Assembly (NCBI RefSeq): GCF_900086655.1
Contig: NZ_LT575476.1
Location: forward strand, 649,664-713,663
Direction of reading: 5' to 3'
DNA length: 64,000 bases
Source of the DNA: Paenibacillus tuaregi
GTDB lineage: Bacteria > Bacillota > Bacilli > Paenibacillales > Paenibacillaceae
How positions within the stretch are numbered: the first letter of the stretch is position 1; the number at the start of each line of letters is the position of its first letter. A program made the translations under genes and the position numbers. The notes under the pieces were generated by a model. It saw only the letters and a program-made list of their open reading frames with translations, searched no databases and had not been told where the DNA came from. Positions 1-64,000 of this stretch are shown here, one piece after another.

Positions 1-35
1 TTAGAATATTCTCTAATGGAGGGAGGAGAGGGAGC

Positions 36-1673
36 GTGACATCAAATTCTCAAAGGGGCAAGCCGGCGGAATTGTTACGGAGCCGGGTGTCAAAGGCTTC
101 AAGTGTTGAAAAGCCTGAACAAGGCCGTATACCCGAGGATTTATCGAATCGGGCGGCAGTTATCGTGGATGCCGGGGCTAAACCGCGCACCCAAACCGGT
201 GTCAAAGCTCCTACGACAGAAACCAATGCTATCTTGGCTGGACCAACCGTATGGCAGGACCAGCTTCGTATACAGGCGGGGGAGCGTTCTCCACAGCTGT
301 TTCGGCAGGTGCACGATTACCTGCTGGGTAAGCTGTCCACCGGCTTCTGGGGGGAGCATGAGAAGCTTCCATCGGTTCGGTTGTTAGCTGAAGAATTGGG
401 AGTGCACAGATTAACTGTGCTGCGGGCTTACCAGCTGCTCAAGGATACCGGCCGCATTTATGTGAAAGAGAAATCAGGTTATTATGTACTCCCGGTGAAT
501 CAGCGTATACACCAGGCGGATTCAGGTGAAGGGGATCAATTCTCCTCGGCCTCCTTAAGGCAAACTCCTCCTTCCTTCGCCCAGGCCCTTGTCGATCCGG
601 GACTGCTGCCGAACCGTTATTTCTCAGAGTACGCCAAGAAGGTGTTTGATTTATATCCGAAGGTGCTGGGAACCTACTCCTCGGTTCAGGGGGATGAGGA
701 ACTGAGGTCGATCCTCTCAGCTTACTTAGCTGGAACCCACGGGCTGCATATGGCTGCCGAGGATCTGCTGATTACAACCGGGGCACAGCAGGCGATTGAC
801 CTGGCGGCGCGGGCTTTTGTGGATGCGGGGGACTACGTGCTTATGGAGCGGCCAACCTACCATGCGGCCATCCCCATCTTTGAAGGCCGGGGTGCTCAGA
901 TTGTCCCTGTCGATATCCGTTCGGATGGATATGACTTATCCTGTCTTGAGGATCTGATGCAGCGCTACCACCCCAAGGTATTTTACATGAATCCGACCTT
1001 TCATAACCCTACTGGATACACGGTACCTGTATGGCAGCGCAAGCTTTTGGTTGAACTGGCAGAGAGGTACCGGTGCCTGATTGTAGAGGATGACCCGTTC
1101 CGTGATATCTATTTCGGTGAAGCTCCGCCGCTGCCTGTTGCAGCCTATGATACGGAAGGATGGGTACTGTACATTCGAAGCTTCAGCAAATACGCGGCGC
1201 CGGGCCTGCGGATCGCCGTAATGTGTGCGCAGCCGCCCCGGATGGACCTGATGCTGCGGTACAAAATGCAGATGGATAACGGGGCTCCGCTGCTCAATCA
1301 GAAGGTGTTCTTGCTCTACCTGGCTTCTGAGCGGCTGACCGGCCATTTAGAGAAACTAAGAATAGCCCTGAATATACGTAAGACTGTCATGGAGGAAGCC
1401 TTAGGTGCAACAGATTGGCAGTGGGAGAGTCCGCTCGGCGGATTAAGCTTATGGGTACGGCTTCCTGAGAAGGGAATTACGGTGGAGAAGCTCTTGTCGC
1501 GATGCCAACGGGAGGGGATCGTCTTCTCACCCGGTAGCGCCCATGACCCGCTGGGTAAGCTGCGAAGCCATATTCGGCTCAGCTATTCCTTCGTCAATGA
1601 GGGAGAGATTCGCGAAGGGATTCGCCGCCTCATCCAGCTTGCCCAAGCTTTAGAACCACCTTCATCCAGGTAA
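36..1673 (+). CDS. MocR/PdxR-type GntR regulator with aminotransferase-like domain
   Basis: 545-residue fusion of a winged-helix GntR DNA-binding domain (about residues 85-152, with the KLPSVRLLAEELGVHRLTVLRAY recognition region) to a fold-type I aminotransferase domain. The PLP-binding lysine lies in SFSKYAAPGLR (about K385), and the NPTFHNPTGY motif is typical of the family. MocR proteins are cytoplasmic one-component regulators that sense PLP or an amino compound, often controlling vitamin B6, GABA or taurine genes; the target here is not evident. The GTG start has a GGAGGAGAG site 6-8 bases upstream. The roughly 80-residue N-terminal extension before the HTH is unusual, because family members normally begin near the HTH. 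Confidence 0.88.
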   Translation: MTSNSQRGKPAELLRSRVSKASSVEKPEQGRIPEDLSNRAAVIVDAGAKPRTQTGVKAPTTETNAILAGPTVWQDQLRIQAGERSPQLFRQVHDYLLGKLSTGFWGEHEKLPSVRLLAEELGVHRLTVLRAYQLLKDTGRIYVKEKSGYYVLPVNQRIHQADSGEGDQFSSASLRQTPPSFAQALVDPGLLPNRYFSEYAKKVFDLYPKVLGTYSSVQGDEELRSILSAYLAGTHGLHMAAEDLLITTGAQQAIDLAARAFVDAGDYVLMERPTYHAAIPIFEGRGAQIVPVDIRSDGYDLSCLEDLMQRYHPKVFYMNPTFHNPTGYTVPVWQRKLLVELAERYRCLIVEDDPFRDIYFGEAPPLPVAAYDTEGWVLYIRSFSKYAAPGLRIAVMCAQPPRMDLMLRYKMQMDNGAPLLNQKVFLLYLASERLTGHLEKLRIALNIRKTVMEEALGATDWQWESPLGGLSLWVRLPEKGITVEKLLSRCQREGIVFSPGSAHDPLGKLRSHIRLSYSFVNEGEIREGIRRLIQLAQALEPPSSR

Positions 1674-1954
1674 TTGTGGAAGTCATTCCACCTACAATCA
1701 GAATCAAGATTGAGAAGAGTTTGAAAAGTTTGAAGCCCTCTAACTATGAGGCTGTCTGTGCAGGTTTAGTACCCTGGCAGGCGGCCTTCTTCTGTTCCCG
1801 CATATTCCCACCTAGTAGGCCCTTGTTTCAGACCAATCCGTACAGCTCCGCATACGATACTTTTGATATTGATTTTGCTCTGTACGAAATTGATGGGTAG
1901 GGCAGCCGGCAGGACGCGGATGTGATCCGGGCAAAGACAGAGGAGGATGGCAAG

Positions 1955-2722
1955 ATGAGTGGTAAGAAAAAACTGATCCGGGCGATAAAAAGTAAGTGGG
2001 TCAAGACCCAAGTGTTGTTGAAGAATCCCCAAGTAAAACCTTTCGTTCCTGATACCCGGAGATTTAACGAGAAGAATCTGAAGAGTATGTTAAGCAGCTT
2101 TCATATGGTCTATGTCAAGCCGGAGAGCGGTACCCAAGGGAATGGGGTCATCCGTGCCGAATTGGAGGGGGCAGACCGGTATAAGTACCAGTACAATTTC
2201 TCTACCAAAAGCTTTAGTTCATTTGACGCTTTTTACAAGAGCCTGAAAAAACTCATCGGCAGCCGCAGCTATCTTATCCAGAAGGGGATTCATCTGCTCA
2301 AGCATAACAAGAGAAGGTTTGATATCCGGATTATGGTTCAACGGAACCCATCGGGCAAGTGGGAGACTACAGGGCAGATTGGAAGAGCAGCACATCCAGG
2401 TAAGATCGTAACCAATTATCACAGCGGCGGAACGCCGATGCCGACGAAGGTGCTGCTTGCCCAGCATGTGTCGGGACCGAAGCTGACTTCACTTATTCAG
2501 GAGCTGAATCAATTTGGGGAGAAGGTGGCTAAAGCCTACAACTCCACATACCCGCATTTCAGACAGATTGGCGTGGATGTCGGACTCGATAAGTCATTGA
2601 AGCCTTGGATCATTGAGGTAAATACGAGCCCGGACCCATATATCTTTAATCAGCTTAAGGACAAAACGATGTTCCGTAAAATTATGCGGTACAGAAGAGC
2701 CCAAGGGATTGGGGTTAAGTAG
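1955..2722 (+). CDS. YheC/YheD family ATP-grasp protein (spore coat-associated type)
   Basis: 255 residues resembling the YheC/YheD endospore coat-associated family. Visible features are a basic N-terminus, the KPESGTQGNGV loop, FDIRIMVQRN, and a C-terminal IIEVNTSPDP motif typical of ATP-grasp metal/ATP binding. The biochemical role of the family is unknown; the fold predicts ATP-dependent carboxylate-amine or similar ligation. The start at ATG 1955 is chosen because AGAGGAGG (1939-1947) is correctly spaced; an upstream GTG at 1922 lacks a site. It is single-copy in the window and followed directly by a terminator, so it is probably monocistronic. Confidence 0.85.
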   Translation: MSGKKKLIRAIKSKWVKTQVLLKNPQVKPFVPDTRRFNEKNLKSMLSSFHMVYVKPESGTQGNGVIRAELEGADRYKYQYNFSTKSFSSFDAFYKSLKKLIGSRSYLIQKGIHLLKHNKRRFDIRIMVQRNPSGKWETTGQIGRAAHPGKIVTNYHSGGTPMPTKVLLAQHVSGPKLTSLIQELNQFGEKVAKAYNSTYPHFRQIGVDVGLDKSLKPWIIEVNTSPDPYIFNQLKDKTMFRKIMRYRRAQGIGVK

Positions 2723-2739
2723 CTTCTGTAAGGGCTTAG

Positions 2740-2767
2740 GACTGCCAGTACCGGCAGTCTTTTTTTA
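2740..2767 (+). terminator. Rho-independent terminator of the YheC/D gene
   Basis: Seven-base-pair stem GACTGCC/GGCAGTC with a six-base loop, followed directly by a run of eight T. It lies 17 bases after the stop codon. Confidence 0.85.
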
Positions 2768-2804
2768 TTTGCCGAATCGGTCCAAAAATGAAAATATTGA
2801 AACT

Positions 2805-2833
2805 TTGATTCTCGGCTTTTCGTCTATTATGAT
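2805..2833 (+). promoter_or_regulatory. Probable sigma-A promoter of the phosphodiester glycosidase gene
   Basis: -35 TTGATT (2805-2810), a 17-base spacer and -10 TATGAT (2828-2833). It lies between the previous terminator and the GTG start at 2891, so the downstream gene has its own transcript. Confidence 0.6.
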
Positions 2834-2890
2834 GAAAAAGAACATATTTTCAAAAAAAATAGATAGGATGCATAGAGAGGAAGAATTCAG

Positions 2891-4012
2891 GTGGAACCAA
2901 GAACTTTACCCAGCCGTTCCAGTGCACGTGTACAAAAGAAGGCTGCGGGCAAGCGGAGGAAGAAGAAAGCGGGCTTTTTCCGTGTGTTTTCAAGAATTGT
3001 GTTGGCTCTGCTAGTACTGATGATTGCAGGTGGAAGCTGGTTGTATTTCGCCCCATCAGCCCAGAATCTCAGATATATGATTGCGGATACCCTGATCACC
3101 ACTCAGCATAGAAGCTGGGCCAAGTTTATTATTGGTGAGGATGAGCTGAAGAAGCGCGTGGCCGAGTACAACAGCCGCTTCGAGCATATGGGGGATGAGA
3201 AGGATACGCACCAGATCGTCCGGACAGGAATCGACAAGAACAAGCCGCTTGTGGAGATTGAGAATATTTCGGGCAGCGGCTACAAAGGTTACGTCATGAT
3301 TGTTAACGATCCGACTAAGATCCGGCTAGGAGTGCCCGGGAAGGTTGGTTCAGGGGAGAAGGTCTCCAGTATGGTGAAACGCACTGGTGCCATTGCCGGC
3401 GTGAACGGCGGCGGATTTGTGGACCCTAATGGACATGGCAACGGCTTCAAGCCCATCGGTGTTGTCGTGGTGGATGGCAAGCTGTATTACAATGGTAACG
3501 GTTCGAAGTCCACGCAGATTGTGGGTATCGACAAGCAGGGCAAAATGATCGCGGGCAACTATACTTTGAAAGAGCTGTCCCGTCTGGGCCTCCAGGAGGC
3601 GGTAACATTCCAGCCGCGCATGATTGTTAACGGCAAGGGACTAATCAAGAATGCGGCAGAGGGCTGGGGGATTGCCCCAAGGACGGCCATGGGCCAGCGC
3701 AAGGACGGAGCAATAATTTTTGTTGTCATTGACGGTCGCCAGCCGGGCTACAGCATCGGGGCGAATCTGTACGATGTGCAGCAGATTATGCTGGAGCACG
3801 GGGCTGTGATTGCCGCGAATCTGGATGGCGGCTCCTCCTCGGTGCTGGTGAAGGACAATGAGGTTGTGAACAAACCTTCGTCCCAGTATGGTGAACGCTA
3901 TCTGCCGACGGCATTTCTGGTGTTCGAGCATCCTGAAGACGTGGAGATGCCGAATATCTGGAAAGGCCTTGATGTGGACAACATCAACGCCGGGAAGAAG
4001 CGCTCCCGCTGA
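2891..4012 (+). CDS. Membrane-anchored phosphodiester glycosidase (NAGPA/DUF2233) family protein
   Basis: 373 residues. A very basic N-terminus (residues 10-27) precedes a single membrane segment (about 29-52), so the bulk is predicted outside the cell. The remainder matches the phosphodiester glycosidase domain (related to uncovering enzyme and YqiI-like exopolysaccharide proteins): GVNGGGFVDPNG, a GWGIAPRTAMGQ stretch, and NLDGGSSSVLV near residue 310. Such proteins cleave sugar-1-phosphodiesters, and in Gram-positives they are linked to wall glycopolymer or exopolysaccharide metabolism. The GTG start follows an AGAGAGGAAG site. Convergent with the AIM24 gene, with a shared terminator. Confidence 0.85.
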   Translation: MEPRTLPSRSSARVQKKAAGKRRKKKAGFFRVFSRIVLALLVLMIAGGSWLYFAPSAQNLRYMIADTLITTQHRSWAKFIIGEDELKKRVAEYNSRFEHMGDEKDTHQIVRTGIDKNKPLVEIENISGSGYKGYVMIVNDPTKIRLGVPGKVGSGEKVSSMVKRTGAIAGVNGGGFVDPNGHGNGFKPIGVVVVDGKLYYNGNGSKSTQIVGIDKQGKMIAGNYTLKELSRLGLQEAVTFQPRMIVNGKGLIKNAAEGWGIAPRTAMGQRKDGAIIFVVIDGRQPGYSIGANLYDVQQIMLEHGAVIAANLDGGSSSVLVKDNEVVNKPSSQYGERYLPTAFLVFEHPEDVEMPNIWKGLDVDNINAGKKRSR

Positions 4013-4078
4013 GGCGAATGCCCGCTCACCTTTCTTTAGGATTACTTATCCCTTATGTATTTAATATAGAACGAAAGC

Positions 4079-4123
4079 AAATAAGCAAGCCGTCTTGAGA
4101 TGATCAAGGCGGCTTGCTTATTT
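4079..4123. terminator. Bidirectional terminator between convergent genes
   Basis: Twenty-base arms (4079-4098 and 4104-4123) with one mismatch and a five-base loop; A-rich and T-rich flanks let it serve both strands. Its right arm covers the stop codon of the minus-strand AIM24 gene. Confidence 0.8.
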
Positions 4124-4822
4124 GATGATAACGCCCCCGAACGGAATGACCTCACGCAGGATGCGCTTGATGAGGCCATCATCCTTCAGTTCTTGTTCCA
4201 GGCGGTGGCTCTGGCGTCCGGCCTGGAGGATGACCTTTCCTAGGCCGGTCATTTTCCATTGGTAGCTCATATGCTGGCTGGCCAGATGGTTGCCATACAC
4301 GGATAGCTCCAACTTGGCATTCTCGGGATACGCGATCACACTGCCCGCATCCACATACAGCGGCTCAACGGGGTCCAGAGCTACTTCGCAGACCTGGCCT
4401 TCCGTCAGAATGCCGATCTGTCCGCTGCCGGAGAATTTGATCTTTACCGCATCCCGGGTAATCAGCATATTCTTAACGTTCAGAATCCGGGTCTGCATCG
4501 TAATTCCTTCGGAATAAAAGAAAAGGTGGCGGAAGTCATACAGCAGATCGTCCCCCTCCGCTAGGGCAATGGGCTTCATGCTGTAACCGGTGGGAAGAGC
4601 CGCAATGAATTCACAGGTTCCCCGCAGGTCGGCCTGGATCAACTTCTTCTTCCGGTACATGCCTTTCATATTCATCAGGCGGTCACTCCGGTTCGCGGAA
4701 GGCCCCTTAAAAGCAATAATCTGCTGGGGATGAAGCACGTGTACCTTCTCATCCTCTTCAAGCACGAACCGCACGGCTTGTCCACCGGAGTGTCCGGTCT
4801 CGGTTTCATTAATCAGCTGCAT
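4118..4822 (-). CDS. AIM24 family protein
   Basis: 234 residues. The C-terminal two thirds (QTRILNVKNMLITRDAVKIKFSGSGQIGILTEGQV... LYVDAGSVIAYPENAKLEL... GLGKVILQAGR) match the AIM24/TIGR00266 beta-sandwich family, whose bacterial function is not established. There is no signal peptide or membrane segment, so it is probably cytosolic. The ATG at 4822 is preceded by GAGGAGG. The neighbour downstream on the same strand is the terminator shared with the glycosidase gene; the small secreted coiled-coil gene lies upstream on the same strand. Confidence 0.82.
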   Translation of the reverse strand: MQLINETETGHSGGQAVRFVLEEDEKVHVLHPQQIIAFKGPSANRSDRLMNMKGMYRKKKLIQADLRGTCEFIAALPTGYSMKPIALAEGDDLLYDFRHLFFYSEGITMQTRILNVKNMLITRDAVKIKFSGSGQIGILTEGQVCEVALDPVEPLYVDAGSVIAYPENAKLELSVYGNHLASQHMSYQWKMTGLGKVILQAGRQSHRLEQELKDDGLIKRILREVIPFGGVIIK

Positions 4823-4894
4823 GCCACCTGGGCCTCCTCTTATCTATTGTGAATGGCGCGGCTGCTGGCTGTTGGCTGCTGCACCTTGGCTCTT

Positions 4895-5308
4895 CTATCG
4901 CCGGAGAACCACCCGCAGAACACGCAGCAGAATGAAGTAGCCCAGCAGCAGAGCGGCTCCTGTGATTACCAGAATGCGAATCCGTTTGGAACTGGCCTCA
5001 CGGTCCTTTTCTGCCTCAGTCAGGGCTTGTACGGTCTGATTGAGCTTTTTGTTCTGCTCCATTAACGCTTCGTTCTGCTTTCGGTAAGCCTCCACCGTAC
5101 CTTGGGCCTCTTCGAGCTTATTCACTGTTTTCTTATATTCCTGCTTCAATTGATTGACTTCGGCTGGGATTTCAGTAATTTCCTGAACGCCGCTGAAGAA
5201 GTCATCAAGATATCCGGCATGGGCGGAAGAAGGGCTGTAGAGAGCTCCTAAGGACAGCAGCAAGAATAGAACAATAGTTATTTTAGTATGGGGCAGGGAT
5301 CTCTTCAC
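4895..5308 (-). CDS. Small exported coiled-coil protein with C-terminal membrane anchor
   Basis: 137 residues from GTG 5308. An in-frame extension to 5416 exists but has no ribosome site, whereas AGAGGTGG lies six bases before 5308. It has an N-terminal signal segment ending near AHA, a heptad-rich charged region (VNQLKQEYKKTVNKLEEAQGT... LNQTVQALTEAEKDREA) predicted to form a coiled coil, then a transmembrane helix (ILVITGAALLLGYFILLRVL) and a short basic tail. This predicts an extracytoplasmic coiled coil tethered to the membrane. I do not recognise the family. Repeat copy B1 overlaps its upstream region. Confidence 0.7.
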   Translation of the reverse strand: MKRSLPHTKITIVLFLLLSLGALYSPSSAHAGYLDDFFSGVQEITEIPAEVNQLKQEYKKTVNKLEEAQGTVEAYRKQNEALMEQNKKLNQTVQALTEAEKDREASSKRIRILVITGAALLLGYFILLRVLRVVLRR

Positions 5309-5403
5309 CGGATTCACCACCTCTGAATTTGTTGGTTGACAATCTCTAATACGTACAGATGGCAGATAAAGTTTCCGAGGTCTCCCTCTTAGGAAATGCG
5401 ATC

Positions 5404-5504
5404 TGTATAAGTTCAACTGCTGGATTTACAAGTAAGGCAGCCAGTGTGAAGGGCCACTTAAGGCCGCTGTTGCTCTACTGGCAATCCTTAAGTCCACTTA
5501 TATA
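5404..5504 (-). repeat. Dispersed intergenic repeat, family B, copy 1
   Basis: Read on the minus strand it begins TATATAAGTGGACTTAAGGA and ends CTTGTAAATCCAGCAGTTGAACTTATACA, the same start/end pattern as copies at 39453, 50315 and 63488. The ends are imperfect inverted repeats (TATAAGTGGACT against AGTTGAACTTATA). It is non-coding and lies between the AraC regulator and the coiled-coil gene. Confidence 0.55.
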
Positions 5505-5601
5505 GATAGTATTACCCGATATCTTAATTTTCGCATAAGAGATGGAGGCTGCTAAAGCAGCTGCTCAGGCAGATGTAAAGGTTTGGAAAATATAAAATAT
5601 A

Positions 5602-6480
5602 TCAGGAGAAATGCTGCCTGAATTTACGCGGCGACAACCCCTCCTGCTTGACAAAAGAGGAGGTGAAATAGGCGGGGTGGTTAAATCCCACCTCTTCAGA
5701 GATCCGTGTAACCGACAAGTCGGTCTGCAGCAGCAGCAGCTTGGCCCGGGCAATCCGGTACCTGAGCAGGTAGGCTGCCGGGGAGCAGCCGAACACCTTT
5801 TGCATGCAGCGTGCAATATATACCGGGTGGAAATTCATAAACTCCCCGAGCACTTTGGATGTGATCTCCTCCTGGTAATGTGCTCTTAGAAAAGCGGCGG
5901 CGCGTTCGGCGCAGGCTGTCTGGGGAGACGGCGCCTCCGTCGTAAGGGTGTCCGAAAGCTGCTGGATGACGTCCTGGAAAAGTGCCTGCTGGCGCAGTCT
6001 TACACTGGGCAGATGAATGCTTTGGTTCATCTGGGTAAGCTCCTGCATCGTAGCATACAGCTTATCCGGCTGAAGCAGCTCTGTGAACTGGGGGACCCGG
6101 ATCGAAAAGGGTGTAATGGAATAGAAGGGGAGAAACAGAGGAGGCTCTGCGCTCTTGTCCTTCATATCCGCCCCGCCCGTCTCATCCGCGGCGCTCCACT
6201 CCCCGCTGGTATGAAAATGAATCCAGTAGTAGCGAGTCACCTCCGTACAAGCCATGGTGGGATAGTGATAGGCGTCAGGCCGGAGTATAAGCGAGTGGCC
6301 TTCCTTAATTTCATAGTGACGGTCCTCCTCGCCCACATACAGACAGCCCTCTACCACAACAAGCAGGTCGAATACACCGATGCTGCGTCTTGCCGGATGC
6401 TTGCTGCCCGGAGCCAGCTCGGCTAGTCCACTGACGATGAAGTAGGGAAGCGGAGGTATATTAAATTGCAGAAGCGGCAT
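5602..6480 (-). CDS. AraC family transcriptional regulator
   Basis: 292 residues from ATG 6480 (GAGGTG six bases upstream; a GTG at 6489 is the alternative). The N-terminal part is a cupin-like sensing domain (GVFDLLVVVEGCLYVGEEDRHYEIKEGHSLILRPDAYH...). The C-terminal roughly 100 residues carry the double HTH of AraC/XylS proteins (EFMNFHPVYIARCMQKVFGCSP and ISEEVGFNHPAYFTSSFVKQEGLSPRKFR). This layout is typical of sugar-responsive regulators in Paenibacillus. It is divergent from the MATE exporter gene, which is a plausible target, with about 130 bp between them. Confidence 0.88.
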   Translation of the reverse strand: MPLLQFNIPPLPYFIVSGLAELAPGSKHPARRSIGVFDLLVVVEGCLYVGEEDRHYEIKEGHSLILRPDAYHYPTMACTEVTRYYWIHFHTSGEWSAADETGGADMKDKSAEPPLFLPFYSITPFSIRVPQFTELLQPDKLYATMQELTQMNQSIHLPSVRLRQQALFQDVIQQLSDTLTTEAPSPQTACAERAAAFLRAHYQEEITSKVLGEFMNFHPVYIARCMQKVFGCSPAAYLLRYRIARAKLLLLQTDLSVTRISEEVGFNHPAYFTSSFVKQEGLSPRKFRQHFS

Positions 6481-6613
6481 ATAGAGCACCTCATCTCGGC
6501 AGAAATTCAGGTTGGAAAATTGATACTTTGAGTTTGAATACTGATACTTCCATCCCAGTATACCATCTATAATTTTGTTTACATACAGAACTTACCGGGA
6601 AGGTGTTAACACA

Positions 6614-8026
6614 GTGAGCAGTTTGCAAAAAGACAAATTTACCCTATGGGCCCTATCATGGCCCATATTTATTGAGCTGTTTCTCCAGTTTCTGCTTGGA
6701 GCCGTGGATACGCTGATGGTCAGCCGGCTGTCGGATGACGCCGTGGCAGTGGTTGGATTCTCGAATCAGCTTTTCAATGCGCTGACCACTCTTTTTGCGA
6801 CGGTGGCCGGCGGGGCAGGAATCCTGATTGCCCAGAAGCTGGGCTCCGATCGGGAGGAAGAAGCGCGTACCGTTTCCATCATTTCATTGAAGGTGACCGC
6901 TTTAATCGGTGCTGTGCTTAGCGTGATCCTGATTATCGTGCCGGGACCGATCGCCCGCGTGCTGCAGATGCCAGAGGAACTGGTTCCTCTGGCGAGAGTG
7001 TATATCTCCATTGTAGGCGGAGGCATGGTGCTAACGGCGGTTATGTCTACGCTCAGCACAGCAATCCGCAATACCGGGAACACCAAAGGGCCGATGTATA
7101 CGGCTGTCGGGATGAACATCATTCATATTGTGATGAATTATGGGTTTATTTTTGGCGCGTTTGGCTTTCCGCAATGGGGACTTACCGGAGTGGCCATTTC
7201 GACGCTGGTCAGCAGGTTGATCGCCACCCTGGTACTGCTGTTCATCTATGTAGGGACCTTTCAGCGTCAGATTACCGTTTCCGACCTGCGGATTTTTGAC
7301 CGGAGGCTGTTTAAGGAAATTATGCAGATCGGATGGCCGCTGGGTGTGAATATGGGCTGCTGGGTATTCTCCCAGCTGGCGATTTTCTCTTTCCTGGCAA
7401 TGCTCGGCACCCAGGTGCTGGCGGCCCGGACTTACATGAATACTCTGGAGTCGTTCTGCTTCCTGCTGGGTTATTCCGTTGCGCTCGCCACCCAGATTCA
7501 GATCGCCCATCTGTTCGGGGGCGGGCGTACGAAGGAAGCTTACTCAGCGGCATACCGTGCCTTGAAAATTGGTATGCCCCTCGTCATGCTGAATGCTCTG
7601 GTGCTGCTGCTGGCTGGCAAGTACCTGTTGAGCCTTTTCACCTCAGACCCGGAAATCTTAACGATCGGCGTGTCCCTGCTGTGGATGAATTTGCTGCTGC
7701 AGCCGGGAAAAATGCTCAATATGGCGCTGGGCGATGCGCTTAACGCACTGGGTGACACCCGCTTTGTCATGAATATCTCGCTGATATCCATGTGGCTGAT
7801 CGCGACAGGCTGTTCTTACTTGCTTGGCGTGTCCCTTGGCTGGGGTGTGGTTGCCATCTACGCCTGCATGATCACGGATGAGTACTTCCGCGGAGCCTTG
7901 TCCCTTATCCGCTGGAGGGGCCGTAAATACCTGCGCAGCAAGGAAGCGGAGATGGAGCGGGAACGTCTGAAGGAGAGCCCGGCTTGCCATGCGCTGCACC
8001 CGGAGGAAGGCTTAAGCTTCAGTTAG
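6614..8026 (+). CDS. MATE family multidrug/sodium antiporter
   Basis: 470 residues from GTG 6614, chosen because GGGAAGGTG lies about nine bases before it; an ATG at 6575 would add 13 residues without a site. About twelve hydrophobic segments are arranged as two related halves, with NorM-like motifs PIFIELFLQFLLGAVDTLMVSRLSDDAVA at the start and WGLTGVAIST mid-protein. MATE proteins export cationic drugs or metabolites using Na+ or H+ gradients across the cytoplasmic membrane. The charged C-terminal tail is unusually long. It is divergent from the AraC regulator. Confidence 0.9.
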   Translation: MSSLQKDKFTLWALSWPIFIELFLQFLLGAVDTLMVSRLSDDAVAVVGFSNQLFNALTTLFATVAGGAGILIAQKLGSDREEEARTVSIISLKVTALIGAVLSVILIIVPGPIARVLQMPEELVPLARVYISIVGGGMVLTAVMSTLSTAIRNTGNTKGPMYTAVGMNIIHIVMNYGFIFGAFGFPQWGLTGVAISTLVSRLIATLVLLFIYVGTFQRQITVSDLRIFDRRLFKEIMQIGWPLGVNMGCWVFSQLAIFSFLAMLGTQVLAARTYMNTLESFCFLLGYSVALATQIQIAHLFGGGRTKEAYSAAYRALKIGMPLVMLNALVLLLAGKYLLSLFTSDPEILTIGVSLLWMNLLLQPGKMLNMALGDALNALGDTRFVMNISLISMWLIATGCSYLLGVSLGWGVVAIYACMITDEYFRGALSLIRWRGRKYLRSKEAEMERERLKESPACHALHPEEGLSFS

Positions 8027-8070
8027 GTTTCTTCCGGGTTGACTGAGGCAGAGGTTGCTGTTAAATTATA

Positions 8071-8115
8071 GGAGTAGGGTGGACGCTGGCGGAAGCTAGG
8101 CGTGTATTCTACTCC
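8071..8115 (+). other. Intergenic RNA hairpin downstream of the MATE gene
   Basis: Outer stem GGAGTAG/CTACTCC (8071-8077 with 8109-8115) encloses an inner hairpin ACGCTGGC-GGAA-GCTA-G-GCGT with a GNRA-type GGAA loop. There is no T-run, so it is not a simple terminator. It starts the 350-base structured region ahead of the MutS2-like gene. Confidence 0.45.
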
Positions 8116-8152
8116 ATTCTCTAAAATAAGGGGAAATCTTGATGTTGGTGAA

Positions 8153-8347
8153 TGTTCTTAACTAATTAATTTCATAAGACTGTGAGAAGAACGATCTGGC
8201 CCGGCTTTGCTCTAAGCGGGGGCCTGGTTTCCTGCACCCTTCTGCGGTCTGTGACTTAGTTAAGAACACGCGGTACATCAAACGGCGCCTTATGGCTGTT
8301 TATTTCCCATGTATGTGAACCGTGCTGTCTTTCAGCACGGTTTTTTT
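8153..8347 (+). ncRNA. Candidate structured non-coding RNA or leader, class unknown
   Basis: A perfect 13-bp stem (8153-8165 with 8256-8268) closes a rod. Inside it are AGAC/GTCT, AGAAG/CTTCT and a terminal hairpin GGCCC-G-GCTT/AAGC-GG-GGGCC, all separated by internal loops. A 7-bp hairpin (8280-8286 with 8295-8301) and a canonical terminator (8318-8347) follow. The nested co-linear helices and closing terminator look like a small RNA of roughly 195 nt or a premature-termination leader. It does not match the conserved cores of any riboswitch class, tmRNA, RNase P or SRP RNA that I know. A 6S-like rod is possible but not demonstrated. Confidence 0.5.
8318..8347 (+). terminator. Rho-independent terminator
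   Basis: Ten-base-pair stem AACCGTGCTG/CAGCACGGTT with a five-base loop, followed by seven T. It closes the structured region above. Confidence 0.88.
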
Positions 8348-8382
8348 GGCTTTACACACAGGGGAATAAACAGGTATTTACC

Positions 8383-8430
8383 GAGGGCAAAGAATGACAC
8401 ACGTGCATTCTTTGCCCTCTTTTTTTATTT
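8383..8430 (+). terminator. Second terminator/attenuator just before the MutS2-like gene
   Basis: Thirteen-base-pair stem GAGGGCAAAGAAT/ATTCTTTGCCCTC followed by a run of T. It ends only about 25 bases before the ATG of the next gene, with no room for a promoter in between. Transcription of that gene must therefore either start within or upstream of this hairpin and read through it, as in attenuation. Confidence 0.75.
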
Positions 8431-8454
8431 TATAAAACATTAGGAGGTACACAC

Positions 8455-10665
8455 ATGGAAGAGTACACATTAACCACACTCGAGTATGATCATATCAAGC
8501 AGGACATTATGGGCTATGCGGTATCCTATGCGGGGAGGGAGAAGGTCAGCGGGCTGCAGCCGATGAGCCAGCTTCCCCAGATTTACAGGGCGATGCAGGA
8601 GACTCAGGAGGCCAAGAACATCCTTGAGAAGGGGGCGAGCATTCCGCTGCCTTCGCTGGAAGGGATTGAGCTGGTCATGTCCCTGATGGGGACGGGATAC
8701 CTGTTCAGAGAAGACGACCTGACGGCAGTGTACACCTTTCTGCACAGCTGTACACAGCTTCGCAAGTATATGGCGGGCAAGGGGGATCTGGCTCCAACGA
8801 TCAGTTCCTATGCCGCCTCGCTCAGAGAGCTTCCCGCCGTGCAGAGTGAGATACTCCGCTGCATCCGGCACGGGAGAGTAACCGATGAGGCCAGCCGGGA
8901 ACTGGAGAAGGCCCGCAGGCGCATCGGAGTTGTGAAAGAGCGTATCCAGAAAAAGATCCAGGGCATCATGTCCAGGCATCAGGCGATTCTTCAAGAGAAC
9001 CTGATCAGCGTAAGAAACGGGCGTTATGTAATCCCGCTTAAGAAGGAGTACTACCGCCAAGTGAAGGGCAGTGTGCTTGATTATTCAACCAGTGGGCAGA
9101 CCGTGTTTGTGGAGCCCTACGAAATTTCGGGCCTTCAATCCGAGCTGGAGGCGCTTCAGGGAGATGAGGCCCGTGAAGAAGCGAAGGTGCTGAGCCTTCT
9201 GTCTGAAATGGTGGAGAGGGAATCCGCAGAGATCGGCATGAATATTGAGATCACAGGCACGTATGATTTTATTTTTGCCAAAGCCAAGTTTGCTGTGTCG
9301 ATTGGCGGCATTTCGGTAGAACTGAGTGAAGAGCGGCATACCCGGATTCGTGGCGCCAAGCACCCTAAGCTGCTGGAGAGCATGATTCCGTTGGACATCG
9401 AAATTGGACGAAGCTTCAGAACCCTTATTATTACCGGACCCAATACCGGAGGTAAGACGGTTGTGCTCAAGACTTTGGGGCTGCTGACACTGATGGTGCA
9501 GTCAGGTCTGCTCATTCCCGTAGGGCCCGGAAGCCGGTTCGGTATTTATAACCGGATTATGGCCGTAATTGGAGACGGCCAGAGCATTGAACAGTCTCTC
9601 AGTACCTTCTCGGCTCAGATCAGCAGCCTGGTCCGGATGCTGGAAGCCGCTGACCCGGGAACGCTGCTGCTGATAGATGAGCTTGCCGCCGGGACAGATC
9701 CGGGGGAAGGCATCGCACTTTCGACTGCGATCCTGGAGGAGCTCAGCCGCAAAGGCGCTTCGGTGCTCGTGACTACGCACTTTAACGAACTCAAGACCTT
9801 CGCTGCGGCTACTCCGGGATTCGAGAACGCGCGGATGGAATTCGATCCGCTGACGCTCCAGCCTCTATACCGGCTGACCATCGGCCTGGCTGGTCAGAGC
9901 TACGCAATTGAGATTGCCGAGAAGCTGGGCATTGCTTCCCAGGTTCTGAAGCGCTCCAGAGAGCTGCTCCTAAGCCAGCCGATGCGCCAAGCGAGCCCGG
10001 AGACTTTTACGCAAAACGTGCCGTCGATAGAGCCTGCCAGCTTTCAGAATGCTGACTGCGCGGAATCGGAGGGACAGGATGACGTGGGAGCGAAATTGGG
10101 CCAGGAGGAGGAGTTGGAGAAGCGGCTGGAAGGACGGACAGGGGAAGAGGCGGATTGCACATGGGAGATGCAAGAGCATTCCCCGGATGAGCAGGCTGTG
10201 GACGATGAGGCCATAGCTGGTTCGGCAGGAATCGGTGCCCATGTGTCAGAGGAGAACAGTGTGAGCACCGCCCCTGTAGGGGAGAGAGCAGAGGACAGAC
10301 AGGGGCGTTCCCAGTCCGCTCCCCAGGAAGAACCTGCCTCCGAAACGCAGAAACCGCCTGTTTTGAATGCAAGGAAACCTTTTGAAATCGGAGATGCGGT
10401 CATGGTGACCTCCTTGGGCCGGGTTGGTATTATCTGTGAAGCTCAAGACGGACGCGGGATGTTAGGGGTAATGGTGCAGAAGCAAAAGCTGAGGATCAAC
10501 CATAAACGCCTGAAGCCTTACATTGCCAAGGAGGAGCTGTACCCGGAGGAGTACGACTTTGATATAGTGTTCGAGTCGAAGGAGAACCGGAAGAAGAAGA
10601 AAATCATGAGCAAGCGCCATGTCGAGGGATTAACGATTATCCATCGCCCGGATGATTACAGTTAG
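8455..10665 (+). CDS. MutS2-like DNA-binding ATPase lacking the Smr nuclease domain
   Basis: 736 residues. The N-terminal core (TLEYDHIKQDIMGYAVSYAGREKV) and clamp/lever regions resemble MutS2. The ABC-type ATPase has Walker A GPNTGGKT near residue 328 and Walker B LLLIDELAAGTDPGEG near 404. An acidic, low-complexity linker (about 510-635, rich in E/A/S) leads to a KOW-like beta domain (GDAVMVTSLGRVGIICEA). The usual C-terminal Smr domain of MutS2 (family length about 785) is absent; the tail is basic instead. MutS2 proteins bind branched DNA and, in B. subtilis, collided ribosomes. This looks like a divergent paralogue. The AGGAGG site is well spaced to ATG 8455. Confidence 0.82.
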   Translation: MEEYTLTTLEYDHIKQDIMGYAVSYAGREKVSGLQPMSQLPQIYRAMQETQEAKNILEKGASIPLPSLEGIELVMSLMGTGYLFREDDLTAVYTFLHSCTQLRKYMAGKGDLAPTISSYAASLRELPAVQSEILRCIRHGRVTDEASRELEKARRRIGVVKERIQKKIQGIMSRHQAILQENLISVRNGRYVIPLKKEYYRQVKGSVLDYSTSGQTVFVEPYEISGLQSELEALQGDEAREEAKVLSLLSEMVERESAEIGMNIEITGTYDFIFAKAKFAVSIGGISVELSEERHTRIRGAKHPKLLESMIPLDIEIGRSFRTLIITGPNTGGKTVVLKTLGLLTLMVQSGLLIPVGPGSRFGIYNRIMAVIGDGQSIEQSLSTFSAQISSLVRMLEAADPGTLLLIDELAAGTDPGEGIALSTAILEELSRKGASVLVTTHFNELKTFAAATPGFENARMEFDPLTLQPLYRLTIGLAGQSYAIEIAEKLGIASQVLKRSRELLLSQPMRQASPETFTQNVPSIEPASFQNADCAESEGQDDVGAKLGQEEELEKRLEGRTGEEADCTWEMQEHSPDEQAVDDEAIAGSAGIGAHVSEENSVSTAPVGERAEDRQGRSQSAPQEEPASETQKPPVLNARKPFEIGDAVMVTSLGRVGIICEAQDGRGMLGVMVQKQKLRINHKRLKPYIAKEELYPEEYDFDIVFESKENRKKKKIMSKRHVEGLTIIHRPDDYS

Positions 10666-10868
10666 CTTAGACAAGATTGAGTCTGTAGGCTGCTGCAAGA
10701 ATTCAAAAGATTAGCGCCGTGCTGTCTGTTGGCCCCCGGGCGGCACGGCTAGATTGGAGATGAATATACGGTCAGCGGTCCGCAGCCCGAGCAGCGATGC
10801 CGACCATTGTTGCGTTCGTTCTCGGAGCTTTTCGAACACAAACTGAACTGAATTCCTGAACAAAATCA

Positions 10869-10896
10869 GGGGCCGTCCCCAAAAAAGGACGGCCCC
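10869..10896. terminator. GC-rich hairpin between convergent genes
   Basis: Ten-base-pair stem GGGGCCGTCC/GGACGGCCCC with an A-rich loop. The T-run is weak on both strands, so termination efficiency is uncertain. The 330-base gap 10666-10996 also holds a weaker GCCGTGC/GCACGGC hairpin near 10712-10750 and no convincing gene. Confidence 0.55.
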
Positions 10897-10996
10897 TTGA
10901 TGAATAGAGGTGTCAGCAGCACCGCCGCAAAAGCAAGGACTGGTTGCTGTTAGATGAAAGGTGATATAGCTTCAATTGATTTAGCTCCAGTCAGGC

Positions 10997-11488
10997 TTAG
11001 AGTGCGATTTGCAGCTCCCCGGCCAACACCTGGACGAATTGCTCCAGGTATTCGCGGTCCGTATCATCAAATCGGCCTTTAAGCGGGCTGTCAATATCAA
11101 GCACGCCGATAAGCTGATCATTCTTGATAATGGGCACCACAATTTCACTATTAGAAGCGGCATCGCAAGCGATATGGCCCGGAAATGCATGGACGTCCTC
11201 AACAACGAGCGTTCTTCGCTCCCCGGCGGCGGTTCCGCATACGCCTCTGCCCAGCGGGATGCGGATGCAGGCCGGAAGACCTTGGAACGGCCCGAGCACG
11301 AGCTCGGTTCCATCATAGAGATAGAAGCCTACCCAGTTCACATCTTTCAGAAATTGGCCCAGTAGAGCCGAGGCATTGGCCAGATTGGCGATATAGCTTG
11401 GCTCACCTTGAATAAGCCCTTTAAGTTGGGTCAGCACAGCTTCGTATTGTTCACGGCGTGTGCCGCTGTATTCATTTGTTTGAAACAC
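10997..11488 (-). CDS. Free methionine-(R)-sulfoxide reductase (GAF domain, fRMsr)
   Basis: 163 residues forming a single GAF domain of the MsrC/fRMsr type. It reduces free methionine-R-sulfoxide in the cytosol using thioredoxin. The three conserved cysteines are present: C74 (LPACIRIP), C84 (GRGVCGTA) and catalytic C108 (HIACDAASNSEIVVP). GTG 11488 is chosen because AAGGAGGAG lies seven bases upstream; the longer frame to 11509 would start inside that site. It stands alone, convergent with the MutS2-like gene. Confidence 0.9.
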   Translation of the reverse strand: MFQTNEYSGTRREQYEAVLTQLKGLIQGEPSYIANLANASALLGQFLKDVNWVGFYLYDGTELVLGPFQGLPACIRIPLGRGVCGTAAGERRTLVVEDVHAFPGHIACDAASNSEIVVPIIKNDQLIGVLDIDSPLKGRFDDTDREYLEQFVQVLAGELQIAL

Positions 11489-11671
11489 AGGAACTCCTCC
11501 TTCGTGCACATCTGATCATATAATTAGAGCTTTTTTGAACTTGATTGTCAAGGCTGTCTGCAGTCTCAGAGTGCAGGCCCGGTAAGGCTTAAGCCGCAGT
11601 GGCGTGTTTCCAATTCCTCAATTGGGGGTAAGTACAATCTGAATTATCTCACACCGGAAGGAGAGGTACAT

Positions 11672-11965
11672 ATGCGCGCAGATGTGCAAAATTTATTTAT
11701 CCGTATCCACATGCTCCATAATGCCAGTCTGGAGGATATTAATATGGGGGATACGCTGCTGATCCTGGAGAAACACGGCTATAAGGTCGCCGAGCGAGAG
11801 GTGAAGCAGGAGTTGGAGCGTCTGACGGAGGAGAACTTTCTGACCCCGCATGATGATCAATACTCCATTACCGGTGCCGGACTTGAGGAACTTAAGGAGA
11901 TCAAGGGCGTGCTGAAGGAGCTCTGCAGTGAAGTTCTCCAGCCTGAGGCAGAGCAATCAAGATAA
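11672..11965 (+). CDS. Small hypothetical protein, winged-helix-like
   Basis: 97 residues with ATG preceded by GAAGGAGAGG. Predicted mostly helical with a final hairpin: a helix around DTLLILEKHGYKV, another around EREVKQELERLTEENFL, then PHDDQYSITGAGLEELKEIKGVLKEL, which resembles a winged-helix wing followed by a helix. I do not recognise a named family. It has no signal or membrane segment. It is followed by a long terminator and lies just upstream of the quorum-sensing receptor, but on a separate transcript. Confidence 0.7.
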   Translation: MRADVQNLFIRIHMLHNASLEDINMGDTLLILEKHGYKVAEREVKQELERLTEENFLTPHDDQYSITGAGLEELKEIKGVLKELCSEVLQPEAEQSR

Positions 11966-12018
11966 GTTGGAGCCGAGGAGCCGAAGGGCATCAGAAAATT
12001 TTTTCGATCTGAAAAAGA

Positions 12019-12091
12019 CATCCCGTTTATTCTAAACCGGAAGGATTTCCTAATTTATCCGGTGAATAACTAGTAGGGATGGCTTTTTTTT
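12019..12091 (+). terminator. Long imperfect hairpin terminator
   Basis: Nested pairs CATCCC/GGGATG, GTTTATTC/GAATAAC and CCGG/CCGG, then a run of eight T. It separates the small hypothetical gene from the receptor gene. Confidence 0.7.
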
Positions 12092-12107
12092 GTTTTTAAT
12101 TAACCAA

Positions 12108-12136
12108 TTGTCAAATATATGTAATTTTGCTATTAT
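12108..12136 (+). promoter_or_regulatory. Sigma-A promoter of the quorum-sensing receptor gene
   Basis: -35 TTGTCA (12108-12113), a 17-base spacer and -10 TATTAT (12131-12136), 29 bases before the start codon. It lacks the palindrome found in the propeptide promoter. Confidence 0.65.
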
Positions 12137-12164
12137 TATCAATACAAATCACAGGAGGTGTGGA

Positions 12165-13559
12165 ATGGAGTCTATGAATGCAATTCGTTCAGAGATCAAG
12201 GATCATCTGCTCAGCTCCGGTTATACACTCACCTCATTTGGACATCTTTCCGGAATGAACAGGGGGAGTCTAAGTGCGATTCTGCACGGGTCTCCCCCTA
12301 AGCCTATAGCTATAAGACAGTTGGATATCATCACAGAAACGCTGGGATACCCGGAAGGGTGGTTCTATCATTTATATTTGGATGAATGCTTTGCGGGCGG
12401 CAAGGTATCACGACGGCGGCTTGAGCCTTACCTGCTCCGATGTGCAGAGCTTGGTAAACGGGACTGTATCGATGCCGCGATCTCCAGGCTGCTTGAGACC
12501 GCTAAGCCCCTTGCTCTGTTATTCGAAATAGGTGAGAAGCTGTACCATCAAGGCAAGATTAAAGAATCCGCCTTATTCTATGAAGCTGTTGCGGAAATGG
12601 AGAAGGACAGTCACTCCGAGCGTCTTGCCATCAGTCATTACAGATTGTTCATGGCTCATCAGGGACCTGATGCGGAACAGAACTGGAGAGCGGTTATCCG
12701 GTTCGAGCCCTTTCGCAGGAGACTTCCGGAGAACTATCAGCTTGATGCGATTCTGAAGCTTGCGAACGTTTGCTTTACCCTCCATAAGTGGAGGGAGGTC
12801 GAGAAGTATGCCGATGAACTCAGAGCTCTGGCACAAGCTGTATATCGCGAACAGTTACAAAGGAAGGTCCGTGAGAGGGAGCCGCAGGTGCTTGGCACCG
12901 AGCGCCATTTGGTTGTCTACTACGGACAAGGTTATCTCTTGAAGACGATTGCTCTTCAGAAGCAGGAACTGTATGACAAGGCAAAGAAATACGTCACCGG
13001 TTACGCCGATTTAAGCTGGTTCGAGGATCTGAATGAAATAGGCTGGATGGAAGTGAAGAAGTTCAGGTTATGGGCACAGGCCAATGCCTATACACTCGAA
13101 ATGCTGACAGGCAATATTTCCATTCTACCTGAGTACTGCAGCTTCCTGCTCGAACACCCGGGCGAGATTCTTCCAGGCATGCTGACCATTATTGAGTCAG
13201 CTAACAAATATGGCTTCTATGCAGATGATATTATCGAGCAGATCTTTCAGGTCATCTATGATTTCAATGAACAAGATCCGATTGAAGTGGACAGGCATTT
13301 CTCACTCCGTTACGAGCTCGCGGTATACCAGTTCAGGAAGAATCAATACGCCGAAGGCATATCTAGCACCTTATTCGCACTAAGACTGGCCCTTATCCTG
13401 AACAATGACTGGGACGTCATTCAGTGTATCACCCTGTTTGAAGCATATAGGGCGTACGCTTCCGAGCAGCATAAAAGTGAGTATCAATATATGATGGAAG
13501 AATTAAGAAACAAGGAGAAGAACAATCCCTTTAGCACCCGCCGTTTCAGGATTGTATAA
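12165..13559 (+). CDS. AimR/AloR-like peptide-responsive regulator (RRNPP superfamily)
   Basis: 464 residues from ATG 12165 (AGGAGGTG five bases upstream; the frame extends to 12090 without a site). The N-terminus is an XRE-like HTH (about 5-60: LLSSGYTLTSFGHLSGMNRGSLSAILHGSPPKPIAIRQLDIITETLG). The rest is all-helical TPR-like repeat sequence (for example FEIGEKLYHQGKIKESALFYEAVAEME, LDAILKLANVCFTLHKWREVEKYADEL). This is the layout of cytosolic receptors that bind re-imported oligopeptides. A 39-codon propeptide gene follows 157 bases downstream, the standard receptor-peptide order. It fits the AloR receptors described in Paenibacillus, though subfamily assignment is by layout only. It probably binds the palindrome in the propeptide promoter. 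Confidence 0.85.
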   Translation: MESMNAIRSEIKDHLLSSGYTLTSFGHLSGMNRGSLSAILHGSPPKPIAIRQLDIITETLGYPEGWFYHLYLDECFAGGKVSRRRLEPYLLRCAELGKRDCIDAAISRLLETAKPLALLFEIGEKLYHQGKIKESALFYEAVAEMEKDSHSERLAISHYRLFMAHQGPDAEQNWRAVIRFEPFRRRLPENYQLDAILKLANVCFTLHKWREVEKYADELRALAQAVYREQLQRKVREREPQVLGTERHLVVYYGQGYLLKTIALQKQELYDKAKKYVTGYADLSWFEDLNEIGWMEVKKFRLWAQANAYTLEMLTGNISILPEYCSFLLEHPGEILPGMLTIIESANKYGFYADDIIEQIFQVIYDFNEQDPIEVDRHFSLRYELAVYQFRKNQYAEGISSTLFALRLALILNNDWDVIQCITLFEAYRAYASEQHKSEYQYMMEELRNKEKNNPFSTRRFRIV

Positions 13560-13577
13560 GGATCCTATGAAATTTGC

Positions 13578-13606
13578 TTTACAAAAGTAGAGTCTACTTG
13601 TATGAT
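13578..13606 (+). promoter_or_regulatory. Promoter of the propeptide gene with embedded palindromic operator
   Basis: -35 TTTACA (13578-13583), 17-base spacer, -10 TATGAT (13601-13606). The spacer contains a perfect 15-base palindrome, AAGTAGA-G-TCTACTT (13585-13599). An operator between the two boxes is a classic repressor position; the receptor encoded just upstream is the obvious candidate ligand-controlled regulator. Confidence 0.75.
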
Positions 13607-13716
13607 GATCCTATCAGGGAATATTATCCATTTTAGTCAACCCTGATCTTCCATCTTTGAGAGCTAGTCATCATTTGCTAACTTAATAAGGTGTTAACCG
13701 GGGGAGGTGAGTCAGG

Positions 13717-13836
13717 ATGAAGAAGATTATTCTGTCATTGATCTTGGCCGTTGGGGTATTTAGTGGCGTTGCTGCTACTGAACAAGTTTCCCAAGGTGGC
13801 ATTCAGGCTTTGCACAACCATGGTGTTGGCGGATAG
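13717..13836 (+). CDS. Quorum-sensing propeptide (AloP/Phr-like)
   Basis: 39-codon ORF with a strong GGGGAGGTG site. The N-terminus is a signal peptide (MKKIILSLILAVGVFSGVAA) followed by a short polar pro-region and the C-terminal sequence ALHNHGVGG. Phr/Aim/Alo precursors are secreted, trimmed to a C-terminal penta- to octapeptide and re-imported by Opp. The likely mature signal is NHGVGG or HNHGVGG, close in form to the SHGRGG peptide I recall for a P. polymyxa Alo system. A dedicated promoter and terminator make it a separate small transcript. No biochemical proof of the cleavage site can be read from DNA. Confidence 0.82.
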   Translation: MKKIILSLILAVGVFSGVAATEQVSQGGIQALHNHGVGG

Positions 13837-13852
13837 ACCTTACATGTCTAGA

Positions 13853-13882
13853 GAGCACTCGAGAGAGTGCTCTTTTATTTTT
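13853..13882 (+). terminator. Terminator of the propeptide gene
   Basis: Stem GAGCACTC/GAGTGCTC with a four-base loop, followed by TTTTATTTTT, 16 bases after the stop codon. Confidence 0.85.
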
Positions 13883-13912
13883 GTATATGTTTGGATACAA
13901 TTATGTGATAGT

Positions 13913-13941
13913 CTGACATTTACTTGAAGTTAAAATATACC
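13913..13941 (+). promoter_or_regulatory. Probable promoter of the Spo0E-like gene
   Basis: -35 CTGACA (13913-13918), 17-base spacer, -10 TATACC (13936-13941), about 98 bases before the ATG. Confidence 0.45.
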
Positions 13942-14038
13942 GACAAAGAATGCTAATTTTTTTGAATTTTGTAAAATATGTTTTTTTGGCATCATGGGGT
14001 ATGATAGTTTTGTAATGATAAGAGAGAAGGTGAGAATT

Positions 14039-14260
14039 ATGGCATCCAAAGCTTATCAACCGCATGAGCAGCATAACAAAGGAAGCGGCAGGGTAAACGA
14101 GGAACTTCTCGCGTTGATCGAGAATCTGAGATATGAGTTGGCGGCCATGGCTGGAGACCGGGACTTTACCAGCGCGAATGTGCTGGAACTTAGCCAAAGA
14201 TTGGACAAGTATATCGTTATGGCCCAGCACCAAATGATCCGTGGATATGCTGTAGAGTGA
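14039..14260 (+). CDS. Spo0E-like aspartyl-phosphate phosphatase
   Basis: 73 residues from ATG 14039 (GAAGGTGAG upstream; the open frame starts at 13994 without a site). It is a short helical hairpin protein carrying the Spo0E signature near the C-terminus (ELSQRLDKYIVMAQ, matching the SxxLD consensus). Spo0E family proteins dephosphorylate Spo0A~P and delay sporulation. It lies directly downstream of the quorum-sensing cassette but has its own promoter. The position suggests, without proving, a link between peptide signalling and sporulation timing. Confidence 0.75.
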   Translation: MASKAYQPHEQHNKGSGRVNEELLALIENLRYELAAMAGDRDFTSANVLELSQRLDKYIVMAQHQMIRGYAVE

Positions 14261-14357
14261 CCATGAATGGAGAATAGAATTCATATAAAAGCCGCCCTGA
14301 GCTTGGATATCAAGCAGCCAGTGCGGCTCTAAGTCGTTTCCTCATCTAGGAATGGTG

Positions 14358-15335
14358 TCAGCGGGAATGTGTCAGCGCGGAAGTCTCGCTTTCGGTATGA
14401 TACGTTTCCGGGGTGGGAGCGGCTCTTAGAACCTCATCGATGAAGTGCTGTACCTTATCGGTATAGCCTTTGGGATCAACCCCGTAAGCGTTGGCATGTA
14501 CAGCTCCTCTTACAATAAGCAGGTCCTTGGGACCTGGCTTGACCGCATACATATCTTCACTCATATGAGTAGGAACATAGGTATCCTCAGAGCCATGAAT
14601 AAATAAAACTGGCAGAGAGCTTGATCTTACCGCCTTAATTGGACTCACCTGGGCCAATCGGAATCCAGCCTTGCGCTCCAGTTGCTGATCAATGAGCGGC
14701 ATGAACGGGAATGCCGGAACTTTGTTCAGCACCGTCATTTGGTGGCGGATAAGCTCGGTTAGATCAGAATAAGGGCAATCAGCGATAACGAATTTGACGC
14801 TGGGGTGGGCGATGCTTAAGTATTCCAATACGGTTCCCCCACCTAGGGATTGGCCATGCAGTCCAATGGTGATATCTTCCCCGTAATGATCGGTGACCCA
14901 TTTAACCCAAGTCTCAATATCATACTTCTCCTGATACCCGTAGGTGGTATAGCTCCCTTCGCTCCGGCCGTGACGGCGCTGATCAATCAGCAGAATATTA
15001 AAGCCTTTGTCCTCGAACATTCCAATGAATTGCGCCGCAACCTCAAGTGAGGCCGTATAGCCGTGAACAATGATCATCCAGCGCTTGGAGTCCGGATGCG
15101 GCTCAAGCACGTAGCCATGAAGAAGCAGGCCGTCGCGGGAGGTCACCCGCGCCTCTCTTTTCACCAGGGCATGAAATTTCTCTCTTGAGTATACCCCCAT
15201 CTGTTCCATGAAGCCAAATAAGCCATCTGAAGTCTGAAGCTTCATCTGGGTAATCTGGCGGAAGCCGAACCGGGTTATGCCGCTGACGGCGAGCAGAATA
15301 ATCAGCAGCACAATAATTAATATTGTGTATACCAT
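14358..15335 (-). CDS. Membrane-anchored alpha/beta hydrolase
   Basis: 325 residues. One N-terminal membrane segment (VYTILIIVLLIILLAVSGI) is followed by an alpha/beta hydrolase domain with MIIVHGYTAS oxyanion region, nucleophile elbow GLHGQSLGGGT, an HGSEDTYVP acid region and a C-terminal histidine in GAVHANAYG. It resembles YqkD/BEM46-type hydrolases; the substrate is unknown. ATG 15335 is preceded by TTTGGAGG. Upstream 15336-15610 has no other gene. A similar hydrolase lies at 44562-45578. Confidence 0.85.
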   Translation of the reverse strand: MVYTILIIVLLIILLAVSGITRFGFRQITQMKLQTSDGLFGFMEQMGVYSREKFHALVKREARVTSRDGLLLHGYVLEPHPDSKRWMIIVHGYTASLEVAAQFIGMFEDKGFNILLIDQRRHGRSEGSYTTYGYQEKYDIETWVKWVTDHYGEDITIGLHGQSLGGGTVLEYLSIAHPSVKFVIADCPYSDLTELIRHQMTVLNKVPAFPFMPLIDQQLERKAGFRLAQVSPIKAVRSSSLPVLFIHGSEDTYVPTHMSEDMYAVKPGPKDLLIVRGAVHANAYGVDPKGYTDKVQHFIDEVLRAAPTPETYHTESETSALTHSR

Positions 15336-15610
15336 GATGGTCCTCCAAACTATTGTTCTTTATTGAATTGGTTGATGCCCGAAGTCCTAATTTGCTGTGG
15401 CTCTTGTCCGTCATACTCTGACCAACACCTGGGATTCCACCATAGTATCCCCGTATAGTGTCTATAGTATCACCTAAATTGTTCCAAGCAAATCGCAGCT
15501 TGAATATTGTTGTTTGTTTCATGAAAAGGCTTTGACTTCTTGCACCGGAATATGGTTACCTTATGGATAATAAATGGTGAGAACGTTCGGGTGAGGGAGG
15601 TAGTCAAGCC

Positions 15611-16189
15611 GTGTACAGATGTAGAGGGGAAATCCCTGATCTAGAAACAAGCCGGCTGCGGCTGAGGAAGCTGGAAGATCGCGATGCCTCAGCTCTCTTC
15701 CAGATTTGGGGCAATTCCGACGTGGTGAGATTCTTGAATATGACCCGGTTGGAGAGCATTCAGGAGACCAGGGATATGATTGATTTGCTCAACGGATTGT
15801 CTGAAAGCGAGGATACCCTAAGATGGGGAATTGAACTGAAGGAAACGGGCGGATTAATTGGGAGCTGCGGTTTCAACATATGGCAGCTGTCCGGGGCCGA
15901 CCGGGGGGAAATCGGTTATGACCTCGGCAAGTCTTATTGGGGACAGGGTTATATGCCTGAGGCACTGTCAGCCATCCTGAAATTTGGTTATTCCGTCATG
16001 GGACTGAACCGGATTGAGGCGCTCGTGCTGGAGGAGAATAAGGCCTCCCAACGGGTACTGGACAAGCTGGGCTTCAAACCGGAGGGGCTGCTGAGGGAAT
16101 ATCAGAGAAATGAGCAGGGAGAAGGTTATATTGACCTGCAGTTGTATGCCTTGCTTAGGAGGGAGTATAGAGGATGGGGGAGCAACTAG
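15611..16189 (+). CDS. GNAT N-acetyltransferase, RimJ/RimL type
   Basis: 192 residues from GTG 15611 with GAGGGAGG upstream. RimJ/L hallmarks include TSRLRLRKLEDRDASALFQIWGN near the start, GEIGYDLGKSYWGQGYMPEAL (acetyl-CoA loop) and NRIEALVLEENKASQRVLDKLGFKPEGLLREY at the end. It transfers acetyl from acetyl-CoA to an N-terminal or small-molecule amine; the substrate cannot be told. It is monocistronic, with a terminator after it. Confidence 0.88.
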   Translation: MYRCRGEIPDLETSRLRLRKLEDRDASALFQIWGNSDVVRFLNMTRLESIQETRDMIDLLNGLSESEDTLRWGIELKETGGLIGSCGFNIWQLSGADRGEIGYDLGKSYWGQGYMPEALSAILKFGYSVMGLNRIEALVLEENKASQRVLDKLGFKPEGLLREYQRNEQGEGYIDLQLYALLRREYRGWGSN

Positions 16190-16195
16190 CTATAT

Positions 16196-16220
16196 AAAAT
16201 GAACTTTAGAATTTAGCGAC
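16196..16220 (+). repeat. Possible remnant of the palindromic repeat (element A) end
   Basis: ATAAAATGAACTTTAGAATTT closely matches the left end of the 198-bp element at 39516 (AATATGAACTTTAGAATTA), but the remainder of the element is not recognisable here. It may be a degraded copy or an end-only relic. Confidence 0.35.
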
Positions 16221-16223
16221 GAT

Positions 16224-16258
16224 AACCATCACGTGATACTTTACTGGATGGTTTTTTT
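16224..16258 (+). terminator. Terminator after the acetyltransferase gene
   Basis: AACCATC/GATGGTT stem with a long loop, followed by seven T. Confidence 0.6.
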
Positions 16259-16339
16259 GTAATTGGGGCATAGACGTACTTGCGATCGTTGCTTATAATT
16301 AAATTTTATAGGTTTCACACAGAAAGGAAGAACTAGCCA

Positions 16340-17854
16340 GTGCCATCTTCATTAAAACGCAGTTATATTCTGGCCGGTCTGCTGCTCTCGACATTTCTGG
16401 CGGCAATTGAGGGAACGGTTATCGGACCTGCGGGTCCAAGAATTGTTGGGGAGCTGGGCGGTGCGCAGCTGCTGAGCTGGGTGTTTACAGCTTATCTGCT
16501 CACGATGTCCGTAACGACTCCTATTTTCGGGAAAATGAGTGATTTGTACGGCCGCAAAATGGTATTTGTGGTAGGATCGGTCCTGTTCCTGGGTGGCTCG
16601 CTGCTTTGCGGCTTCGCCACAAGCATGGAGCAGCTGATTATATTTAGAGCGATTCAGGGAATTGGAGCCGGAGGGCTCATTCCGGTGACTTTTACAATTA
16701 TCGGGGACATCTACTCTATTGAAGAAAGAGCCAAGGTTCAGGGCTATATCAGCTCGGTATGGGGGATTTCTTCCCTTGTGGGTCCGCTGCTCGGGGGTTA
16801 TGTGGTGGATGCGTTCAATTGGAGATGGGTGTTCGGTTTCAACATCCCTTTTGGACTTCTGTCTCTGGTCTTTATTATTAAATATTTGGACGAGAATATT
16901 GAGAAGAAGAAAGTCAAAATCGATATAGCGGGCGCGATCACCTTCACCATAGGGGTGGCTGCACTGCTGTTCGGGCTTGCGGCCGGAGGACAACAGCTGG
17001 CATGGGACTCCCCTTTGCTTATCGTGATTTTTGCGGTTGCGGTAGTGTCGCTCGTGCTGTTCTTTGTGGTGGAGAAGCGGGCCGAAGAGCCGCTTGTTCC
17101 GCTTAAACTGTTCAAGTACAGGGACATAGCTTACTCCAACATTGCCAGTCTGCTGGCGAGTGCGCTGTTGATCGGTCTTACCTCATACTTTCCGCTATGG
17201 GTTCAAGGTGTGCTTAGGGAGAATGCAACGCGCTCGGGTCTGCTGCTGGCACCGATGTCGGTATCCTGGCTTGTCGGATCGGTGATCGGCGGACGCTGGA
17301 TCGTCAGCCATGGCTCACGTATTACCTCCATCATCGGTCTGCTGTTCATCGTGGTTGGAGCCGGGGGAATGGCGTTTGTTACGGATGAGACTCCTGAGTA
17401 TGTGCTGATGCTGTGGAATGCGCTGTATGGGCTAGGATTCGGCTTCTCCTTTACGGTGTTCACCATTATTGCCCAATCCTCCGTAGGCTTCAGCCTGAGA
17501 GGGGCCTCTACGGCTTTGAATTCCTTCGTGAAATCGCTTGGGCAGACGATCGGGGTGGCGGTGTTCGGTGTGCTGATCAACCAGCACATTGCCGATGCGG
17601 CAGAAGCCAGCCGGAAGCAGGGGAACATGGTCTCTCAGAACGATATCAATAAGCTGTTGTCTCCGGAAGAGGTGGCTGACCTGCCGAAAGAGCTGTGGAA
17701 TACACTGAGACACTTCCTGGAAGGTGGTCTTCATCTGCTCTTTATCATTATGGCGGTGATCGCCATCATCGGGACGATCAGTGTGCTTGGGCTTCATAAC
17801 AAGCCGCCGGGCTCCGAAGAGTCTGAGGCAAAACCTGCCCGCTCAGCTAACTGA
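16340..17854 (+). CDS. MFS drug exporter, 14-TM DHA2 type
   Basis: 504 residues from GTG 16340 with AGAAAGGAAG upstream. About fourteen membrane segments. It shows DHA2 antiporter signatures: FLAAIEGTVIGPAGPRIVGELGG in helix 1, GKMSDLYGRKMVF between helices 2 and 3, [15 protein letters not shown] in helix 4, and SSVWGISSLVGPLLGGYVVDAFNWRWVFGFNIPFG (motif C and following). It is predicted to be a proton-coupled exporter of lipophilic drugs at the cytoplasmic membrane. No regulator is adjacent. A terminator follows. Confidence 0.92.
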   Translation: MPSSLKRSYILAGLLLSTFLAAIEGTVIGPAGPRIVGELGGAQLLSWVFTAYLLTMSVTTPIFGKMSDLYGRKMVFVVGSVLFLGGSLLCGFATSMEQLIIFRAIQGIGAGGLIPVTFTIIGDIYSIEERAKVQGYISSVWGISSLVGPLLGGYVVDAFNWRWVFGFNIPFGLLSLVFIIKYLDENIEKKKVKIDIAGAITFTIGVAALLFGLAAGGQQLAWDSPLLIVIFAVAVVSLVLFFVVEKRAEEPLVPLKLFKYRDIAYSNIASLLASALLIGLTSYFPLWVQGVLRENATRSGLLLAPMSVSWLVGSVIGGRWIVSHGSRITSIIGLLFIVVGAGGMAFVTDETPEYVLMLWNALYGLGFGFSFTVFTIIAQSSVGFSLRGASTALNSFVKSLGQTIGVAVFGVLINQHIADAAEASRKQGNMVSQNDINKLLSPEEVADLPKELWNTLRHFLEGGLHLLFIIMAVIAIIGTISVLGLHNKPPGSEESEAKPARSAN

Positions 17855-17871
17855 AAATTGTACCATCTGTG

Positions 17872-17903
17872 CAGCCTCTGGATGACACCGGAGGCTGTTT
17901 TTT
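17872..17903 (+). terminator. Terminator of the MFS gene
   Basis: CAGCCTC/GAGGCTG stem with an inner pair, then six T. Confidence 0.82.
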
Positions 17904-17975
17904 ATCGGGAGCCAGATATGAATGCCGATCGGTGCATCAATCTTTATCGGTTTGACTGTATAAATGTCATGGCGA

Positions 17976-17985
17976 GTCATATGAC
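17976..17985. promoter_or_regulatory. GTCATATGAC palindrome upstream of the kinase-regulator fusion
   Basis: A perfect 10-base palindrome 77 bases before the GTG start. The same palindrome, extended to TGTCATATGACA, lies upstream of the next gene cluster at 20011-20022. It is a candidate binding site for the LuxR-type output domain encoded here. Confidence 0.45.
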
Positions 17986-18061
17986 GTTTTGTAACTGGTA
18001 AGCTGCTGGAATGCTAAGCTATACTACATGGAGAGCTGCCGGTGTATTGGAGGAGATGGAT

Positions 18062-19858
18062 GTGTACAATCTTGTGAAAAAGTGGTTTTGGTTTGATTGG
18101 ATGGTCTTTTTACTGCGGATCATTTTCTTCGTATCAATATTAATTACAGCATGCTCGCAATATGGGGCTGCTCCGATTCCCTTATGGGTAACTTTATTAT
18201 GGGGAATACTGGCTTTTTCGGCTCCCTGGTTCTGTCTGCAGCTGCACTATATTTATTATCTAATCGCAGAAATCGTGATCACCGGAAGCTTGTGTTTGTT
18301 TCTGGCGTACCTGTTTCCGGCGTCCTACTCGATCTTTCTGGCCCCCGCGTTCATGATTGCCAGCAACAGCGCACACAAGTCATACCGCTGGAGCGGCCCG
18401 GTGGTTATTGTTCTGTTTCCGTTTTTATTGAATGAAATTGCCCATGCAGACGGTGTCCTGGCCCTTTCGATAACTTTTGGACTGGCATATACACTGGGCT
18501 TTGCCTTTCAGCTGTTTGTCGTGAATCACCGGCAGAGTGGGATTATCCGGGATCAATATGCTGTTCTGGAGCAGTACACTTCCCAGATGGAGCATGTGAC
18601 CCAGCTTGAAGAGAGGAACCGTATGTCCAAGGATTTGCACGACACGATGGGACATGCCTTCACGTCCATACTGATGGGGCTTGAAGCTTTGCGGCCGGAT
18701 GTGCAGTCTGAGGAAGGCAGGAAAAGAATGGACTCCCTGCTGGGGCTTACCCGAAAAAGTCTTGATGAAGTCCGGCAATATTTGCACCAGGCAGGAAGCT
18801 CGGGAGACAACCTGACTCTAGTGCAATCACTGGAGAAGCTGGCCGGTGATTTTCAACGCTTCTCGAAAGCGGAGGTCCGGTTTAAAAGTTATGGTGAAGA
18901 TATCACACTGCCCAAGCAGATGGGAATGACATTATACCGCTGTCTTCAGGAATCCTTGACGAATGCGGTGCGGCATGGGCAGGCAAGCCGTATTGAGGTG
19001 AGCCTTCATGTGGAGGACAGACAGATCCGGCTGGAAGTGAAAGATAATGGGCTTGGAGCCGACGATCTGCAGGAAGGCTTCGGACTTCAGGCTATGCGGG
19101 AGAGAGTAACCAACCTTCAGGGCCAGCTTTATATCTATTCCAATCAGGGTGAGGGCACTACAGTTACGTGTAATCTGCCAAGGGATTCAGGCTCCATGGA
19201 GGAGTTGATCCGGATCGTAATTGTCGACGATCAGACGTATATTCAGGACAGTCTAAAGATGATCTTGGGAAGAGAAAGGGACTTCGTCATCGAAGGAGCT
19301 GCTGGGGACGGTCAATCCGCGCTTGAGCTTTGCGGGCAGGTAATGCCTGATTTGGTTCTAATGGACCTGAATATGCCAGGAATGGATGGAGCGGAGGCTA
19401 CCCGGAGGATTAAGACGGCTTGGCCACATATGAAGGTGTTGATTCTAACGACCTTTGATGAAGCCGGCAAAGCTATAGAGGCTCTGCGCGGGGGAGCAGA
19501 TGGTTATATGCTGAAGTCTGTACAGCCGCTGGAACTGTTTGAAACGATCCGTCTTGTATACCGTGGGAGTAAGATTATCGCCCCCGATATTACCAATGAG
19601 TTGATTGACCGGTACCGGTCACAGCCCGATATCCCGGAACAGCCTGGTAAGGAGGGGCAGGGTGGCGAATACGGGCTGACAGACCGGGAGATGGAGATTC
19701 TGGAGTGTTTGGCTAAAGGCCTGCGCTACAAGTCGATTGCTGCCAAGCTTTATTTGTCCGATGGAACTGTGCGGAATTATGCGTCCACCATCTATGCCAA
19801 GCTTGGGGTACGCAACCGGGAAGAAGCGGTACAGAAGGCGTTCAAGTTAGATGGCTAG
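18062..19858 (+). CDS. Fused histidine kinase - NarL/LuxR-type response regulator
   Basis: 598 residues in a single frame. Five to six membrane segments (residues about 12-155) form the sensor part. A HisKA_3 dimerisation domain has phospho-acceptor H193 in KDLHDTMGHAF, followed by a HATPase (ESLTNAVRHG, DNGLGAD). After GSMEELIR come a receiver with phospho-acceptor D435 (LMDLNMPGMDG) and a C-terminal LuxR HTH (LTDREMEILECLAKGLRYKSIAAKLYLSDGTVRNY). Normally these are two overlapping genes; here no stop separates them. GTG 18062 has GGAGG eight bases upstream; ATG 18011 or 18056 are alternatives. An internal ATG at the junction could allow a separate regulator. A DNA-binding output on a membrane protein is unusual. 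Confidence 0.85.
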   Translation: MYNLVKKWFWFDWMVFLLRIIFFVSILITACSQYGAAPIPLWVTLLWGILAFSAPWFCLQLHYIYYLIAEIVITGSLCLFLAYLFPASYSIFLAPAFMIASNSAHKSYRWSGPVVIVLFPFLLNEIAHADGVLALSITFGLAYTLGFAFQLFVVNHRQSGIIRDQYAVLEQYTSQMEHVTQLEERNRMSKDLHDTMGHAFTSILMGLEALRPDVQSEEGRKRMDSLLGLTRKSLDEVRQYLHQAGSSGDNLTLVQSLEKLAGDFQRFSKAEVRFKSYGEDITLPKQMGMTLYRCLQESLTNAVRHGQASRIEVSLHVEDRQIRLEVKDNGLGADDLQEGFGLQAMRERVTNLQGQLYIYSNQGEGTTVTCNLPRDSGSMEELIRIVIVDDQTYIQDSLKMILGRERDFVIEGAAGDGQSALELCGQVMPDLVLMDLNMPGMDGAEATRRIKTAWPHMKVLILTTFDEAGKAIEALRGGADGYMLKSVQPLELFETIRLVYRGSKIIAPDITNELIDRYRSQPDIPEQPGKEGQGGEYGLTDREMEILECLAKGLRYKSIAAKLYLSDGTVRNYASTIYAKLGVRNREEAVQKAFKLDG

Positions 19859-19937
19859 AGACTGTGCAGGATGAACAGAACTGCATAAATGACGATGCAG
19901 GTAATTAGTCTCAAGAACTAATACAGATGAATTTTAT

Positions 19938-19975
19938 AAGACGGTGCAGGGAATTGTCCCTGACACCGTCTTTTT
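19938..19975 (+). terminator. Terminator of the kinase-regulator gene
   Basis: Stem AAGACGGTG with ACACCGTCTT and an inner CAGGG/CCCTG pair, followed by T5. Confidence 0.82.
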
Positions 19976-20010
19976 GTGTGCGCAAAAGCCCGGAATCCGT
20001 AAAAGAAAGT

Positions 20011-20022
20011 TGTCATATGACA
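20011..20022. promoter_or_regulatory. TGTCATATGACA palindrome upstream of the membrane protein-deacetylase cluster
   Basis: Perfect 12-base palindrome sharing its 10-base core with 17976-17985. It lies in the 344-base gap between the fusion kinase and the next cluster, just before a TTGACA (20040-20045) that may be a -35 box without a convincing -10. Confidence 0.45.
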
Positions 20023-20202
20023 TAACGGCACTGTTCAGTTTGACACCGGCAGAGCTAGCATAGGTTCAAAGCTGATAAGTTCCAGGCTATTACACAAGAT
20101 GAACTAGGCCATAGAATTTAAGCAAGGCAACCATGAACATTTTATGTGCTTACTTCGCCAAAATTCTATAGTTCAGCTTATATATGGACTTCAGGAGGAG
20201 TG

Positions 20203-20784
20203 ATGGTTATTAATATGTCAGTTCACAGGCATGTCCGAAACTTCACTTATTTGATGCTCATCTTTGTGAAGGGCGTATTCTATTTCTGTTTCTATCTGAT
20301 GGGAATCACGGCTGGGATTGGATTTTCCTTCACTTTAGTTGGCCTGCCTATTCTGTATTATGTGATGCAGTCCCGGTTTATTTTTGTAAGGCATGAGAGA
20401 GTTCTGGCTAAGGTCTATCTTGACCTGACCATCGACCCTGTGCCGGAAAGCCCCCCTGCTCAAGGGGGATTATGGGAAAAGGTCAGGGACGATGTCATGG
20501 ATGCGCGCAGCTGGAGGGTCATCCTGGGATTAATGTTTATGTTTGTGCTAGGTGTGATTAGCTTGTTTGTCGGGGTTCTGCTCTATATCACCCCTTGTTT
20601 GATGGTGGTGTTACCTGTGCTGGGTGAGCTGTTTGGATTCAAAGTCGGTACGCTGGGACCGAGCATTTATACGATCCTTGCCGGAATAGGTCTGGTATGG
20701 GTTGGCCCAAGCCTGGGCGGCAGGATGGCCAAGCTCGTGGGAGCTCATATCCGGCGGCTTTCTGCCATCTTGGCGGGCAAATGA
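20203..20784 (+). CDS. Membrane protein with putative sensor domain (PF13796-like)
   Basis: 193 residues from ATG 20203, just after AGGAGGAG (close spacing; ATG 20215 is an alternative). Two pairs of hydrophobic segments (LMLIFVKGVFYFCFYLMGITAGIGFSFTLVGLPILYYVM and VILGLMFMFVLGVISLFVGVLLYITPCLMVVLPVL) flank a cytoplasmic loop. This matches the membrane 'putative sensor' module that is often the N-terminal part of NarL-family kinases in Gram-positives, here standing alone. It may act with the fused kinase upstream; that is inferred from proximity and the shared palindrome. Confidence 0.65.
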   Translation: MVINMSVHRHVRNFTYLMLIFVKGVFYFCFYLMGITAGIGFSFTLVGLPILYYVMQSRFIFVRHERVLAKVYLDLTIDPVPESPPAQGGLWEKVRDDVMDARSWRVILGLMFMFVLGVISLFVGVLLYITPCLMVVLPVLGELFGFKVGTLGPSIYTILAGIGLVWVGPSLGGRMAKLVGAHIRRLSAILAGK

Positions 20785-20800
20785 CCACGGATTAGGGATT

Positions 20801-20839
20801 AAGAGATTTAAGAGATTTAAGAGATTTAAGAGATTTAAA
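20801..20839 (+). repeat. Tandem repeat, four copies of AAGAGATTT
   Basis: Four perfect 9-base units (20801-20836) plus a partial one, in the 85-base gap between the membrane protein and the YkoP-like gene. A unit length divisible by three and a position just ahead of a weak ribosome site make it a possible slippage site. Confidence 0.9.
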
Positions 20840-20869
20840 TTAAAATTGAACAAGAAAGCAGGTATAAAA

Positions 20870-21481
20870 ATGACGGCAACTTATATCAAAAATTCGTTTC
20901 AAACCCTGTGGATGGTATGGGAAGATCTCTTTGATGTGCTGACCAAGTACCGCAGCGAATCTGTCAGAAGGTATGGCATATGCAAGCTGGTTATCCGGAA
21001 GCACCAGGGCAAGCCAATAGAATGTTACGATGGCCAGCGCATTGACAAAGGGGAGTGGATTGGAGAGCTTCACCTGGATAACCGTCAGGTGCTGCAGATG
21101 GTACGTACACTTGGCTCCGACCGCGCCGGACTTAGGACTGCCCGTATGTTCAGGAAGGCTGTAGAGCAGATCACTCTGGATATGATCGGGCAGCCGGAGC
21201 TGCAGAAGATTAAAGCTTTAACCGGGATTACTCTTCTGCACCGGGGAATTATTCATGGAATGGGCTTTGAACAGCATCCTATAAAAGCACGTTTCCAGCG
21301 CAGCTTTTTCAAAATGTATCTCCGGCTTCTTCTAAGAACCATGCATCCTGAAGGAAACCGGCGGATTCAGGCAGGCTCGGAGAAATTATCCCCAGTCATG
21401 CTAATCATCAGTCAGGCCTCTCTGAAGGAGCGTGCTGCTGATCAAGCTGCATGTATCCCTGGCCAAGAGGCGGTATCCTGA
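20870..21481 (+). CDS. YkoP-like conserved protein
   Basis: 203 residues from ATG 20870; the open frame extends to 20702 only through the tandem repeat. Soluble, basic, with a conserved-looking core (WMVWEDLFDVLTKYRSESVRRYGICKLVIRKHQGKPIECYDGQRIDKGEWIGELHLDN). It resembles B. subtilis YkoP, whose function is unknown and which lies among cell-envelope genes. Its stop overlaps the ATG of the polysaccharide deacetylase gene (TGATG), indicating translational coupling and a joint envelope role. The ribosome site (GCAGGT) is weak. Confidence 0.65.
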   Translation: MTATYIKNSFQTLWMVWEDLFDVLTKYRSESVRRYGICKLVIRKHQGKPIECYDGQRIDKGEWIGELHLDNRQVLQMVRTLGSDRAGLRTARMFRKAVEQITLDMIGQPELQKIKALTGITLLHRGIIHGMGFEQHPIKARFQRSFFKMYLRLLLRTMHPEGNRRIQAGSEKLSPVMLIISQASLKERAADQAACIPGQEAVS

Positions 21482-22269
21482 TGCCGGACATTATTATTCT
21501 CCTATTAGCCGCATCGGGTTTCTATATGCTGCTCCCTTTTATTCTGACCCGGATATTCAAGCTGGGGGTAATTTCCGAAGGCCCGTCCAATAGAGGGGTA
21601 GCATTTACGTTTGACGACGGGCCTCATCCCGCTTATACACCAGAGCTCTTGGACCTGCTGCGTGAGCATAATGCCAAGGCAACCTTCTTTGTCCTTGGCA
21701 GCAAGGCGGAGAAGTATCCGGAATTAATTGCGCGAATGCATAGGGAAGGACATCAAATTGCAATTCATAATTATGTCCATAAGACCAATTGGCTGATGTC
21801 CCCTTGGACAAGCCGGCACAAGCAGGCTGACCGGACAGCAGATATTATCGAGCAGATCACAGGGGAGCGGCCAACCTTCTACAGACCACCTTGGGGCCTT
21901 CTTAACCTGGGCGATCTTCTTATCCTGAAGAACTCTTACCGGATCGTATTGTGGTCGGTTATGGTAGGGGACTGGAGAGCCTGTATAAGCGCGGATCAGC
22001 TGAAGAGCAGGCTGATGGGCAGAATAAGGGAAGGGTCGATTATTGTACTGCATGATAGCGGGGATACGCTGGGTGCGGATATCGAAGCGCCGGGTAAAAT
22101 GCTTGAGGGGCTCAAACAGGTATTGGTGGAGCTCTCGTATACAGGGCTTAAATGCATCCGGACAGATGAACTGCTTGGCAAGAAGGCGCTGGACTGCGGG
22201 GAAATAACACCTGCGGCGGGGAGGTTAGCCAAGAGGGAGTATAAAAAAGGGTACGCCTCCACACCTTAA
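21481..22269 (+). CDS. Polysaccharide deacetylase family protein (NodB domain)
   Basis: 262 residues. An N-terminal hydrophobic segment (IIILLLAASGFYMLLPFILT) acts as signal or anchor. NodB domain motifs: VAFTFDDGPHPAYTPELLDLL (catalytic base and metal Asp), HQIAIHNYVHKTNW (metal-binding HxxxH), FYRPPWGLLN (motif 3) and IIVLHDSGDT (motif 5). It is predicted to remove N- or O-acetyl groups from peptidoglycan or another envelope glycan outside the membrane. ATG 21481 overlaps the stop of the YkoP-like gene, so the two are co-translated. Confidence 0.9.
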   Translation: MPDIIILLLAASGFYMLLPFILTRIFKLGVISEGPSNRGVAFTFDDGPHPAYTPELLDLLREHNAKATFFVLGSKAEKYPELIARMHREGHQIAIHNYVHKTNWLMSPWTSRHKQADRTADIIEQITGERPTFYRPPWGLLNLGDLLILKNSYRIVLWSVMVGDWRACISADQLKSRLMGRIREGSIIVLHDSGDTLGADIEAPGKMLEGLKQVLVELSYTGLKCIRTDELLGKKALDCGEITPAAGRLAKREYKKGYASTP

Positions 22270-22290
22270 CAGTAAGGGGAGGTGTATTAG

Positions 22291-22635
22291 ATGAATGAAC
22301 CGCTGAAGGTGGATCAGAATATCCTGGTCAATGCCTGGCAGCAGCAGCTGCCCGAGTTCCTGAACCCGGGGGACAGCGCACAGGTACAGGCGGATGCGAA
22401 GGAACCCCAAAGTCTGCGGATACATATCGATGCAGCGGGGCATCAATTTTATTCCTTTGACTTCCAGTGTTCTTATATGGATCCGCGTGAGATCAAGGTC
22501 AGTCTTGTGGACGTTGAGAGGGACGGGGATCACGTGGATGTCGGCAGAGACGTGATTCAGAACATGGTGGAGGATTACTCCCGCCACCTGCATGAGTGTG
22601 CTCAGGCACTGCACCATATTACGAACCCGTCATAA
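22291..22635 (+). CDS. Small hypothetical protein
   Basis: 114 residues, ATG with AGGGGAGGTG upstream. Acidic and soluble, no signal peptide. It contains a beta-rich centre (SLRIHIDAAGHQFYSFDFQCSYMDPREIKVSLVDVERDGDHVDV) and a C-terminal helix rich in His/Glu (MVEDYSRHLHECAQALHHI). I do not recognise the family. It lies 21 bases after the deacetylase gene, so it is probably its last operon member, followed by a strong terminator. Confidence 0.72.
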   Translation: MNEPLKVDQNILVNAWQQQLPEFLNPGDSAQVQADAKEPQSLRIHIDAAGHQFYSFDFQCSYMDPREIKVSLVDVERDGDHVDVGRDVIQNMVEDYSRHLHECAQALHHITNPS

Positions 22636-22645
22636 CCAGAAGAAG

Positions 22646-22684
22646 GGCAGGCTGCCTCGTTAGAGGAGCCTGCCTTTCTTTTTG
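22646..22684 (+). terminator. Terminator of the deacetylase cluster
   Basis: GGCAGGCT-G-CCTC/GAGG-AGCCTGCC stem with a GTTA loop, then TTTCTTTTT. Confidence 0.85.
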
Positions 22685-22798
22685 GTCTGCGGGGAAATTG
22701 GATCTTTTATAGAAGAGTACACGTATATTCCTATATGATATAGATATTCAAGGTGATTGACAGATTCACAATTAGTTATACATAGGTGGTGCACAAGG

Positions 22799-23518
22799 AT
22801 GGACAACAAAGAGGAGCAGGACTATGTGCTTCAGGCGCATATTGAGGAGGCCGGTTATGAGGATGGCAACCCCAAGGTTCGGGATATGAATATTTTGGTA
22901 CGGCCTGGAAGGCTGACGGGGCTCATTGGTCCGAATGGGGCCGGAAAAAGCACAACGTTGAAGACGATACTCGGGCTTCTTCCACATTCCAAGGCGAAGA
23001 TTGAATTCGGCGGTTCCACCGGGAAATATGCGTATGTTCCTGAACAGCCCGTATTCTATGAAACATTGACGTTATGGGAGCATCTGGGGTTGGCCGCTGC
23101 TGTTTATGGGATTGAAGAGACGGTTTTTGAGCAGAAGGCGGATTCCCTGCTGGACAAGTTCAGAATGCAGGAAGTCCGGCATCATCTCCCGGCCAGCTTC
23201 TCCAAAGGCATGCAGCAGAAGATGATGCTGATGATTGGGTTTCTGACCCGGCCGGACGTATATATTGTCGATGAGCCATTCATTGGTCTGGACCCCAGAG
23301 CGACCAAGGATTTCCTTGGCCTGCTGGAGCAAGAGCGTCTGAGGGGAGCCGGAGTGCTGATGTCCACACACGTGCTGGATACTGCAGAGCGGATCTGCGA
23401 TGACTTCATCCTGCTCTCGCAAGGGCAGGTCGCCGCCAGCGGCAGCCTGCAGGATATCCGGGACACAAGCGGCCTGCCGGAGGGAACGCTGTTCGATTGC
23501 TTTGACAAACTGACATAG
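22799..23518 (+). CDS. ecsA: ABC transporter ATP-binding protein, EcsA-like
   Basis: 239 residues from ATG 22799 (AGGTGG ten bases upstream). Walker A GPNGAGKST, Q-loop VPEQPVFYETLTL, signature FSKGMQQK and Walker B VYIVDEPFIGLDP are present, with the STHVLDTAERICD H-loop. The partner permease starts 13 bases after the stop, and the pair matches Bacillus EcsAB. That pair affects protein secretion, proteolysis of signal-peptide-like substrates and sporulation competence. Confidence 0.85.
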   Translation: MDNKEEQDYVLQAHIEEAGYEDGNPKVRDMNILVRPGRLTGLIGPNGAGKSTTLKTILGLLPHSKAKIEFGGSTGKYAYVPEQPVFYETLTLWEHLGLAAAVYGIEETVFEQKADSLLDKFRMQEVRHHLPASFSKGMQQKMMLMIGFLTRPDVYIVDEPFIGLDPRATKDFLGLLEQERLRGAGVLMSTHVLDTAERICDDFILLSQGQVAASGSLQDIRDTSGLPEGTLFDCFDKLT

Positions 23519-23531
23519 GGGAGGGAGTGAC

Positions 23532-24803
23532 GTGTCCTATACACAAGTAAGCTGTAGAAGTACTGTCTGGGGGATATTTAAGCGCAGGTGGATAGACCAC
23601 ATCCGGAAGCAGATCGGAGTGATCCGTTCAGTTGTTGATCTTACTGTAGCGCTGTATATCCTGATTCCAGGTATTCTGCTGCTGGCGAAGCTTTACTATG
23701 AGCTGCTGTCGAGCCATCCGGCATGGCTGGTCCACCTTCCATTTCTGCTTATCCCTTTGATTTTAATGATGTTCTTAAATGTGTCGGGAGGACTAATCTT
23801 ATATCAGGAAGCTGCGGATATGCTGTTTCTCAGGCAAAATAAGCGATGGCAGATGGGCATCCTGCGTCTTGGCTGCACAGCTAGTCTACTTATTCAAGGA
23901 CTCGTAACTGCGGTGGCTGTGCTCGTGGTGACCCCTGTGCTTTTCGGAATTTTTCATCTGAAATTACCGGAGATTGCGCTTTTGTACATGCTGACAGCGG
24001 CTTTCAAAGCTGCCCAGATGCTGGTGCTGCAGATGGTTCAGGTTGTCTTATCAGGCTGGACCAGGAATATTGTCAAATACACGGCAGTCGGGCTGCTTGC
24101 TGCGGGATACATGAGAGCCAGTATATTCCTGCAGGTTACTCCGGTGTGGACATATCTCGGAGCCGCCATATTCACGGGACTCTCAGCCGGGCTTATCATC
24201 GTGAGATTCCGAATGTCCGGCACGTTTCTTGCTGATGTCCGAGAGGATATACGGCAAATGACCCGGTTGACAGCGTTCGTTCTCTCAGCATCTGTAGACA
24301 AGCCTCGTACCCAAAAGGCAAAGCCGTTTATCTTCAGAGCCTCAAACCGGTTGTTCCGCTCGCGGAAAGCCTCCGTCCGGGTTGCTGAGGCGGTTGTTAA
24401 ATCATTTTACCGCAGCGGAGTTTACCTGAGGATGTATGCTCAATTTGCGTTATTCAGCATAGTGGCCTGTATTCTGCCCCCTTTTCCAGTAAACGTGTTC
24501 GTCTATTTTGCCCTTGTTGTTCTGTTGGCTTACTGGATGAACGGGTACTGCAGGCAGTTCTTCTCTTCCCGGCTGATGAAGATGCTGCCTGTTGAGGACG
24601 GAATGATATATCAGGCCATGGCGCCCTCGCTAAGATGGCTGATTCTGCCCTGCATGCTGGTTATCAGTGCCGCCTTAGGAGTTGCGCTGCTTCATGTCTG
24701 GTGGGCTGCTCCGCTGTTCCTTGTGCTTGGTTTTGGTTTCGGCTGGTGGGTGGCTGCTGAGCTGTGGATGGTGCTCGGTACGGGAAGGAGAGGATCCTTC
24801 TGA
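23532..24803 (+). CDS. ecsB: ABC transporter permease, EcsB-like
   Basis: 423 residues from GTG 23532 with GGGGAGGGA upstream. Numerous membrane segments in two blocks (about residues 38-220 and 305-420) are separated by a basic cytoplasmic region (KPRTQKAKPFIFRASNRLFRSRKAS). Size, topology and coupling to the ATPase support EcsB. In Bacillus the EcsAB transporter influences secretion, regulated intramembrane proteolysis by RasP and peptide-signal handling, of interest with a peptide quorum-sensing cassette 10 kb away. The stop overlaps the likely start region of the next gene. Confidence 0.82.
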   Translation: MSYTQVSCRSTVWGIFKRRWIDHIRKQIGVIRSVVDLTVALYILIPGILLLAKLYYELLSSHPAWLVHLPFLLIPLILMMFLNVSGGLILYQEAADMLFLRQNKRWQMGILRLGCTASLLIQGLVTAVAVLVVTPVLFGIFHLKLPEIALLYMLTAAFKAAQMLVLQMVQVVLSGWTRNIVKYTAVGLLAAGYMRASIFLQVTPVWTYLGAAIFTGLSAGLIIVRFRMSGTFLADVREDIRQMTRLTAFVLSASVDKPRTQKAKPFIFRASNRLFRSRKASVRVAEAVVKSFYRSGVYLRMYAQFALFSIVACILPPFPVNVFVYFALVVLLAYWMNGYCRQFFSSRLMKMLPVEDGMIYQAMAPSLRWLILPCMLVISAALGVALLHVWWAAPLFLVLGFGFGWWVAAELWMVLGTGRRGSF

Positions 24804-25381
24804 AGATAGAGAGCCAGCAGGACCTTATTCAACTTGTGGAAGATGACCCGTGGATGATGGAGATACTCAGACATGCCAAATCGCTGAATCTGCCTGACTG
24901 GTGGATCTGTGCGGGTTTTGTCCGCTCTAAAATATGGGATACACTTCATGGGTTTGTGGATAGAACCCCACTGCCTGATGTGGATGTCATCTACTACGAT
25001 AAATCGAATCTCAATGAAGAAGTTGAGAAACTGTTGGAAATGAAGCTTAAAAGCATTCATCCGGATATTCCTTGGTCTGTTAAGAATGAAGCGAGAATGC
25101 ACTTAGTAAATAATATCCCGCCTTATTCATCGTCCGTGGATGCGATCTCTAAATTCCCAGAAACGGCCACGGCATTAGGGCTAACATTAGATGAGCATAA
25201 TAACGTGGTTTTAGCCGCCCCTTGGGGAATTGAGGATGCCATAAATCTGATCTTAAAACCAACACCTTATTTTACAGAAGAGAAAGACAGAGCCAGAGTT
25301 TACGAGCAGCGTATCAGCAAGAAGCATTGGCAGGGCATTTGGAGCAAGCTAACGGTCTATCCTATTCAGCGGACTTACTAA
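24764..25381 (+). CDS. Nucleotidyltransferase family protein (NTP_transf_6/DUF925)
   Basis: The frame is open from GTG 24764, giving 205 residues. The core LNLPDWWICAGFVRSKIWDTLHGF... LPDVDVIYYD and the WSVKNEARMHL region match the DUF925 nucleotidyltransferase-like family, whose substrate is unknown. The start is uncertain. GTG 24764 overlaps ecsB by 40 bases and has no ribosome site, whereas GAAGGAGAGG (24783-24792) is well placed for a CTG at 24800 that overlaps the ecsB stop (CTGA). It is probably translationally coupled to ecsAB. Convergent with the flavoprotein gene. Confidence 0.78.
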   Translation: MDGARYGKERILLKIESQQDLIQLVEDDPWMMEILRHAKSLNLPDWWICAGFVRSKIWDTLHGFVDRTPLPDVDVIYYDKSNLNEEVEKLLEMKLKSIHPDIPWSVKNEARMHLVNNIPPYSSSVDAISKFPETATALGLTLDEHNNVVLAAPWGIEDAINLILKPTPYFTEEKDRARVYEQRISKKHWQGIWSKLTVYPIQRTY

Positions 25382-25396
25382 TTTCATGTGAAAAGA

Positions 25397-25429
25397 AAAC
25401 AAGCCAGCGCGTGAATCGCTGGCTTGTTT
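25397..25429. terminator. Bidirectional terminator
   Basis: Thirteen-base-pair perfect stem (25397-25409 with 25417-25429) with A-rich and T-rich flanks between convergent genes. Confidence 0.88.
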
Positions 25430-25442
25430 GAATTTTTCGGTT

Positions 25443-26714
25443 TCAATTAGCGTGTGCACTGCTTCCCGCATGATATCCCGCCGTATACCCAGTTGTGAAC
25501 GCGGCGGTGATGTTGTAACCGCCTGTGTAGCCATGGATATCAAGGACTTCGCCGCAGAAATAAAGGCCGGGCATCAGCTTGGACTCCATCGTGCGCGGCT
25601 CGATTTCCTTGAGATGAACGCCGCCTCCGGTTACGAAAGCTTCTTCAAAAGGCCGTGTGCCGCTAGCTTTGACCGGGAATGCCTTAAGCACCGTAATGAA
25701 GGCAGCCCAGGGCTCCTTCGGCAGGTGTTCAAAGGTGGTATCCCCGTTCAGTCCGGCTTGGCCGAAGAGAAGCGGGAGCAGCCGCTCGGGAATTTTGCCC
25801 TTGAACACATTTTTAAGGGCCTTCTTGGGCTCAGCGGCCGCTAGGCGGCGAAGCTCCTGCTCCAGTGCCCCGGCAGAATAATCGGGGAAGAGATCGATTT
25901 GCAGCAGCGCTTCCGGCACGCCAAACTTCTTCTTCACCTGGCGGATGAACTGACTGCAGCGCAGCGCGATCGGCCCGGACAGTCCGAAGTGTGTGAAGAT
26001 CATGTCCCCGCGGTGGGAGATCACCGCCTTGCCTTTGGGATTCATGACAGATAGCTCGACATCTCTAAGGGAGAGGCCCTGAAGCTCCCGGCTGGCAATG
26101 AAGGGTTCCTTGGATACGATAGGCACTTCTGTCGGATAAAGCTCGGTTATCGTATGTCCTGCCGCCTCGGCCCAGGGATAACCGTCTCCTGTAGATCCAG
26201 TGTGCGGAACCGATCTGCCGCCGGTGGCCACGATAACGCTCGCAGCGTTAAGGGTTTGGCCTGAGATCAGCTGAACGCCCTTCACACCCTCGGGCCCGTA
26301 CAGAATTTCTCTGACCGGTTCACGTGTGCGCATCTCGACACCTAGGGAGGAGGCCCGTCCGATCAGGGCATCGACCACGGTCTTGGCTTTATCGGAGACC
26401 GGGAACATGCGCCCATTGTCCTCTTCCTTAAGGGCAATCCCAAGATCTTCAAAAAAGCGGATGATATCCCGGTTGTTGAAATTTGCGAAGGCGCTGTACA
26501 GAAACCGGCCGTTCCCGGGAATGAACCGGATCAGCTCGTCAATCTCCTTGGCATTGGTCACATTGCATCGCCCGCCCCCGGAAATGCCCAGCTTACGGCC
26601 CAGTTTGTCCCCTTTATCCAAAAGTAGAACAGAGGCGCCCTGCATAGCCGCCGCAATCGAGGCCATCAGTCCAGAGGGTCCTCCTCCTATAACAATCACT
26701 TCATAACGCTTCAT
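25443..26714 (-). CDS. FAD-dependent oxidoreductase, YhiN/HI0933 (BaiN-like) family
   Basis: 423 residues. The N-terminal FAD-binding motif is [29 protein letters not shown], followed by the family signature [16 protein letters not shown] and the late FAD motif [29 protein letters not shown]0933-like flavoproteins are cytosolic NAD(P)/FAD oxidoreductases; clostridial BaiN acts on bile acids, but the usual substrate is unknown. ATG 26714 has AAAGGAAG upstream. It stands alone. Confidence 0.9.
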
Positions 26715-26910
26715 GTTGTCTTCCTTTCCGCAATTTTTCCTGAATCTAAGTATACCCTAAACAGGCCGGAGGCGAATAACAAAACGTGGGGAATTACCCA
26801 ATAGGAAATCCCTATAAAAGACAAACCTCTGCTGCCTAACATGTTATTGTAAAATATTGTCGCCTATGCTTTAATCAATAGCAGAGTCTGCACTGCTAAG
26901 GGGGGAGAAC

Positions 26911-28617
26911 GTGGTTGCTGTAAAGGAAATTCTGCTTCAAGTGCTCATTGCGTGTTCGCCGGCTTTTCTCTTCCCGCTGATTTTTGAAAGATGCAGACCG
27001 CACCCTGTGCAGAATGCTGGACCCGAGAGGAACTCCTATTACAATATTCTTCTATGCTCTTGTCTGATTAGTATTCTGATATGCTCAACCTTCTCAACTT
27101 ACTTATTCGGTATTATACCTCTAAATTACTTTTTGCCTTCCTTATTTATTGGCATGCTGTACGGCAGACTGCGGGACGGGCTTATATTGGCCGCAGTCCA
27201 GTTGATCATCTATATTCTAATTACTCCTTTCAAAGGGATCGGCTTCCTTCTTGATACCGGCCTTGTTTTATATCCAATGGTTCTCCTGTCATCCGCGAGA
27301 TTCAAACGTGGAGGAAGGCAGGCCAAGCTGATTACGTTATCCTTCTTCCTTCTGGCCGGACAATATTTATCAACTTCCCTGTCATTTCTGACATGGCCCT
27401 TATCCTACAAGATGGACCTTACGGTTATCTTGTTTGGCATCGTCAATATAGCCGCAGCTGTTGTTATTGGGGGGCTGCTGCTGGTTGTTATAGAGAGCTC
27501 CCTCGACAAGGAACGTCTGCAGATGCAGGTTACTCAGCTGTCCCGGCGGTATTTCCGCGAGGCGGAGAAGCTTCAACAGATGATGGATGCAGCCCCGGTC
27601 TCCATTCTTTTATTGGATCAGCAGGGGCGCATTGTATCGGTCAACGATACATTTCTGAACTTCTACCGGACAGAGCATCCCGAGGCGGTTAAGGAAGAAC
27701 TGGTCGGCAGAATGCTGAATGAGACGCTTAAGGGCCTTGATATCGAAATTTTTGGCGCCAGGGCCGAAAGGACGCTCCGCAATCGTGAAACTACGAGTGA
27801 GCTTATGCAGGTGGGAGAGCGGATGTTCTACACCAGCACTTCTCCTATCAAGCGGGGGCACACGGATGAAACGTTCGGTGCTGTCATCATCATTCAGGAT
27901 ATCACGGAGCTTGAGACGCTCCGGACGGAGCTTGGCAATGTGGAGCGTCTGAGTCTGGTTGGTCAGATGGCGGCAGGCATTACTCACGAAATCCGCAATC
28001 CGATGGCTGTTGTCAGGGGATTCCTGCAGTTGATGAAGGAGAAGAGTCCGCCTTCACTCGACCATTATTACCGCATTGTGATGGACGAGCTGGACCGGGC
28101 GAACGGGATTATTAACGATTTTCTCTCGTTGGCTCAGAGCCGGAGTGTGAATAAAGAAGAGTGCCAGCTCCATGATATCATTCATGAATTAAGTCCTTTA
28201 TTGTGGGCGGACGCGAATCTCCGCGGGCAGAGCATAGAACTTAAGCTGGCTCCGTATCTTCCAACACTTCCGCTTAACAACAAAGAGATTAAGCAGGTGA
28301 TTCTCAATCTGTCCCGCAATGCGATGGAGGCGATGGAGGACAAGGGGCAGCTGACCCTGGAGACCCGCAATATTCCTGGAGGAGTAGAGCTTCGCGTCAC
28401 GGATACGGGGCCAGGGATTCCGCCGGCGAAGCAGGAGAAGCTGTTTCAACCTTTTTTTACAACAAAAGCGCAGGGTACAGGTCTCGGTCTGGCCCTCTGT
28501 CTAAGCATTATTGAGCGTCACAACGGTATGATCTCAGTGGAGTCCGATGAGGGCAGGGGAACCACATTTTCGGTTAAATTTATGAAGCCCTTGGGCCATA
28601 ATGCGGGGGACGCCTGA
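26911..28617 (+). CDS. Orphan sensor histidine kinase, sporulation kinase KinB-like
   Basis: 568 residues from GTG 26911 (GGGGGGAG upstream). The N-terminus carries a 5TMR-LYT-type membrane sensor (six hydrophobic segments, residues about 5-200). A PAS domain follows (about 225-335: MMDAAPVSILLLDQQGRIVSVNDTFL). HisKA has phospho-acceptor H359 in AAGITHEIRNPMAVVRGFLQLM, and the HATPase has N, G1 (DTGPGIP) and G2 (GTGLGLALC) boxes. There is no response-regulator gene next to it. Orphan kinases of this layout (KinB, KinC, KinD type) feed the Spo0F/Spo0A phosphorelay, and the sequence style HEIRNPM...GFLQLM fits that group. The specific signal is unknown. Confidence 0.85.
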   Translation: MVAVKEILLQVLIACSPAFLFPLIFERCRPHPVQNAGPERNSYYNILLCSCLISILICSTFSTYLFGIIPLNYFLPSLFIGMLYGRLRDGLILAAVQLIIYILITPFKGIGFLLDTGLVLYPMVLLSSARFKRGGRQAKLITLSFFLLAGQYLSTSLSFLTWPLSYKMDLTVILFGIVNIAAAVVIGGLLLVVIESSLDKERLQMQVTQLSRRYFREAEKLQQMMDAAPVSILLLDQQGRIVSVNDTFLNFYRTEHPEAVKEELVGRMLNETLKGLDIEIFGARAERTLRNRETTSELMQVGERMFYTSTSPIKRGHTDETFGAVIIIQDITELETLRTELGNVERLSLVGQMAAGITHEIRNPMAVVRGFLQLMKEKSPPSLDHYYRIVMDELDRANGIINDFLSLAQSRSVNKEECQLHDIIHELSPLLWADANLRGQSIELKLAPYLPTLPLNNKEIKQVILNLSRNAMEAMEDKGQLTLETRNIPGGVELRVTDTGPGIPPAKQEKLFQPFFTTKAQGTGLGLALCLSIIERHNGMISVESDEGRGTTFSVKFMKPLGHNAGDA

Positions 28618-28640
28618 AAGTGGGCTGTATTAACGTAAAT

Positions 28641-28668
28641 TTGCTTTCCTTGGTCCGGGATGTATAAT
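28641..28668 (+). promoter_or_regulatory. Probable sigma-A promoter of the bacilliredoxin gene
   Basis: -35 TTGCTT (28641-28646), 16-base spacer, -10 TATAAT (28663-28668), 60 bases before the start codon. Confidence 0.55.
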
Positions 28669-28728
28669 AAAATTATCTTTATCAACAAACACTTATTTTA
28701 AGATTAGTAAGCTAAGGAGTGAAAGAAC

Positions 28729-29163
28729 GTGTCCATGTCTTTTGACCAATATATGAGAGATATGGTTCAGCCTATGAGGGATGAACTGACTCGCCTGGGA
28801 ATTCAAGAGCTTCGTACGCCAGAAGAAGTGGAAGCAAGCTTTCCTGCCTTGAAAGGGACGTCACTGGTAGTTATTAACTCGGTTTGCGGATGTGCTGCGG
28901 GACAATGCCGTCCGGGAGTAGCCAAGGCGCTTGAGAACGACATTACGCCGGATCACCTGTTTACGGTGTTCGCAGGTCAGGATAAAGAAGCAACCACGAA
29001 AGCGCGTGAGTATTTCGCACCTTATCCGCCATCTTCGCCGTCCATCGCACTTCTCAAAGACGGAGAGCTCGTTCATTTCATTGAACGCCACCAAATCGAA
29101 GATCGTTCTGCGGAGGAAATTGCGGCTGATTTGACCAGCGCGTTTGATCGTTTCTGCCGGTAA
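28729..29163 (+). CDS. BrxA/BrxB family bacilliredoxin
   Basis: 144 residues; GTG 28729 or ATG 28735 (AAGGAG upstream). A thioredoxin-fold protein of the YphP/YqiW family with the signature VVINSVCGCAAGQCRPG, whose CGC motif attacks bacillithiol mixed disulfides. It removes bacillithiol from S-bacillithiolated proteins after oxidative stress in the cytosol. Presence of this gene implies bacillithiol as the low-molecular-weight thiol of the host. Which of BrxA or BrxB it is cannot be decided from sequence reading alone. Confidence 0.9.
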   Translation: MSMSFDQYMRDMVQPMRDELTRLGIQELRTPEEVEASFPALKGTSLVVINSVCGCAAGQCRPGVAKALENDITPDHLFTVFAGQDKEATTKAREYFAPYPPSSPSIALLKDGELVHFIERHQIEDRSAEEIAADLTSAFDRFCR

Positions 29164-29287
29164 TAATTCATATGTACGCCCTGCAGATCGGATAACCGAT
29201 TTTGCGGGGCGTTTGGTTTACTTGGAAGCCGATTGGTTTACATAGTGAGGGAATGGATCGTTAATGATAGCAGAGAGGTGAGGAATT

Positions 29288-30097
29288 ATGAGTTTACAAC
29301 AGGAAATTATTGAACGTCTCGGGGTACAGCCGAGCATTGATGTGGACCAGGAAATTCGCAAGCGTGTGGATTTTCTTAAGAAGTATGTAAAGAATTCGGG
29401 CACGTCCGGCCTGCTGATTGCTATCAGCGGTGGTATTGATAGTGCAGTAGCCGCTGGGCTCTGCAAACAGGCTACGGATGAACTGACCAAGGAAGAAGGT
29501 AAGGAATATATCACTCTGGGAGTGTACCAGCCTTATGGCACACAGGAAGATATCGCCCACAGCTACGCCGTTTCTGAGGCATTTGGGATAACCAAAACGA
29601 TGGAGACCAATATTGAAGAAGCCGTAGATGAAATTGCACTTGAAGTGGAGCATGGATTGAAGAAGATTGGATTGTCCCGGCATATAAGCTATCAGGGGAA
29701 AGGGAATGTGAAGGCCCGTACCCGTATGGTGGTTCAGTATGCAATCGCCTTTGAACTGAATCTGCTTGTCGTTGGTACCGACCATGCCTCGGAAGCCCTG
29801 ACTGGCTTCTATACCAAATGGGGGGATGGCGCGGTGGATATAACCCCGCTCAGCTCGCTGAACAAACGGCAGATCAGACAGCTTGCAGCTAAGCTTGGCG
29901 TGCCGAAGAGCATCCTGGACAAAGCTCCGACTGCCGGACTATGGGAAGGTCAGACTGATGAAAAAGAGCTTGGCGTCAGCTATGAGGACAACAGCGACTA
30001 TCTGGAAGGCAAGCAGATCAGCGACGAGGCCCGTGAGCGTCTGGAAAAGTTCTACCGCAGAACGGAGCACAAGCGCAGCCCGATTCCGGGTATTTGA
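29288..30097 (+). CDS. nadE: Ammonia-dependent NAD+ synthetase
   Basis: 269 residues. ATP-pyrophosphatase P-loop LLIAISGGIDSAVAAGLCKQA; NAD synthetase motifs GTDHASEALTGFYTKWGDGAVDI and KAPTAGLWEGQTDEKELGVSYE. It converts deamido-NAD+ to NAD+ with ATP and ammonia in the cytosol, the last step of NAD synthesis. The length matches the ammonia-dependent NadE of Bacillus (about 270), with no glutaminase domain. ATG has GAGAGGTGAGG upstream. It is monocistronic, with a terminator following. Confidence 0.95.
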   Translation: MSLQQEIIERLGVQPSIDVDQEIRKRVDFLKKYVKNSGTSGLLIAISGGIDSAVAAGLCKQATDELTKEEGKEYITLGVYQPYGTQEDIAHSYAVSEAFGITKTMETNIEEAVDEIALEVEHGLKKIGLSRHISYQGKGNVKARTRMVVQYAIAFELNLLVVGTDHASEALTGFYTKWGDGAVDITPLSSLNKRQIRQLAAKLGVPKSILDKAPTAGLWEGQTDEKELGVSYEDNSDYLEGKQISDEARERLEKFYRRTEHKRSPIPGI

Positions 30098-30126
30098 TGA
30101 TATGAAAGACTTTGATTTATAACATA

Positions 30127-30162
30127 AACAATCCGGTGCATGATATGCCGGGTTGTTTTTTT
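30127..30162 (+). terminator. Terminator of nadE
   Basis: AACAATCCGG/CCGGGTTGTT stem (one G-T pair) followed by seven T. The rest of the 510-base gap 30098-30607 is AT-rich. It holds a hairpin at 30485-30513 (AAATTCATT/AATGAATTT), two TGCCGCTA direct repeats near 30466 and 30526, and a possible short upstream reading frame. Confidence 0.82.
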
Positions 30163-30560
30163 ATGCAGTTAACTTCTAAGCATATAACAAGATTGTTATA
30201 TCTGTATAAAAATATAGATTAAAATAATTCTAAATCGCCCATTAATTGGTCGATTGCGGCTTGTTTAGATAATTATATCCCTCCTTTGTAAGAAAACATC
30301 CCTAGTAGGTCACTGTAATTCGCATATAATTACTACTAAATGGATGGAACGGTATGAAATGCAATCCGTCCGCTTACACCCTCAAGAGACATAACCACAT
30401 TACAGAGTTTCCTCGAGTATCTTCTAAATCCCTGATCGGTTTATTTAACAATTTCCTTTATGAAGTGCCGCTAAGTATGGTTTAAATTCATTTCCTATCA
30501 AAGGAATGAATTTATATACACAATGCCGCTAGATTCTATAGTGGAGGTGAACAAGCAGCA

Positions 30561-30611
30561 GTGTTTCTTATATGGCATTGTACAAAAATGATAGATTGGG
30601 GTGTAATATGA
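30561..30611 (+). CDS. Possible 16-codon upstream leader ORF
   Basis: GTG at 30561 follows the strongest ribosome site in the region (GGAGGTGA, 30543-30550) and encodes 16 residues (V-FLIWHCTKMIDWGVI). Its TGA stop overlaps the ATG of the SLH-GH18 gene (ATGA, 30608-30611). This geometry suggests translational coupling of the large secreted protein to a leader. The 11-base spacing is long, so the alternative is that the strong site is fortuitous. Confidence 0.3.
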   Translation: MFLIWHCTKMIDWGVI

Positions 30612-33325
30612 AAGCGCTTCAAAAAACTAGGGCATGGCAGTTAATCGTTTATTCACTATGTTCTGCACTCATTTTCTCATCGTTTGCATTAACAGGAAAA
30701 GCATCGGCTCAATCATCGGATATTAAAGGACACTGGGCCGAGACTCAACTTGCTGAATGGCAAAGTCATGGTCTTCTTAAAGGATACGCTGATGGTTCAT
30801 TGAAGCCCGATAATTCGATTACTCGCGCAGAGCTTATTGCGCTTATTAACAGATATTTTAATTTTACAGAAGAGAAAGCCATTAGCTTCTCCGATACTAA
30901 GGGCGATAAGTGGTACCATTCGGAAATTGCTAAAGCTGTTCAGGCTGGTTATGTCAACGGCTACAGCGATGGGACGATTCGTCCTGATCAAAAGGTAAGC
31001 AGACAGGAAACAGCTGTTATGCTCGCTAGAGCACTTAAGCTTGACCCGGCGGCTTCTACGGGGAACTTAAACAGCTTCAAAGATGCTGCTGCTATCGCAA
31101 GCTGGAGCAAAGATGCGGTCAGCACCTTGGCGGGTAAAGGGGTTATTGAGGGATATGAAGATGGAACGTATCGCCCCAATGCTAATTTGACCCGTGCTGA
31201 AGGGGTCGTACTGTTAAGTCGGATGTCGAATGCCCAGACCGTGACTTATGATAAAGCAGGCACCTACGGTCCAGCGGCAGGAACGGTAACGGTTCTTGGC
31301 AATGTGACCATTAATGCGGCAGGAACTACTCTTCAGAACACGGTAATCCGCGGGAACCTGTTACTTGGCAAGGGCATTGAGAATGGGGATGTTACCCTCA
31401 AAAATGTCAAAGTAGACGGGACTACAACGGTTAATGGCGGTGGGGAGAGCTCCATCCATCTAGTGAATACTGTTCTAACTAAACTAATTGTAAACAAATT
31501 AGGCGGAGTAGTAAGAATAGTAGCTGAAGGTACGTCATCTATCCAAGAGACATATGTAGTATCATCCGCTAAGCTCGAGGAAGCAGGAACCGGTGCTGGT
31601 TTTATAAAAGTAATTTTTGCAAAAGAATTGCCAACGGGTTCTGTTGTTACTTTAACAGGAGCATTTAGCACACTGGCCATGGAGGCCTCGAATATTAAGG
31701 TAGAGTTTCTTAAAGGTTTAGTGGAAAGCATGACAGTTAATGGCAGCGGCAACACCATTCATCTTGGCAAAGATGCAACCATTGCTAAATTAATTCTGAA
31801 TGCAACCGTGAAAGTTTTAGGTTTTGGTCAAGTTCAACATGCTACTGTAAATGAGGGTGGTAAAGGGTCTTCATTTGAAACAGCGCCAGGTAAAGTAGAC
31901 GGACCTCAAAGCGGCTCTATTAGTTCCGGCACAAGCGGTTCGAATAATGGAGGGACTGGTGGATCAACGGGCAATAACGGCGGTTCAGCCGGTGGTGGTT
32001 CTAACAACGGTGGAGGTACCGATCCATCAGGACCAGCAGCACCTGTGGTATTGAACGTAGTGGAAGGAAAGACGTACACTTCGGGTGTTCTGCCGAACTG
32101 GACCGATGCGGCAGGCACAACCAGTACAGCGACTCTGAATGGTAAGACGTATGTGAAAGGTACAGGGATCACGGATGCTGGCGAGTATGCGTTAGTCGTA
32201 ACGGCCAGCAAGAATGGCAAAAGCGCCAGTACAACGGTTAAATTCAAGATTGATCCAGCTCTGCGGATCATTGGATATGTACCCGGCTGGGTAGACTGGT
32301 CTGATGCGAATACGGTAGATGTAGCCAAAATGACACACCTGAACTACGCATTTAACCATATTGATAAAGATCACAAGCTCATTCCATTCCAAGGAAACTA
32401 CCATGATGATCAGAACTATGCCTATTTAAGCAGTCTGAAGTCCAAGAACCCCAATTTGAAGATTCTGAATTCTGTTGGAGGATGGGGCGCAGATGGGTTC
32501 TCGGATGCGGCAGCGACACCAGCAGCCCGGGAGACTTTTGTCAACAGTGTGATCGAGCATATCAAGAAATACAATCTGGACGGAGTGGACCTCGACTGGG
32601 AGTATCCAACACAAACGGCGGGTGATCTGATTAAGGCAAGCCCAGAGGATAAGGAGAACTTCACACTTCTTCTTCAAATGGTTCGTGAGAGGCTGAACAA
32701 GTTGGGCCTTGAGAACAACAAATATTATGAGCTGACCATTTGTGCGGCTACCGCATCGGACTATCCGAAGTGGGTCGAGCTGGATAAGATCATTCCGCTC
32801 CTGGACAGCCTGAACATCATGACATATGACTTGGCAGGTGGATGGGTGCAGAAAACTGCTCACCACACAAATCTTTATGCAGGTAGAAGCGTGGATTCAA
32901 CGGTGCAGATGTTCTTGGATAATCACGTGCCAGCAAGCAAAATTGCGATCGGAGCTGCTTTCTACGCTCACAAATGGACAGACGTAGAAGCAGACGGAGA
33001 GAATATTCTTGATCAGAAAGCCAAGGGCAGCGAGGAAACGCCAACGTACAACGATATTCTTACGAAATATAACGAAGAGCATGGATTTATCCGTCATTGG
33101 GATGAAGCAGCCAAGGCGCCTTACCTGTACAACCCGACCACTAAGGAATTTCTGTCTTATGACGATCCACAGTCCTTAACGGAAAAAGGAAAATATGTAC
33201 TGGATAAGAAACTTGGCGGCGTATTGTTCTGGGAGTACAGCCAGGATAAGACGGGGGCCTTGTTAGGAGCACTTTATGATGCTCTACAGGGCAAAGCACC
33301 TGAACCGGGTACCAACACAAATTAA
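30608..33325 (+). CDS. S-layer-anchored glycoside hydrolase family 18 protein
   Basis: 905 residues from ATG 30608. Signal peptide to about residue 35 (ending KASAQ), then three SLH domains (starting near SDIKGHWAETQL, FSDTKGDKWYHSEI and FKDAAAIASWSKDAV) that bind pyruvylated wall polysaccharide. A repetitive beta region (about 210-430) and a Gly/Ser/Asn-rich linker follow, then a short Ig-like stretch. The C-terminal GH18 barrel begins RIIGYVPGWVDW with the catalytic motif DGVDLDWE (E665 the proton donor). It is predicted to hydrolyse chitin or related GlcNAc polymers at the cell surface. A near-cre sequence (30609-30622, TGAAAGCGCTTCAA) overlaps the start codon. Confidence 0.9.
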   Translation: MKALQKTRAWQLIVYSLCSALIFSSFALTGKASAQSSDIKGHWAETQLAEWQSHGLLKGYADGSLKPDNSITRAELIALINRYFNFTEEKAISFSDTKGDKWYHSEIAKAVQAGYVNGYSDGTIRPDQKVSRQETAVMLARALKLDPAASTGNLNSFKDAAAIASWSKDAVSTLAGKGVIEGYEDGTYRPNANLTRAEGVVLLSRMSNAQTVTYDKAGTYGPAAGTVTVLGNVTINAAGTTLQNTVIRGNLLLGKGIENGDVTLKNVKVDGTTTVNGGGESSIHLVNTVLTKLIVNKLGGVVRIVAEGTSSIQETYVVSSAKLEEAGTGAGFIKVIFAKELPTGSVVTLTGAFSTLAMEASNIKVEFLKGLVESMTVNGSGNTIHLGKDATIAKLILNATVKVLGFGQVQHATVNEGGKGSSFETAPGKVDGPQSGSISSGTSGSNNGGTGGSTGNNGGSAGGGSNNGGGTDPSGPAAPVVLNVVEGKTYTSGVLPNWTDAAGTTSTATLNGKTYVKGTGITDAGEYALVVTASKNGKSASTTVKFKIDPALRIIGYVPGWVDWSDANTVDVAKMTHLNYAFNHIDKDHKLIPFQGNYHDDQNYAYLSSLKSKNPNLKILNSVGGWGADGFSDAAATPAARETFVNSVIEHIKKYNLDGVDLDWEYPTQTAGDLIKASPEDKENFTLLLQMVRERLNKLGLENNKYYELTICAATASDYPKWVELDKIIPLLDSLNIMTYDLAGGWVQKTAHHTNLYAGRSVDSTVQMFLDNHVPASKIAIGAAFYAHKWTDVEADGENILDQKAKGSEETPTYNDILTKYNEEHGFIRHWDEAAKAPYLYNPTTKEFLSYDDPQSLTEKGKYVLDKKLGGVLFWEYSQDKTGALLGALYDALQGKAPEPGTNTN

Positions 33326-33456
33326 GCAGTTGACAGCCGCCGCTATGCAACGCCATACCACGCTCTGAGCTTCGGACGCCCTTTAGCCTGGTATGGAAAA
33401 CTGCTTAGGATGAGCTTTAATAGGAACAACCATTTTAACTTCTTGAGTGTTAATCC

Positions 33457-33494
33457 GAAGAAGCCAAGCACAACTGAATGTGCTTGGCTTCTTC
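33457..33494. terminator. Bidirectional terminator
   Basis: Sixteen-base-pair perfect stem GAAGAAGCCAAGCACA/TGTGCTTGGCTTCTTC between convergent genes. Confidence 0.85.
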
Positions 33495-33519
33495 ATGTTA
33501 TGAGAACATTTAGTCAAGG

Positions 33520-34341
33520 TTATCCCCGCTTACGGAGCACATCGGAGATGAACAGCTCGCTGGCATTAATGGCATCCTTCAACTGGCGGCTCGCTCCCTG
33601 GAAGGGATGGGTCGTATTGAAGGTATGATTGGCTCCCTCAATTAGAATCCAAGGAATATGAGGGTTCGCTTCAACCAGCTTTCGGGAGCCCTCCAACAGA
33701 TGGTCCTCCGTTCCCTGAATCAGAGCTACGGCGAAATCGGCCAGGCCGATGCGGTTCATAATATGATAACGGTCCTTCTGCTGCTCAAGATCTTCTAGAA
33801 TAACAACATCCAGCGGCATCCGCTGGCCGGTTCTTGCATTAACCACGTGACTGCGGCCTTGCTCACGCATCTCCTTCTTTTGCTGCTCGTTAAAGAGATC
33901 CAGCTTCGTAAGTCCGTTCCAGGACAGGACCCCGGCCAACGTTCTCGGGTGATCAAAGCCATAGACCAGGCAAACCCCGGCCCCCCGGCTGTGTCCGATC
34001 AGGAATAGGGGCAGGGCAGACAGAGACGGGTCCTGCCGGATATAGGTATGAAGAGCCTCGAGGTCTCGAAGCTCGCGATCGTAGGTATTGACGGCAAATT
34101 TATCAAGTTCGGTGAATTCTGTTGGACTTTCGCCAATGCCATTATGGGAGAAATTAAAAGTAATGACTTCATGCTGGCGGCTGAATTGTTCGGCAACATA
34201 GGGGAACATGCCCCAATCTTTGAAACCCTTGAAGCCGGGGGCCAGAATAATTAGGCTCTGCGGCCTAGCCTCCTTCGAGGGATAACGGGTGCACCTGAGC
34301 AGGTTCGCTTCATCCAGCCGGATATTGAAATCTATCGGCAT
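33520..34341 (-). CDS. Alpha/beta hydrolase, dienelactone-hydrolase-like
   Basis: 273 residues without signal peptide. Alpha/beta hydrolase motifs: LIILAPGFKGFKDWG (oxyanion region), FNFSHNGIGES, nucleophile elbow LIGHSRGAGVCL (Ser), an acid in ALIQGTEDHLLEG and the catalytic His in EGANHTFNTTHPF. It is a probable cytosolic esterase or related hydrolase of unknown substrate. ATG 34341 has AAGGATGTG upstream. It is divergent from acpS, with a 125-base shared intergenic region. Confidence 0.85.
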   Translation of the reverse strand: MPIDFNIRLDEANLLRCTRYPSKEARPQSLIILAPGFKGFKDWGMFPYVAEQFSRQHEVITFNFSHNGIGESPTEFTELDKFAVNTYDRELRDLEALHTYIRQDPSLSALPLFLIGHSRGAGVCLVYGFDHPRTLAGVLSWNGLTKLDLFNEQQKKEMREQGRSHVVNARTGQRMPLDVVILEDLEQQKDRYHIMNRIGLADFAVALIQGTEDHLLEGSRKLVEANPHIPWILIEGANHTFNTTHPFQGASRQLKDAINASELFISDVLRKRG

Positions 34342-34466
34342 TCAAGCTCACATCCTTATCTGGTGGTATCGCCTACCATTATATCACATCCCGGACTAAA
34401 GACTCGCATGGATGCGGCACAGTTGGTACAATGGAAATATAGTCTGGACGGAAGGAAGGGGTCACA

Positions 34467-34886
34467 TTGATCTATGGCATTGGCCATGATGTAGTCGAGA
34501 TTCCCCGTATCGAAGCGCTTGCGGGTGGACCGCTGGGAGAGCGGTTTCTCAAGCGGGTCCTTACAGAGGCGGAGCGGGCAAGTGCCGCTGGCCGCAATCG
34601 CCTGGCGGAGTATACGGCGGGTCGCTTTGCCGTCAAGGAAGCGGTAAGCAAGGCGTTTGGTTGCGGCATCGGCCGGACTTTGGGCTTCCAGGATATCCAG
34701 ATTACTCCGGATGCGGCCGGGAAGCCTTGGGCTGAGCTCTCCGAAGGGGCGTGGGAGCGCCTTACGCTTAGCGGCAGCCCGCAGCACTATAAAATACATG
34801 TGAGTATCACCCATGAGAGACAGCTGGCCTCGGCTTTTGTTATTGTTGAATATATACCGCCAGAAAGCGTATCAGATGAACGATAG
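34467..34886 (+). CDS. acpS: Holo-[acyl-carrier-protein] synthase
   Basis: 139 residues from TTG 34467 with GGAAGGAAGGGG upstream. Phosphopantetheinyl transferase motifs of the AcpS type: IYGIGHDVVEIPRIE (Mg-binding Asp) and AGRFAVKEAVSKAFG, with HVSITHERQLASAFV at the end. It transfers 4'-phosphopantetheine from CoA to apo-ACP, activating fatty acid synthesis. It is 11 bases upstream of mutY and probably co-transcribed. The C-terminus is slightly longer than typical (about 120-125). Confidence 0.93.
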   Translation: MIYGIGHDVVEIPRIEALAGGPLGERFLKRVLTEAERASAAGRNRLAEYTAGRFAVKEAVSKAFGCGIGRTLGFQDIQITPDAAGKPWAELSEGAWERLTLSGSPQHYKIHVSITHERQLASAFVIVEYIPPESVSDER

Positions 34887-34897
34887 AGGAGACACGG

Positions 34898-36085
34898 ATG
34901 CAGCAGGATAACAAGGATATCAAAAAATTCTTTAGCACTGAATTGTTGGAATGGTACGGGCGGTCCAAGCGTGATTTACCTTGGCGCCGACACCGTGACC
35001 CTTACTTTATATGGGTGTCGGAAATTATGCTTCAGCAGACCCGGGTGGACACGGTCATTCCGTATTTCCACCGTTTTATAGAGAAGTTTCCTACGGTTAA
35101 GGCTTTGGCAGAAGCCCCTGAGGAAGATGTGCTGAAATGCTGGGAGGGGCTTGGATATTACTCCCGCGCCCGCAATCTGCAGCAGGCCGCCAGGCAGGTA
35201 GTAGAGCAGCATGGGGGAAGTATCCCTGATGACTTGGAAGCCGTCTCGGCTCTTAAAGGGGTTGGCCCTTATACCCGCGGCTCTATTATGAGCATAGCGT
35301 TTAACCGGCCTGTGCCGGCTGTGGACGGGAATGTGATGCGGGTGCTGTCCCGTTACTTCCTGATTGAAGAGGACATCATGAAAGCAACAACCCGGAAGAA
35401 GATGGAGGCTCTGGCTGAAGAGCTGATTCCCGAAGGCCGGGCCTCCGATTTCAATCAGGCCCTAATGGAGCTGGGCGCGCTCGTATGTACGCCCAAGTCT
35501 CCGCACTGCTTGACCTGCCCGGTGATGGAGCACTGCCAGGGTCGTCTGGCAGGCATGGAGACCGAGCTGCCGGTCAAGACCAAGGCCAAAAAGCCGCGGC
35601 CGGAATACCGGCTGGCCGCGCTTGTGGAAGGCAGCGGCCCGGACGAAGGCCGCGTGCTGGTGCGGCAGCGCCCGGCCACGGGCCTGCTCGCCCGCATGTG
35701 GGAGCTGCCGCATATTCTGGCGGCAGCGGACCCGGCCGGCGGCGCCGGACTGCCGGATGGGCCGGCCGAAGACCGGCTCATCGGCGCGCTTGCCGCCGCA
35801 AGGGTGTACGCGCAGCCGCAGGGGCCTTATATGGAGGCTGAGCATACGTTCAGCCACATTCATTGGAACCTGCGCGTGTACCGTTTCCGCCAGTCCCCCG
35901 AATTGGGGGCGCTGGCGGCCCTCGGCGCCGTTGCGGAGTCCGACGCCGTGTATGAGATTGCCGCGGCTCAGGAAGGCGAGCCGCTGGAGACGCGCTGGAT
36001 TAACCGGGAGGATATGGAGAAGCTGGCTTTTCCCAATGTGTTTCTGAAAATCCTGAACCAGTACTTTTCTATTGGTAATTCTTAA
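34898..36085 (+). CDS. mutY: A/G-specific adenine glycosylase
   Basis: 395 residues. The HhH-GPD glycosylase core includes ISEIMLQQTRVDTVIPYF and the helix-hairpin-helix ALKGVGPYTRGSI with the catalytic Asp in NRPVPAVDGNVMRV. The [4Fe-4S] cluster cysteines are C197, C204, C207 and C213 (C-x6-C-x2-C-x5-C). A C-terminal NUDIX-like domain recognises 8-oxoG. It excises adenine mispaired with 8-oxoguanine. The NUDIX part (about 35600-36000) is markedly more GC-rich than its surroundings, producing long open frames in several phases. ATG 34898 is preceded by AGAGGAGA. Confidence 0.94.
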   Translation: MQQDNKDIKKFFSTELLEWYGRSKRDLPWRRHRDPYFIWVSEIMLQQTRVDTVIPYFHRFIEKFPTVKALAEAPEEDVLKCWEGLGYYSRARNLQQAARQVVEQHGGSIPDDLEAVSALKGVGPYTRGSIMSIAFNRPVPAVDGNVMRVLSRYFLIEEDIMKATTRKKMEALAEELIPEGRASDFNQALMELGALVCTPKSPHCLTCPVMEHCQGRLAGMETELPVKTKAKKPRPEYRLAALVEGSGPDEGRVLVRQRPATGLLARMWELPHILAAADPAGGAGLPDGPAEDRLIGALAAARVYAQPQGPYMEAEHTFSHIHWNLRVYRFRQSPELGALAALGAVAESDAVYEIAAAQEGEPLETRWINREDMEKLAFPNVFLKILNQYFSIGNS

Positions 36086-36185
36086 GTTAGCCTATATAGA
36101 AGCAGCCTTCATTCCCGCCTGGAAAGTGCCAGGCAGAATTGAAGGCTGTTTGTTTGTGTTCGTGGGACGGATCGGTTTACGAAAG

Positions 36186-36377
36186 TCAGATCATCCGGTT
36201 CTCGACAGATTTCATCTTGTTCTGCTCATCAGGCACCCGGCTCTGATCCAGGATCTCCTGATCCTGTACATGACCGGTATCCCCGCTGACACTTCTGGCG
36301 AAGCTAGTAAACTGCGCCTTATGCTTGTCGGCTTCATGCTTGGACTTTAACAGCTCTTGCGGATCGTTGGTAGTCAT
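36186..36377 (-). CDS. Small hydrophilic hypothetical protein
   Basis: 63 residues from ATG 36377 (AAGGAGG seven bases upstream; ATG 36380 immediately before is only four bases away). Highly charged, without hydrophobic segments (TTNDPQELLKSKHEADKHKAQFTSFARS...). I recognise no family. The excellent ribosome site argues that it is real. It is probably monocistronic and convergent with mutY. Confidence 0.6.
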   Translation of the reverse strand: MTTNDPQELLKSKHEADKHKAQFTSFARSVSGDTGHVQDQEILDQSRVPDEQNKMKSVENRMI

Positions 36378-36476
36378 CATCTAACCTCCTTATCCATATA
36401 AGAGTTGTTATTACTTTACCCAATTTGCCTGAATCCAACCAGTAAAATTGCCGTACTGACGTACAGCCAAGCGAAT

Positions 36477-36503
36477 AAAAAAAGGACCGCATTTGCGGTC
36501 CTT
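36477..36503 (-). terminator. Terminator of sodA
   Basis: Nine-base-pair stem AAGGACCGC/GCGGTCCTT followed on the minus strand by a run of T. Confidence 0.88.
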
Positions 36504-36517
36504 GGGTAGACTGAAAA

Positions 36518-37132
36518 TTATTTTTTGGCAGCCTCGTAACGTTTGTTCACTTCGTTCCAGTTGATTACGTTCCAGAACGCAGCGATGTAGTCAGGGCGTT
36601 TGTTCTGATATTTCAGGTAGTAAGCATGCTCCCATACGTCAAGACCCAGAACTGGAGTTTGTCCTTCCATGATTGGGCTGTCTTGGTTAGGCGTGCTGGT
36701 TACCGCAAGCTTGCCGTCTTTGCCAACAACGAGCCATGCCCAGCCGCTGCCGAAACGCGTAGTTGCCGCTTTAGCGAAATCTTCCTTGAACTTGTCGAAA
36801 CCGCCAAGCTCGCTGTCGATTGCGGAAGCGATAGCACCAGTAGGATTGCCGCCACCGTTAGGTCCGATGATTTCCCAGAATAGGCTATGGTTAGCATGTC
36901 CGCCACCGTTGTTGCGTACTGCTGTACGGATGTTCTCTGGAACTGCATCCAGGTTGGAGATCAGTTCTTCAACGCTCTTGCTTTGAAGTTCAGGTGCGCT
37001 TTCAAGTGCAGCGTTCAGGTTAGTGACATATGTGTTATGGTGACGATCGTGGTGGATGTTCATAGTTTGTTCGTCGATATGTGGTTCGAGTGCGTTTGCT
37101 GCATATGGCAATGCTGGCAGTTGATGAGCCAT
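36518..37132 (-). CDS. sodA: Manganese superoxide dismutase
   Basis: 204 residues from ATG 37132 (AGGAGGG upstream; the frame extends 12 codons further without a site). Fe/Mn-SOD signatures: [58 protein letters not shown] and [28 protein letters not shown] with metal ligands His, His, Asp and His. The G-G-G-N/Q pattern resembles Mn enzymes of Bacilli. It dismutates superoxide in the cytosol. It is divergent from the chromate transporter gene. A second SOD domain occurs in the window at 43262. Confidence 0.95.
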
Positions 37133-37338
37133 TTGTGAATCCCTCCTGAAATGTTTTTTGGTATTCAAACATACAAAAGAGCACCTATGTACGGATGCCT
37201 CACTTATAATTAAACATGATAATCTTGACTAAATCAATAGGGCTGTATGGAAAGGGCTGGATATCGGCCGGTGGTTCTGGCATGCTGTTGGTAGGAGACG
37301 ATTTTGTAATTGCCAATCCGTGGGGGAGAGATGCTTTC

Positions 37339-38553
37339 ATGTACAAGAAAGACCGGGGGGAAGCAGTCCGGGGAAAGGGCAGAGGTGCGGCGCTTTTTGA
37401 GGTTTTGCTGGTCTCGGTCAAGCTGGGACTGACTTCTTTTGGCGGGCCTATCGCACATCTTGGCTACTTTCATAACGAATATGTTCAAAAGCGCAAGTGG
37501 ATGGATGAACGGAATTACGCCGATTTGGTGGCACTCTGCCAGTTCCTGCCCGGTCCGGCGAGCAGCCAGGTTGGGATTGGAATCGGGGTGATCCGGACAG
37601 GCCTGCTTGGGGGAATCGTGGCCTGGCTCGGCTTTACGCTTCCGTCCGTTATCGCACTAGTCTTCTTTGCGCTTCTTCTTCAGGGGATGGATATATCACA
37701 AGCGGGATGGATTCACGGGCTGAAGATTACTGCCTTGGCTATTGTGGCTCATGCGGTATTGGGCATGGGGCAGAAATTGGCCCCTGACGCGAAACGGGCC
37801 ACGATTGCCGCTGTGGCGGCTTCTGTGATCCTGCTGTGGCAGAATCCTTTCAGCCAGGTCGCGGTGATTGCCGCAGCAGGTCTGGCAGGGCTCTGGCTGT
37901 ACCGGGAGGATAGCCAAGGGGAGAAGACGCGGCAGCTTAAAGTGCCGATCAGCCGTAGGGCAGGAGCGGGATGTCTGATTCTCCTTTTCATTCTGCTTGT
38001 GGCTTTGCCACTGCTTCGGACAGCAATTGCAAGTCCAGCTCTCGCCTTGTTTGACAGCTTCTTCCGATCAGGTGCTCTGGTATTTGGCGGGGGCCACGTG
38101 GTGCTGCCTTTGTTAGAGCAGGAAATTGTAGGGTCAGGCTGGGTGAGCAAGTCTGTGTTTTTGGCCGGTTACGGGGCAGCTCAAGCTGTGCCGGGTCCTC
38201 TTTTTACATTTGCCTCTTACTTGGGGATGATGGCTTACGGCCTGGGAGGTGCGGTTATTGCCACTGTGGGGATATTTCTTCCCGCGTTTCTGCTGGTGAT
38301 CGGAGCGCTGCCTTTCTGGAGTACTCTTCGGGGAAACCCCCGGGCCCAAGCAGCCCTGATAGGGGTCAATGCTGCTGTAGTGGGAATTCTTGCCGCTGCC
38401 TTTTATAATCCGCTCTGGACTTCTACAGTCAGAGAGCCGGCAGATTTTGTCCTAGCTATGATTCTGTTTGTCATGCTTAATTTCTGGAAATGTCCTCCGT
38501 GGGTGATTGTGCTGGCTGGAGCAGCGGGGGGAGCTCTTGCTGCCGCGGCTTAA
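37339..38553 (+). CDS. chrA: Chromate transporter, ChrA family (two-domain)
   Basis: 404 residues from ATG 37339 (GGGGGAGA nine bases upstream; 41 upstream in-frame codons lack a site). Two homologous Chromate_transp domains: the N-half has KLGLTSFGGPIAHLGYFHNEYVQKRKWMDERNYADLVALCQFLPGPASSQVG, and the C-half has RSGALVFGGGHVVLPLLEQEIVGSGWVSKSVFLAGYGAAQAVPGPLFTFASYLG. It is a membrane protein of about ten or more helices. ChrA proteins export chromate in resistance operons, but many chromosomal copies have untested substrates. Confidence 0.9.
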   Translation: MYKKDRGEAVRGKGRGAALFEVLLVSVKLGLTSFGGPIAHLGYFHNEYVQKRKWMDERNYADLVALCQFLPGPASSQVGIGIGVIRTGLLGGIVAWLGFTLPSVIALVFFALLLQGMDISQAGWIHGLKITALAIVAHAVLGMGQKLAPDAKRATIAAVAASVILLWQNPFSQVAVIAAAGLAGLWLYREDSQGEKTRQLKVPISRRAGAGCLILLFILLVALPLLRTAIASPALALFDSFFRSGALVFGGGHVVLPLLEQEIVGSGWVSKSVFLAGYGAAQAVPGPLFTFASYLGMMAYGLGGAVIATVGIFLPAFLLVIGALPFWSTLRGNPRAQAALIGVNAAVVGILAAAFYNPLWTSTVREPADFVLAMILFVMLNFWKCPPWVIVLAGAAGGALAAAA

Positions 38554-38640
38554 ACTTGGCTTATGCGCTTACAAGACTGTAAAATCCGTCATTTCTGGCT
38601 GTTCGGATCAGGTGTATAATTGAGATAAATAATTCCGTAT

Positions 38641-38674
38641 AACAGGGCTCTTCTTCATAAGAGAAGCCCTGTTT
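38641..38674 (+). terminator. Probable terminator downstream of chrA
   Basis: AACAGGGCT/AAGCCCTGTT hairpin with an inner CTT/AAG pairing; only a short T-run follows. The 343-base gap 38554-38896 also holds two cre-like boxes and no gene. Confidence 0.55.
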
Positions 38675-38700
38675 GATATGAGCAAAAAGCATGATATTAA

Positions 38701-38728
38701 TGTAAACGCTTCCTATTAAGCGCTTTCA
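38701..38728 (+). promoter_or_regulatory. Tandem cre-like boxes (CcpA sites?)
   Basis: TGTAAACGCTTCCT (38701-38714) and ATTAAGCGCTTTCA (38715-38728) lie back to back. Each matches the CcpA cre consensus TGWNANCGNTNNCA with one or two deviations. They lie 170 bases upstream of the acetyltransferase gene. Which gene they control is unclear. Confidence 0.4.
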
Positions 38729-38896
38729 GAAGAAAACAGGTGATTTGCTGCGATAAATGTGGTTTAATGGTCAAGGAAGCTTTATTTTATCGGTTTTTGT
38801 CATGTGTATGTTCGGTTAATGTAAACTTCCTGGAGTGGACAGGCGTCCGCTTTACTTTACGTTAACCCATCTTGTGAGGAAAAGGGAGATATAGAC

Positions 38897-39334
38897 ATGC
38901 GGGTTCGTTCCTTTCAATTGAGTGACGCCAGTCAGGTCATGGAGCTTTTGCAGGTTGCCTTGTCAGAGGAATGCTATGAGGATACGAAGCGGGCATTTGC
39001 CCGGCAGCTCTCTTGGGATTCTGAGCTGATCATGGTTACGGAAGCGGACGGAGAGATCGTTGGCGTTCTAATCGGCACCATTGACCAGAACTTGGGCTGC
39101 ATCTACAGGGTCGCCGTTCATCCAAATTACCGCCGTCAAGGGGTAGGCAAGAATCTGGTAACCGCAATGGAGCAGCGCTTCCAGCAGCGCAAGGTCAGCC
39201 GCATTATGGTCGCGGGAGACGAGCATAATCTCGCTGCAATGCCGCTTTATGAAGCCATGGGCTACGCCGGAAAAATTCTCGAGGCTTTCCAGAAACTCGG
39301 AATCGCGGCGGCGCATACGTTATCGAGATCATAG
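38897..39334 (+). CDS. GNAT family N-acetyltransferase
   Basis: 145 residues, ATG with AAAAGGGAGA upstream. GNAT fold with the acetyl-CoA loop VAVHPNYRRQGVGKNLVTAME and a C-terminal MPLYEAMGYAGKI strand-helix typical of the family. A RimI-like or small-molecule acetyltransferase; the substrate cannot be assigned. It is monocistronic. Confidence 0.88.
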   Translation: MRVRSFQLSDASQVMELLQVALSEECYEDTKRAFARQLSWDSELIMVTEADGEIVGVLIGTIDQNLGCIYRVAVHPNYRRQGVGKNLVTAMEQRFQQRKVSRIMVAGDEHNLAAMPLYEAMGYAGKILEAFQKLGIAAAHTLSRS

Positions 39335-39452
39335 AATTAAGTCGAATTATTTATCCCTTTATAAGCATATCTTTCCGTGCATTGCATTTGCCGGATAGAT
39401 ATGCTTTTCTATTATTGTGAGGTGTTAGAAGCAGGGCTGAGTAACAATGGCA

Positions 39453-39515
39453 TGAACTTAAGAACGTCCAACAGGCGAGTTTACATTTCATACGTCTTAT
39501 GTGTAAATTATTCGT
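39453..39515 (+). repeat. Dispersed intergenic repeat, family B, copy 2
   Basis: Starts GCATGAACTTAAGAACGTCC and continues to TCTTATGTGTAAATTATTCG, matching the start and end patterns of copies at 5404 (minus), 50315 and 63488. It directly abuts the palindromic element A. Confidence 0.45.
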
Positions 39516-39713
39516 TATATAATATGAACTTTAGAATTAACCGATCTCAGCTTCGATCCCGAGTGATTCTGAAGAAGCGAAGTGTCCGCCTTGGTCTCCG
39601 AAATGCCCCTGCTTGGATATCTAGTTCAAGCATTTCGGAGACAACCGTGGCCTTAAAGAACACTCGGCATCGCAGCGCACCTAAGGGGTAACCTTCATAA
39701 GTTCATTTTATAT
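39516..39713. repeat. 198-bp imperfect palindromic element (MITE-like), element A
   Basis: The ends TATATAATATGAACTT and AAGTTCATTTTATATA are inverted repeats. The centre holds a perfect 13-bp stem, GTCTCCGAAATGC (39593-39605) with GCATTTCGGAGAC (39630-39642). Between them, arms such as CGATCCCGAGTGATTCT and AGAACACTCGGCATCG pair imperfectly, so the element folds on itself over nearly its whole length. The only reading frame across it (39377-39691) has no ribosome site or protein-like composition. It fits a non-autonomous repeat or a family of structured intergenic sequence. It fills most of the 473-base gap 39335-39807. Confidence 0.75.
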
Positions 39714-39807
39714 ATTTTATAGATAGCAACTCCGGCTTAACCCGGGGTTCTCTCAATATTATGTTGCAATATCCGGTTTATGTCTTAAATAGATGAGGTG
39801 ATGGCTA

Positions 39808-41034
39808 ATGAAGCCGCAGAACAACTCCAGGAAGGATGACATCATATCCTGGGCGCAGCTGAAGCGTGATATCCAGGAGGCTGCGCCATCCCTTGGCATT
39901 GATGATATAGGCTTCGCTGCTGCGGACCCTTTCTTATCTTTAAAAGAGGTGCTGCTTGACCGGCGCCGGAAAGGCTACGAATCGGGCTTTGAAGAGCCCG
40001 ATATCGACAAACGAATCTATCCTGAGCTGTCGCTGGAGAATCCGGCCTCGCTTATATCGATAGCAGTGGCTTATCCATCCAAGATGGAGAATCCGCCAAA
40101 ATCTGAACCGGGCAGGAATCGCGGGATTCTTGCCCGTTCTGCTTGGGGCCGTGATTATCACCATGTGCTCCGGGAGGCGATGAAGAAGCTTGAGGAATTC
40201 ATCCGGCTCAGGGTGCCTGAGGCGAGAATTGAGAGCATGGTGGACACCGGTGCTTTAAATGACCGTGCGGTGGCGGAGCGTGCGGGAATAGGTTTTAAGG
40301 GGAAGAATTGTTTGATTATATCCCCGAAGTGGGGTTCATGGATTTACTTGGGTGAACTGATTACGAATATTCCCTTTCCACCGGATACCCCGGTGACTGA
40401 GGATTGCGGGGAATGCACAAAGTGCCTGGATGCGTGCCCTACGGGGGCCCTTGTGGGCCCTGGGGAACTGAACGCACAGCGGTGCGTCTCCTTCCTGACT
40501 CAGACCAAGGGTCTGCTAGAGGAGGAATTCATGCTCAAGATCGGCAACCGGCTGTATGGCTGTGATACCTGCCAGACGGTATGCCCGAAGAATCGGGGCA
40601 AGCATTGGAACCACCGGCCGGAGCTTCTTCCTGATCCTGAGGTGGCCAAGCCGCTGCTCTTGCCGCTTCTGGATATCAGTAACCGGGAGTTCAAGGAACG
40701 GTTCGGTGAGAGTGCGGCAGCTTGGCGGGGCAAGAAGCCGATCCAGCGCAATGCGTTAATTGGGCTGGGTAACTTCAAAGATCGGCTTGCCGTACCGAAG
40801 ATAATAGAAGTGCTGCTTAAGGACCCACGGCCGGAACTGAGAGGGACGGCTGCATGGGCGCTTGGCCGGATAGGCGGCAGCGAGGCCATGGAAGGGCTGG
40901 GCCAAGCTGCGGAGGCCGAGCAGGACGAAGCCGTCAGAGACCGGATTGAAAGGGCGCGGGAGAAGCTGCTTAAGACCTCCCTTGCCGGAGATTCCAAGTA
41001 TGGGAATCCCTCACCGGTACCTAGAACAGATTAA
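39808..41034 (+). CDS. queG: Epoxyqueuosine reductase
   Basis: 408 residues, ATG 39808. The cobalamin-binding N-terminal domain has the family motifs DTGALNDRAVAERAGIGFKGKNCLIISPKWGSWIYLGELIT. Two [4Fe-4S] clusters follow: CGECTKCLDACPTGAL and CDTCQTVCPKNRG. C-terminal HEAT repeats (RNALIGLGNFKDRLAVPKIIEVL... LRGTAAWALGRIGG) are typical of QueG in Bacilli. It reduces epoxyqueuosine to queuosine in tRNA. It lies 40 bases upstream of the HD-GYP gene, so co-transcription is possible. Confidence 0.95.
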   Translation: MKPQNNSRKDDIISWAQLKRDIQEAAPSLGIDDIGFAAADPFLSLKEVLLDRRRKGYESGFEEPDIDKRIYPELSLENPASLISIAVAYPSKMENPPKSEPGRNRGILARSAWGRDYHHVLREAMKKLEEFIRLRVPEARIESMVDTGALNDRAVAERAGIGFKGKNCLIISPKWGSWIYLGELITNIPFPPDTPVTEDCGECTKCLDACPTGALVGPGELNAQRCVSFLTQTKGLLEEEFMLKIGNRLYGCDTCQTVCPKNRGKHWNHRPELLPDPEVAKPLLLPLLDISNREFKERFGESAAAWRGKKPIQRNALIGLGNFKDRLAVPKIIEVLLKDPRPELRGTAAWALGRIGGSEAMEGLGQAAEAEQDEAVRDRIERAREKLLKTSLAGDSKYGNPSPVPRTD

Positions 41035-41074
41035 TGATTGCTGTTCCGAAGGCGAATGATAACGGGGGGATAAC

Positions 41075-42112
41075 ATGAGGTACGTTAGCATCGAAGACAT
41101 TGAACCGGGTCAGTATCTCGGCAGAACCGTATATTCTGCGAATGGGACAGTTCTGTTGTCCAGCGGTGTTCAATTAACGGTGTTTATGATTAACACCTTG
41201 AACCGGATCGGGGTCACGATGATCTACATTCAGGATGAGCGGTATGAGGATGTGGAGATTGAGGATGTGCTGAGTGAACAGACCAAACAGGTGATCTTCA
41301 GGGAGATGAGTGAGACGCTGGAGGCCGTGCGTTCAGGCAAGGAATGGAGTACCAGGAAGCTTAGCCTGTCCATTGATCAGCTTCTGCACGAGGTTCTGGA
41401 TCACAAAGGGGTGCTTGTTCAGCTTACGGATATAAGGACCGCGGATAATAACCAATATCTTCACGCGGTCAATGTGTGCCTGCTTGCCTCCTTGATCGGT
41501 CTGAATATAGGGCTTAACTATAGTCAGCTCAAGGACCTGGCGATTGGGGCGATGCTGCATGATATCGGCAAGATTGTGCCTGTGCCGGAGGGGGCTGCCG
41601 CAGAGACGGGCAAGTTCCATCATACCTGGCGCGGGTTCGATCTGATCAAGCAGAAGCGGGAGTTCAGCCTGCTGGTAGCGCACACGGCTCTGCAGCATCA
41701 TGAGAAGCCGGATGGCAGTGGAGTTCCACGAGGGCTTACTGATGAAGAGATTCACTTGTATGCCAAAATCGTCGCGGTTGCGAACCGGTACGATAATCTG
41801 ATTGGTCAGGGGACGGGCAGTATGGACAAAAGAATGCTGCCGCACGAGGCCTGCGAGACGATGATGGCCGCATCGGAACATGATTTGGACCGGAGTGTGC
41901 TCATAGAATTCACACGCATCGTGTCTATATACCCTAACGGTACTTCCGTAAGGCTGTCTACGAAAGAGACAGGGGTCGTCGTAAGGCAGCACCGCGGGCT
42001 GCCCGGGCGTCCTGTGGTCCGGTTAATCCGTGGTTCGGGCGATGACATGGAGGTCAAGGAAGTGGATTTGGCAACAGAGACGACCCTGTTTATTGAGGCG
42101 GTTCTCGCCTGA
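41075..42112 (+). CDS. HD-GYP domain protein
   Basis: 345 residues, ATG with GGGGGGA upstream. The N-terminal region (1-110) resembles the DUF3391-like part of HD-GYP proteins. The HD-GYP domain has HAVNVCLLASLIG, GAMLHDIGKI and ALQHHEKPDGSGVPRGL. The signature triplet is GVP rather than GYP; the metal-binding HD and HHE residues are kept. HD-GYP proteins hydrolyse c-di-GMP or related cyclic dinucleotides. The C-terminal 60 residues form an extra beta domain (VRLSTKETGVVVRQHRGLPGRPVVRLI) seen in several Firmicute homologues. Cytosolic, no sensor membrane segments. Confidence 0.88.
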   Translation: MRYVSIEDIEPGQYLGRTVYSANGTVLLSSGVQLTVFMINTLNRIGVTMIYIQDERYEDVEIEDVLSEQTKQVIFREMSETLEAVRSGKEWSTRKLSLSIDQLLHEVLDHKGVLVQLTDIRTADNNQYLHAVNVCLLASLIGLNIGLNYSQLKDLAIGAMLHDIGKIVPVPEGAAAETGKFHHTWRGFDLIKQKREFSLLVAHTALQHHEKPDGSGVPRGLTDEEIHLYAKIVAVANRYDNLIGQGTGSMDKRMLPHEACETMMAASEHDLDRSVLIEFTRIVSIYPNGTSVRLSTKETGVVVRQHRGLPGRPVVRLIRGSGDDMEVKEVDLATETTLFIEAVLA

Positions 42113-42209
42113 TTTTTGTTTGCTTCACAGGGCTGAAGAATGATATTATTAGTGAGTGCGTCTGCTTGTCTGAACGCATAAGAGAATCAGAATTTAGAGG
42201 TGATCGACC

Positions 42210-42440
42210 GTGGTCTATATCGTTGGTGTTATTGCGCTTATCGTTGGCTTGATCGGCGGATTTTTCATCGGGGTCGTATACTTGCGCAAGCAGTTGACCA
42301 AGATGCAGAGCGACCCGCAAATGCTTCAGAAAATGGCTAAGCAGATGGGATACAACCTGAACGGCAAGCAAATGCAGCGTGCGCAGCAAATGATGAAGAA
42401 TCAAGGCGGAATGCCGCCGATGAATCGCAAGAAGAAATAA
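42210..42440 (+). CDS. YneF family membrane protein
   Basis: 76 residues from GTG 42210 with AGAGGTGATCG upstream. One N-terminal membrane helix (VYIVGVIALIVGLIGGFFIGVVYLRKQL) is followed by a cytoplasmic Met/Gln/Lys-rich tail with QSDPQMLQKMAKQMGYNLNGKQMQRAQQMMKNQ. This is the conserved YneF/UPF0154 architecture of Firmicutes, function unknown. It is 51 bases upstream of folE and may be co-transcribed. Confidence 0.9.
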   Translation: MVYIVGVIALIVGLIGGFFIGVVYLRKQLTKMQSDPQMLQKMAKQMGYNLNGKQMQRAQQMMKNQGGMPPMNRKKK

Positions 42441-42491
42441 GGGGTATCATCGATTTTATAAAGAACTATAGAGCGAAGGGGGGCTGCTTCC

Positions 42492-43085
42492 ATGGCAGGC
42501 GTTAAGGATTATTTGAATACCCAGGTCGGCAAGAACCGTGAACAGGTGGAACACCATGTGCGTGAGATCCTGAAGCTGATTGGCGAAGACGTGGAGCGTG
42601 AAGGACTGCTGGATACTCCGGCAAGGGTCACGCGAATGTATGAGGAAATCTTCGGCGGTTATGAGGTGGACCCGCGTGATGTGCTGGGGGTTACGTTTGA
42701 AGAGAACCACGAGGAACTGGTCATCGTTAAGGATATCGTCTATTACAGTCAATGTGAGCACCACATGGCGCCTTTCTTCGGCAAGGTGCATATCGGGTAT
42801 ATCCCGAGCGGCCGGATAGCGGGCCTCAGCAAGCTTGCCCGTCTGGTTGAGGCCGTTACCCGGCGGCTTCAAGTACAGGAGCGCATCACTTCACAGATCG
42901 CCGACATTATGGACGAGGTCCTTAGCCCTCAAGGGGTTATGGTGGTAGTTGAAGGTGAGCATCTGTGCATGTGCGCCCGTGGGGTCAGAAAGCCGGGAAG
43001 CAAGACAGTTACGTCCGCCGTTCGCGGCACATTCCGCAGTGATGCGGCTTCCAGAGCCGAATTCCTGTCACTGATTAAGTCATAA
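42492..43085 (+). CDS. folE: GTP cyclohydrolase I
   Basis: 197 residues. Hallmark sequences [67 protein letters not shown] and [29 protein letters not shown], with zinc ligands Cys (SQCEHH), His and Cys (LCMCARG). It converts GTP to dihydroneopterin triphosphate, the first step of folate synthesis. The ATG is preceded by AAGGGGGG. A strong terminator follows. Confidence 0.96.
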
Positions 43086-43107
43086 TCAGCAGGTTGAATT
43101 AAAGACA

Positions 43108-43150
43108 AAGGAGCAGGCATTGCAGAGGTTTCTGCATGCTGCTCCTTTTT
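43108..43150 (+). terminator. Terminator of folE
   Basis: AAGGAGCA...TGCTCCTT outer stem with an inner TGCAGA/TCTGCA hairpin, then T5. Confidence 0.85.
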
Positions 43151-43210
43151 GCATATGACAATAATGTATGGAAGATGGGGTCTGCGGAACTAAACTGCGA
43201 TATTCTGAAA

Positions 43211-43242
43211 CTCAGCGGCTCTATAACTCAGCAGCTCTATAA
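43211..43242 (+). repeat. Two tandem 16-base repeats
   Basis: CTCAGCGGCTCTATAA followed directly by CTCAGCAGCTCTATAA (one mismatch), just after the folE terminator and before the end of the minus-strand SOD-fusion gene. No function is evident. Confidence 0.85.
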
Positions 43243-43261
43243 CTCTGGCATTTTGCCCAGA

Positions 43262-44458
43262 TTAGAAGGGCTGCCATTTCAGATTGCGGGCTTCACCGTA
43301 GCGGTAGGCAACTTCAGGCCAGTACACCACGTTCCACCAGTCGGCAATGTATTTCTTCCGCTCGTTCTGATGCTTGAGATAATAGGAGTGTTCCCATACG
43401 TCTATCGGCAGCAGAGGAACGACATCCCACTGGGACAGGTTCTGGTGCTTCTCGGCTTGAAGAATCTCTAGTCTGTGGCTGCGCGGACTCCATACCAGAA
43501 TCGCCCATCCGCCGCCTTCAACCTCTTCCGCGGCTTTGGTGAACTGCTTATGGAAGGCCTCATAGCTTCCGAAGTCCCGGCGGATCTGGTCAGCCAGCTC
43601 ACCTTGAGGGCGGCCGCCTCCCTTTGGATTCATCGTATCCCAGTAGATGGTGTGCAGGTAGTGCCCGGCCCCGTTAAAAGCCAGCTCCCGCTCCCAGTGC
43701 TTCACAAGGTCAAAGTTGCCGGTCTTACGCGCCTCTGCAAGCTTGGTCTCCGCTTTGTTCAGATTGTCCACATAACTCTGGTGGTGCTTGTCATGGTGGA
43801 TGCGGACGGTAGTCTCGTCGATGTGAGGCTCGAGCGCATTATATGGATAAGGCAGGGGAGGAAGCTTATGACCGCCGATGGGGACCGGCTGTGCCTTTAC
43901 CCTACCTGCATCGGCCGTCTGGCTGGAGGGCTCGGCAGATGGCTCCTGAGTTCCGGGGGAAGCCTCACTGCGTATGAATGCCTGAGCGTATGGGTCCAGG
44001 ACGGCTGGATGGTGAACGCTATGTTCAATCTGCCCAGGGCTGTTCAGTGTCTCCAGGACACCTAGGAAGTATTCGGATTCGCGGATGATATGTAGGATGA
44101 CGGTCTTGGCCAACGGAACCGTCTTGACGGCTGCACTTTGGTCCAGCATGAGGTACAGCTGACGGATCCATTCTCGTGATTGCTGGAACGAGATATCCAG
44201 CAGGCGTTCAATCTGTCTCAGCAGCTCCGGCTGAACTGGGTTCGCCTGAACCTGAATCGCGTGCTGGAGCAGATCGTTCGCCGCCTTCTCGGTCTCCTTG
44301 AACACGATGGCCCATTCATCCAGCAGTTGTACATAAGGTTGTTCAAGGTTAGGCACGATCGCCTTAATGACATCGGTATGTTCATCCTCCTGCTGTTTCC
44401 AGAACCGGATTTCCTCCAAAATGCGAACAGGCAAAAAAGGCCCGTAAATATAGAGCAT
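43262..44458 (-). CDS. DUF2935-superoxide dismutase fusion protein
   Basis: 398 residues. The N-terminal helical domain (1-150: LPVRILEEIRFWKQQEDEHTDVIKAIVPNLEQPYVQLLDEW...) resembles DUF2935, a ferritin-like four-helix fold with repeated E/H residues. A Ser/Ala/Pro-rich linker (about 165-195) joins it to a full Fe/Mn SOD domain: [52 protein letters not shown] and DVWEHSYYLKHQNERKKYIADWWNVV. The canonical HANHSLFW motif is replaced by HYLHTIYW, which keeps the metal-proximal His. It is related to B. subtilis SodF-type proteins. ATG 44458 has AGAGGGGGT upstream. No export signal. Confidence 0.85.
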   Translation of the reverse strand: MLYIYGPFLPVRILEEIRFWKQQEDEHTDVIKAIVPNLEQPYVQLLDEWAIVFKETEKAANDLLQHAIQVQANPVQPELLRQIERLLDISFQQSREWIRQLYLMLDQSAAVKTVPLAKTVILHIIRESEYFLGVLETLNSPGQIEHSVHHPAVLDPYAQAFIRSEASPGTQEPSAEPSSQTADAGRVKAQPVPIGGHKLPPLPYPYNALEPHIDETTVRIHHDKHHQSYVDNLNKAETKLAEARKTGNFDLVKHWERELAFNGAGHYLHTIYWDTMNPKGGGRPQGELADQIRRDFGSYEAFHKQFTKAAEEVEGGGWAILVWSPRSHRLEILQAEKHQNLSQWDVVPLLPIDVWEHSYYLKHQNERKKYIADWWNVVYWPEVAYRYGEARNLKWQPF

Positions 44459-44561
44459 AAAAGGTGTACCCCCTCTAAAATGAACTTCTCGATATAGAAG
44501 TTATGCCAAGGGGAGGTTGGCTATGCCTAAATTTAACGGGCCTGGTACAGGTTATAAGCGG

Positions 44562-45578
44562 TTATTTGTTCTTCATGGCTGCCTGGGCCTGCCCCAGGAA
44601 CGTGGATACCCGGCGCAGGTACTCTCTTGGATGCTCCCTGAAAATCAACTCATGATGTGCCTTCTCTACGATCCAGACACCAGATACCGGATTGGTCTGA
44701 TTGGACGCAAGCTTCTCCGCAATCGGATAAGGAGCCTTCTCATCCTCGGTACCGTGGATGAACAGGATTGGGAACGGATAGTTCTTCTTCTTGACCTCCT
44801 GATAAGGAATCTGGCGCAGGCTGGTTCCGTTCTGGATCGGAAGCAGCATTTCCAGAATCTCAATAGAGGGATGCTGCGGCAGGTTCATCTTCTGCCGAAT
44901 GTTATGGTACAGCGTATCCGGCTCAAGCAGGAAGGTACTGTCGAGTATCATGGCGTCGATATCTTTGCTGACGAGACCGGCCTGCAGGGCTGTGCCTGCA
45001 CCCATGGAGAAGCCCCATACTACAATCTCTTTGGCACCCCTTCGCTTGGCAAGCTCTATCGCACCGAGCAGCTGCTGGGTCTCTTTCTTGCCCCCTGTAG
45101 CCACTTCCTTGCTGTTCTGTGCGGCGAAGCCATAGTCGAACATAATAACATTGAAGTTCAGCCGGTGGGCAAAGTGAGCCAAGTCATACATCGGGATCCA
45201 GCTTTCTTCCCGGTTGGCCCCGTACCCATGGCTGAACACAATGGTCTTCTTGGACCCGGGGGCCGGAATATACCACCCCTGCATAGTACGGCTTCCATCA
45301 ATCGCAGGAAAATTAACATCTTCATATTTCATGCCCTTGGCCAGCATGGGGTTAGAATACAGCGGGGCTACCGTCGGATTCGACAGCACCCAGGCAATAT
45401 AACCGTGCAGAGCAATAAAGCAGAACACAAGAAAAAAAACGATGGACAGCAGCAGGGCCACCAGCACATGCTTTAATTTAATAAAACGCGGGGTCAGCAG
45501 CGCGGTCTGCGTGTCCTTGGATACTCCGGTAGCTCCAGTAGAGTGGGGGGCATCGCTCCGTGTTGTCATCGGGTTCAT
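44562..45578 (-). CDS. Membrane-anchored alpha/beta hydrolase
   Basis: 338 residues from ATG 45578 with AAGGAGGGG upstream. A single membrane helix at about residues 35-60 (VLVALLLSIVFFLVFCFIALHGYIAWVL) leads to a hydrolase domain: TIVFSHGYGANRE, nucleophile elbow VVWGFSMGAGTALQ, acid in LFIHGTEDEKAPYP and His in VEKAHHELIFREHP. It belongs to the same broad family as the 14358 gene. Substrate unknown. The antisense open frame of similar length is a composition artefact. Confidence 0.87.
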   Translation of the reverse strand: MNPMTTRSDAPHSTGATGVSKDTQTALLTPRFIKLKHVLVALLLSIVFFLVFCFIALHGYIAWVLSNPTVAPLYSNPMLAKGMKYEDVNFPAIDGSRTMQGWYIPAPGSKKTIVFSHGYGANREESWIPMYDLAHFAHRLNFNVIMFDYGFAAQNSKEVATGGKKETQQLLGAIELAKRRGAKEIVVWGFSMGAGTALQAGLVSKDIDAMILDSTFLLEPDTLYHNIRQKMNLPQHPSIEILEMLLPIQNGTSLRQIPYQEVKKKNYPFPILFIHGTEDEKAPYPIAEKLASNQTNPVSGVWIVEKAHHELIFREHPREYLRRVSTFLGQAQAAMKNK

Positions 45579-45777
45579 GCATTCCCCTCCTTATATCAAT
45601 TGAGTTAATATTTATGGTGATTACCCGGTAGGGGCGTATTAAATCTTATATATCCAGAAATGATTTTATATTTTATCGTATGATGAGGATTAGGCAAAGT
45701 CAATGGCGGGGAAATATATGGACTTTTCCAGAAACTATGCCATAGTAAAAATATAGACGAGACTGCGTTGTTTCTAG

Positions 45778-45813
45778 TATAATTTTATGTAACTAGGTTT
45801 CATGGAGTGAAAC
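45778..45813 (+). promoter_or_regulatory. IclR gene -10 box and GTTTCA-N5-TGAAAC operator
   Basis: Perfect -10 TATAAT (45778-45783; the -35 is weak), followed 13 bases later by the inverted repeat GTTTCA-TGGAG-TGAAAC (45797-45813), which would lie at about +7 to +23. The same operator occurs upstream of aconitase at 54543-54559. Such half-sites resemble KdgR/IclR family boxes. Autorepression is inferred. Confidence 0.65.
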
Positions 45814-45831
45814 GATAGGGAGGCTTTCCTG

Positions 45832-46575
45832 ATGGAGGACCGCAAACTGACTGTACGTGCCGTAGAGAGGGCACTTGATATATTAATGTGTTTTACCAAA
45901 GCCACGGATCTTGGACTTACGGAAATTTCAAGCCAGATCGGCCTGCACAAGAGCACTGTGCACAGGCTGATGACAACGCTGGAAGAGAAAGGGTTCGTGA
46001 TTCGCGATTCGGCAACAGAGAAGTATCGCCTTGGACTCCGGATTTGGGAGCTGTCAGCCCATTTGTCGCATAGCGATGATCCCGCCGTACTGCTTCTGCC
46101 GCAGATGGAGTTGTTACGCGATCGGCTCGGTGAAACGGTAAGCTTGTATCTGCTGGATGGGACCGAGCGGATTCGAATTCAGGCAGTGCAGAGCAGCCAG
46201 GCCATACGCCGGGTTGCACCTGTAGGGGCCAGGCTGCCCCTTTACGTTGGGGCCTCAAGCAAGGTACTGGTTGCATTTGCCGATCCGTCTACGCAGCAGG
46301 CGGTCCTGAACAGCCCGGATTGGCCATCTTCCGTGGACCGTGAGGATTATATCCGTCAGCTGGACGAGATCCGCGCGAAAGGGTACGCAACCAGCTATGA
46401 GGAACGTGAGCCGGGCGCGGCTGCCGTATCCGCACCAATCTTCAATCATGCGGGTGCCAGTGTGGCCGCATTGTCCGTCTCCGGGCCTGTCAGCCGCCTT
46501 TCGCCGCAGACGCTTGTGGAATTTGGCCCCATCCTGATTGAGGCTGCCCGCGAGATGGGCCTGATGATGCATTGA
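45832..46575 (+). CDS. IclR family transcriptional regulator
   Basis: 247 residues, ATG with GGGAGG upstream. The N-terminal winged HTH (VRAVERALDILMCFTKATDLGLTEISSQIGLHKSTVHRLMTTLEEKGFVIRD) is followed by the IclR effector domain (RRVAPVGARLPLYVGASSKVLVAF... EPGAAAVSAPIFNHAGASVAALSVSGPVSRL). IclR regulators respond to small organic acids and control catabolism. A well-defined inverted repeat lies 19 bases before its own start and a matching one lies upstream of acnA, suggesting that a TCA or glyoxylate-type metabolite is sensed. A terminator follows. Confidence 0.92.
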   Translation: MEDRKLTVRAVERALDILMCFTKATDLGLTEISSQIGLHKSTVHRLMTTLEEKGFVIRDSATEKYRLGLRIWELSAHLSHSDDPAVLLLPQMELLRDRLGETVSLYLLDGTERIRIQAVQSSQAIRRVAPVGARLPLYVGASSKVLVAFADPSTQQAVLNSPDWPSSVDREDYIRQLDEIRAKGYATSYEEREPGAAAVSAPIFNHAGASVAALSVSGPVSRLSPQTLVEFGPILIEAAREMGLMMH

Positions 46576-46600
46576 TCATCCGCAATTGAGGGAAACTTTA

Positions 46601-46639
46601 AAGACCCCTGCCGGCCGCCAGAGGCCAGGGGTCTTTTTT
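46601..46639 (+). terminator. Terminator of the IclR gene
   Basis: AGACCCCTG/CAGGGGTCT stem with a GC-rich loop, followed by seven T. Confidence 0.85.
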
Positions 46640-46701
46640 TGGTTGGGCTAAACATGCAGGCCCGCGGACCGTTAGAACAACGAAGATAAGGAGGGAATAA
46701 G

Positions 46702-46995
46702 TTGATCCTATGGCTGATTTTCTGGGGCATTCTGCTTGTGGCCGGGTATATGGTCCGTAGAGGGAAGAGGCTCCTGCTGCATCCAGACACACCCGAAGGA
46801 CCGGGAAGCCGTATGATTCGTTCTTTAGGTACTTACTGTTATAGCATTGGCGCGGCTGGGCTGCTCAGGGAGATCATTCCGCTGTTGTTTAATGTATCTT
46901 CTATTATCCCGATGCTGAATATAATTCTGGTCTCCTTTGTACTTACACTGACACTGGTTATGTTCGCCAAGCTGCGCCGTCTGAAATTGGAATAA
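46702..46995 (+). CDS. Small membrane protein, hypothetical
   Basis: 97 residues from TTG 46702 with AAGGAGGG upstream. Two or three membrane segments (ILWLIFWGILLVAGYMV at the start; GAAGLLREIIPLLF; MLNIILVSFVLTLTLVMFAKL at the end) with basic tails (RRGKRLLLH and KLRRLKLE). I recognise no family. Single-gene unit bounded by terminators. Confidence 0.7.
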   Translation: MILWLIFWGILLVAGYMVRRGKRLLLHPDTPEGPGSRMIRSLGTYCYSIGAAGLLREIIPLLFNVSSIIPMLNIILVSFVLTLTLVMFAKLRRLKLE

Positions 46996-47009
46996 TTCAT
47001 GCATATACC

Positions 47010-47049
47010 TAAGCCGCCCCGCTAAACCTATTGTTAGCGGGGCGGCTTA
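47010..47049. terminator. Bidirectional terminator
   Basis: TAAGCCGCCCCGCTAA/TTAGCGGGGCGGCTTA perfect 16-bp stem between convergent genes. Confidence 0.88.
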
Positions 47050-47062
47050 TTTCAAAAACAGC

Positions 47063-48688
47063 TTATTTGGTTTTCTTCACCCATGCCGCGATATCATTGA
47101 TTATCGTCTCGGAGGCGTGAGATGGTTGGGCATATTCCATGCTTGTGGATACCCCGTCATACTCGCTGAGAAGATGATTCACTTTCGGGTAAGACTTATA
47201 TTCCACGTCACTGCGGCCAGCGAGGGCAGTTTTCCAGGCGTTGAATTGGGTCATCGGAACCTGATAGTCATTCTCTCCGGCAAGAATGAGAAGTGGGCCT
47301 TTCTGCCCTTTAGCCATGTCCGTTGGCTTGTAATCTCTCATGGAATACCACCAGTAAGGGGTACCCAGAGGGAAATTGGCCGGGAGATTATCCAGAGAGT
47401 ACTGCGGGTCATTCAGCATCTTGGCTGCCGCACTCCATACTGCCGCACTCTGTTCATAAGGAGCTGTGTCCTGGCCAAGGCCTTTAATCCGGCGGATCAA
47501 TTCCTGCTGCTGCTCCAGCGCCACATCCATGAACGTACTGCTTGGTCCAGCAAGCATAATGGTGCCTTTGATATTCCGTTCATCCTTGTCCGCATTGATG
47601 ATGAGCGGAAGAGCGAATCCGCCTTGACTGTGACCAGCTACGAAAATATGGGACGTATCAATGTCCTTGCGTGATTTCAGGTATCTAACGGCGGTAATGG
47701 CATCATCCACGGTCTCCTGCTTGATGGTTGCTTTAGGATTAGCGGCAAATTTGAAAGTATGCTCATACGTAATTTTATCATAACGGAGTACCGCAATCCC
47801 CTGACTTGCCAGACCATTCGCCAGATCACGGAACGGCTTAGCTGCGCCAATGGATGAATCCCGGTCATTAGGCCCGGAGCCGTGCACCAGTACGACCACA
47901 GGAGCGGGCCCCCCGGATACGGGTTTGGTCAACACGCCTGGCAGAGCGAATACGCCTTCACCAAGGGTAACCTCTTCTTCCGTGTAGGAAGCCGGATTCA
48001 CGTAGGACGGGTTGGTATAGGCCACGCTGCCACCCGGTGCGATGAACAGGTCGTCCACTTGGCCAGCCTTATTCATACGCAGAGTATAATTGAGTGGTGC
48101 AGCTGGAGTCTGGAACGAATAGGTGATATTGGTGTGCACTCCGTTAGGCGTTACCGTTCTGGACAGCTGGGTGGAAGGAGCGCCATAGATTTGGGCGTAT
48201 CCTTTCCATAGCTCCTTCAGCTGAGGCTTGGGCAGCGCTACCTTGAACGCGGGACTCATCCATTTCTCAGCAGCATCTGCGTCACCGGTTTTAAGCGCCT
48301 GTACAAATGCATCCCCAGGAAGCCCCTCTTCCACAGATGGCTTCTCTTCAGCTGGAGCATCCTGAAGCAGCTGAATGATCGCATCGGGATTGATGAGCGC
48401 TTGATTGCGAACCACCCGAAGAGAATCTGGCAAATTAATCTGCTTGCCATTCAGCGCAGCCGTTTTCTTACCAACAGTTAGAACTAGCGTGCTGTCACCT
48501 TTAGTAATCGTGACGGTTTGGGACTTCTGATTCCAGGTTACTGCTGCGCCAAGCTTGGCGGCTGTATCTCTGACCGGTGCAACGGATGAGGCGCTCTTGG
48601 CTGCCCCAGCAGCAGCTGGAACGGATAGACTAAGACACAGGGCAGCGGTAACTGCAGTGTACCGGATTTTTGGACGTTTCGTCATCAT
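47063..48688 (-). CDS. Secreted alpha/beta hydrolase with copper amine oxidase-like N-terminal domain
   Basis: 541 residues. Signal peptide (YTAVTAALCLSLSVPAAAGAA). Residues about 35-110 form a copper-amine-oxidase-N-like repeat (KLGAAVTWNQKSQTVTITKGDSTLVLTVGKKTAALNGKQINLPDSLRVVRNQALI), a common extracellular module of Paenibacillus. A DUF3887-like segment (DAFVQALKTGDADAAEKWMSPAF) follows. The hydrolase domain has VVLVHGSGPNDRDSSIG, nucleophile elbow VAGHSQGGFALP, an acid in LILAGENDYQVPM and a terminal His in PKVNHLLSEYD. It is predicted to be an extracellular esterase or peptidase-like hydrolase. ATG 48688 or 48685 follows TAGGAGGAA. Confidence 0.85.
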   Translation of the reverse strand: MMTKRPKIRYTAVTAALCLSLSVPAAAGAAKSASSVAPVRDTAAKLGAAVTWNQKSQTVTITKGDSTLVLTVGKKTAALNGKQINLPDSLRVVRNQALINPDAIIQLLQDAPAEEKPSVEEGLPGDAFVQALKTGDADAAEKWMSPAFKVALPKPQLKELWKGYAQIYGAPSTQLSRTVTPNGVHTNITYSFQTPAAPLNYTLRMNKAGQVDDLFIAPGGSVAYTNPSYVNPASYTEEEVTLGEGVFALPGVLTKPVSGGPAPVVVLVHGSGPNDRDSSIGAAKPFRDLANGLASQGIAVLRYDKITYEHTFKFAANPKATIKQETVDDAITAVRYLKSRKDIDTSHIFVAGHSQGGFALPLIINADKDERNIKGTIMLAGPSSTFMDVALEQQQELIRRIKGLGQDTAPYEQSAAVWSAAAKMLNDPQYSLDNLPANFPLGTPYWWYSMRDYKPTDMAKGQKGPLLILAGENDYQVPMTQFNAWKTALAGRSDVEYKSYPKVNHLLSEYDGVSTSMEYAQPSHASETIINDIAAWVKKTK

Positions 48689-48727
48689 GGGTTCCTCCTA
48701 AATGTATGAAGTATAATAATCTCTGGC

Positions 48728-49831
48728 TTAGGGAGCCAGAAAAGTAATAACCAATATTATAATTACAAATGGTGCCACCAACATCAACCAAGCAAGCGGT
48801 CTTGCATAGTTCATCGTCCAGCCCACACCCATTCTCTTCTCAACAAAGAGCGAAGGGTCGTTCGGATTGTAGTAGAAATTGCCGAGCTTCCAGTTGTGAT
48901 CATCATTGACAGGCATAGTTCCCGATTTATCAGGACTGTTGTCCAGGCGGCTGCCGCCTTGTCCGGTCTGGAAGGAGAGCAGGAGAGCTGATAGGATCAT
49001 CAAGGCTGGTGCCAGCATGATGACGGTCATTTGAATATGGTTGTTGATCTGCAAGAACATACTCAGCTGTATGAATGAGAACATCAGGATGAGTGTAAAG
49101 GCAGAAACCAGGCTGTACATGGACCATCTACGGCGGAACAGCACATTCTGCTGGGAGGATGCCGCGCCTTTGCCCGGCTCAAGCTGCTGCTTGCTTCTGG
49201 AAATAATACGGTTAACCATGTAGAAGAGTAAAAGCAAAACTACCTGCATGACATTGGGGAAAAGAACAGACATGTGCGACTTCTCCACACTTCTTATGAC
49301 CTCTCCATCCATACTGTATTTCATCGGTATCATGTTGGGCACAAGGTCGTAATTCATCAGGGCAACCACAACGTTGACCGCAATTATAAGCAGATGAGGC
49401 ATGAACCACCAGTTTGAATAGACAAGCTTATGCGTGCGGAAGCTGGTATCAATCACAAGCTTCTCCTGCTTAGAAGGCAGAGCGGGATGCATAGCCTTAT
49501 AACCTTTCATTTTGAAATAAAAATAGAGCTGGATAAGCATAGAGCTTAAAACCATCGCTGCAGCATACACAGGAAGAATAATGTTGGCCAGTGTACCCTC
49601 CTGGCCCGAGGACATGAACAGAGCAAAGGCAATCGATAGAACAGCCTGAATGCCTCCTGTAGTCCAAGCATAAGCTCTGCGCATGCCTGCCACTTCCTTG
49701 CTGTAGTACATTTCCTCAGAGACCGAAATTCCGAAGCTGACGGTCTTCCGGCTTAGAAATGGCATTGCGATCATGGTTGCCGAGACGGCGGCGATCATCA
49801 GGATCAGAATAATAATAGAAAGCCAGTTCAT
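48728..49831 (-). CDS. DUF1648/DUF5808-type membrane protein
   Basis: 367 residues from ATG 49831, which overlaps the stop region of the GntR gene (TAATATG). About nine membrane segments. The segment NYDLVPNMIPMKYSMDGEVIRS matches DUF1648 (found in SdpI-like immunity and membrane proteins), and the C-terminal NWKLGNFYYNPNDPSLFVEKRMGVGWTMNYARPLAW matches DUF5808. Tight coupling to a YtrA-type GntR regulator suggests an envelope-stress or antimicrobial-peptide response function, as for ytrA operons. That role is inferred. Confidence 0.8.
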   Translation of the reverse strand: MNWLSIIILILMIAAVSATMIAMPFLSRKTVSFGISVSEEMYYSKEVAGMRRAYAWTTGGIQAVLSIAFALFMSSGQEGTLANIILPVYAAAMVLSSMLIQLYFYFKMKGYKAMHPALPSKQEKLVIDTSFRTHKLVYSNWWFMPHLLIIAVNVVVALMNYDLVPNMIPMKYSMDGEVIRSVEKSHMSVLFPNVMQVVLLLLFYMVNRIISRSKQQLEPGKGAASSQQNVLFRRRWSMYSLVSAFTLILMFSFIQLSMFLQINNHIQMTVIMLAPALMILSALLLSFQTGQGGSRLDNSPDKSGTMPVNDDHNWKLGNFYYNPNDPSLFVEKRMGVGWTMNYARPLAWLMLVAPFVIIILVITFLAP

Positions 49832-49832
49832 A

Positions 49833-50234
49833 TTACTTGCCCCTCTCATTGTTATCAGGCATAAGTTCGCTATAGATGCTGCCTGTGATATCTATGAGCT
49901 GTTCCTTCGTCATTCCTCTGCATATGGCTTCGGCAATAATGGATTTCAACTGCCTGCGCTGCTGCTCCAAAAACTCTGGAGTGACAGAGGGCATCCCATC
50001 CGGGTTGACCACAACCCCCTTCTGCCGATGGACCAGAATGAAGCCTTCCTGCTTGAGCAGGGTATAGGCTTTATTGACGGTATGCAGATTAATGCCGATA
50101 TCGGAAGCCAAGCTTCTCACTGAAGGTAGAGCCTCTCCGGGCTGAAGTCGGCCGCTGGCAATCCCTTCTATGATCTGGTTGATGAGCTGGGTGTATATGG
50201 GGGTATCGGACTGCATATCAAGCTCGATAATCAC
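49833..50234 (-). CDS. GntR family regulator, YtrA subfamily
   Basis: 133 residues from GTG 50234 with TAGGAGG upstream. The wHTH is typical (PIYTQLINQIIEGIASGRLQPGEALPSVRSLASDIGINLHTVNKAYTLLKQEGFI), with only a short C-terminal helical tail, as in YtrA proteins (about 125-130 residues). A perfect palindrome overlapping its promoter and a directly downstream membrane-protein gene make a typical autoregulated unit. Confidence 0.92.
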   Translation of the reverse strand: MIIELDMQSDTPIYTQLINQIIEGIASGRLQPGEALPSVRSLASDIGINLHTVNKAYTLLKQEGFILVHRQKGVVVNPDGMPSVTPEFLEQQRRQLKSIIAEAICRGMTKEQLIDITGSIYSELMPDNNERGK

Positions 50235-50254
50235 AATAGCGGCCTCCTAACTAT

Positions 50255-50296
50255 CTGTTATAGTTTAAATATAACAGTTATAATTTGGTTTGTAAA
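50255..50296 (-). promoter_or_regulatory. Promoter and palindromic operator of the GntR-DUF1648 operon
   Basis: On the minus strand: -35 TTTACA (50291-50296), 17-base spacer, -10 TATATT (50268-50273). The palindrome CTGTTATA-N7-TATAACAG (50255-50277) spans the -10 box, the expected place for GntR/YtrA autorepression. Confidence 0.8.
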
Positions 50297-50314
50297 TAGA
50301 TAATGCTGCAAATG

Positions 50315-50401
50315 TTGAACTTAAGAAATACCGACAGGCAAGAAGTGGGACGGAAGAACATTCACATGGCTTACATGTAAATCAATAGTTCATCTTATAC
50401 A
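50315..50401 (+). repeat. Dispersed intergenic repeat, family B, copy 3
   Basis: Starts TTGAACTTAAGAAATACC and ends GGCTTACATGTAAATCAATAGTTCATCTTATACA. It is the clearest copy of the family. TGAACT near the left end and AGTTCA near the right end are inverted. It lies in the divergent gap between the GntR operon and cysK. Confidence 0.6.
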
Positions 50402-50495
50402 ATTTGGTTTTCCCTAAATATAGGCGTATATTAGATATAGTTAAATCCGATTTAATCGGGTGGGAAATGATATTTTGTGTGAAAGGAATATACTT

Positions 50496-51428
50496 ATGCC
50501 GAAGATTGCGAAGAATTTAACAGAGCTGATTGGGAATACCCCACTGCTTGAATTAGGTGCTTATGAAGAAAAGGAGGGACTTCAGGCCCGAATACTGGCT
50601 AAGCTGGAGTACTTCAATCCGGCTGGAAGTGTTAAGGACCGTACAAGCTTTGCTTTAATTCAGCGTGCTGAGGAGCAGGGATTGCTTAATAAGGATTCTG
50701 TTATTATTGAGCCGACCAGCGGGAACATGGGGATTGGGCTCGCCTTTGCGGCAGCAGCACTTGGATATAAGCTCATTATCACCTTGCCGGAGACCTTCAG
50801 CATTGAACGCCGGAAGCTCATGAATGCTTATGGTGCCGAGCTTGTCTTGACACCGGCCAGCGAGGGCATGGCAGGGGCTATTCGTAAAGCGGAAGAACTG
50901 GCGGCAGAAATTCCGAACGCCTTCATTCCACAGCAATTCAACAACCCGGCGAACCCTGAAATACATAAGAAAACAACAGCAGAAGAAATTTGGCGGGACA
51001 CGGACGGACAAGTGGATATTTTTGTGGCCGGTGTAGGCACAGGAGGGACGATCAGCGGAGTCGGTGAAGTGCTTAAAAAGTATAATCCTGCAATTGAAGT
51101 TGTAGCCGTTGAGCCATTCGATTCCCCAGTGCTGTCGGGAGGCAAGCGGGGCCCCCATGCGATTCAGGGGATTGGCGCAGGATTTATCCCGGATAACTAC
51201 AATCCACAGGTGGTGGATGAGATTGTTCGGGTCAAGAATGAAGATGCGTTCGAGACGGCACGCCGGCTTGCCCGCAGCGAGGGACTGCTGGTGGGGATTT
51301 CCTCCGGAGCTGCAGCTTTTGCAGCAGCCTCGCTCGCTGCGCGTCCAGAGAACAAGGGTAGAACTATCGTTGTGATACTGCCGGATACCGGCGAAAGATA
51401 TTTATCTACGGACTTGTTCGGGGAGTAG
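50496..51428 (+). CDS. cysK: Cysteine synthase A (O-acetylserine sulfhydrylase)
   Basis: 310 residues from ATG 50496 (GAAAGGAA upstream). PLP fold-type II enzyme: PLP lysine in [15 protein letters not shown], substrate loop [13 protein letters not shown], phosphate-binding [15 protein letters not shown] and C-terminal [12 protein letters not shown]. It makes cysteine from O-acetylserine and sulfide in the cytosol. The length and motifs favour CysK over CBS/CysM types. It is monocistronic, with two hairpins following. Confidence 0.94.
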
Positions 51429-51468
51429 CTTAGATAAGTCCATGCTGCCGCTTGTACATCTCACGAAG

Positions 51469-51509
51469 AAGCCTCGCTGTGCATCCTGACTGGATGGGCA
51501 GCGGGGCTT
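51469..51509 (+). terminator. Hairpin downstream of cysK
   Basis: AGCCTCGCTG...CAGCGGGGCT stem with an inner CATCC/GGATG pair; the T-tail is weak. Confidence 0.5.
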
Positions 51510-51542
51510 AATGTGTTTCTTCGGTTCTTTTTACTAATTGCG

Positions 51543-51590
51543 AAAAAGCCTGCAGCTCGGGAACGGGTTCCCGTGGCTGCAGGCTTTTTT
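51543..51590. terminator. Bidirectional terminator between cysK and acnA
   Basis: AAAAAGCCTGCAG/CTGCAGGCTTTTT stem with an inner GGGAAC/GTTCCC pairing, flanked by A and T runs. Confidence 0.88.
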
Positions 51591-51623
51591 GAAGCAGTAT
51601 AACTGCAACTGATTATAAGCAGA

Positions 51624-54347
51624 TTACTTCGCTGCGGATTCGCTGATCATTTGGCGAAGCACAGTCTGCAGAATACCGCCGTTGTGGTAGTAGTCCACAT
51701 CCACCATGCTGTCCAGGCGGGCTACAACAGGGAACTCGAACTGGGTTCCGTCTGTACGTGTAGCCACTACGTTCAGCACTTGACCTGGCTTCACTCCGTT
51801 GTCAATGCCCAGGATATCGAACGTTTCGGTACCATCGATACCAAGCGTCTTCCAGCCATGGCCTTCCTGGAATTGAAGCGGAAGTACACCCATGCCAACA
51901 AGGTTGCTGCGGTGAATACGCTCGAAGCTCTCGGCGATAACCGCTTTGACGCCCAAAAGGTAGGTTCCTTTGGCAGCCCAGTCACGGGAGCTTCCGGTAC
52001 CGTACTCTTTCCCGGCGAGTACAACCAGGTTGGTGCCATTGCTTTGGTAGTTCATTGAAGCGTCATAGATGGACATGATCTCATCCGTTGGCAGGTACTT
52101 CGTTACGCCGCCTTCAGTACCTGGAGCAACCTGGTTGCGGATACGGATGTTCGCGAATGTACCGCGCATCATGACTTCATGGTTACCGCGGCGGGAGCCG
52201 TAGGAGTTGAAGTCCTTGCGGGCTACGCCATGCTCGTTCAAATACAACCCAGCCGGGCTGGTTGGTGTGATGTTACCTGCAGGGGAGATGTGGTCCGTTG
52301 TTACGGAATCACCAAGCAGGGCAAGCACACGCGCGCCGCGGATTTCTTCAATATCCTGCAGGCCGTCTGCAAGCTTCTCGAAGAATGGAGGATTCGCGAT
52401 ATAAGTGGATTTCTCATCCCATTCGTACAATTCGCCTTCCGGCACAGGGATGGAGTTCCAACGTTCATTCTGGGTAAATACATTTTCATATTTGCTGCGG
52501 AACATCGCAGGGCTGACGGACAGGCCGATCGCATCCTTGATCTCCTGGGATGTTGGCCAGATATCTCTCAGATACACCGGATTGCCTTCCTGGTCATGGC
52601 CAAGCGGATCGTTCTGCAGGTCAATGTTGACCGTTCCGGCCAAGGCATAGGCTACAACCAGTGGTGGTGAAGCCAGATAGTTGGCCTTAACCTGGGCATG
52701 GACACGTCCTTCAAAGTTGCGGTTACCGGAGATTACAGCTGCAACCGTCAGGTCGTTATCCGCAATTGCCGCACTTACCTCATCTGGAAGCGGACCGGAG
52801 TTGCCGATACATGTTGCACAGCCATAACCGGCAACGTAGAATCCGAGCTGCTCCAGGGAGTCGATCAGACCGGCTTTCTCCAGGTACTCTGTTACCACAA
52901 GGGAGCCCGGAGTCAAGCTGCTCTTCACATAAGCCGGCTTGGTCAGGCCGCGCTCAACCGCTTTCTTGGCAAGCAATCCGGCGCCCAGCATAACGCTCGG
53001 GTTAGAAGTATTGGTGCAGCTGGTGATGGCTGCGATAACCACGGAACCGGTGCCCAGCTTGGTCTCGCGTCCATCCGGATGCTTCACGTCAACGAATTTG
53101 GCGATCTTCTCATCGCTCAGGCCGTAGCCGCCTTTATCCACTGGAGTGCGGATAATTTCAGTGAAGTTCTTCTTCATGTCTGTAAGCTCAATGCGGTCTT
53201 GCGGACGCTTCGGACCCGCAAGACTCGGTACAACTGAAGCCAGATCCAGTTCAATCAAATCTGTGAATTGAGGATCTGCTGTCTCACTGGTACGGAACAT
53301 GCCTTGAGCTTTATAGTAAGCTTCAACCAGAGCGACCTGCTCGTCAGGACGTCCTGTGCTGCGCAGATAGTTCAGAGTCTCGTCATCGACAGGGAAGTAA
53401 CCGATGGTTGCGCCGTATTCCGGAGCCATGTTGGCAACGGTAGCACGGTCAGCAAGGCTGATATTGGCAAGACCCGGGCCGTAGAATTCCACGAATTTGC
53501 CGACAACGCCTTTCTTGCGGAGCATTTGAGTTACCGTAAGAGCAAGGTCAGTTGCCGTTGCGCCTTCAGTAAGGCTGCCAGTCAGCTTGAATCCGATAAC
53601 CTCAGGAGCAACGAAGTAGAGCGGCTGGCCCAGCATGCCTGCTTCGGCTTCAATACCGCCGACACCCCAGCCTACAACCCCAAGGCCGTTGATCATAGTG
53701 GTATGGGAGTCCGTACCAACGAGAGAATCCGGGAATACAACCGTTTCACCGTCAATGGTCTTAGTCGCCGCAACGGAAGCAAGGTATTCCAGGTTAACCT
53801 GGTGTACGATGCCTGTTGCCGGAGGAACGGCACGGAAGTTGTTGAACGCAGTCTGTGCCCAGCGAAGGAAGCGGTAGCGCTCCTCATTACGCTCGAACTC
53901 TACGTTCATGTTATATTCAAGAGCTTCTGGTGTGCCGAAAGCATCAACCATTACGGAGTGGTCAATAACAAGATCGACGGGTACAAGCGGATTGATCTGT
54001 TTCGGATCGCCGCCGGCTTTCTTCACCGTGTCGCGCATAGCTGCCAGATCGACAACGACCGGCACGCCGGTGAAGTCCTGAAGCACGATGCGCGCAGGGA
54101 TGAACGGAATTTCCTTGTTGCTGTCTTGACCTTCGGTCCAGTCAGCGATTTGCTTGACATGCTCTTCGGTAATAGCTCTTCCGTCAAATTGTCTTACAGC
54201 GGCTTCAAGCAGCACTTTGATTGAGAACGGAAGCTTGGAAACGTTGGAGAAGCCTTGGGCTTCCAGAGCCTGCAGATCATAGTAACGGTAGGATTTCCCA
54301 CCCACTTCAAGACTGCGGGCAGCAGAGTACTGATCTTTGATTGGCAT
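51624..54347 (-). CDS. acnA: Aconitate hydratase
   Basis: 907 residues, the usual length of the AcnA/CitB type. Motifs include [38 protein letters not shown]. [4Fe-4S] ligands lie in [25 protein letters not shown] and [19 protein letters not shown], and swivel-domain sequences are [47 protein letters not shown]. It interconverts citrate and isocitrate in the TCA cycle; the Bacillus homologue also binds iron-responsive RNA. AGGAGG lies eight bases before ATG 54347. The roughly 230-base leader contains a GTTTCA-N5-TGAAAC operator. Confidence 0.96.
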
Positions 54348-54542
54348 GAAGATGACCTCCTAATAGTTTTGCGCGAAGTAAGCAGTGGACTAAGGCTGGG
54401 GCTGGTAAGGATTGAATGGGGTAAAGGTACCCTTGCCAACGATGTTGGCTGACAGGCAATCCGCCGCAGATTCCATTCATTCATAGTATAAATTGTCGGA
54501 TACCATAAGTTCCAGATGGTTCAGCCGTGCTTTTTCGACTTA

Positions 54543-54559
54543 GTTTCATTAGATGAAAC
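54543..54559. promoter_or_regulatory. GTTTCA-N5-TGAAAC operator in the acnA leader
   Basis: Inverted repeat GTTTCAT-TAG-ATGAAAC, at about +20 to +36 of the predicted acnA transcript. Half-sites and spacing are identical to the site just upstream of the IclR gene (45797-45813). This predicts that the IclR protein controls acnA by road-blocking transcription. Confidence 0.65.
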
Positions 54560-54585
54560 GTAATTTCAAAATAATATCTAAAATA

Positions 54586-54614
54586 ATTATACCGCTTACT
54601 TTGTGGTGAGTAAA
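54586..54614 (-). promoter_or_regulatory. Sigma-A promoter of acnA
   Basis: On the minus strand: -35 TTTACT (54609-54614), 17-base spacer, perfect -10 TATAAT (54586-54591). Transcription would start near 54579, giving a leader of about 230 bases. The rest of the gap 54348-54798 shows no gene. Confidence 0.75.
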
Positions 54615-54798
54615 GTATTTTTTATTGGTTTTGGACACAGGCCGGACGCGGAAATCGGCGGGTTGAAACCGCCATCTTGCCGGGTGAACATACTGCCAGT
54701 TTTCAACTCATATATATAAAGAAAGGAAGTGAATAGCGAGGGGAGATTTGCGCATCTACCCCCTCTGGCCGAAGCGCCGTATAAAGGAGGTTGAACGC

Positions 54799-55800
54799 AT
54801 GGCGGACGAGTGGAAAGGTGCATTATCCGCTTATATACAGCAGCAGAACAAGGATGAGGTTGACTTTCGCCCTTCCTCGGTACCGACTCTGGTCACGGAT
54901 CTTGAGTATCTGATCCGTCGCGGGGAACGAAAGCAGCTTCTTGCAGACTGGTATTCCAAAAGAAAGGCGGTTCCGATCCGAAGCGAGACACGGGCCAAGC
55001 TGCTTCGGGAGACGGAGAACCGCAAAGATGAGGTTCAGGTGGATCTTCAGCTTCACCGTACGATCTATTATGAGAAGGGTGGAGTTACACACAAAGAGGA
55101 GCGCATTGACCAGGAGCGGCTCACCCTGCAGCGTGATGATGGCAGCTGGTCGATTATCCGTGTGGACATTCGCGTGGCCGAGCGCCATCCCCAGACCGGA
55201 ATTCCCTATACTGCGATGGATGCCGATCTTGAAATTCCCAAATCCGCTTCGAGGCCCTATTTGAACAGGGAAGTCCTTGGGGTTGTTAATCAAAGCCGTG
55301 TCAAACAGTATAACCGGGCGGAGGCTGCTGCCTATGCAGACCGCTGGTGGAACAGCGCCAACCCGGAATTCCAGGAATTTGCGGTGGACTGCACGAACTA
55401 CATCTCCCAAAGTCTCTTTGCAGGCGGAGCCCCAATAAACTATACTGGAAAAAGAGAATCGGGCTGGTGGTACAAGGGATACGTCGGCGGAAAAGAAGCC
55501 TGGAGCTACAGCTGGTCCGTTGCTAACAGCCTGGAGCGCTACCTCAGCAGTGGCGGGCTCGGCGCGAAAGTGCTCGAACGTCCGCAGCAGCTGGAGCTCG
55601 GCGATGTGATTATTTATGACTGGGACGGCAACGGAGCCTACGAGCATAGCACGATAGTAACCGCGTTTGATGCCGGAGGAATGCCTCTGGTCAACGCCCA
55701 TACTGTAAGCAGCAAACATAGGTATTGGGATTACCGCGACTCCTATGCATGGACCGAGAATACGGTTTACCGCTTCTTCCATCTTGCTGACCGGTTCTGA
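54799..55800 (+). CDS. Amidase domain protein (Amidase_6, PF12671-like)
   Basis: 333 residues from ATG 54799 (AAAGGAGG upstream; the frame opens at 54748). The N-terminal half is charged and soluble. The C-terminal half (about 185-333) matches the putative amidase domain: YNRAEAAAYADRWWNSANPEFQEFAVDCTNYISQSLFAGGAP with the likely catalytic Cys in VDCTNYIS, and LELGDVIIYDWDGNGAYEHSTIVTAF with the likely His in YEHSTIV. Similar NlpC/P60-like proteins act on cell-wall peptides, often in spores. No signal peptide is visible, so location is uncertain. It is 27 bases upstream of ddl. Confidence 0.82.
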   Translation: MADEWKGALSAYIQQQNKDEVDFRPSSVPTLVTDLEYLIRRGERKQLLADWYSKRKAVPIRSETRAKLLRETENRKDEVQVDLQLHRTIYYEKGGVTHKEERIDQERLTLQRDDGSWSIIRVDIRVAERHPQTGIPYTAMDADLEIPKSASRPYLNREVLGVVNQSRVKQYNRAEAAAYADRWWNSANPEFQEFAVDCTNYISQSLFAGGAPINYTGKRESGWWYKGYVGGKEAWSYSWSVANSLERYLSSGGLGAKVLERPQQLELGDVIIYDWDGNGAYEHSTIVTAFDAGGMPLVNAHTVSSKHRYWDYRDSYAWTENTVYRFFHLADRF

Positions 55801-55827
55801 TCATAATTAAGTGAAGAGAGGTTAACC

Positions 55828-56922
55828 ATGGGACAGGATAAGTTAACCGTCGGTTTGATTTACGGCGGTAAGTCAGGCGAGCACGAGGTGTCGCTGCAAA
55901 CGGCCTTCGCTGTGATGAATGCATTTAACTACGATAAATACGAGGTGCTTCCTTTCTATATTACAAAACAGGGGGAGTGGAGAGTAGGCTCCCCACTGTC
56001 AGCTCCTTATGCGGACGCTGCGAAGCTCCGTCTTGAGGACGGTGCTGGCGATACCTCCACAGCTATTCAGAAGCTGTTCAGTAAGCTGGCTTCCGGGCAG
56101 GCGGAGGTCGACGTGGCCTTCCCGCTTCTGCACGGAACATACGGCGAAGACGGCACAATTCAAGGGCTCTTCGAAATGGCGTCCCTGCCTTACGTCGGTG
56201 CCGGTGTGTTGTCCTCTGCAGCAGGTATGGACAAAGCCGTTATGAAGAAGTTGTTCGGGGATGCGGGTCTTGAGCAGTGCAAATACTGCTATTTCACAGG
56301 GGCCCAGTGGGAACGCAGCAGTCATACCCTCATTCAGGGTGTCGAACAGCGGCTTGGCTACCCTTGCTTCGTCAAGCCTGCGAATTTGGGGTCAAGTGTC
56401 GGCATATCCAAGGCGGCCAATCAGGAGGAGCTTCTGAAGGCTGTAGATTATGCTCTTCGCTATGATACCAAAGTGGTTGTAGAAGAGTTCGTGGAAGCCC
56501 GTGAAATTGAGGTCGGTGTGCTGGGCAACGAGGAAGCGGAAGCCTCTGTGCCGGGAGAGATCGTCTCCTCTAGTGAGTATTATGACTATCAGGCCAAGTA
56601 TCTTGACGGCAAATCTCAAATGGTGATCCCTGCGGCGATTGACACTGAGGTGGCTGACCGGGTTCGCGATCTTGCCGTGAAAGCATTCAAGGCGGTGGAA
56701 GGCAGTGGATTGTGCCGGGCTGACTTCTTCCTGAAGGCAGACGGAAGTCTGCTGATCAACGAGGTGAATACGATGCCTGGCTTCACTCCGTTCAGCATGT
56801 ATCCCCTGCTGTGGCGGGAGACAGGGGTCTCCTATGAAACCCTTCTTGACCGGTTGATTGAGCTGGCCCAGGAGCGCTTCGATATCAGACAGAATCTGGA
56901 CTTTAATAATGGAGTGAATTAA
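55828..56922 (+). CDS. ddl: D-alanine--D-alanine ligase
   Basis: 364 residues. ATP-grasp enzyme with N-terminal LTVGLIYGGKSGEHEVSLQTA, central HGTYGEDGTIQGLFEMASLPYVGAGVLSSAAGMDKAVMKKLF and LGYPCFVKPANLGSSVGISKA, and C-terminal LINEVNTMPGFTPFSMYPLLW. It joins two D-Ala residues for peptidoglycan precursors in the cytosol. ATG 55828 has AGAGAGG upstream. Probably co-transcribed with the small gene two bases downstream and possibly with the amidase-domain gene upstream. Confidence 0.95.
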   Translation: MGQDKLTVGLIYGGKSGEHEVSLQTAFAVMNAFNYDKYEVLPFYITKQGEWRVGSPLSAPYADAAKLRLEDGAGDTSTAIQKLFSKLASGQAEVDVAFPLLHGTYGEDGTIQGLFEMASLPYVGAGVLSSAAGMDKAVMKKLFGDAGLEQCKYCYFTGAQWERSSHTLIQGVEQRLGYPCFVKPANLGSSVGISKAANQEELLKAVDYALRYDTKVVVEEFVEAREIEVGVLGNEEAEASVPGEIVSSSEYYDYQAKYLDGKSQMVIPAAIDTEVADRVRDLAVKAFKAVEGSGLCRADFFLKADGSLLINEVNTMPGFTPFSMYPLLWRETGVSYETLLDRLIELAQERFDIRQNLDFNNGVN

Positions 56923-56924
56923 TT

Positions 56925-57245
56925 ATGGGATTCCAAACCGAATTCAATTCCGTCTGTAAGTTCAAGAGCGAGCAGGAGCTGTATGAGCTTCTCGAATACG
57001 GCCGCGGCAAAATGGTCAAGTCCGGCCTAAGGGTGTTCCCGACAGGGCAAAAGGTGATCGCCTACACGCCGGATAACCAGGCTGTGGCGATTGTGAAGGT
57101 GCTGGGCTGCATAGCCGAGATTAACTTCAACGGGGATGAAGTGACTGAAGTGGAAATGTCGCTTGTCCGTCAGCTTACTGAAGAAGAATCGCGTATTCAG
57201 ACCGCTTTGGCTTACGAAATGTTTTTCGGTGAGCATGAGGGGTAA
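56925..57245 (+). CDS. Small conserved-looking hypothetical protein
   Basis: 106 residues starting two bases after the ddl stop, so translationally coupled. Soluble and acidic. The core FPTGQKVIAYTPDNQAVAIVKVLGCIAEINFNGDEVTEVEM looks beta-rich, followed by a C-terminal helix (LVRQLTEEESRIQTALAYEMFFG). I do not recognise the family. Tight coupling to ddl may reflect a wall-synthesis link or only convenience. Confidence 0.75.
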   Translation: MGFQTEFNSVCKFKSEQELYELLEYGRGKMVKSGLRVFPTGQKVIAYTPDNQAVAIVKVLGCIAEINFNGDEVTEVEMSLVRQLTEEESRIQTALAYEMFFGEHEG

Positions 57246-57289
57246 TACAAATATGGTGTTTGATTATTCTCCGTAATGTGGAATAACAG

Positions 57290-57337
57290 CTAAATAAAGA
57301 ACCGTTAGTCCTTCTGGACTAACGGTTCTTTATTTAG
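57290..57337. terminator. Perfect 22-bp hairpin terminator
   Basis: Twenty-two perfectly paired bases on each side of a TTCT loop, AT-rich at the base so that it ends in T-rich sequence on both strands. It ends the ddl operon. Confidence 0.88.
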
Positions 57338-57431
57338 AGTTTATGGATTGGAGCATACTATATCAGATGATTTAAGAATAAGATTTCCGTCCATCTTATA
57401 TAGAACGAAGTGCGAAGGAAGTGGGTTACTG

Positions 57432-58433
57432 ATGATCGTCCGTTTCGGATATGTGGCCATGTCTACAGTTGTTAAGAATGCTTCTCCCTCCAAAACCATG
57501 ACGTTTAAGAGCTTTGGGAAGCTGGCCGACCGGGAAGCGGCTCTGCGTAAGCTTGAGCATGTGGCCGCCGAGAACCTCCATAATACGCTAAGGCTTTTGA
57601 AGCACAATCGCGCGTACAACATTCAGGTCTATAGATTCTCTTCCAAGCTAATCCCGCTTGCAACTCATGGAGAACTGGCGGATTGGGACCCTTTCCCGGC
57701 GCTTCAGAACGATTTCGCCGCGATTGGCGATTATGTCAAGAGGCATGAGATGAGGGTATCTTTCCACCCGGATCACTTTACGGTGCTGAGCACACCGCGG
57801 CCCGAGGTGCTGGAGAGCTCCATCCGGGATCTTGAGCATCACGTCCGGATGCTGGATGCGATGGGCCTGTCTGCCAGGGCGAAGAACAATATTCATGTCG
57901 GCGGAGCCTATGGGGATAAGAAATCCGCAGGGGAACGCTTTAAGGCGAACGTGACGGCCCTGCCGGACAAGCTTAAAGAGAGACTGACCTTTGAAAATGA
58001 TGACAAAACCTTCAACACGCCCGAGACCCTGGAGCTGTGCGAGCAGCTCGGCATCCCGATGGTTCTGGATATTCACCATCAATGGGTCAATAACGAAGGG
58101 GAGGACCCTGCCGATCTGTGGCCCCGGATTCTTAAGACCTGGCAGAGCCCCTATGCCCAAGCGGGTTCGGACCCGGAAGATCCGCTTCCGCCTAAAATTC
58201 ATGCTTCCAGCCCGAAGAGTCCATCGGACTCCCGGAGCCATGCCGATCATGTTGAGGCAGGCCCGCTTCTCGACTTTCTGAGGAAGATCGCTCCCTATAC
58301 GGAGCGAGTGGACGTGATGCTGGAGGCAAAGCTGAAGGACGGGGCACTTTTTGCCTTGATGGAAGATTTGGGATTCTACTCAAGTGAAGGTGTTCGTGTG
58401 ATAGATGAAGCTTCTGTAGAGATTGCGCCATGA
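57432..58433 (+). CDS. uvsE: UV DNA damage endonuclease
   Basis: 333 residues from ATG 57432, where the canonical start MIVRFGYVAMS begins; the 28 upstream in-frame codons overlap the terminator region. TIM-barrel metal-dependent endonuclease: YRFSSKLIPLATH, RVSFHPDHFTVLSTPRPEVLESSIRDLEHHVRMLDAMG, KNNIHVGGAYGDK, LTFENDDKTFNTPETLELCEQLGIPMVLDIHHQWVNNEGED, and KIHASSPKSPSDSRSHADHVEAGPLLDFL. It nicks DNA 5' of UV photoproducts. In spore-formers it complements photoproduct lyase. Confidence 0.94.
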   Translation: MIVRFGYVAMSTVVKNASPSKTMTFKSFGKLADREAALRKLEHVAAENLHNTLRLLKHNRAYNIQVYRFSSKLIPLATHGELADWDPFPALQNDFAAIGDYVKRHEMRVSFHPDHFTVLSTPRPEVLESSIRDLEHHVRMLDAMGLSARAKNNIHVGGAYGDKKSAGERFKANVTALPDKLKERLTFENDDKTFNTPETLELCEQLGIPMVLDIHHQWVNNEGEDPADLWPRILKTWQSPYAQAGSDPEDPLPPKIHASSPKSPSDSRSHADHVEAGPLLDFLRKIAPYTERVDVMLEAKLKDGALFALMEDLGFYSSEGVRVIDEASVEIAP

Positions 58434-58524
58434 GCGGGCGTGAACCTTGAAAACTTCGGGAAAATAAGGTAAGTTGGACGTAAGAAGCGGGGGATGCCGC
58501 GATCTGAAGGAGGACTTACTTAAT

Positions 58525-59295
58525 ATGAGCAATTTATTGGAAGGCAAGAATATTATTATTATGGGTGTGGCTAATGACCGCAGCATCGCTTGGGCGATTG
58601 CCCAAAGTCTCGCGGCTCAAGGCGCACGCCTGGCATTTACATATGAAAGTGAACGCGTGGAAGGCCGGGTACGCAAGCTTGCCGAGACGATTCCGGGGGC
58701 AATTATTCTGCCGTGCAACGTTACGGTGGACGAGGAGATCGACAAGCTAGCGGACACGCTGAAGAGCGAGTTCGGCGTGCTTCACGGTCTCGTGCACAGC
58801 ATCGCTTTCGCCAAGGCGGAGGATCTGGCCGGTGAATTTGCGGACACGTCCCGCGAAGGCTTCGCGCTGGCGAACGACATCAGCGTGTTCTCCCTCGTTG
58901 CAGTAGCGAAGCGCCTCTCGCCGCTGATGACCGAAGGCGGAAGCATTATGACCATGACTTATATGGGATCGGAACGCGTTATGCGCAACTACAATGTCAT
59001 GGGCGTGGCGAAGGCGGGTCTTGAGGCAGCGGTACGCTACTTGGCGAATGACCTCGGTCCTAGAAATATCCGGGTTAACGCGATCTCAGCTGGCCCGATT
59101 CGAACCCTTGCGGCGAAGGGCATCAGTGACTTCAACTCCATCCTGAAGCAGGTGGAAGAGAAAGCGCCGCTTCGCAAAACGACAGAAACCGCTGAAGTTG
59201 GAGATACGGCGATGTTCCTGCTCAGCCATTTGTCCAGAGGAATCACTGGTGAAGTTATTTTTGTAGACGGCGGTTACAATATCGTCGGAGCATAA
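58525..59295 (+). CDS. fabI: Enoyl-[acyl-carrier-protein] reductase (NADH), FabI
   Basis: 256 residues from ATG 58525 (GAAGGAGG upstream). Atypical SDR with GKNIIIMGVANDRSIAWAIAQSLAAQGARLAFTYE, SIAFAK and catalytic Y-x6-K in MTYMGSERVMRNYNVMGVAKAGLEAAVRYLA. C-terminal GITGEVIFVDGGYNIVG is conserved. It catalyses the last reduction of fatty acid elongation in the cytosol and is the triclosan target. It is monocistronic. Confidence 0.95.
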   Translation: MSNLLEGKNIIIMGVANDRSIAWAIAQSLAAQGARLAFTYESERVEGRVRKLAETIPGAIILPCNVTVDEEIDKLADTLKSEFGVLHGLVHSIAFAKAEDLAGEFADTSREGFALANDISVFSLVAVAKRLSPLMTEGGSIMTMTYMGSERVMRNYNVMGVAKAGLEAAVRYLANDLGPRNIRVNAISAGPIRTLAAKGISDFNSILKQVEEKAPLRKTTETAEVGDTAMFLLSHLSRGITGEVIFVDGGYNIVGA

Positions 59296-59337
59296 GCTTT
59301 AAGTTGAATGAAGGTTCGTTCCCGGGTAATGAATATT

Positions 59338-59359
59338 AAGCCGCCGGGGGCGGACTTTT
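59338..59359 (+). terminator. Terminator of fabI
   Basis: Short GC stem CCGCC-GGG-GGCGG followed by ACTTTTTG. The remaining gap to 59524 shows no gene. Confidence 0.65.
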
Positions 59360-59524
59360 TGTTCCTTGTGGGGGCCGGCTTGTCCCATGAAGACTGGGCG
59401 AACGATTGACTGGGATCAGGTTAGACACCCTTTTATTATAGGAGTGATTGACGGGGAGCTCTTGAATCAAGTAACGTAGAGGATGGAATAAGGAAAATTT
59501 TAGTAGAATACAACAGAAAGTAGA

Positions 59525-60415
59525 GTGAGAGATTTGAACCCGATTGAGAACCAGAGCCATGATCAAGACCAAGTTCCTTATACAGTCAGCAGTAAAAGTC
59601 CGACAGCCGTAGCTATTAACGCAGCTGCCAAGACCGGAGAGTGGATCAAGACCAGACTCGGTAATCACAAGGAGCTGAACACCAAGCTGTCTCCACAGGA
59701 TTTGGTTACCGATGTGGATAAAGGTGCGGAATTGATGATCCGCAAGCTGATACTGACCCATTTTCCAGACCATGAAATTCTAGGGGAAGAAGGGGTCAAA
59801 CCCGGCCCAGATGCATCTATTGAAGCGCTGGCCTCATACGAGGATGCGGAATACCTGTGGATCGTAGACCCGATTGACGGGACGACAAATTTTGTACAGG
59901 GCTTTCCCTGCTTCTGTGTATCTATAGCTCTTGCCCATCATGGAGAGGTTATTGTAGGGGTGATCTATGATCCGATCCGTGACGAGCTGTTCGTGGCTGA
60001 GAAAGGGAAAGGGGCATACATGCACGGTAATCCGACAAGCGTGTCCGGAGACAGGGATCTTGCCGGAAGTGTGCTTGCCATAGGATTTAACCCTGAGCGT
60101 GATTTTGCGCTGCCACTCAACATGAAGGGCATTGAAGCGCTGTCCACGAGAACGCGCAGCCTGCGGGCCATGGGCTCTGCAGCTATGCATCTTGCTTATG
60201 TGGCTGCCGGCCGGATGAGCGGGTATTATGAAGTGGGCTTGAATTCTTGGGACATTGCTGCCGGTACACTTCTTGTTCAAGAGTCCGGAGGCAAGGTTAC
60301 AGATACTAAGGGGAACCCGTATCATCTGGGCGTTCGTCACATGGTTGCCACCAATGGCCACATTCATAAGGAGCTGTTGGAAGTGATTGAGACGGCCGGT
60401 GCAACGGGGCTATAA
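59525..60415 (+). CDS. Inositol monophosphatase family protein
   Basis: 296 residues. The start is GTG 59525 or TTG 59534; the ribosome site is weak. Mg-dependent phosphatase motifs: QDLVTDVDKGAE, ILGEEGVKPG, IVDPIDGTTNFVQGFPCFCVSIAL and LNSWDIAAGTLLVQESGGKVTDTKG, all with the conserved acidic metal ligands. It dephosphorylates myo-inositol-1-phosphate or a related sugar phosphate (B. subtilis YktC also accepts 3'-phosphoadenosine compounds). It is 23 bases upstream of the small charged protein gene. Confidence 0.9.
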   Translation: MRDLNPIENQSHDQDQVPYTVSSKSPTAVAINAAAKTGEWIKTRLGNHKELNTKLSPQDLVTDVDKGAELMIRKLILTHFPDHEILGEEGVKPGPDASIEALASYEDAEYLWIVDPIDGTTNFVQGFPCFCVSIALAHHGEVIVGVIYDPIRDELFVAEKGKGAYMHGNPTSVSGDRDLAGSVLAIGFNPERDFALPLNMKGIEALSTRTRSLRAMGSAAMHLAYVAAGRMSGYYEVGLNSWDIAAGTLLVQESGGKVTDTKGNPYHLGVRHMVATNGHIHKELLEVIETAGATGL

Positions 60416-60438
60416 AACTATGTTAGGGGGCTATTCAG

Positions 60439-60699
60439 ATGAGCGAGGACAAAGATTTGGAACGTCAGCTTAGTGAACTGCTTACCGGTGGGGAGCTGGA
60501 GCAGGAGGAGCGCAAGGAAGAAGAACGCCGGCGGCTCTCTCCGAAATATGAAATCCGCGTCCAGACCGAGCATGATCCGATTGTGGAGGAGACACTGAAA
60601 TACCGCAGTATGGCCAAGGAAGTTGACGGGCGTTATGATGAGTATTTGAAGAAGACGGGAAAGACGGAAAAGACAGAAAAGGTGGATAAAGAAGACTGA
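60439..60699 (+). CDS. Small highly charged hypothetical protein
   Basis: 86 residues, ATG with TAGGGGGC upstream. It alternates acidic and basic residues and has no hydrophobic core. The C-terminus has a KTEKTEKVDKED repeat tract, so it is probably largely helical or disordered. I recognise no family. It is likely co-transcribed with the inositol monophosphatase gene. Confidence 0.65.
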   Translation: MSEDKDLERQLSELLTGGELEQEERKEEERRRLSPKYEIRVQTEHDPIVEETLKYRSMAKEVDGRYDEYLKKTGKTEKTEKVDKED

Positions 60700-60786
60700 G
60701 TTGACAGCTGACCGGGCTTTCATCGGGAAGAGTAGATTGGCTGCACGGGCATCCATTTTAATATAGACTGCTGGGGAGTGTATGTA

Positions 60787-62067
60787 GTGATTTTAAGGGG
60801 AAATCGGAAATGGCCGGTTGTATCCGGCATGCTGGCTTTAATGATTATGATTGCGGGTACAGGCACAGTCTCGGCTGCGAACGAAGGGACAGGGCAGCCG
60901 GGCAGCCAGCCAGCCAGCTACAAAATTGTGGCGATCGGGGACTCCATCACGGCCGGATTTGAGCCGGCAATGGTTACCCAGAAAGATCCGAAGCCATACG
61001 GATATGTAGACCGTCTTCAGGAGCAGGGTTGGTTCCGGGGGCGTACCCAGACCGTGAATTACGGCATTCTTGGCCTTAAGACAGGCGGTCTTAAGAATTA
61101 TATCCGGGCCATTAAAGAGGGAAGAACCCTGACCCCGGACGAGATTCAACCCGCCCTTGTCGACCCGAGAGCCGCTTCCTTCGGCCAAGGGACTGCGGCC
61201 GCTAAGTCTGATCTTCAGACCGCGAATCTGATTACGGTTACAATCGGCGGCAATGATGTAGCCCAGGTCATGGAAGCTGCCGTCAGCGGATCTGCGTCCT
61301 CGGACCAACTGGACACAAGTGTGACAAAGCTGCTTGCGGACTACAAGGCGAATGTCGGTCAGGCGCTTGATGATCTGGCCGGGCTGAATCCGAATGCGCA
61401 GATTGTAATTGCGGATCAATACCAGCCGGTACCGAAGCTGGCTGGGGCAGCCGTATATGACAGGCTGGAGAAGGCAGCGGATGCGTTTACCGCTTCAGTG
61501 GACTCTCTGGCTGCGGAGCTCAGCGCTAAGGGGGCCAAGGTGAAGGTGGCCCATATCGCCAAGGAGTTTGTCGGCGGGGAGATTTCATACACACATATTC
61601 TGGAGAAGGATATTCATCCCAATCAATCCGGATATGAAGTGATTGCCAAAGTATTCGCCCAGGCTGTATGGGGTGATTATCTGAAGCCTTCGACCACTGA
61701 CGGCGATGTGCCTCTAACGGTAATTGTGAAAGGCAGCGAGATCGTAACACCGTACAAACCGGTGGTGAAGAACGGTCAGACTTTTGTGGCGATTAAAGAT
61801 ATTGTGAATGCGCTTGGCGCATCCTCAACCTGGGACAACCGCAGCAGCAGCGCGACCATCAGCAGTGGGACCCGCAAGGTTGTCATTCCTGTGGGTTCCA
61901 AGACGATTAAGGTGAATGGCCAGAGTGTAGCTACAGCAGCTCCCGCCTATTTGAACAAAGTGGGCAAAGAGACCAAGACCTATGTGCCGCTTGCCCTGAT
62001 TGCTCAAGGGCTGGGCATGGATGTGCAGTACAGCCCGCACTTGAAGGCAGCATTCATTAATCCGTAA
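60787..62067 (+). CDS. Secreted SGNH/GDSL hydrolase with copper amine oxidase-like C-terminal domain
   Basis: 426 residues from GTG 60787 (GGGGAG eight bases upstream). Signal peptide to about residue 30. SGNH hydrolase blocks: IVAIGDSITAGF (Ser), NYGILGLKTGG (Gly), VTIGGNDVAQV (Asn) and DIHPNQSGYEVIA (Asp/His). The last 115 residues form a copper-amine-oxidase-N-like repeat (KNGQTFVAIKDIVNALGASSTWDNRSSSATISSGTRKVVIPVGSKTI...), also present on the hydrolase at 47063. It is predicted to be an extracellular esterase or lipase acting on acylated wall polymers or lipids. Confidence 0.9.
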   Translation: MILRGNRKWPVVSGMLALMIMIAGTGTVSAANEGTGQPGSQPASYKIVAIGDSITAGFEPAMVTQKDPKPYGYVDRLQEQGWFRGRTQTVNYGILGLKTGGLKNYIRAIKEGRTLTPDEIQPALVDPRAASFGQGTAAAKSDLQTANLITVTIGGNDVAQVMEAAVSGSASSDQLDTSVTKLLADYKANVGQALDDLAGLNPNAQIVIADQYQPVPKLAGAAVYDRLEKAADAFTASVDSLAAELSAKGAKVKVAHIAKEFVGGEISYTHILEKDIHPNQSGYEVIAKVFAQAVWGDYLKPSTTDGDVPLTVIVKGSEIVTPYKPVVKNGQTFVAIKDIVNALGASSTWDNRSSSATISSGTRKVVIPVGSKTIKVNGQSVATAAPAYLNKVGKETKTYVPLALIAQGLGMDVQYSPHLKAAFINP

Positions 62068-62120
62068 GCATCAAGCAACCAGGCGGAACGCAAGGTTGGC
62101 CCATAGTATATTGAATATTC

Positions 62121-62190
62121 AAAGAAACCGTTTCTTTTGTAAATGGGGGCTGGCCTCCATGTTACCAAGAAACGGTTTCTTTTGCTTTTT
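62121..62190. terminator. Long hairpin terminator
   Basis: AAAGAAACCGTTTCTT (62121-62136) pairs with AAGAAACGGTTTCTTT (62167-62182), with further pairing towards the loop and a T-run after. It separates convergent genes. Confidence 0.8.
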
Positions 62191-62239
62191 TTATTGGGAC
62201 GCACGAAACAGTCGTAGGCGAGAGCAAGAAAGTCTTGAT

Positions 62240-63430
62240 TTACTCGGCAGTGAAGTAGAGTCCAAGAGGCACGGACATGAACGGCTGGATCACCGTCTTT
62301 AAGGTGAATGAGGTACTGTCACTGATGACACGGGTCTGCCGGGCACCAAAGCTGTAGGTATGAAGAGTTCCTTCATCAATCTTGTAATGCACATATCCGG
62401 TGTTCTCGCTGCGGGGTGCCCCGCCGTAAAGCGTATGGACAGCGGCGAGCCCTGAGGAGTTCTTGATTTCGAATTTGTACGTCAAATCCGTGAACCAGTA
62501 AGAGCCCCGCTTCTTCGTGCCCTTCACCACTTCAACGGGAGCTTTGAGCGGCTCCCCCTCTACATTCCAGCTGGTCATAAGCGGCTCCTGCTCGCCGGGA
62601 TAGGCATAAGGCACGGAATCGCTGACCTTCATGTATTTGGCTGGAGCTTCTGGCGTCAGCTCCAGCTTAACATCAACGGTGCGTGCCGAGTGCTTCAGAA
62701 GCCCCCGGTAATCGTCCCCGTTGGTCACCGCAATCCGGGTGCTGGCAGCATATTCATTCACCTTGGAGACCCCGTTGTTGGTCACAACATCCGATACGAT
62801 CACAGCTGCGCTCTGTCCTGTCTTTACATTTACAGCTCTGAAGTCTCCGATATAATTCATGACTTGATAAGGAGCAACGGAAGTCGAATAAGGAAGAGTA
62901 TAAGACCCTTTTGGCGGAATTGTCGCAAGAAGCGTGCCGCCTGTTCCTTCAGGGAGCTTCATGAATTGTTCTGTTGCAGCCTTTAAGGATGTGACCGGAT
63001 CGGCCGAGGTTCCGCTGGAATATCCTTTACGTTTGATATAGAGCTTAACCGGGCTTAATGAAGGATTCTTTACATGCATATAGAAAGATACCTTTTTCTT
63101 AGTGGCATTAGTGTGAGCAGACCAGAAACGGAAGCTGCCGTTCATCTGGTCACGGTAGAGCGTGGTATTGACCTGCACAACGTCCGAGCCGTCTGAGCGG
63201 TTGCCTTCGTATAGAGCTTCCGGTGCATTGGAGACAAAGACAGGGGTGCCTCCCTGGGTAAAAGTAAGCTTATCCAAAGAGCCCTCACCCGGTTGTATTT
63301 GTACAGCCGTTTCCGGACGCGGGGCGAGATCACCTACCGACAATCCGTCCGCTGCGGATAGGGATGCAGGCAGGAGCATAGCTGCGACGGCAGCAGAGAG
63401 AAAAAAATGTTTAAAATTCCTCAGTTTCAC
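62240..63430 (-). CDS. Exported protein of unknown function
   Basis: 396 residues from GTG 63430 (TGGAGG upstream; an in-frame extension to 63547 overlaps repeat B4 and has no site). Cleavable signal peptide (FKHFFLSAAVAAMLLPASLSAA). The mature part is rich in beta-strand patterns and Ser/Thr/Tyr with few Cys: VQIQPGEGSLDKLTFTQGGTPVFVSNAPEALYEGNRSDGSDVVQVNTTLYRDQMNGSFRFWSAHTNATKKKVSFYMHVKNPS, suggesting two or more beta-sandwich domains of a surface or matrix protein. No catalytic motif was recognised. Confidence 0.72.
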   Translation of the reverse strand: MKLRNFKHFFLSAAVAAMLLPASLSAADGLSVGDLAPRPETAVQIQPGEGSLDKLTFTQGGTPVFVSNAPEALYEGNRSDGSDVVQVNTTLYRDQMNGSFRFWSAHTNATKKKVSFYMHVKNPSLSPVKLYIKRKGYSSGTSADPVTSLKAATEQFMKLPEGTGGTLLATIPPKGSYTLPYSTSVAPYQVMNYIGDFRAVNVKTGQSAAVIVSDVVTNNGVSKVNEYAASTRIAVTNGDDYRGLLKHSARTVDVKLELTPEAPAKYMKVSDSVPYAYPGEQEPLMTSWNVEGEPLKAPVEVVKGTKKRGSYWFTDLTYKFEIKNSSGLAAVHTLYGGAPRSENTGYVHYKIDEGTLHTYSFGARQTRVISDSTSFTLKTVIQPFMSVPLGLYFTAE

Positions 63431-63487
63431 GATATACCTCCATAGGTTTATTCTGGTTAATTTTAATGAATGAAAGAATCGATACAA

Positions 63488-63562
63488 GTTGAACTTAGGA
63501 ATTACCAAAGGGTAATAGTGTGAAATGATTCTGGCATGTAAATCCATAGCCCGACTTCTATA
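63488..63562 (+). repeat. Dispersed intergenic repeat, family B, copy 4
   Basis: Starts GTTGAACTTAGGAATTACC and ends GGCATGTAAATCCATAGCCCGACTTCTATAG. It matches the start and end of the other family B copies, with a shorter and different middle. Confidence 0.5.
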
Positions 63563-63752
63563 GCATTTAATTCTATGACGCTTAATCCTCCGGAAAGTTA
63601 CCAGATTTTATAAATTAATTTGATGAACTCCTTATTGCTCTGAAGATACGTAGTTTCACACATAAGCTGGATAACGCTGCACATTGGGTACTCCCGCATT
63701 TTTGGATAGTCTGTGGAGGAGACATAGATATTGACAAAGGGAGAGGGAGAGC

Positions 63753-64000
63753 ATGCCTAAAATTGCAGACAAATACTTAAAAATTGATCCCTGGGCGATC
63801 GTAGAAGAGGGCTTTGATCCGCAGCGGAACAGGGTCTCGGAATCTATTTTCTCGCTGGGAAATGAATATATGGGCGTACGGGGCTACCCGGAAGAGGGCT
63901 ATAGCGGTGACAGTCTAAAAGGAAGCTACTTCAATGGCCTGTTCGAACAGATGGAGGTCAGCGCCCACTACAAGGGAATTATCAGGTCACTGCGCTTTAT
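63753..64000 (+). CDS. Glycoside hydrolase family 65 protein, N-terminal part (cut by window end)
   Basis: ATG 63753 with GGAGAGGGAGAG upstream; the frame stays open to the window edge (82 codons). The start (WAIVEEGFDPQRNRVSESIFSLGNEYMGVRGYPEEGYSGDSLKGSYFNGLFEQMEV) is the conserved N-terminal region of GH65 disaccharide phosphorylases such as kojibiose or maltose phosphorylase. The substrate cannot be judged from this fragment. Two hundred bases of non-coding sequence with repeat B4 precede it. Confidence 0.85.
   Translation, partial: MPKIADKYLKIDPWAIVEEGFDPQRNRVSESIFSLGNEYMGVRGYPEEGYSGDSLKGSYFNGLFEQMEVSAHYKGIIRSLRF

Follow-up and report, generated by a model that had tools for sequence, protein, structure and literature searches.

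A predicted AloR/AloP-type peptide signalling locus with an adjoining Spo0E-like gene in Paenibacillus tuaregi

The sequence analyzed here (the window) is a stretch of 64,000 nucleotides from the genome of Paenibacillus tuaregi, in which three neighbouring genes of the + strand are of main interest. An aloR-like receptor gene of 464 codons starts with an ATG at 12165 after AGGAGGTG and ends with a stop codon at 13559; an HTH domain (about residues 1-60) and a TPR-like helical solenoid are predicted for its product. It is followed by an aloP-like propeptide gene of 39 codons (ATG at 13717, stop ending at 13836), which stands after GGGGGAGGTGAG and has the translation MKKIILSLILAVGVFSGVAATEQVSQGGIQALHNHGVGG, and by a gene for a Spo0E-like aspartyl-phosphatase of 73 aa (14039 to 14260). 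The first two ORFs had been reported in a preliminary description of this DNA and are confirmed. A promoter-like site of aloR, TTGTCA-17-TATTAT, was found by a promoter scan at 12108 to 12136; it is largely retained in P. zeisoli and in the species of genome G030 when the loci are compared, and the alignment gives no counterpart in P. shirakamiensis. Further upstream, between 11990 and 12090, a CCGGTGAATAA segment is retained in all four species, and in the window it lies within a possible long hairpin (CATCCC...GGGATG) followed by a T-run; this region has no Rfam match above the gathering score. The idea that the DNA between the genes carries a known RNA element was rejected: Rfam gave no match in the whole window at gathering scores, and three matches in a permissive scan of 11950 to 14060, all under those scores.

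The assignment of HTH and TPR domains to the receptor is based on the domain matches of its relatives and on a structure model. The window protein itself has no Pfam match above cut-off, HTH and TPR domains included (E 0.01), no NCBIfam family match, the AimR model NF038310 included, and no convincing match in PHROGs, and phmmer against PDB gave two insignificant TPR matches only. For 27 Alo relatives chosen by hand as representatives of the clades of a receptor tree (alignment A4), Pfam HTH_3 was matched by 10, HTH_26 by 9 and TPR_2 by 5, and in NCBIfam the phage HTH family BcepMu_gp16 was matched by 7 and the AimR model by 2 (best E 5e-5). The family-model search proposed in the preliminary description thus succeeds for two relatives but not for the window protein, and the HTH-plus-TPR description holds through the relatives and the model, though not through a Pfam match of the protein itself. 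A profile of the 27 sequences gave 26 matches to solved structures at E up to 10, among which no RRNPP receptor is named; the best (E 0.001) are HTH controller proteins, and the others are HTH, TPR and unrelated proteins. The receptor thus could not be tied by sequence alone to any RRNPP receptor of solved structure, neither phmmer nor this profile having returned one.

An AF2 model of the receptor from 16 sequences has a mean pLDDT of 87.2 and replaces an earlier model from three sequences (69.6). In VIA-align, the 16-sequence model matches the RRNPP receptors NprR-NprX (Z 16.7), RapI (16.2), RapH (15.2), AimR-DNA (13.6, rmsd 17.5) and PlcR-PapR7-DNA (13.3), but TPR proteins of other kinds, such as LGN (up to 18.2), score as high or higher and are interspersed among them. 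No RRNPP receptor was among the best 50 rows of Foldseek for this model; with the three-sequence model Foldseek gave nothing at E 0.001 or better, and AimR was at ranks 28, 38 and 47. The model supports a TPR fold, and speaks for fold and not for function. The predicted architecture, an HTH part with a TPR-like peptide-binding part, is that of RRNPP(A) receptors.

Among 19 matches (fragments included) in genome G102, the best match of the window receptor is AloR13, with 44% (44.2%) identity over query residues 1-457 of 464, and the adjacent AloR14 is the second. We take G102 to be P. polymyxa, because the AloP13 pro-peptide printed in PMC7425212 has a 100% identical match in this one genome; AloR13 is encoded by the receptor gene next to that match. 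RRNPP_Detector regards a receptor cluster as known when its identity to a reference, AloR13 for example, reaches 30% and the mutual coverage 80% (PMC10075063), and the window receptor exceeds both values against AloR13. Its sequence relation to AloR13 makes the locus a member of the AloR/AloP systems, which belong to the RRNPP class, and it has been filed as Alo, not AimR; the earlier placement of the receptor within the RRNPP families is borne out.

In a tree of 70 receptors, which excludes L026 (internal stop), duplicate loci and all receptors no longer than 400 aa, the window protein belongs to a clade of four species (support 100/99), and its identities to the other members are 81% (P. zeisoli), 79% (G030) and 62% (P. 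shirakamiensis). This clade is sister to 26 receptors from another Paenibacillaceae genus, the 30 together again having support of 100/99. AloR13 falls in a separate clade; the row L068 is a partial copy of AloR13, and AloR14 is absent from the tree. By sequence the window receptor is a member of the Alo family and not necessarily an orthologue of Alo13. In a search of the family, at least one Alo receptor was found at E 1e-10 in 237 of 394 genomes; orthologues are present in P. zeisoli and P. shirakamiensis, and matches were obtained in genomes of the same genus and of the same family, so that occurrence in Paenibacillaceae is as expected for Alo. AloR-like matches confined to the TPR part (about residues 190-450) were observed at L081, L082 and L083 of G102 and L108-L110 of G027; short signal-like ORFs come after the matches at L081 and L082, and these loci are possibly Alo receptors that lack the HTH or are differently headed.

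Genes common to the loci of the window, P. zeisoli and G030 are the mutS2-like, GAF and 97-aa genes upstream and the hydrolase and GNAT genes downstream; P. shirakamiensis has the same neighbours except the mutS2-like gene, which was not found within the stretch compared. Since the same neighbours recur across species, the locus seems to have been part of the chromosome for a long time. AloR relatives, 32-36% identical, are also present in 17 loci (L086-L102) of predicted viral contigs (IMG/VR), of which alignment A6 contains 13 (L087, L097, L099 and L100 omitted). An aloP-like ORF was seen in 13 of the 17 predicted-viral loci, and L086, L091 and L100 extend to the contig end. A prophage origin of the window locus was rejected in view of this low identity and of the conserved chromosomal neighbours.

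The propeptide gene is short, and its signal-peptide-like N-terminus was judged with a simple composition filter rather than a dedicated predictor. In the 64 kb, 20 short ORFs on both strands passed the filter for a signal-peptide-like N-terminus and RBS, and of the 20 only the aloP-like ORF has an HGxGG-like C-terminus. Against the NCBIfam PhrK model, the signal region scored weakly (19.2 bits vs a cut-off of 35). The length is within the 32-50 aa of P. polymyxa Alo propeptides (PMC7425212), and a short ORF with a predicted hydrophobic N-terminal signal just downstream of aloR is what is expected of an Alo system. The two closest species, P. zeisoli and G030, carry an orthologous ORF with a signal-like N-terminus, the two ending in YMLNHGVGG and LLNHGVGG. 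A chance ORF was rejected, on the basis of these orthologues with identical C-termini and the 1-in-20 filter control.

The codons 13816 to 13833 specify the predicted mature hexapeptide NHGVGG, and all six residues are the same in the three species, compared with 3 of 14 in the pro-region (one-sided Fisher 0.002, from three aloP sequences only); the six-residue boundary had been fixed by the preliminary description ahead of this test. Two of the six codons differ silently across the three species. Because the last six residues are identical and the pro-region is not, NHGVGG is supported as the mature signal. Conservation ends immediately before N34, and the longer form HNHGVGG gets no support because the residue before N is L in both relatives. 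The C-terminal peptide, whose lack of conservation would have spoken against the preliminary description, is conserved in two of the three orthologous loci; in the third, of P. shirakamiensis, no aloP gene was found. Other Alo loci end in SHGRGG, ENGVGG, EHGVGY, EHGVEF or EHGAGT, and propeptides with HG or NG near the C-terminus follow many related receptors; judged from these sequences, NHGVGG fits a common style of Alo signals. The P. polymyxa peptide SHGRGG had been named correctly in the preliminary description (PMC7425212), and its view that an HGxGG end points to the Alo group agrees with the relation of the receptor to AloR13, whose peptide is SHGRGG. The peptide was also thought to be possibly new, and NHGVGG was found in none of the open-licence PMC papers searched.

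The position of aloP is unusual. In 61 of 69 tabulated loci aloP was found, and in 57 of the 61 the two genes overlap, the start of aloP lying 8 to 50 nt inside the end of aloR; in this table, which leaves out the window, duplicates, L067, L068 and L080-L085, many loci are close relatives and not independent, the aloP of L076 was missed by the filter, and L077 is counted at +115 although another ORF exists at -38. In the window and in G030 aloP starts 157 nt after the end of aloR, and in P. zeisoli 232 nt after. A promoter-like site, TTTACA-17-TATGAT, lies at 13578 to 13606, and an intrinsic-terminator-like hairpin with a T-run follows aloP at 13850 to 13875, as the preliminary description had proposed in giving the propeptide its own promoter and terminator. 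Promoter matches in the window are no more than expected by chance (5 vs 5.9 in shuffles), and the site is credited because P. zeisoli and G030 have the same pair, TTTACA-17/18-TATNAT, in the corresponding position, the spacer being 18 nt in these two. Six terminators were found in the window vs 2.9 expected in shuffles; the scan also calls the one after aloP in P. zeisoli and does not call it in G030, where the alignment shows the stem. The aloP leader contains a block of 15 bases, AGGGAATATTATCCA (13616 to 13630), that is identical in the three species (alignment A2). Between aloR and aloP, P. zeisoli has a terminator-like hairpin (6420-6437 of L031); scanning gave no such hairpin between these genes in the window, nor on that strand in G030. 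By eye, no match to a sigma-H promoter consensus was seen upstream of aloP. Taken from these sequence features, aloP looks like a separate transcription unit and not like part of an aloR-aloP operon.

The product of the third gene matches Pfam PF09388 with 43 bits, above the gathering score of 23. In the ORF list this gene begins at an earlier ATG (13994), and the start at 14039 was adopted because it follows a GAAGGTGAG and is common to P. zeisoli and G030. Each of the four species in the clade has a Spo0E-like gene after the aloR locus, and by analogy with Alo13 it is probably the target of AloR. Upstream of it lies a conserved non-coding block (13966 to 14006), which shares 38, 39 and, for P. 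shirakamiensis, 30 of its 41 positions with the three relatives, compared with 43, 43 and 28% of the four-fold silent sites of aloR; the block was chosen by eye after alignment as the best-conserved stretch, by which the contrast is inflated. In windows of 25 columns from the block to the start codon, 14 to 20 columns are identical in the four species, compared with 1 to 3 in the aloP-side half. Since the block is far more conserved than silent sites, it probably holds an AloR-dependent spo0E promoter. Within it an inverted repeat, ATCAT-N5-ATGAT (13991-14005), is found in the four species with unchanged arms and a variable spacer, and its right arm overlaps the TATGAT -10 of spo0E; by eye no good -35 was seen for this gene. 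In P. zeisoli a run of 17 C (6832-6848 of L031), absent from its three relatives, was observed slightly upstream of the block, and may reflect either an error of assembly or a tract prone to slippage. The reading of the locus as a quorum-sensing cassette is upheld, but the preliminary description overlooked the Spo0E-like likely target, and aloP looks like a unit of its own, outside any aloR-aloP operon.

The best-studied counterpart is Alo13 of P. polymyxa (AloR13-AloP13-Spo0E; Voichek et al. 2020; PMC7425212). Besides the related receptor, both loci have a C-terminal HGxGG hexapeptide and, as the next gene on the same strand, one for a Spo0E-like protein. They differ in that aloP13 begins within aloR13, 50 nt from its end, whereas aloP here is detached and has its own promoter-like site, in that aloR14 adjoins aloR13 whereas no second AloR was found in the present genome, and in the separate clades of the receptors. 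Moreover, the window Spo0E gave no tblastn match (E up to 10) with the P. polymyxa alo13 loci, and receptor and Spo0E may therefore have been paired more than once. A Spo0E-like gene within 1300 nt was found by pattern, which may miss divergent ones, in none of the 26 sister loci and none of the 15 loci L005-L019.

In P. polymyxa, the promoter of the spo0E-like gene beside aloR13 is activated by AloR13 and silenced by SHGRGG, which takes effect from 10 nM upwards (PMC7425212). Carrying this direction of regulation over by analogy, we consider it probable that the locus is an Alo-type RRNPP-class module, aloR-aloP-spo0E, in which peptide-free AloR activates spo0E and NHGVGG stops the activation. 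AloP would be exported by its N-terminal signal sequence and cut extracellularly to give NHGVGG, which an oligopeptide permease would re-import; the genome has one Spo0A and eight SBP_bac_5 (oligopeptide-binding-type) matches. At low density, AloR without peptide would activate the promoter of the adjoining spo0E-like gene, whose product would dephosphorylate Spo0A~P and hold sporulation back; at high density, NHGVGG would bind the TPR domain of AloR, spo0E activation would end and Spo0A~P could rise.

The main rival to this explanation keeps the same module with the opposite sign: AloR would be a repressor at an operator overlapping the spo0E -10, and the peptide would relieve or strengthen repression. 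The inverted repeat overlaps the -10 in all four species, an arrangement compatible with either sign of control by AloR; the 12 other regions upstream of spo0E that were tested, that of P. polymyxa alo13 included, all lack the repeat, and therefore the Alo13 result need not apply here. We nevertheless regard a repressor as rather unlikely, as activation was observed for Alo13, the sole relative of this gene order studied by experiment (PMC7425212), and by eye the spo0E promoter lacks a good -35, which suits an activator-dependent promoter.

AloR and AloP might also be a working pair with their main targets elsewhere in the genome, the Spo0E-like gene being controlled by something else. SHGRGG lowered other P. 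polymyxa genes too, 10 in all (PMC7425212), and loci of related clades have no downstream Spo0E by pattern; the Spo0E-like gene is, however, linked to the receptor in the four species together with its conserved upstream block, even where aloP is missing, and this makes the idea improbable in our judgement. That the 39-codon ORF is a chance ORF or another small secreted protein beside an orphan receptor we hold to be very improbable: the ORF is missing beside the receptor of P. shirakamiensis, and some P. polymyxa Alo receptors are without a peptide gene (PMC7425212), but the orthologous signal-like ORFs of two species share an identical NHGVGG with silent codon changes, and HG- or NG-bearing propeptides follow many related receptors.

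Among other systems, the sister Alo clade (26 loci; EHGVGY, EHGVEF) has the closest receptors outside the four species (50-56% identical), but its aloP, where found, overlaps the end of aloR and no Spo0E is found downstream by pattern. Phr genes of Bacillus often have their own promoter, and Rap is not known to have a DNA-binding domain. The Rap-Phr systems resemble the present locus in the TPR fold and in a short secreted peptide acting on Spo0A (PMC7425212); they differ in that Rap itself acts as a phosphatase, whereas here the phosphatase is a separate gene presumably under transcriptional control. The arbitrium system AimR-AimP of Bacillus phages, with which PMC7425212 draws a parallel, is similar in that the peptide switches off the adjacent target gene of the receptor, and AimR structures are among the structural matches of the window receptor. 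Unlike AimR, the window receptor has no AimR-model match, its locus is chromosomal with conserved neighbours, and the adjacent gene is Spo0E-like, not AimX.

The kind of system is already known, and this locus is useful mainly as a clean model for the role of Alo signalling. P. polymyxa has 16 Alo systems with some cross-regulation (PMC7425212). By the 27-row profile, one Alo receptor each was found in the present genome (G000), G030, G039 and G021, and four in G027, three of which are TPR part only; the present genome and its two nearest relatives thus have one each, compared with the 19 matches (fragments included) in G102. In a search of the genus, 4 of 40 genomes have one Alo receptor and the others 3 to 16. 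The completeness of G000 is 95.67%, and a missed Alo copy is possible. In such a species, if it is growable and manipulable, one deletion and one synthetic peptide could probe a link between Alo signalling and sporulation without Alo paralogues, with the caveat that this genome has four Spo0E-like matches above cut-off, three of them besides the window gene. Two further Spo0E-like genes were observed on contig C3 of G000 (34.7 kb; L119), where the profile search found no AloR.

A more specific reading, which we put forward tentatively as somewhat less than probable, is a one-signal switch: this species and its two nearest relatives would be left with a single Alo system, the pheromone gene of which would have become an independent transcription unit. 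The main task of the system would be to time the braking of Spo0A by the Spo0E-like protein, by way of the operator that overlaps the spo0E -10, and P. shirakamiensis would have lost the signal, its receptor now being a fixed regulator of spo0E. If this is true, signal production is set separately from the receptor level. In P. shirakamiensis aloR, spo0E and most of the conserved block persist although aloP is absent, and hence the NHGVGG peptide is dispensable there; this species is a natural comparison. Neither an aloP unit detached from aloR, nor the conserved block at spo0E, nor a species with a single Alo receptor was found described in the literature searched, namely open-licence PMC papers with the covered portions of PMC7425212, PMC10075063 and PMC9765709.

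Histidine kinases and their response regulators are usually encoded by two genes; at 18011 to 19858, a single ORF of 615 aa combines a histidine kinase (HisKA_3, HATPase_c) with a LuxR-type response regulator.
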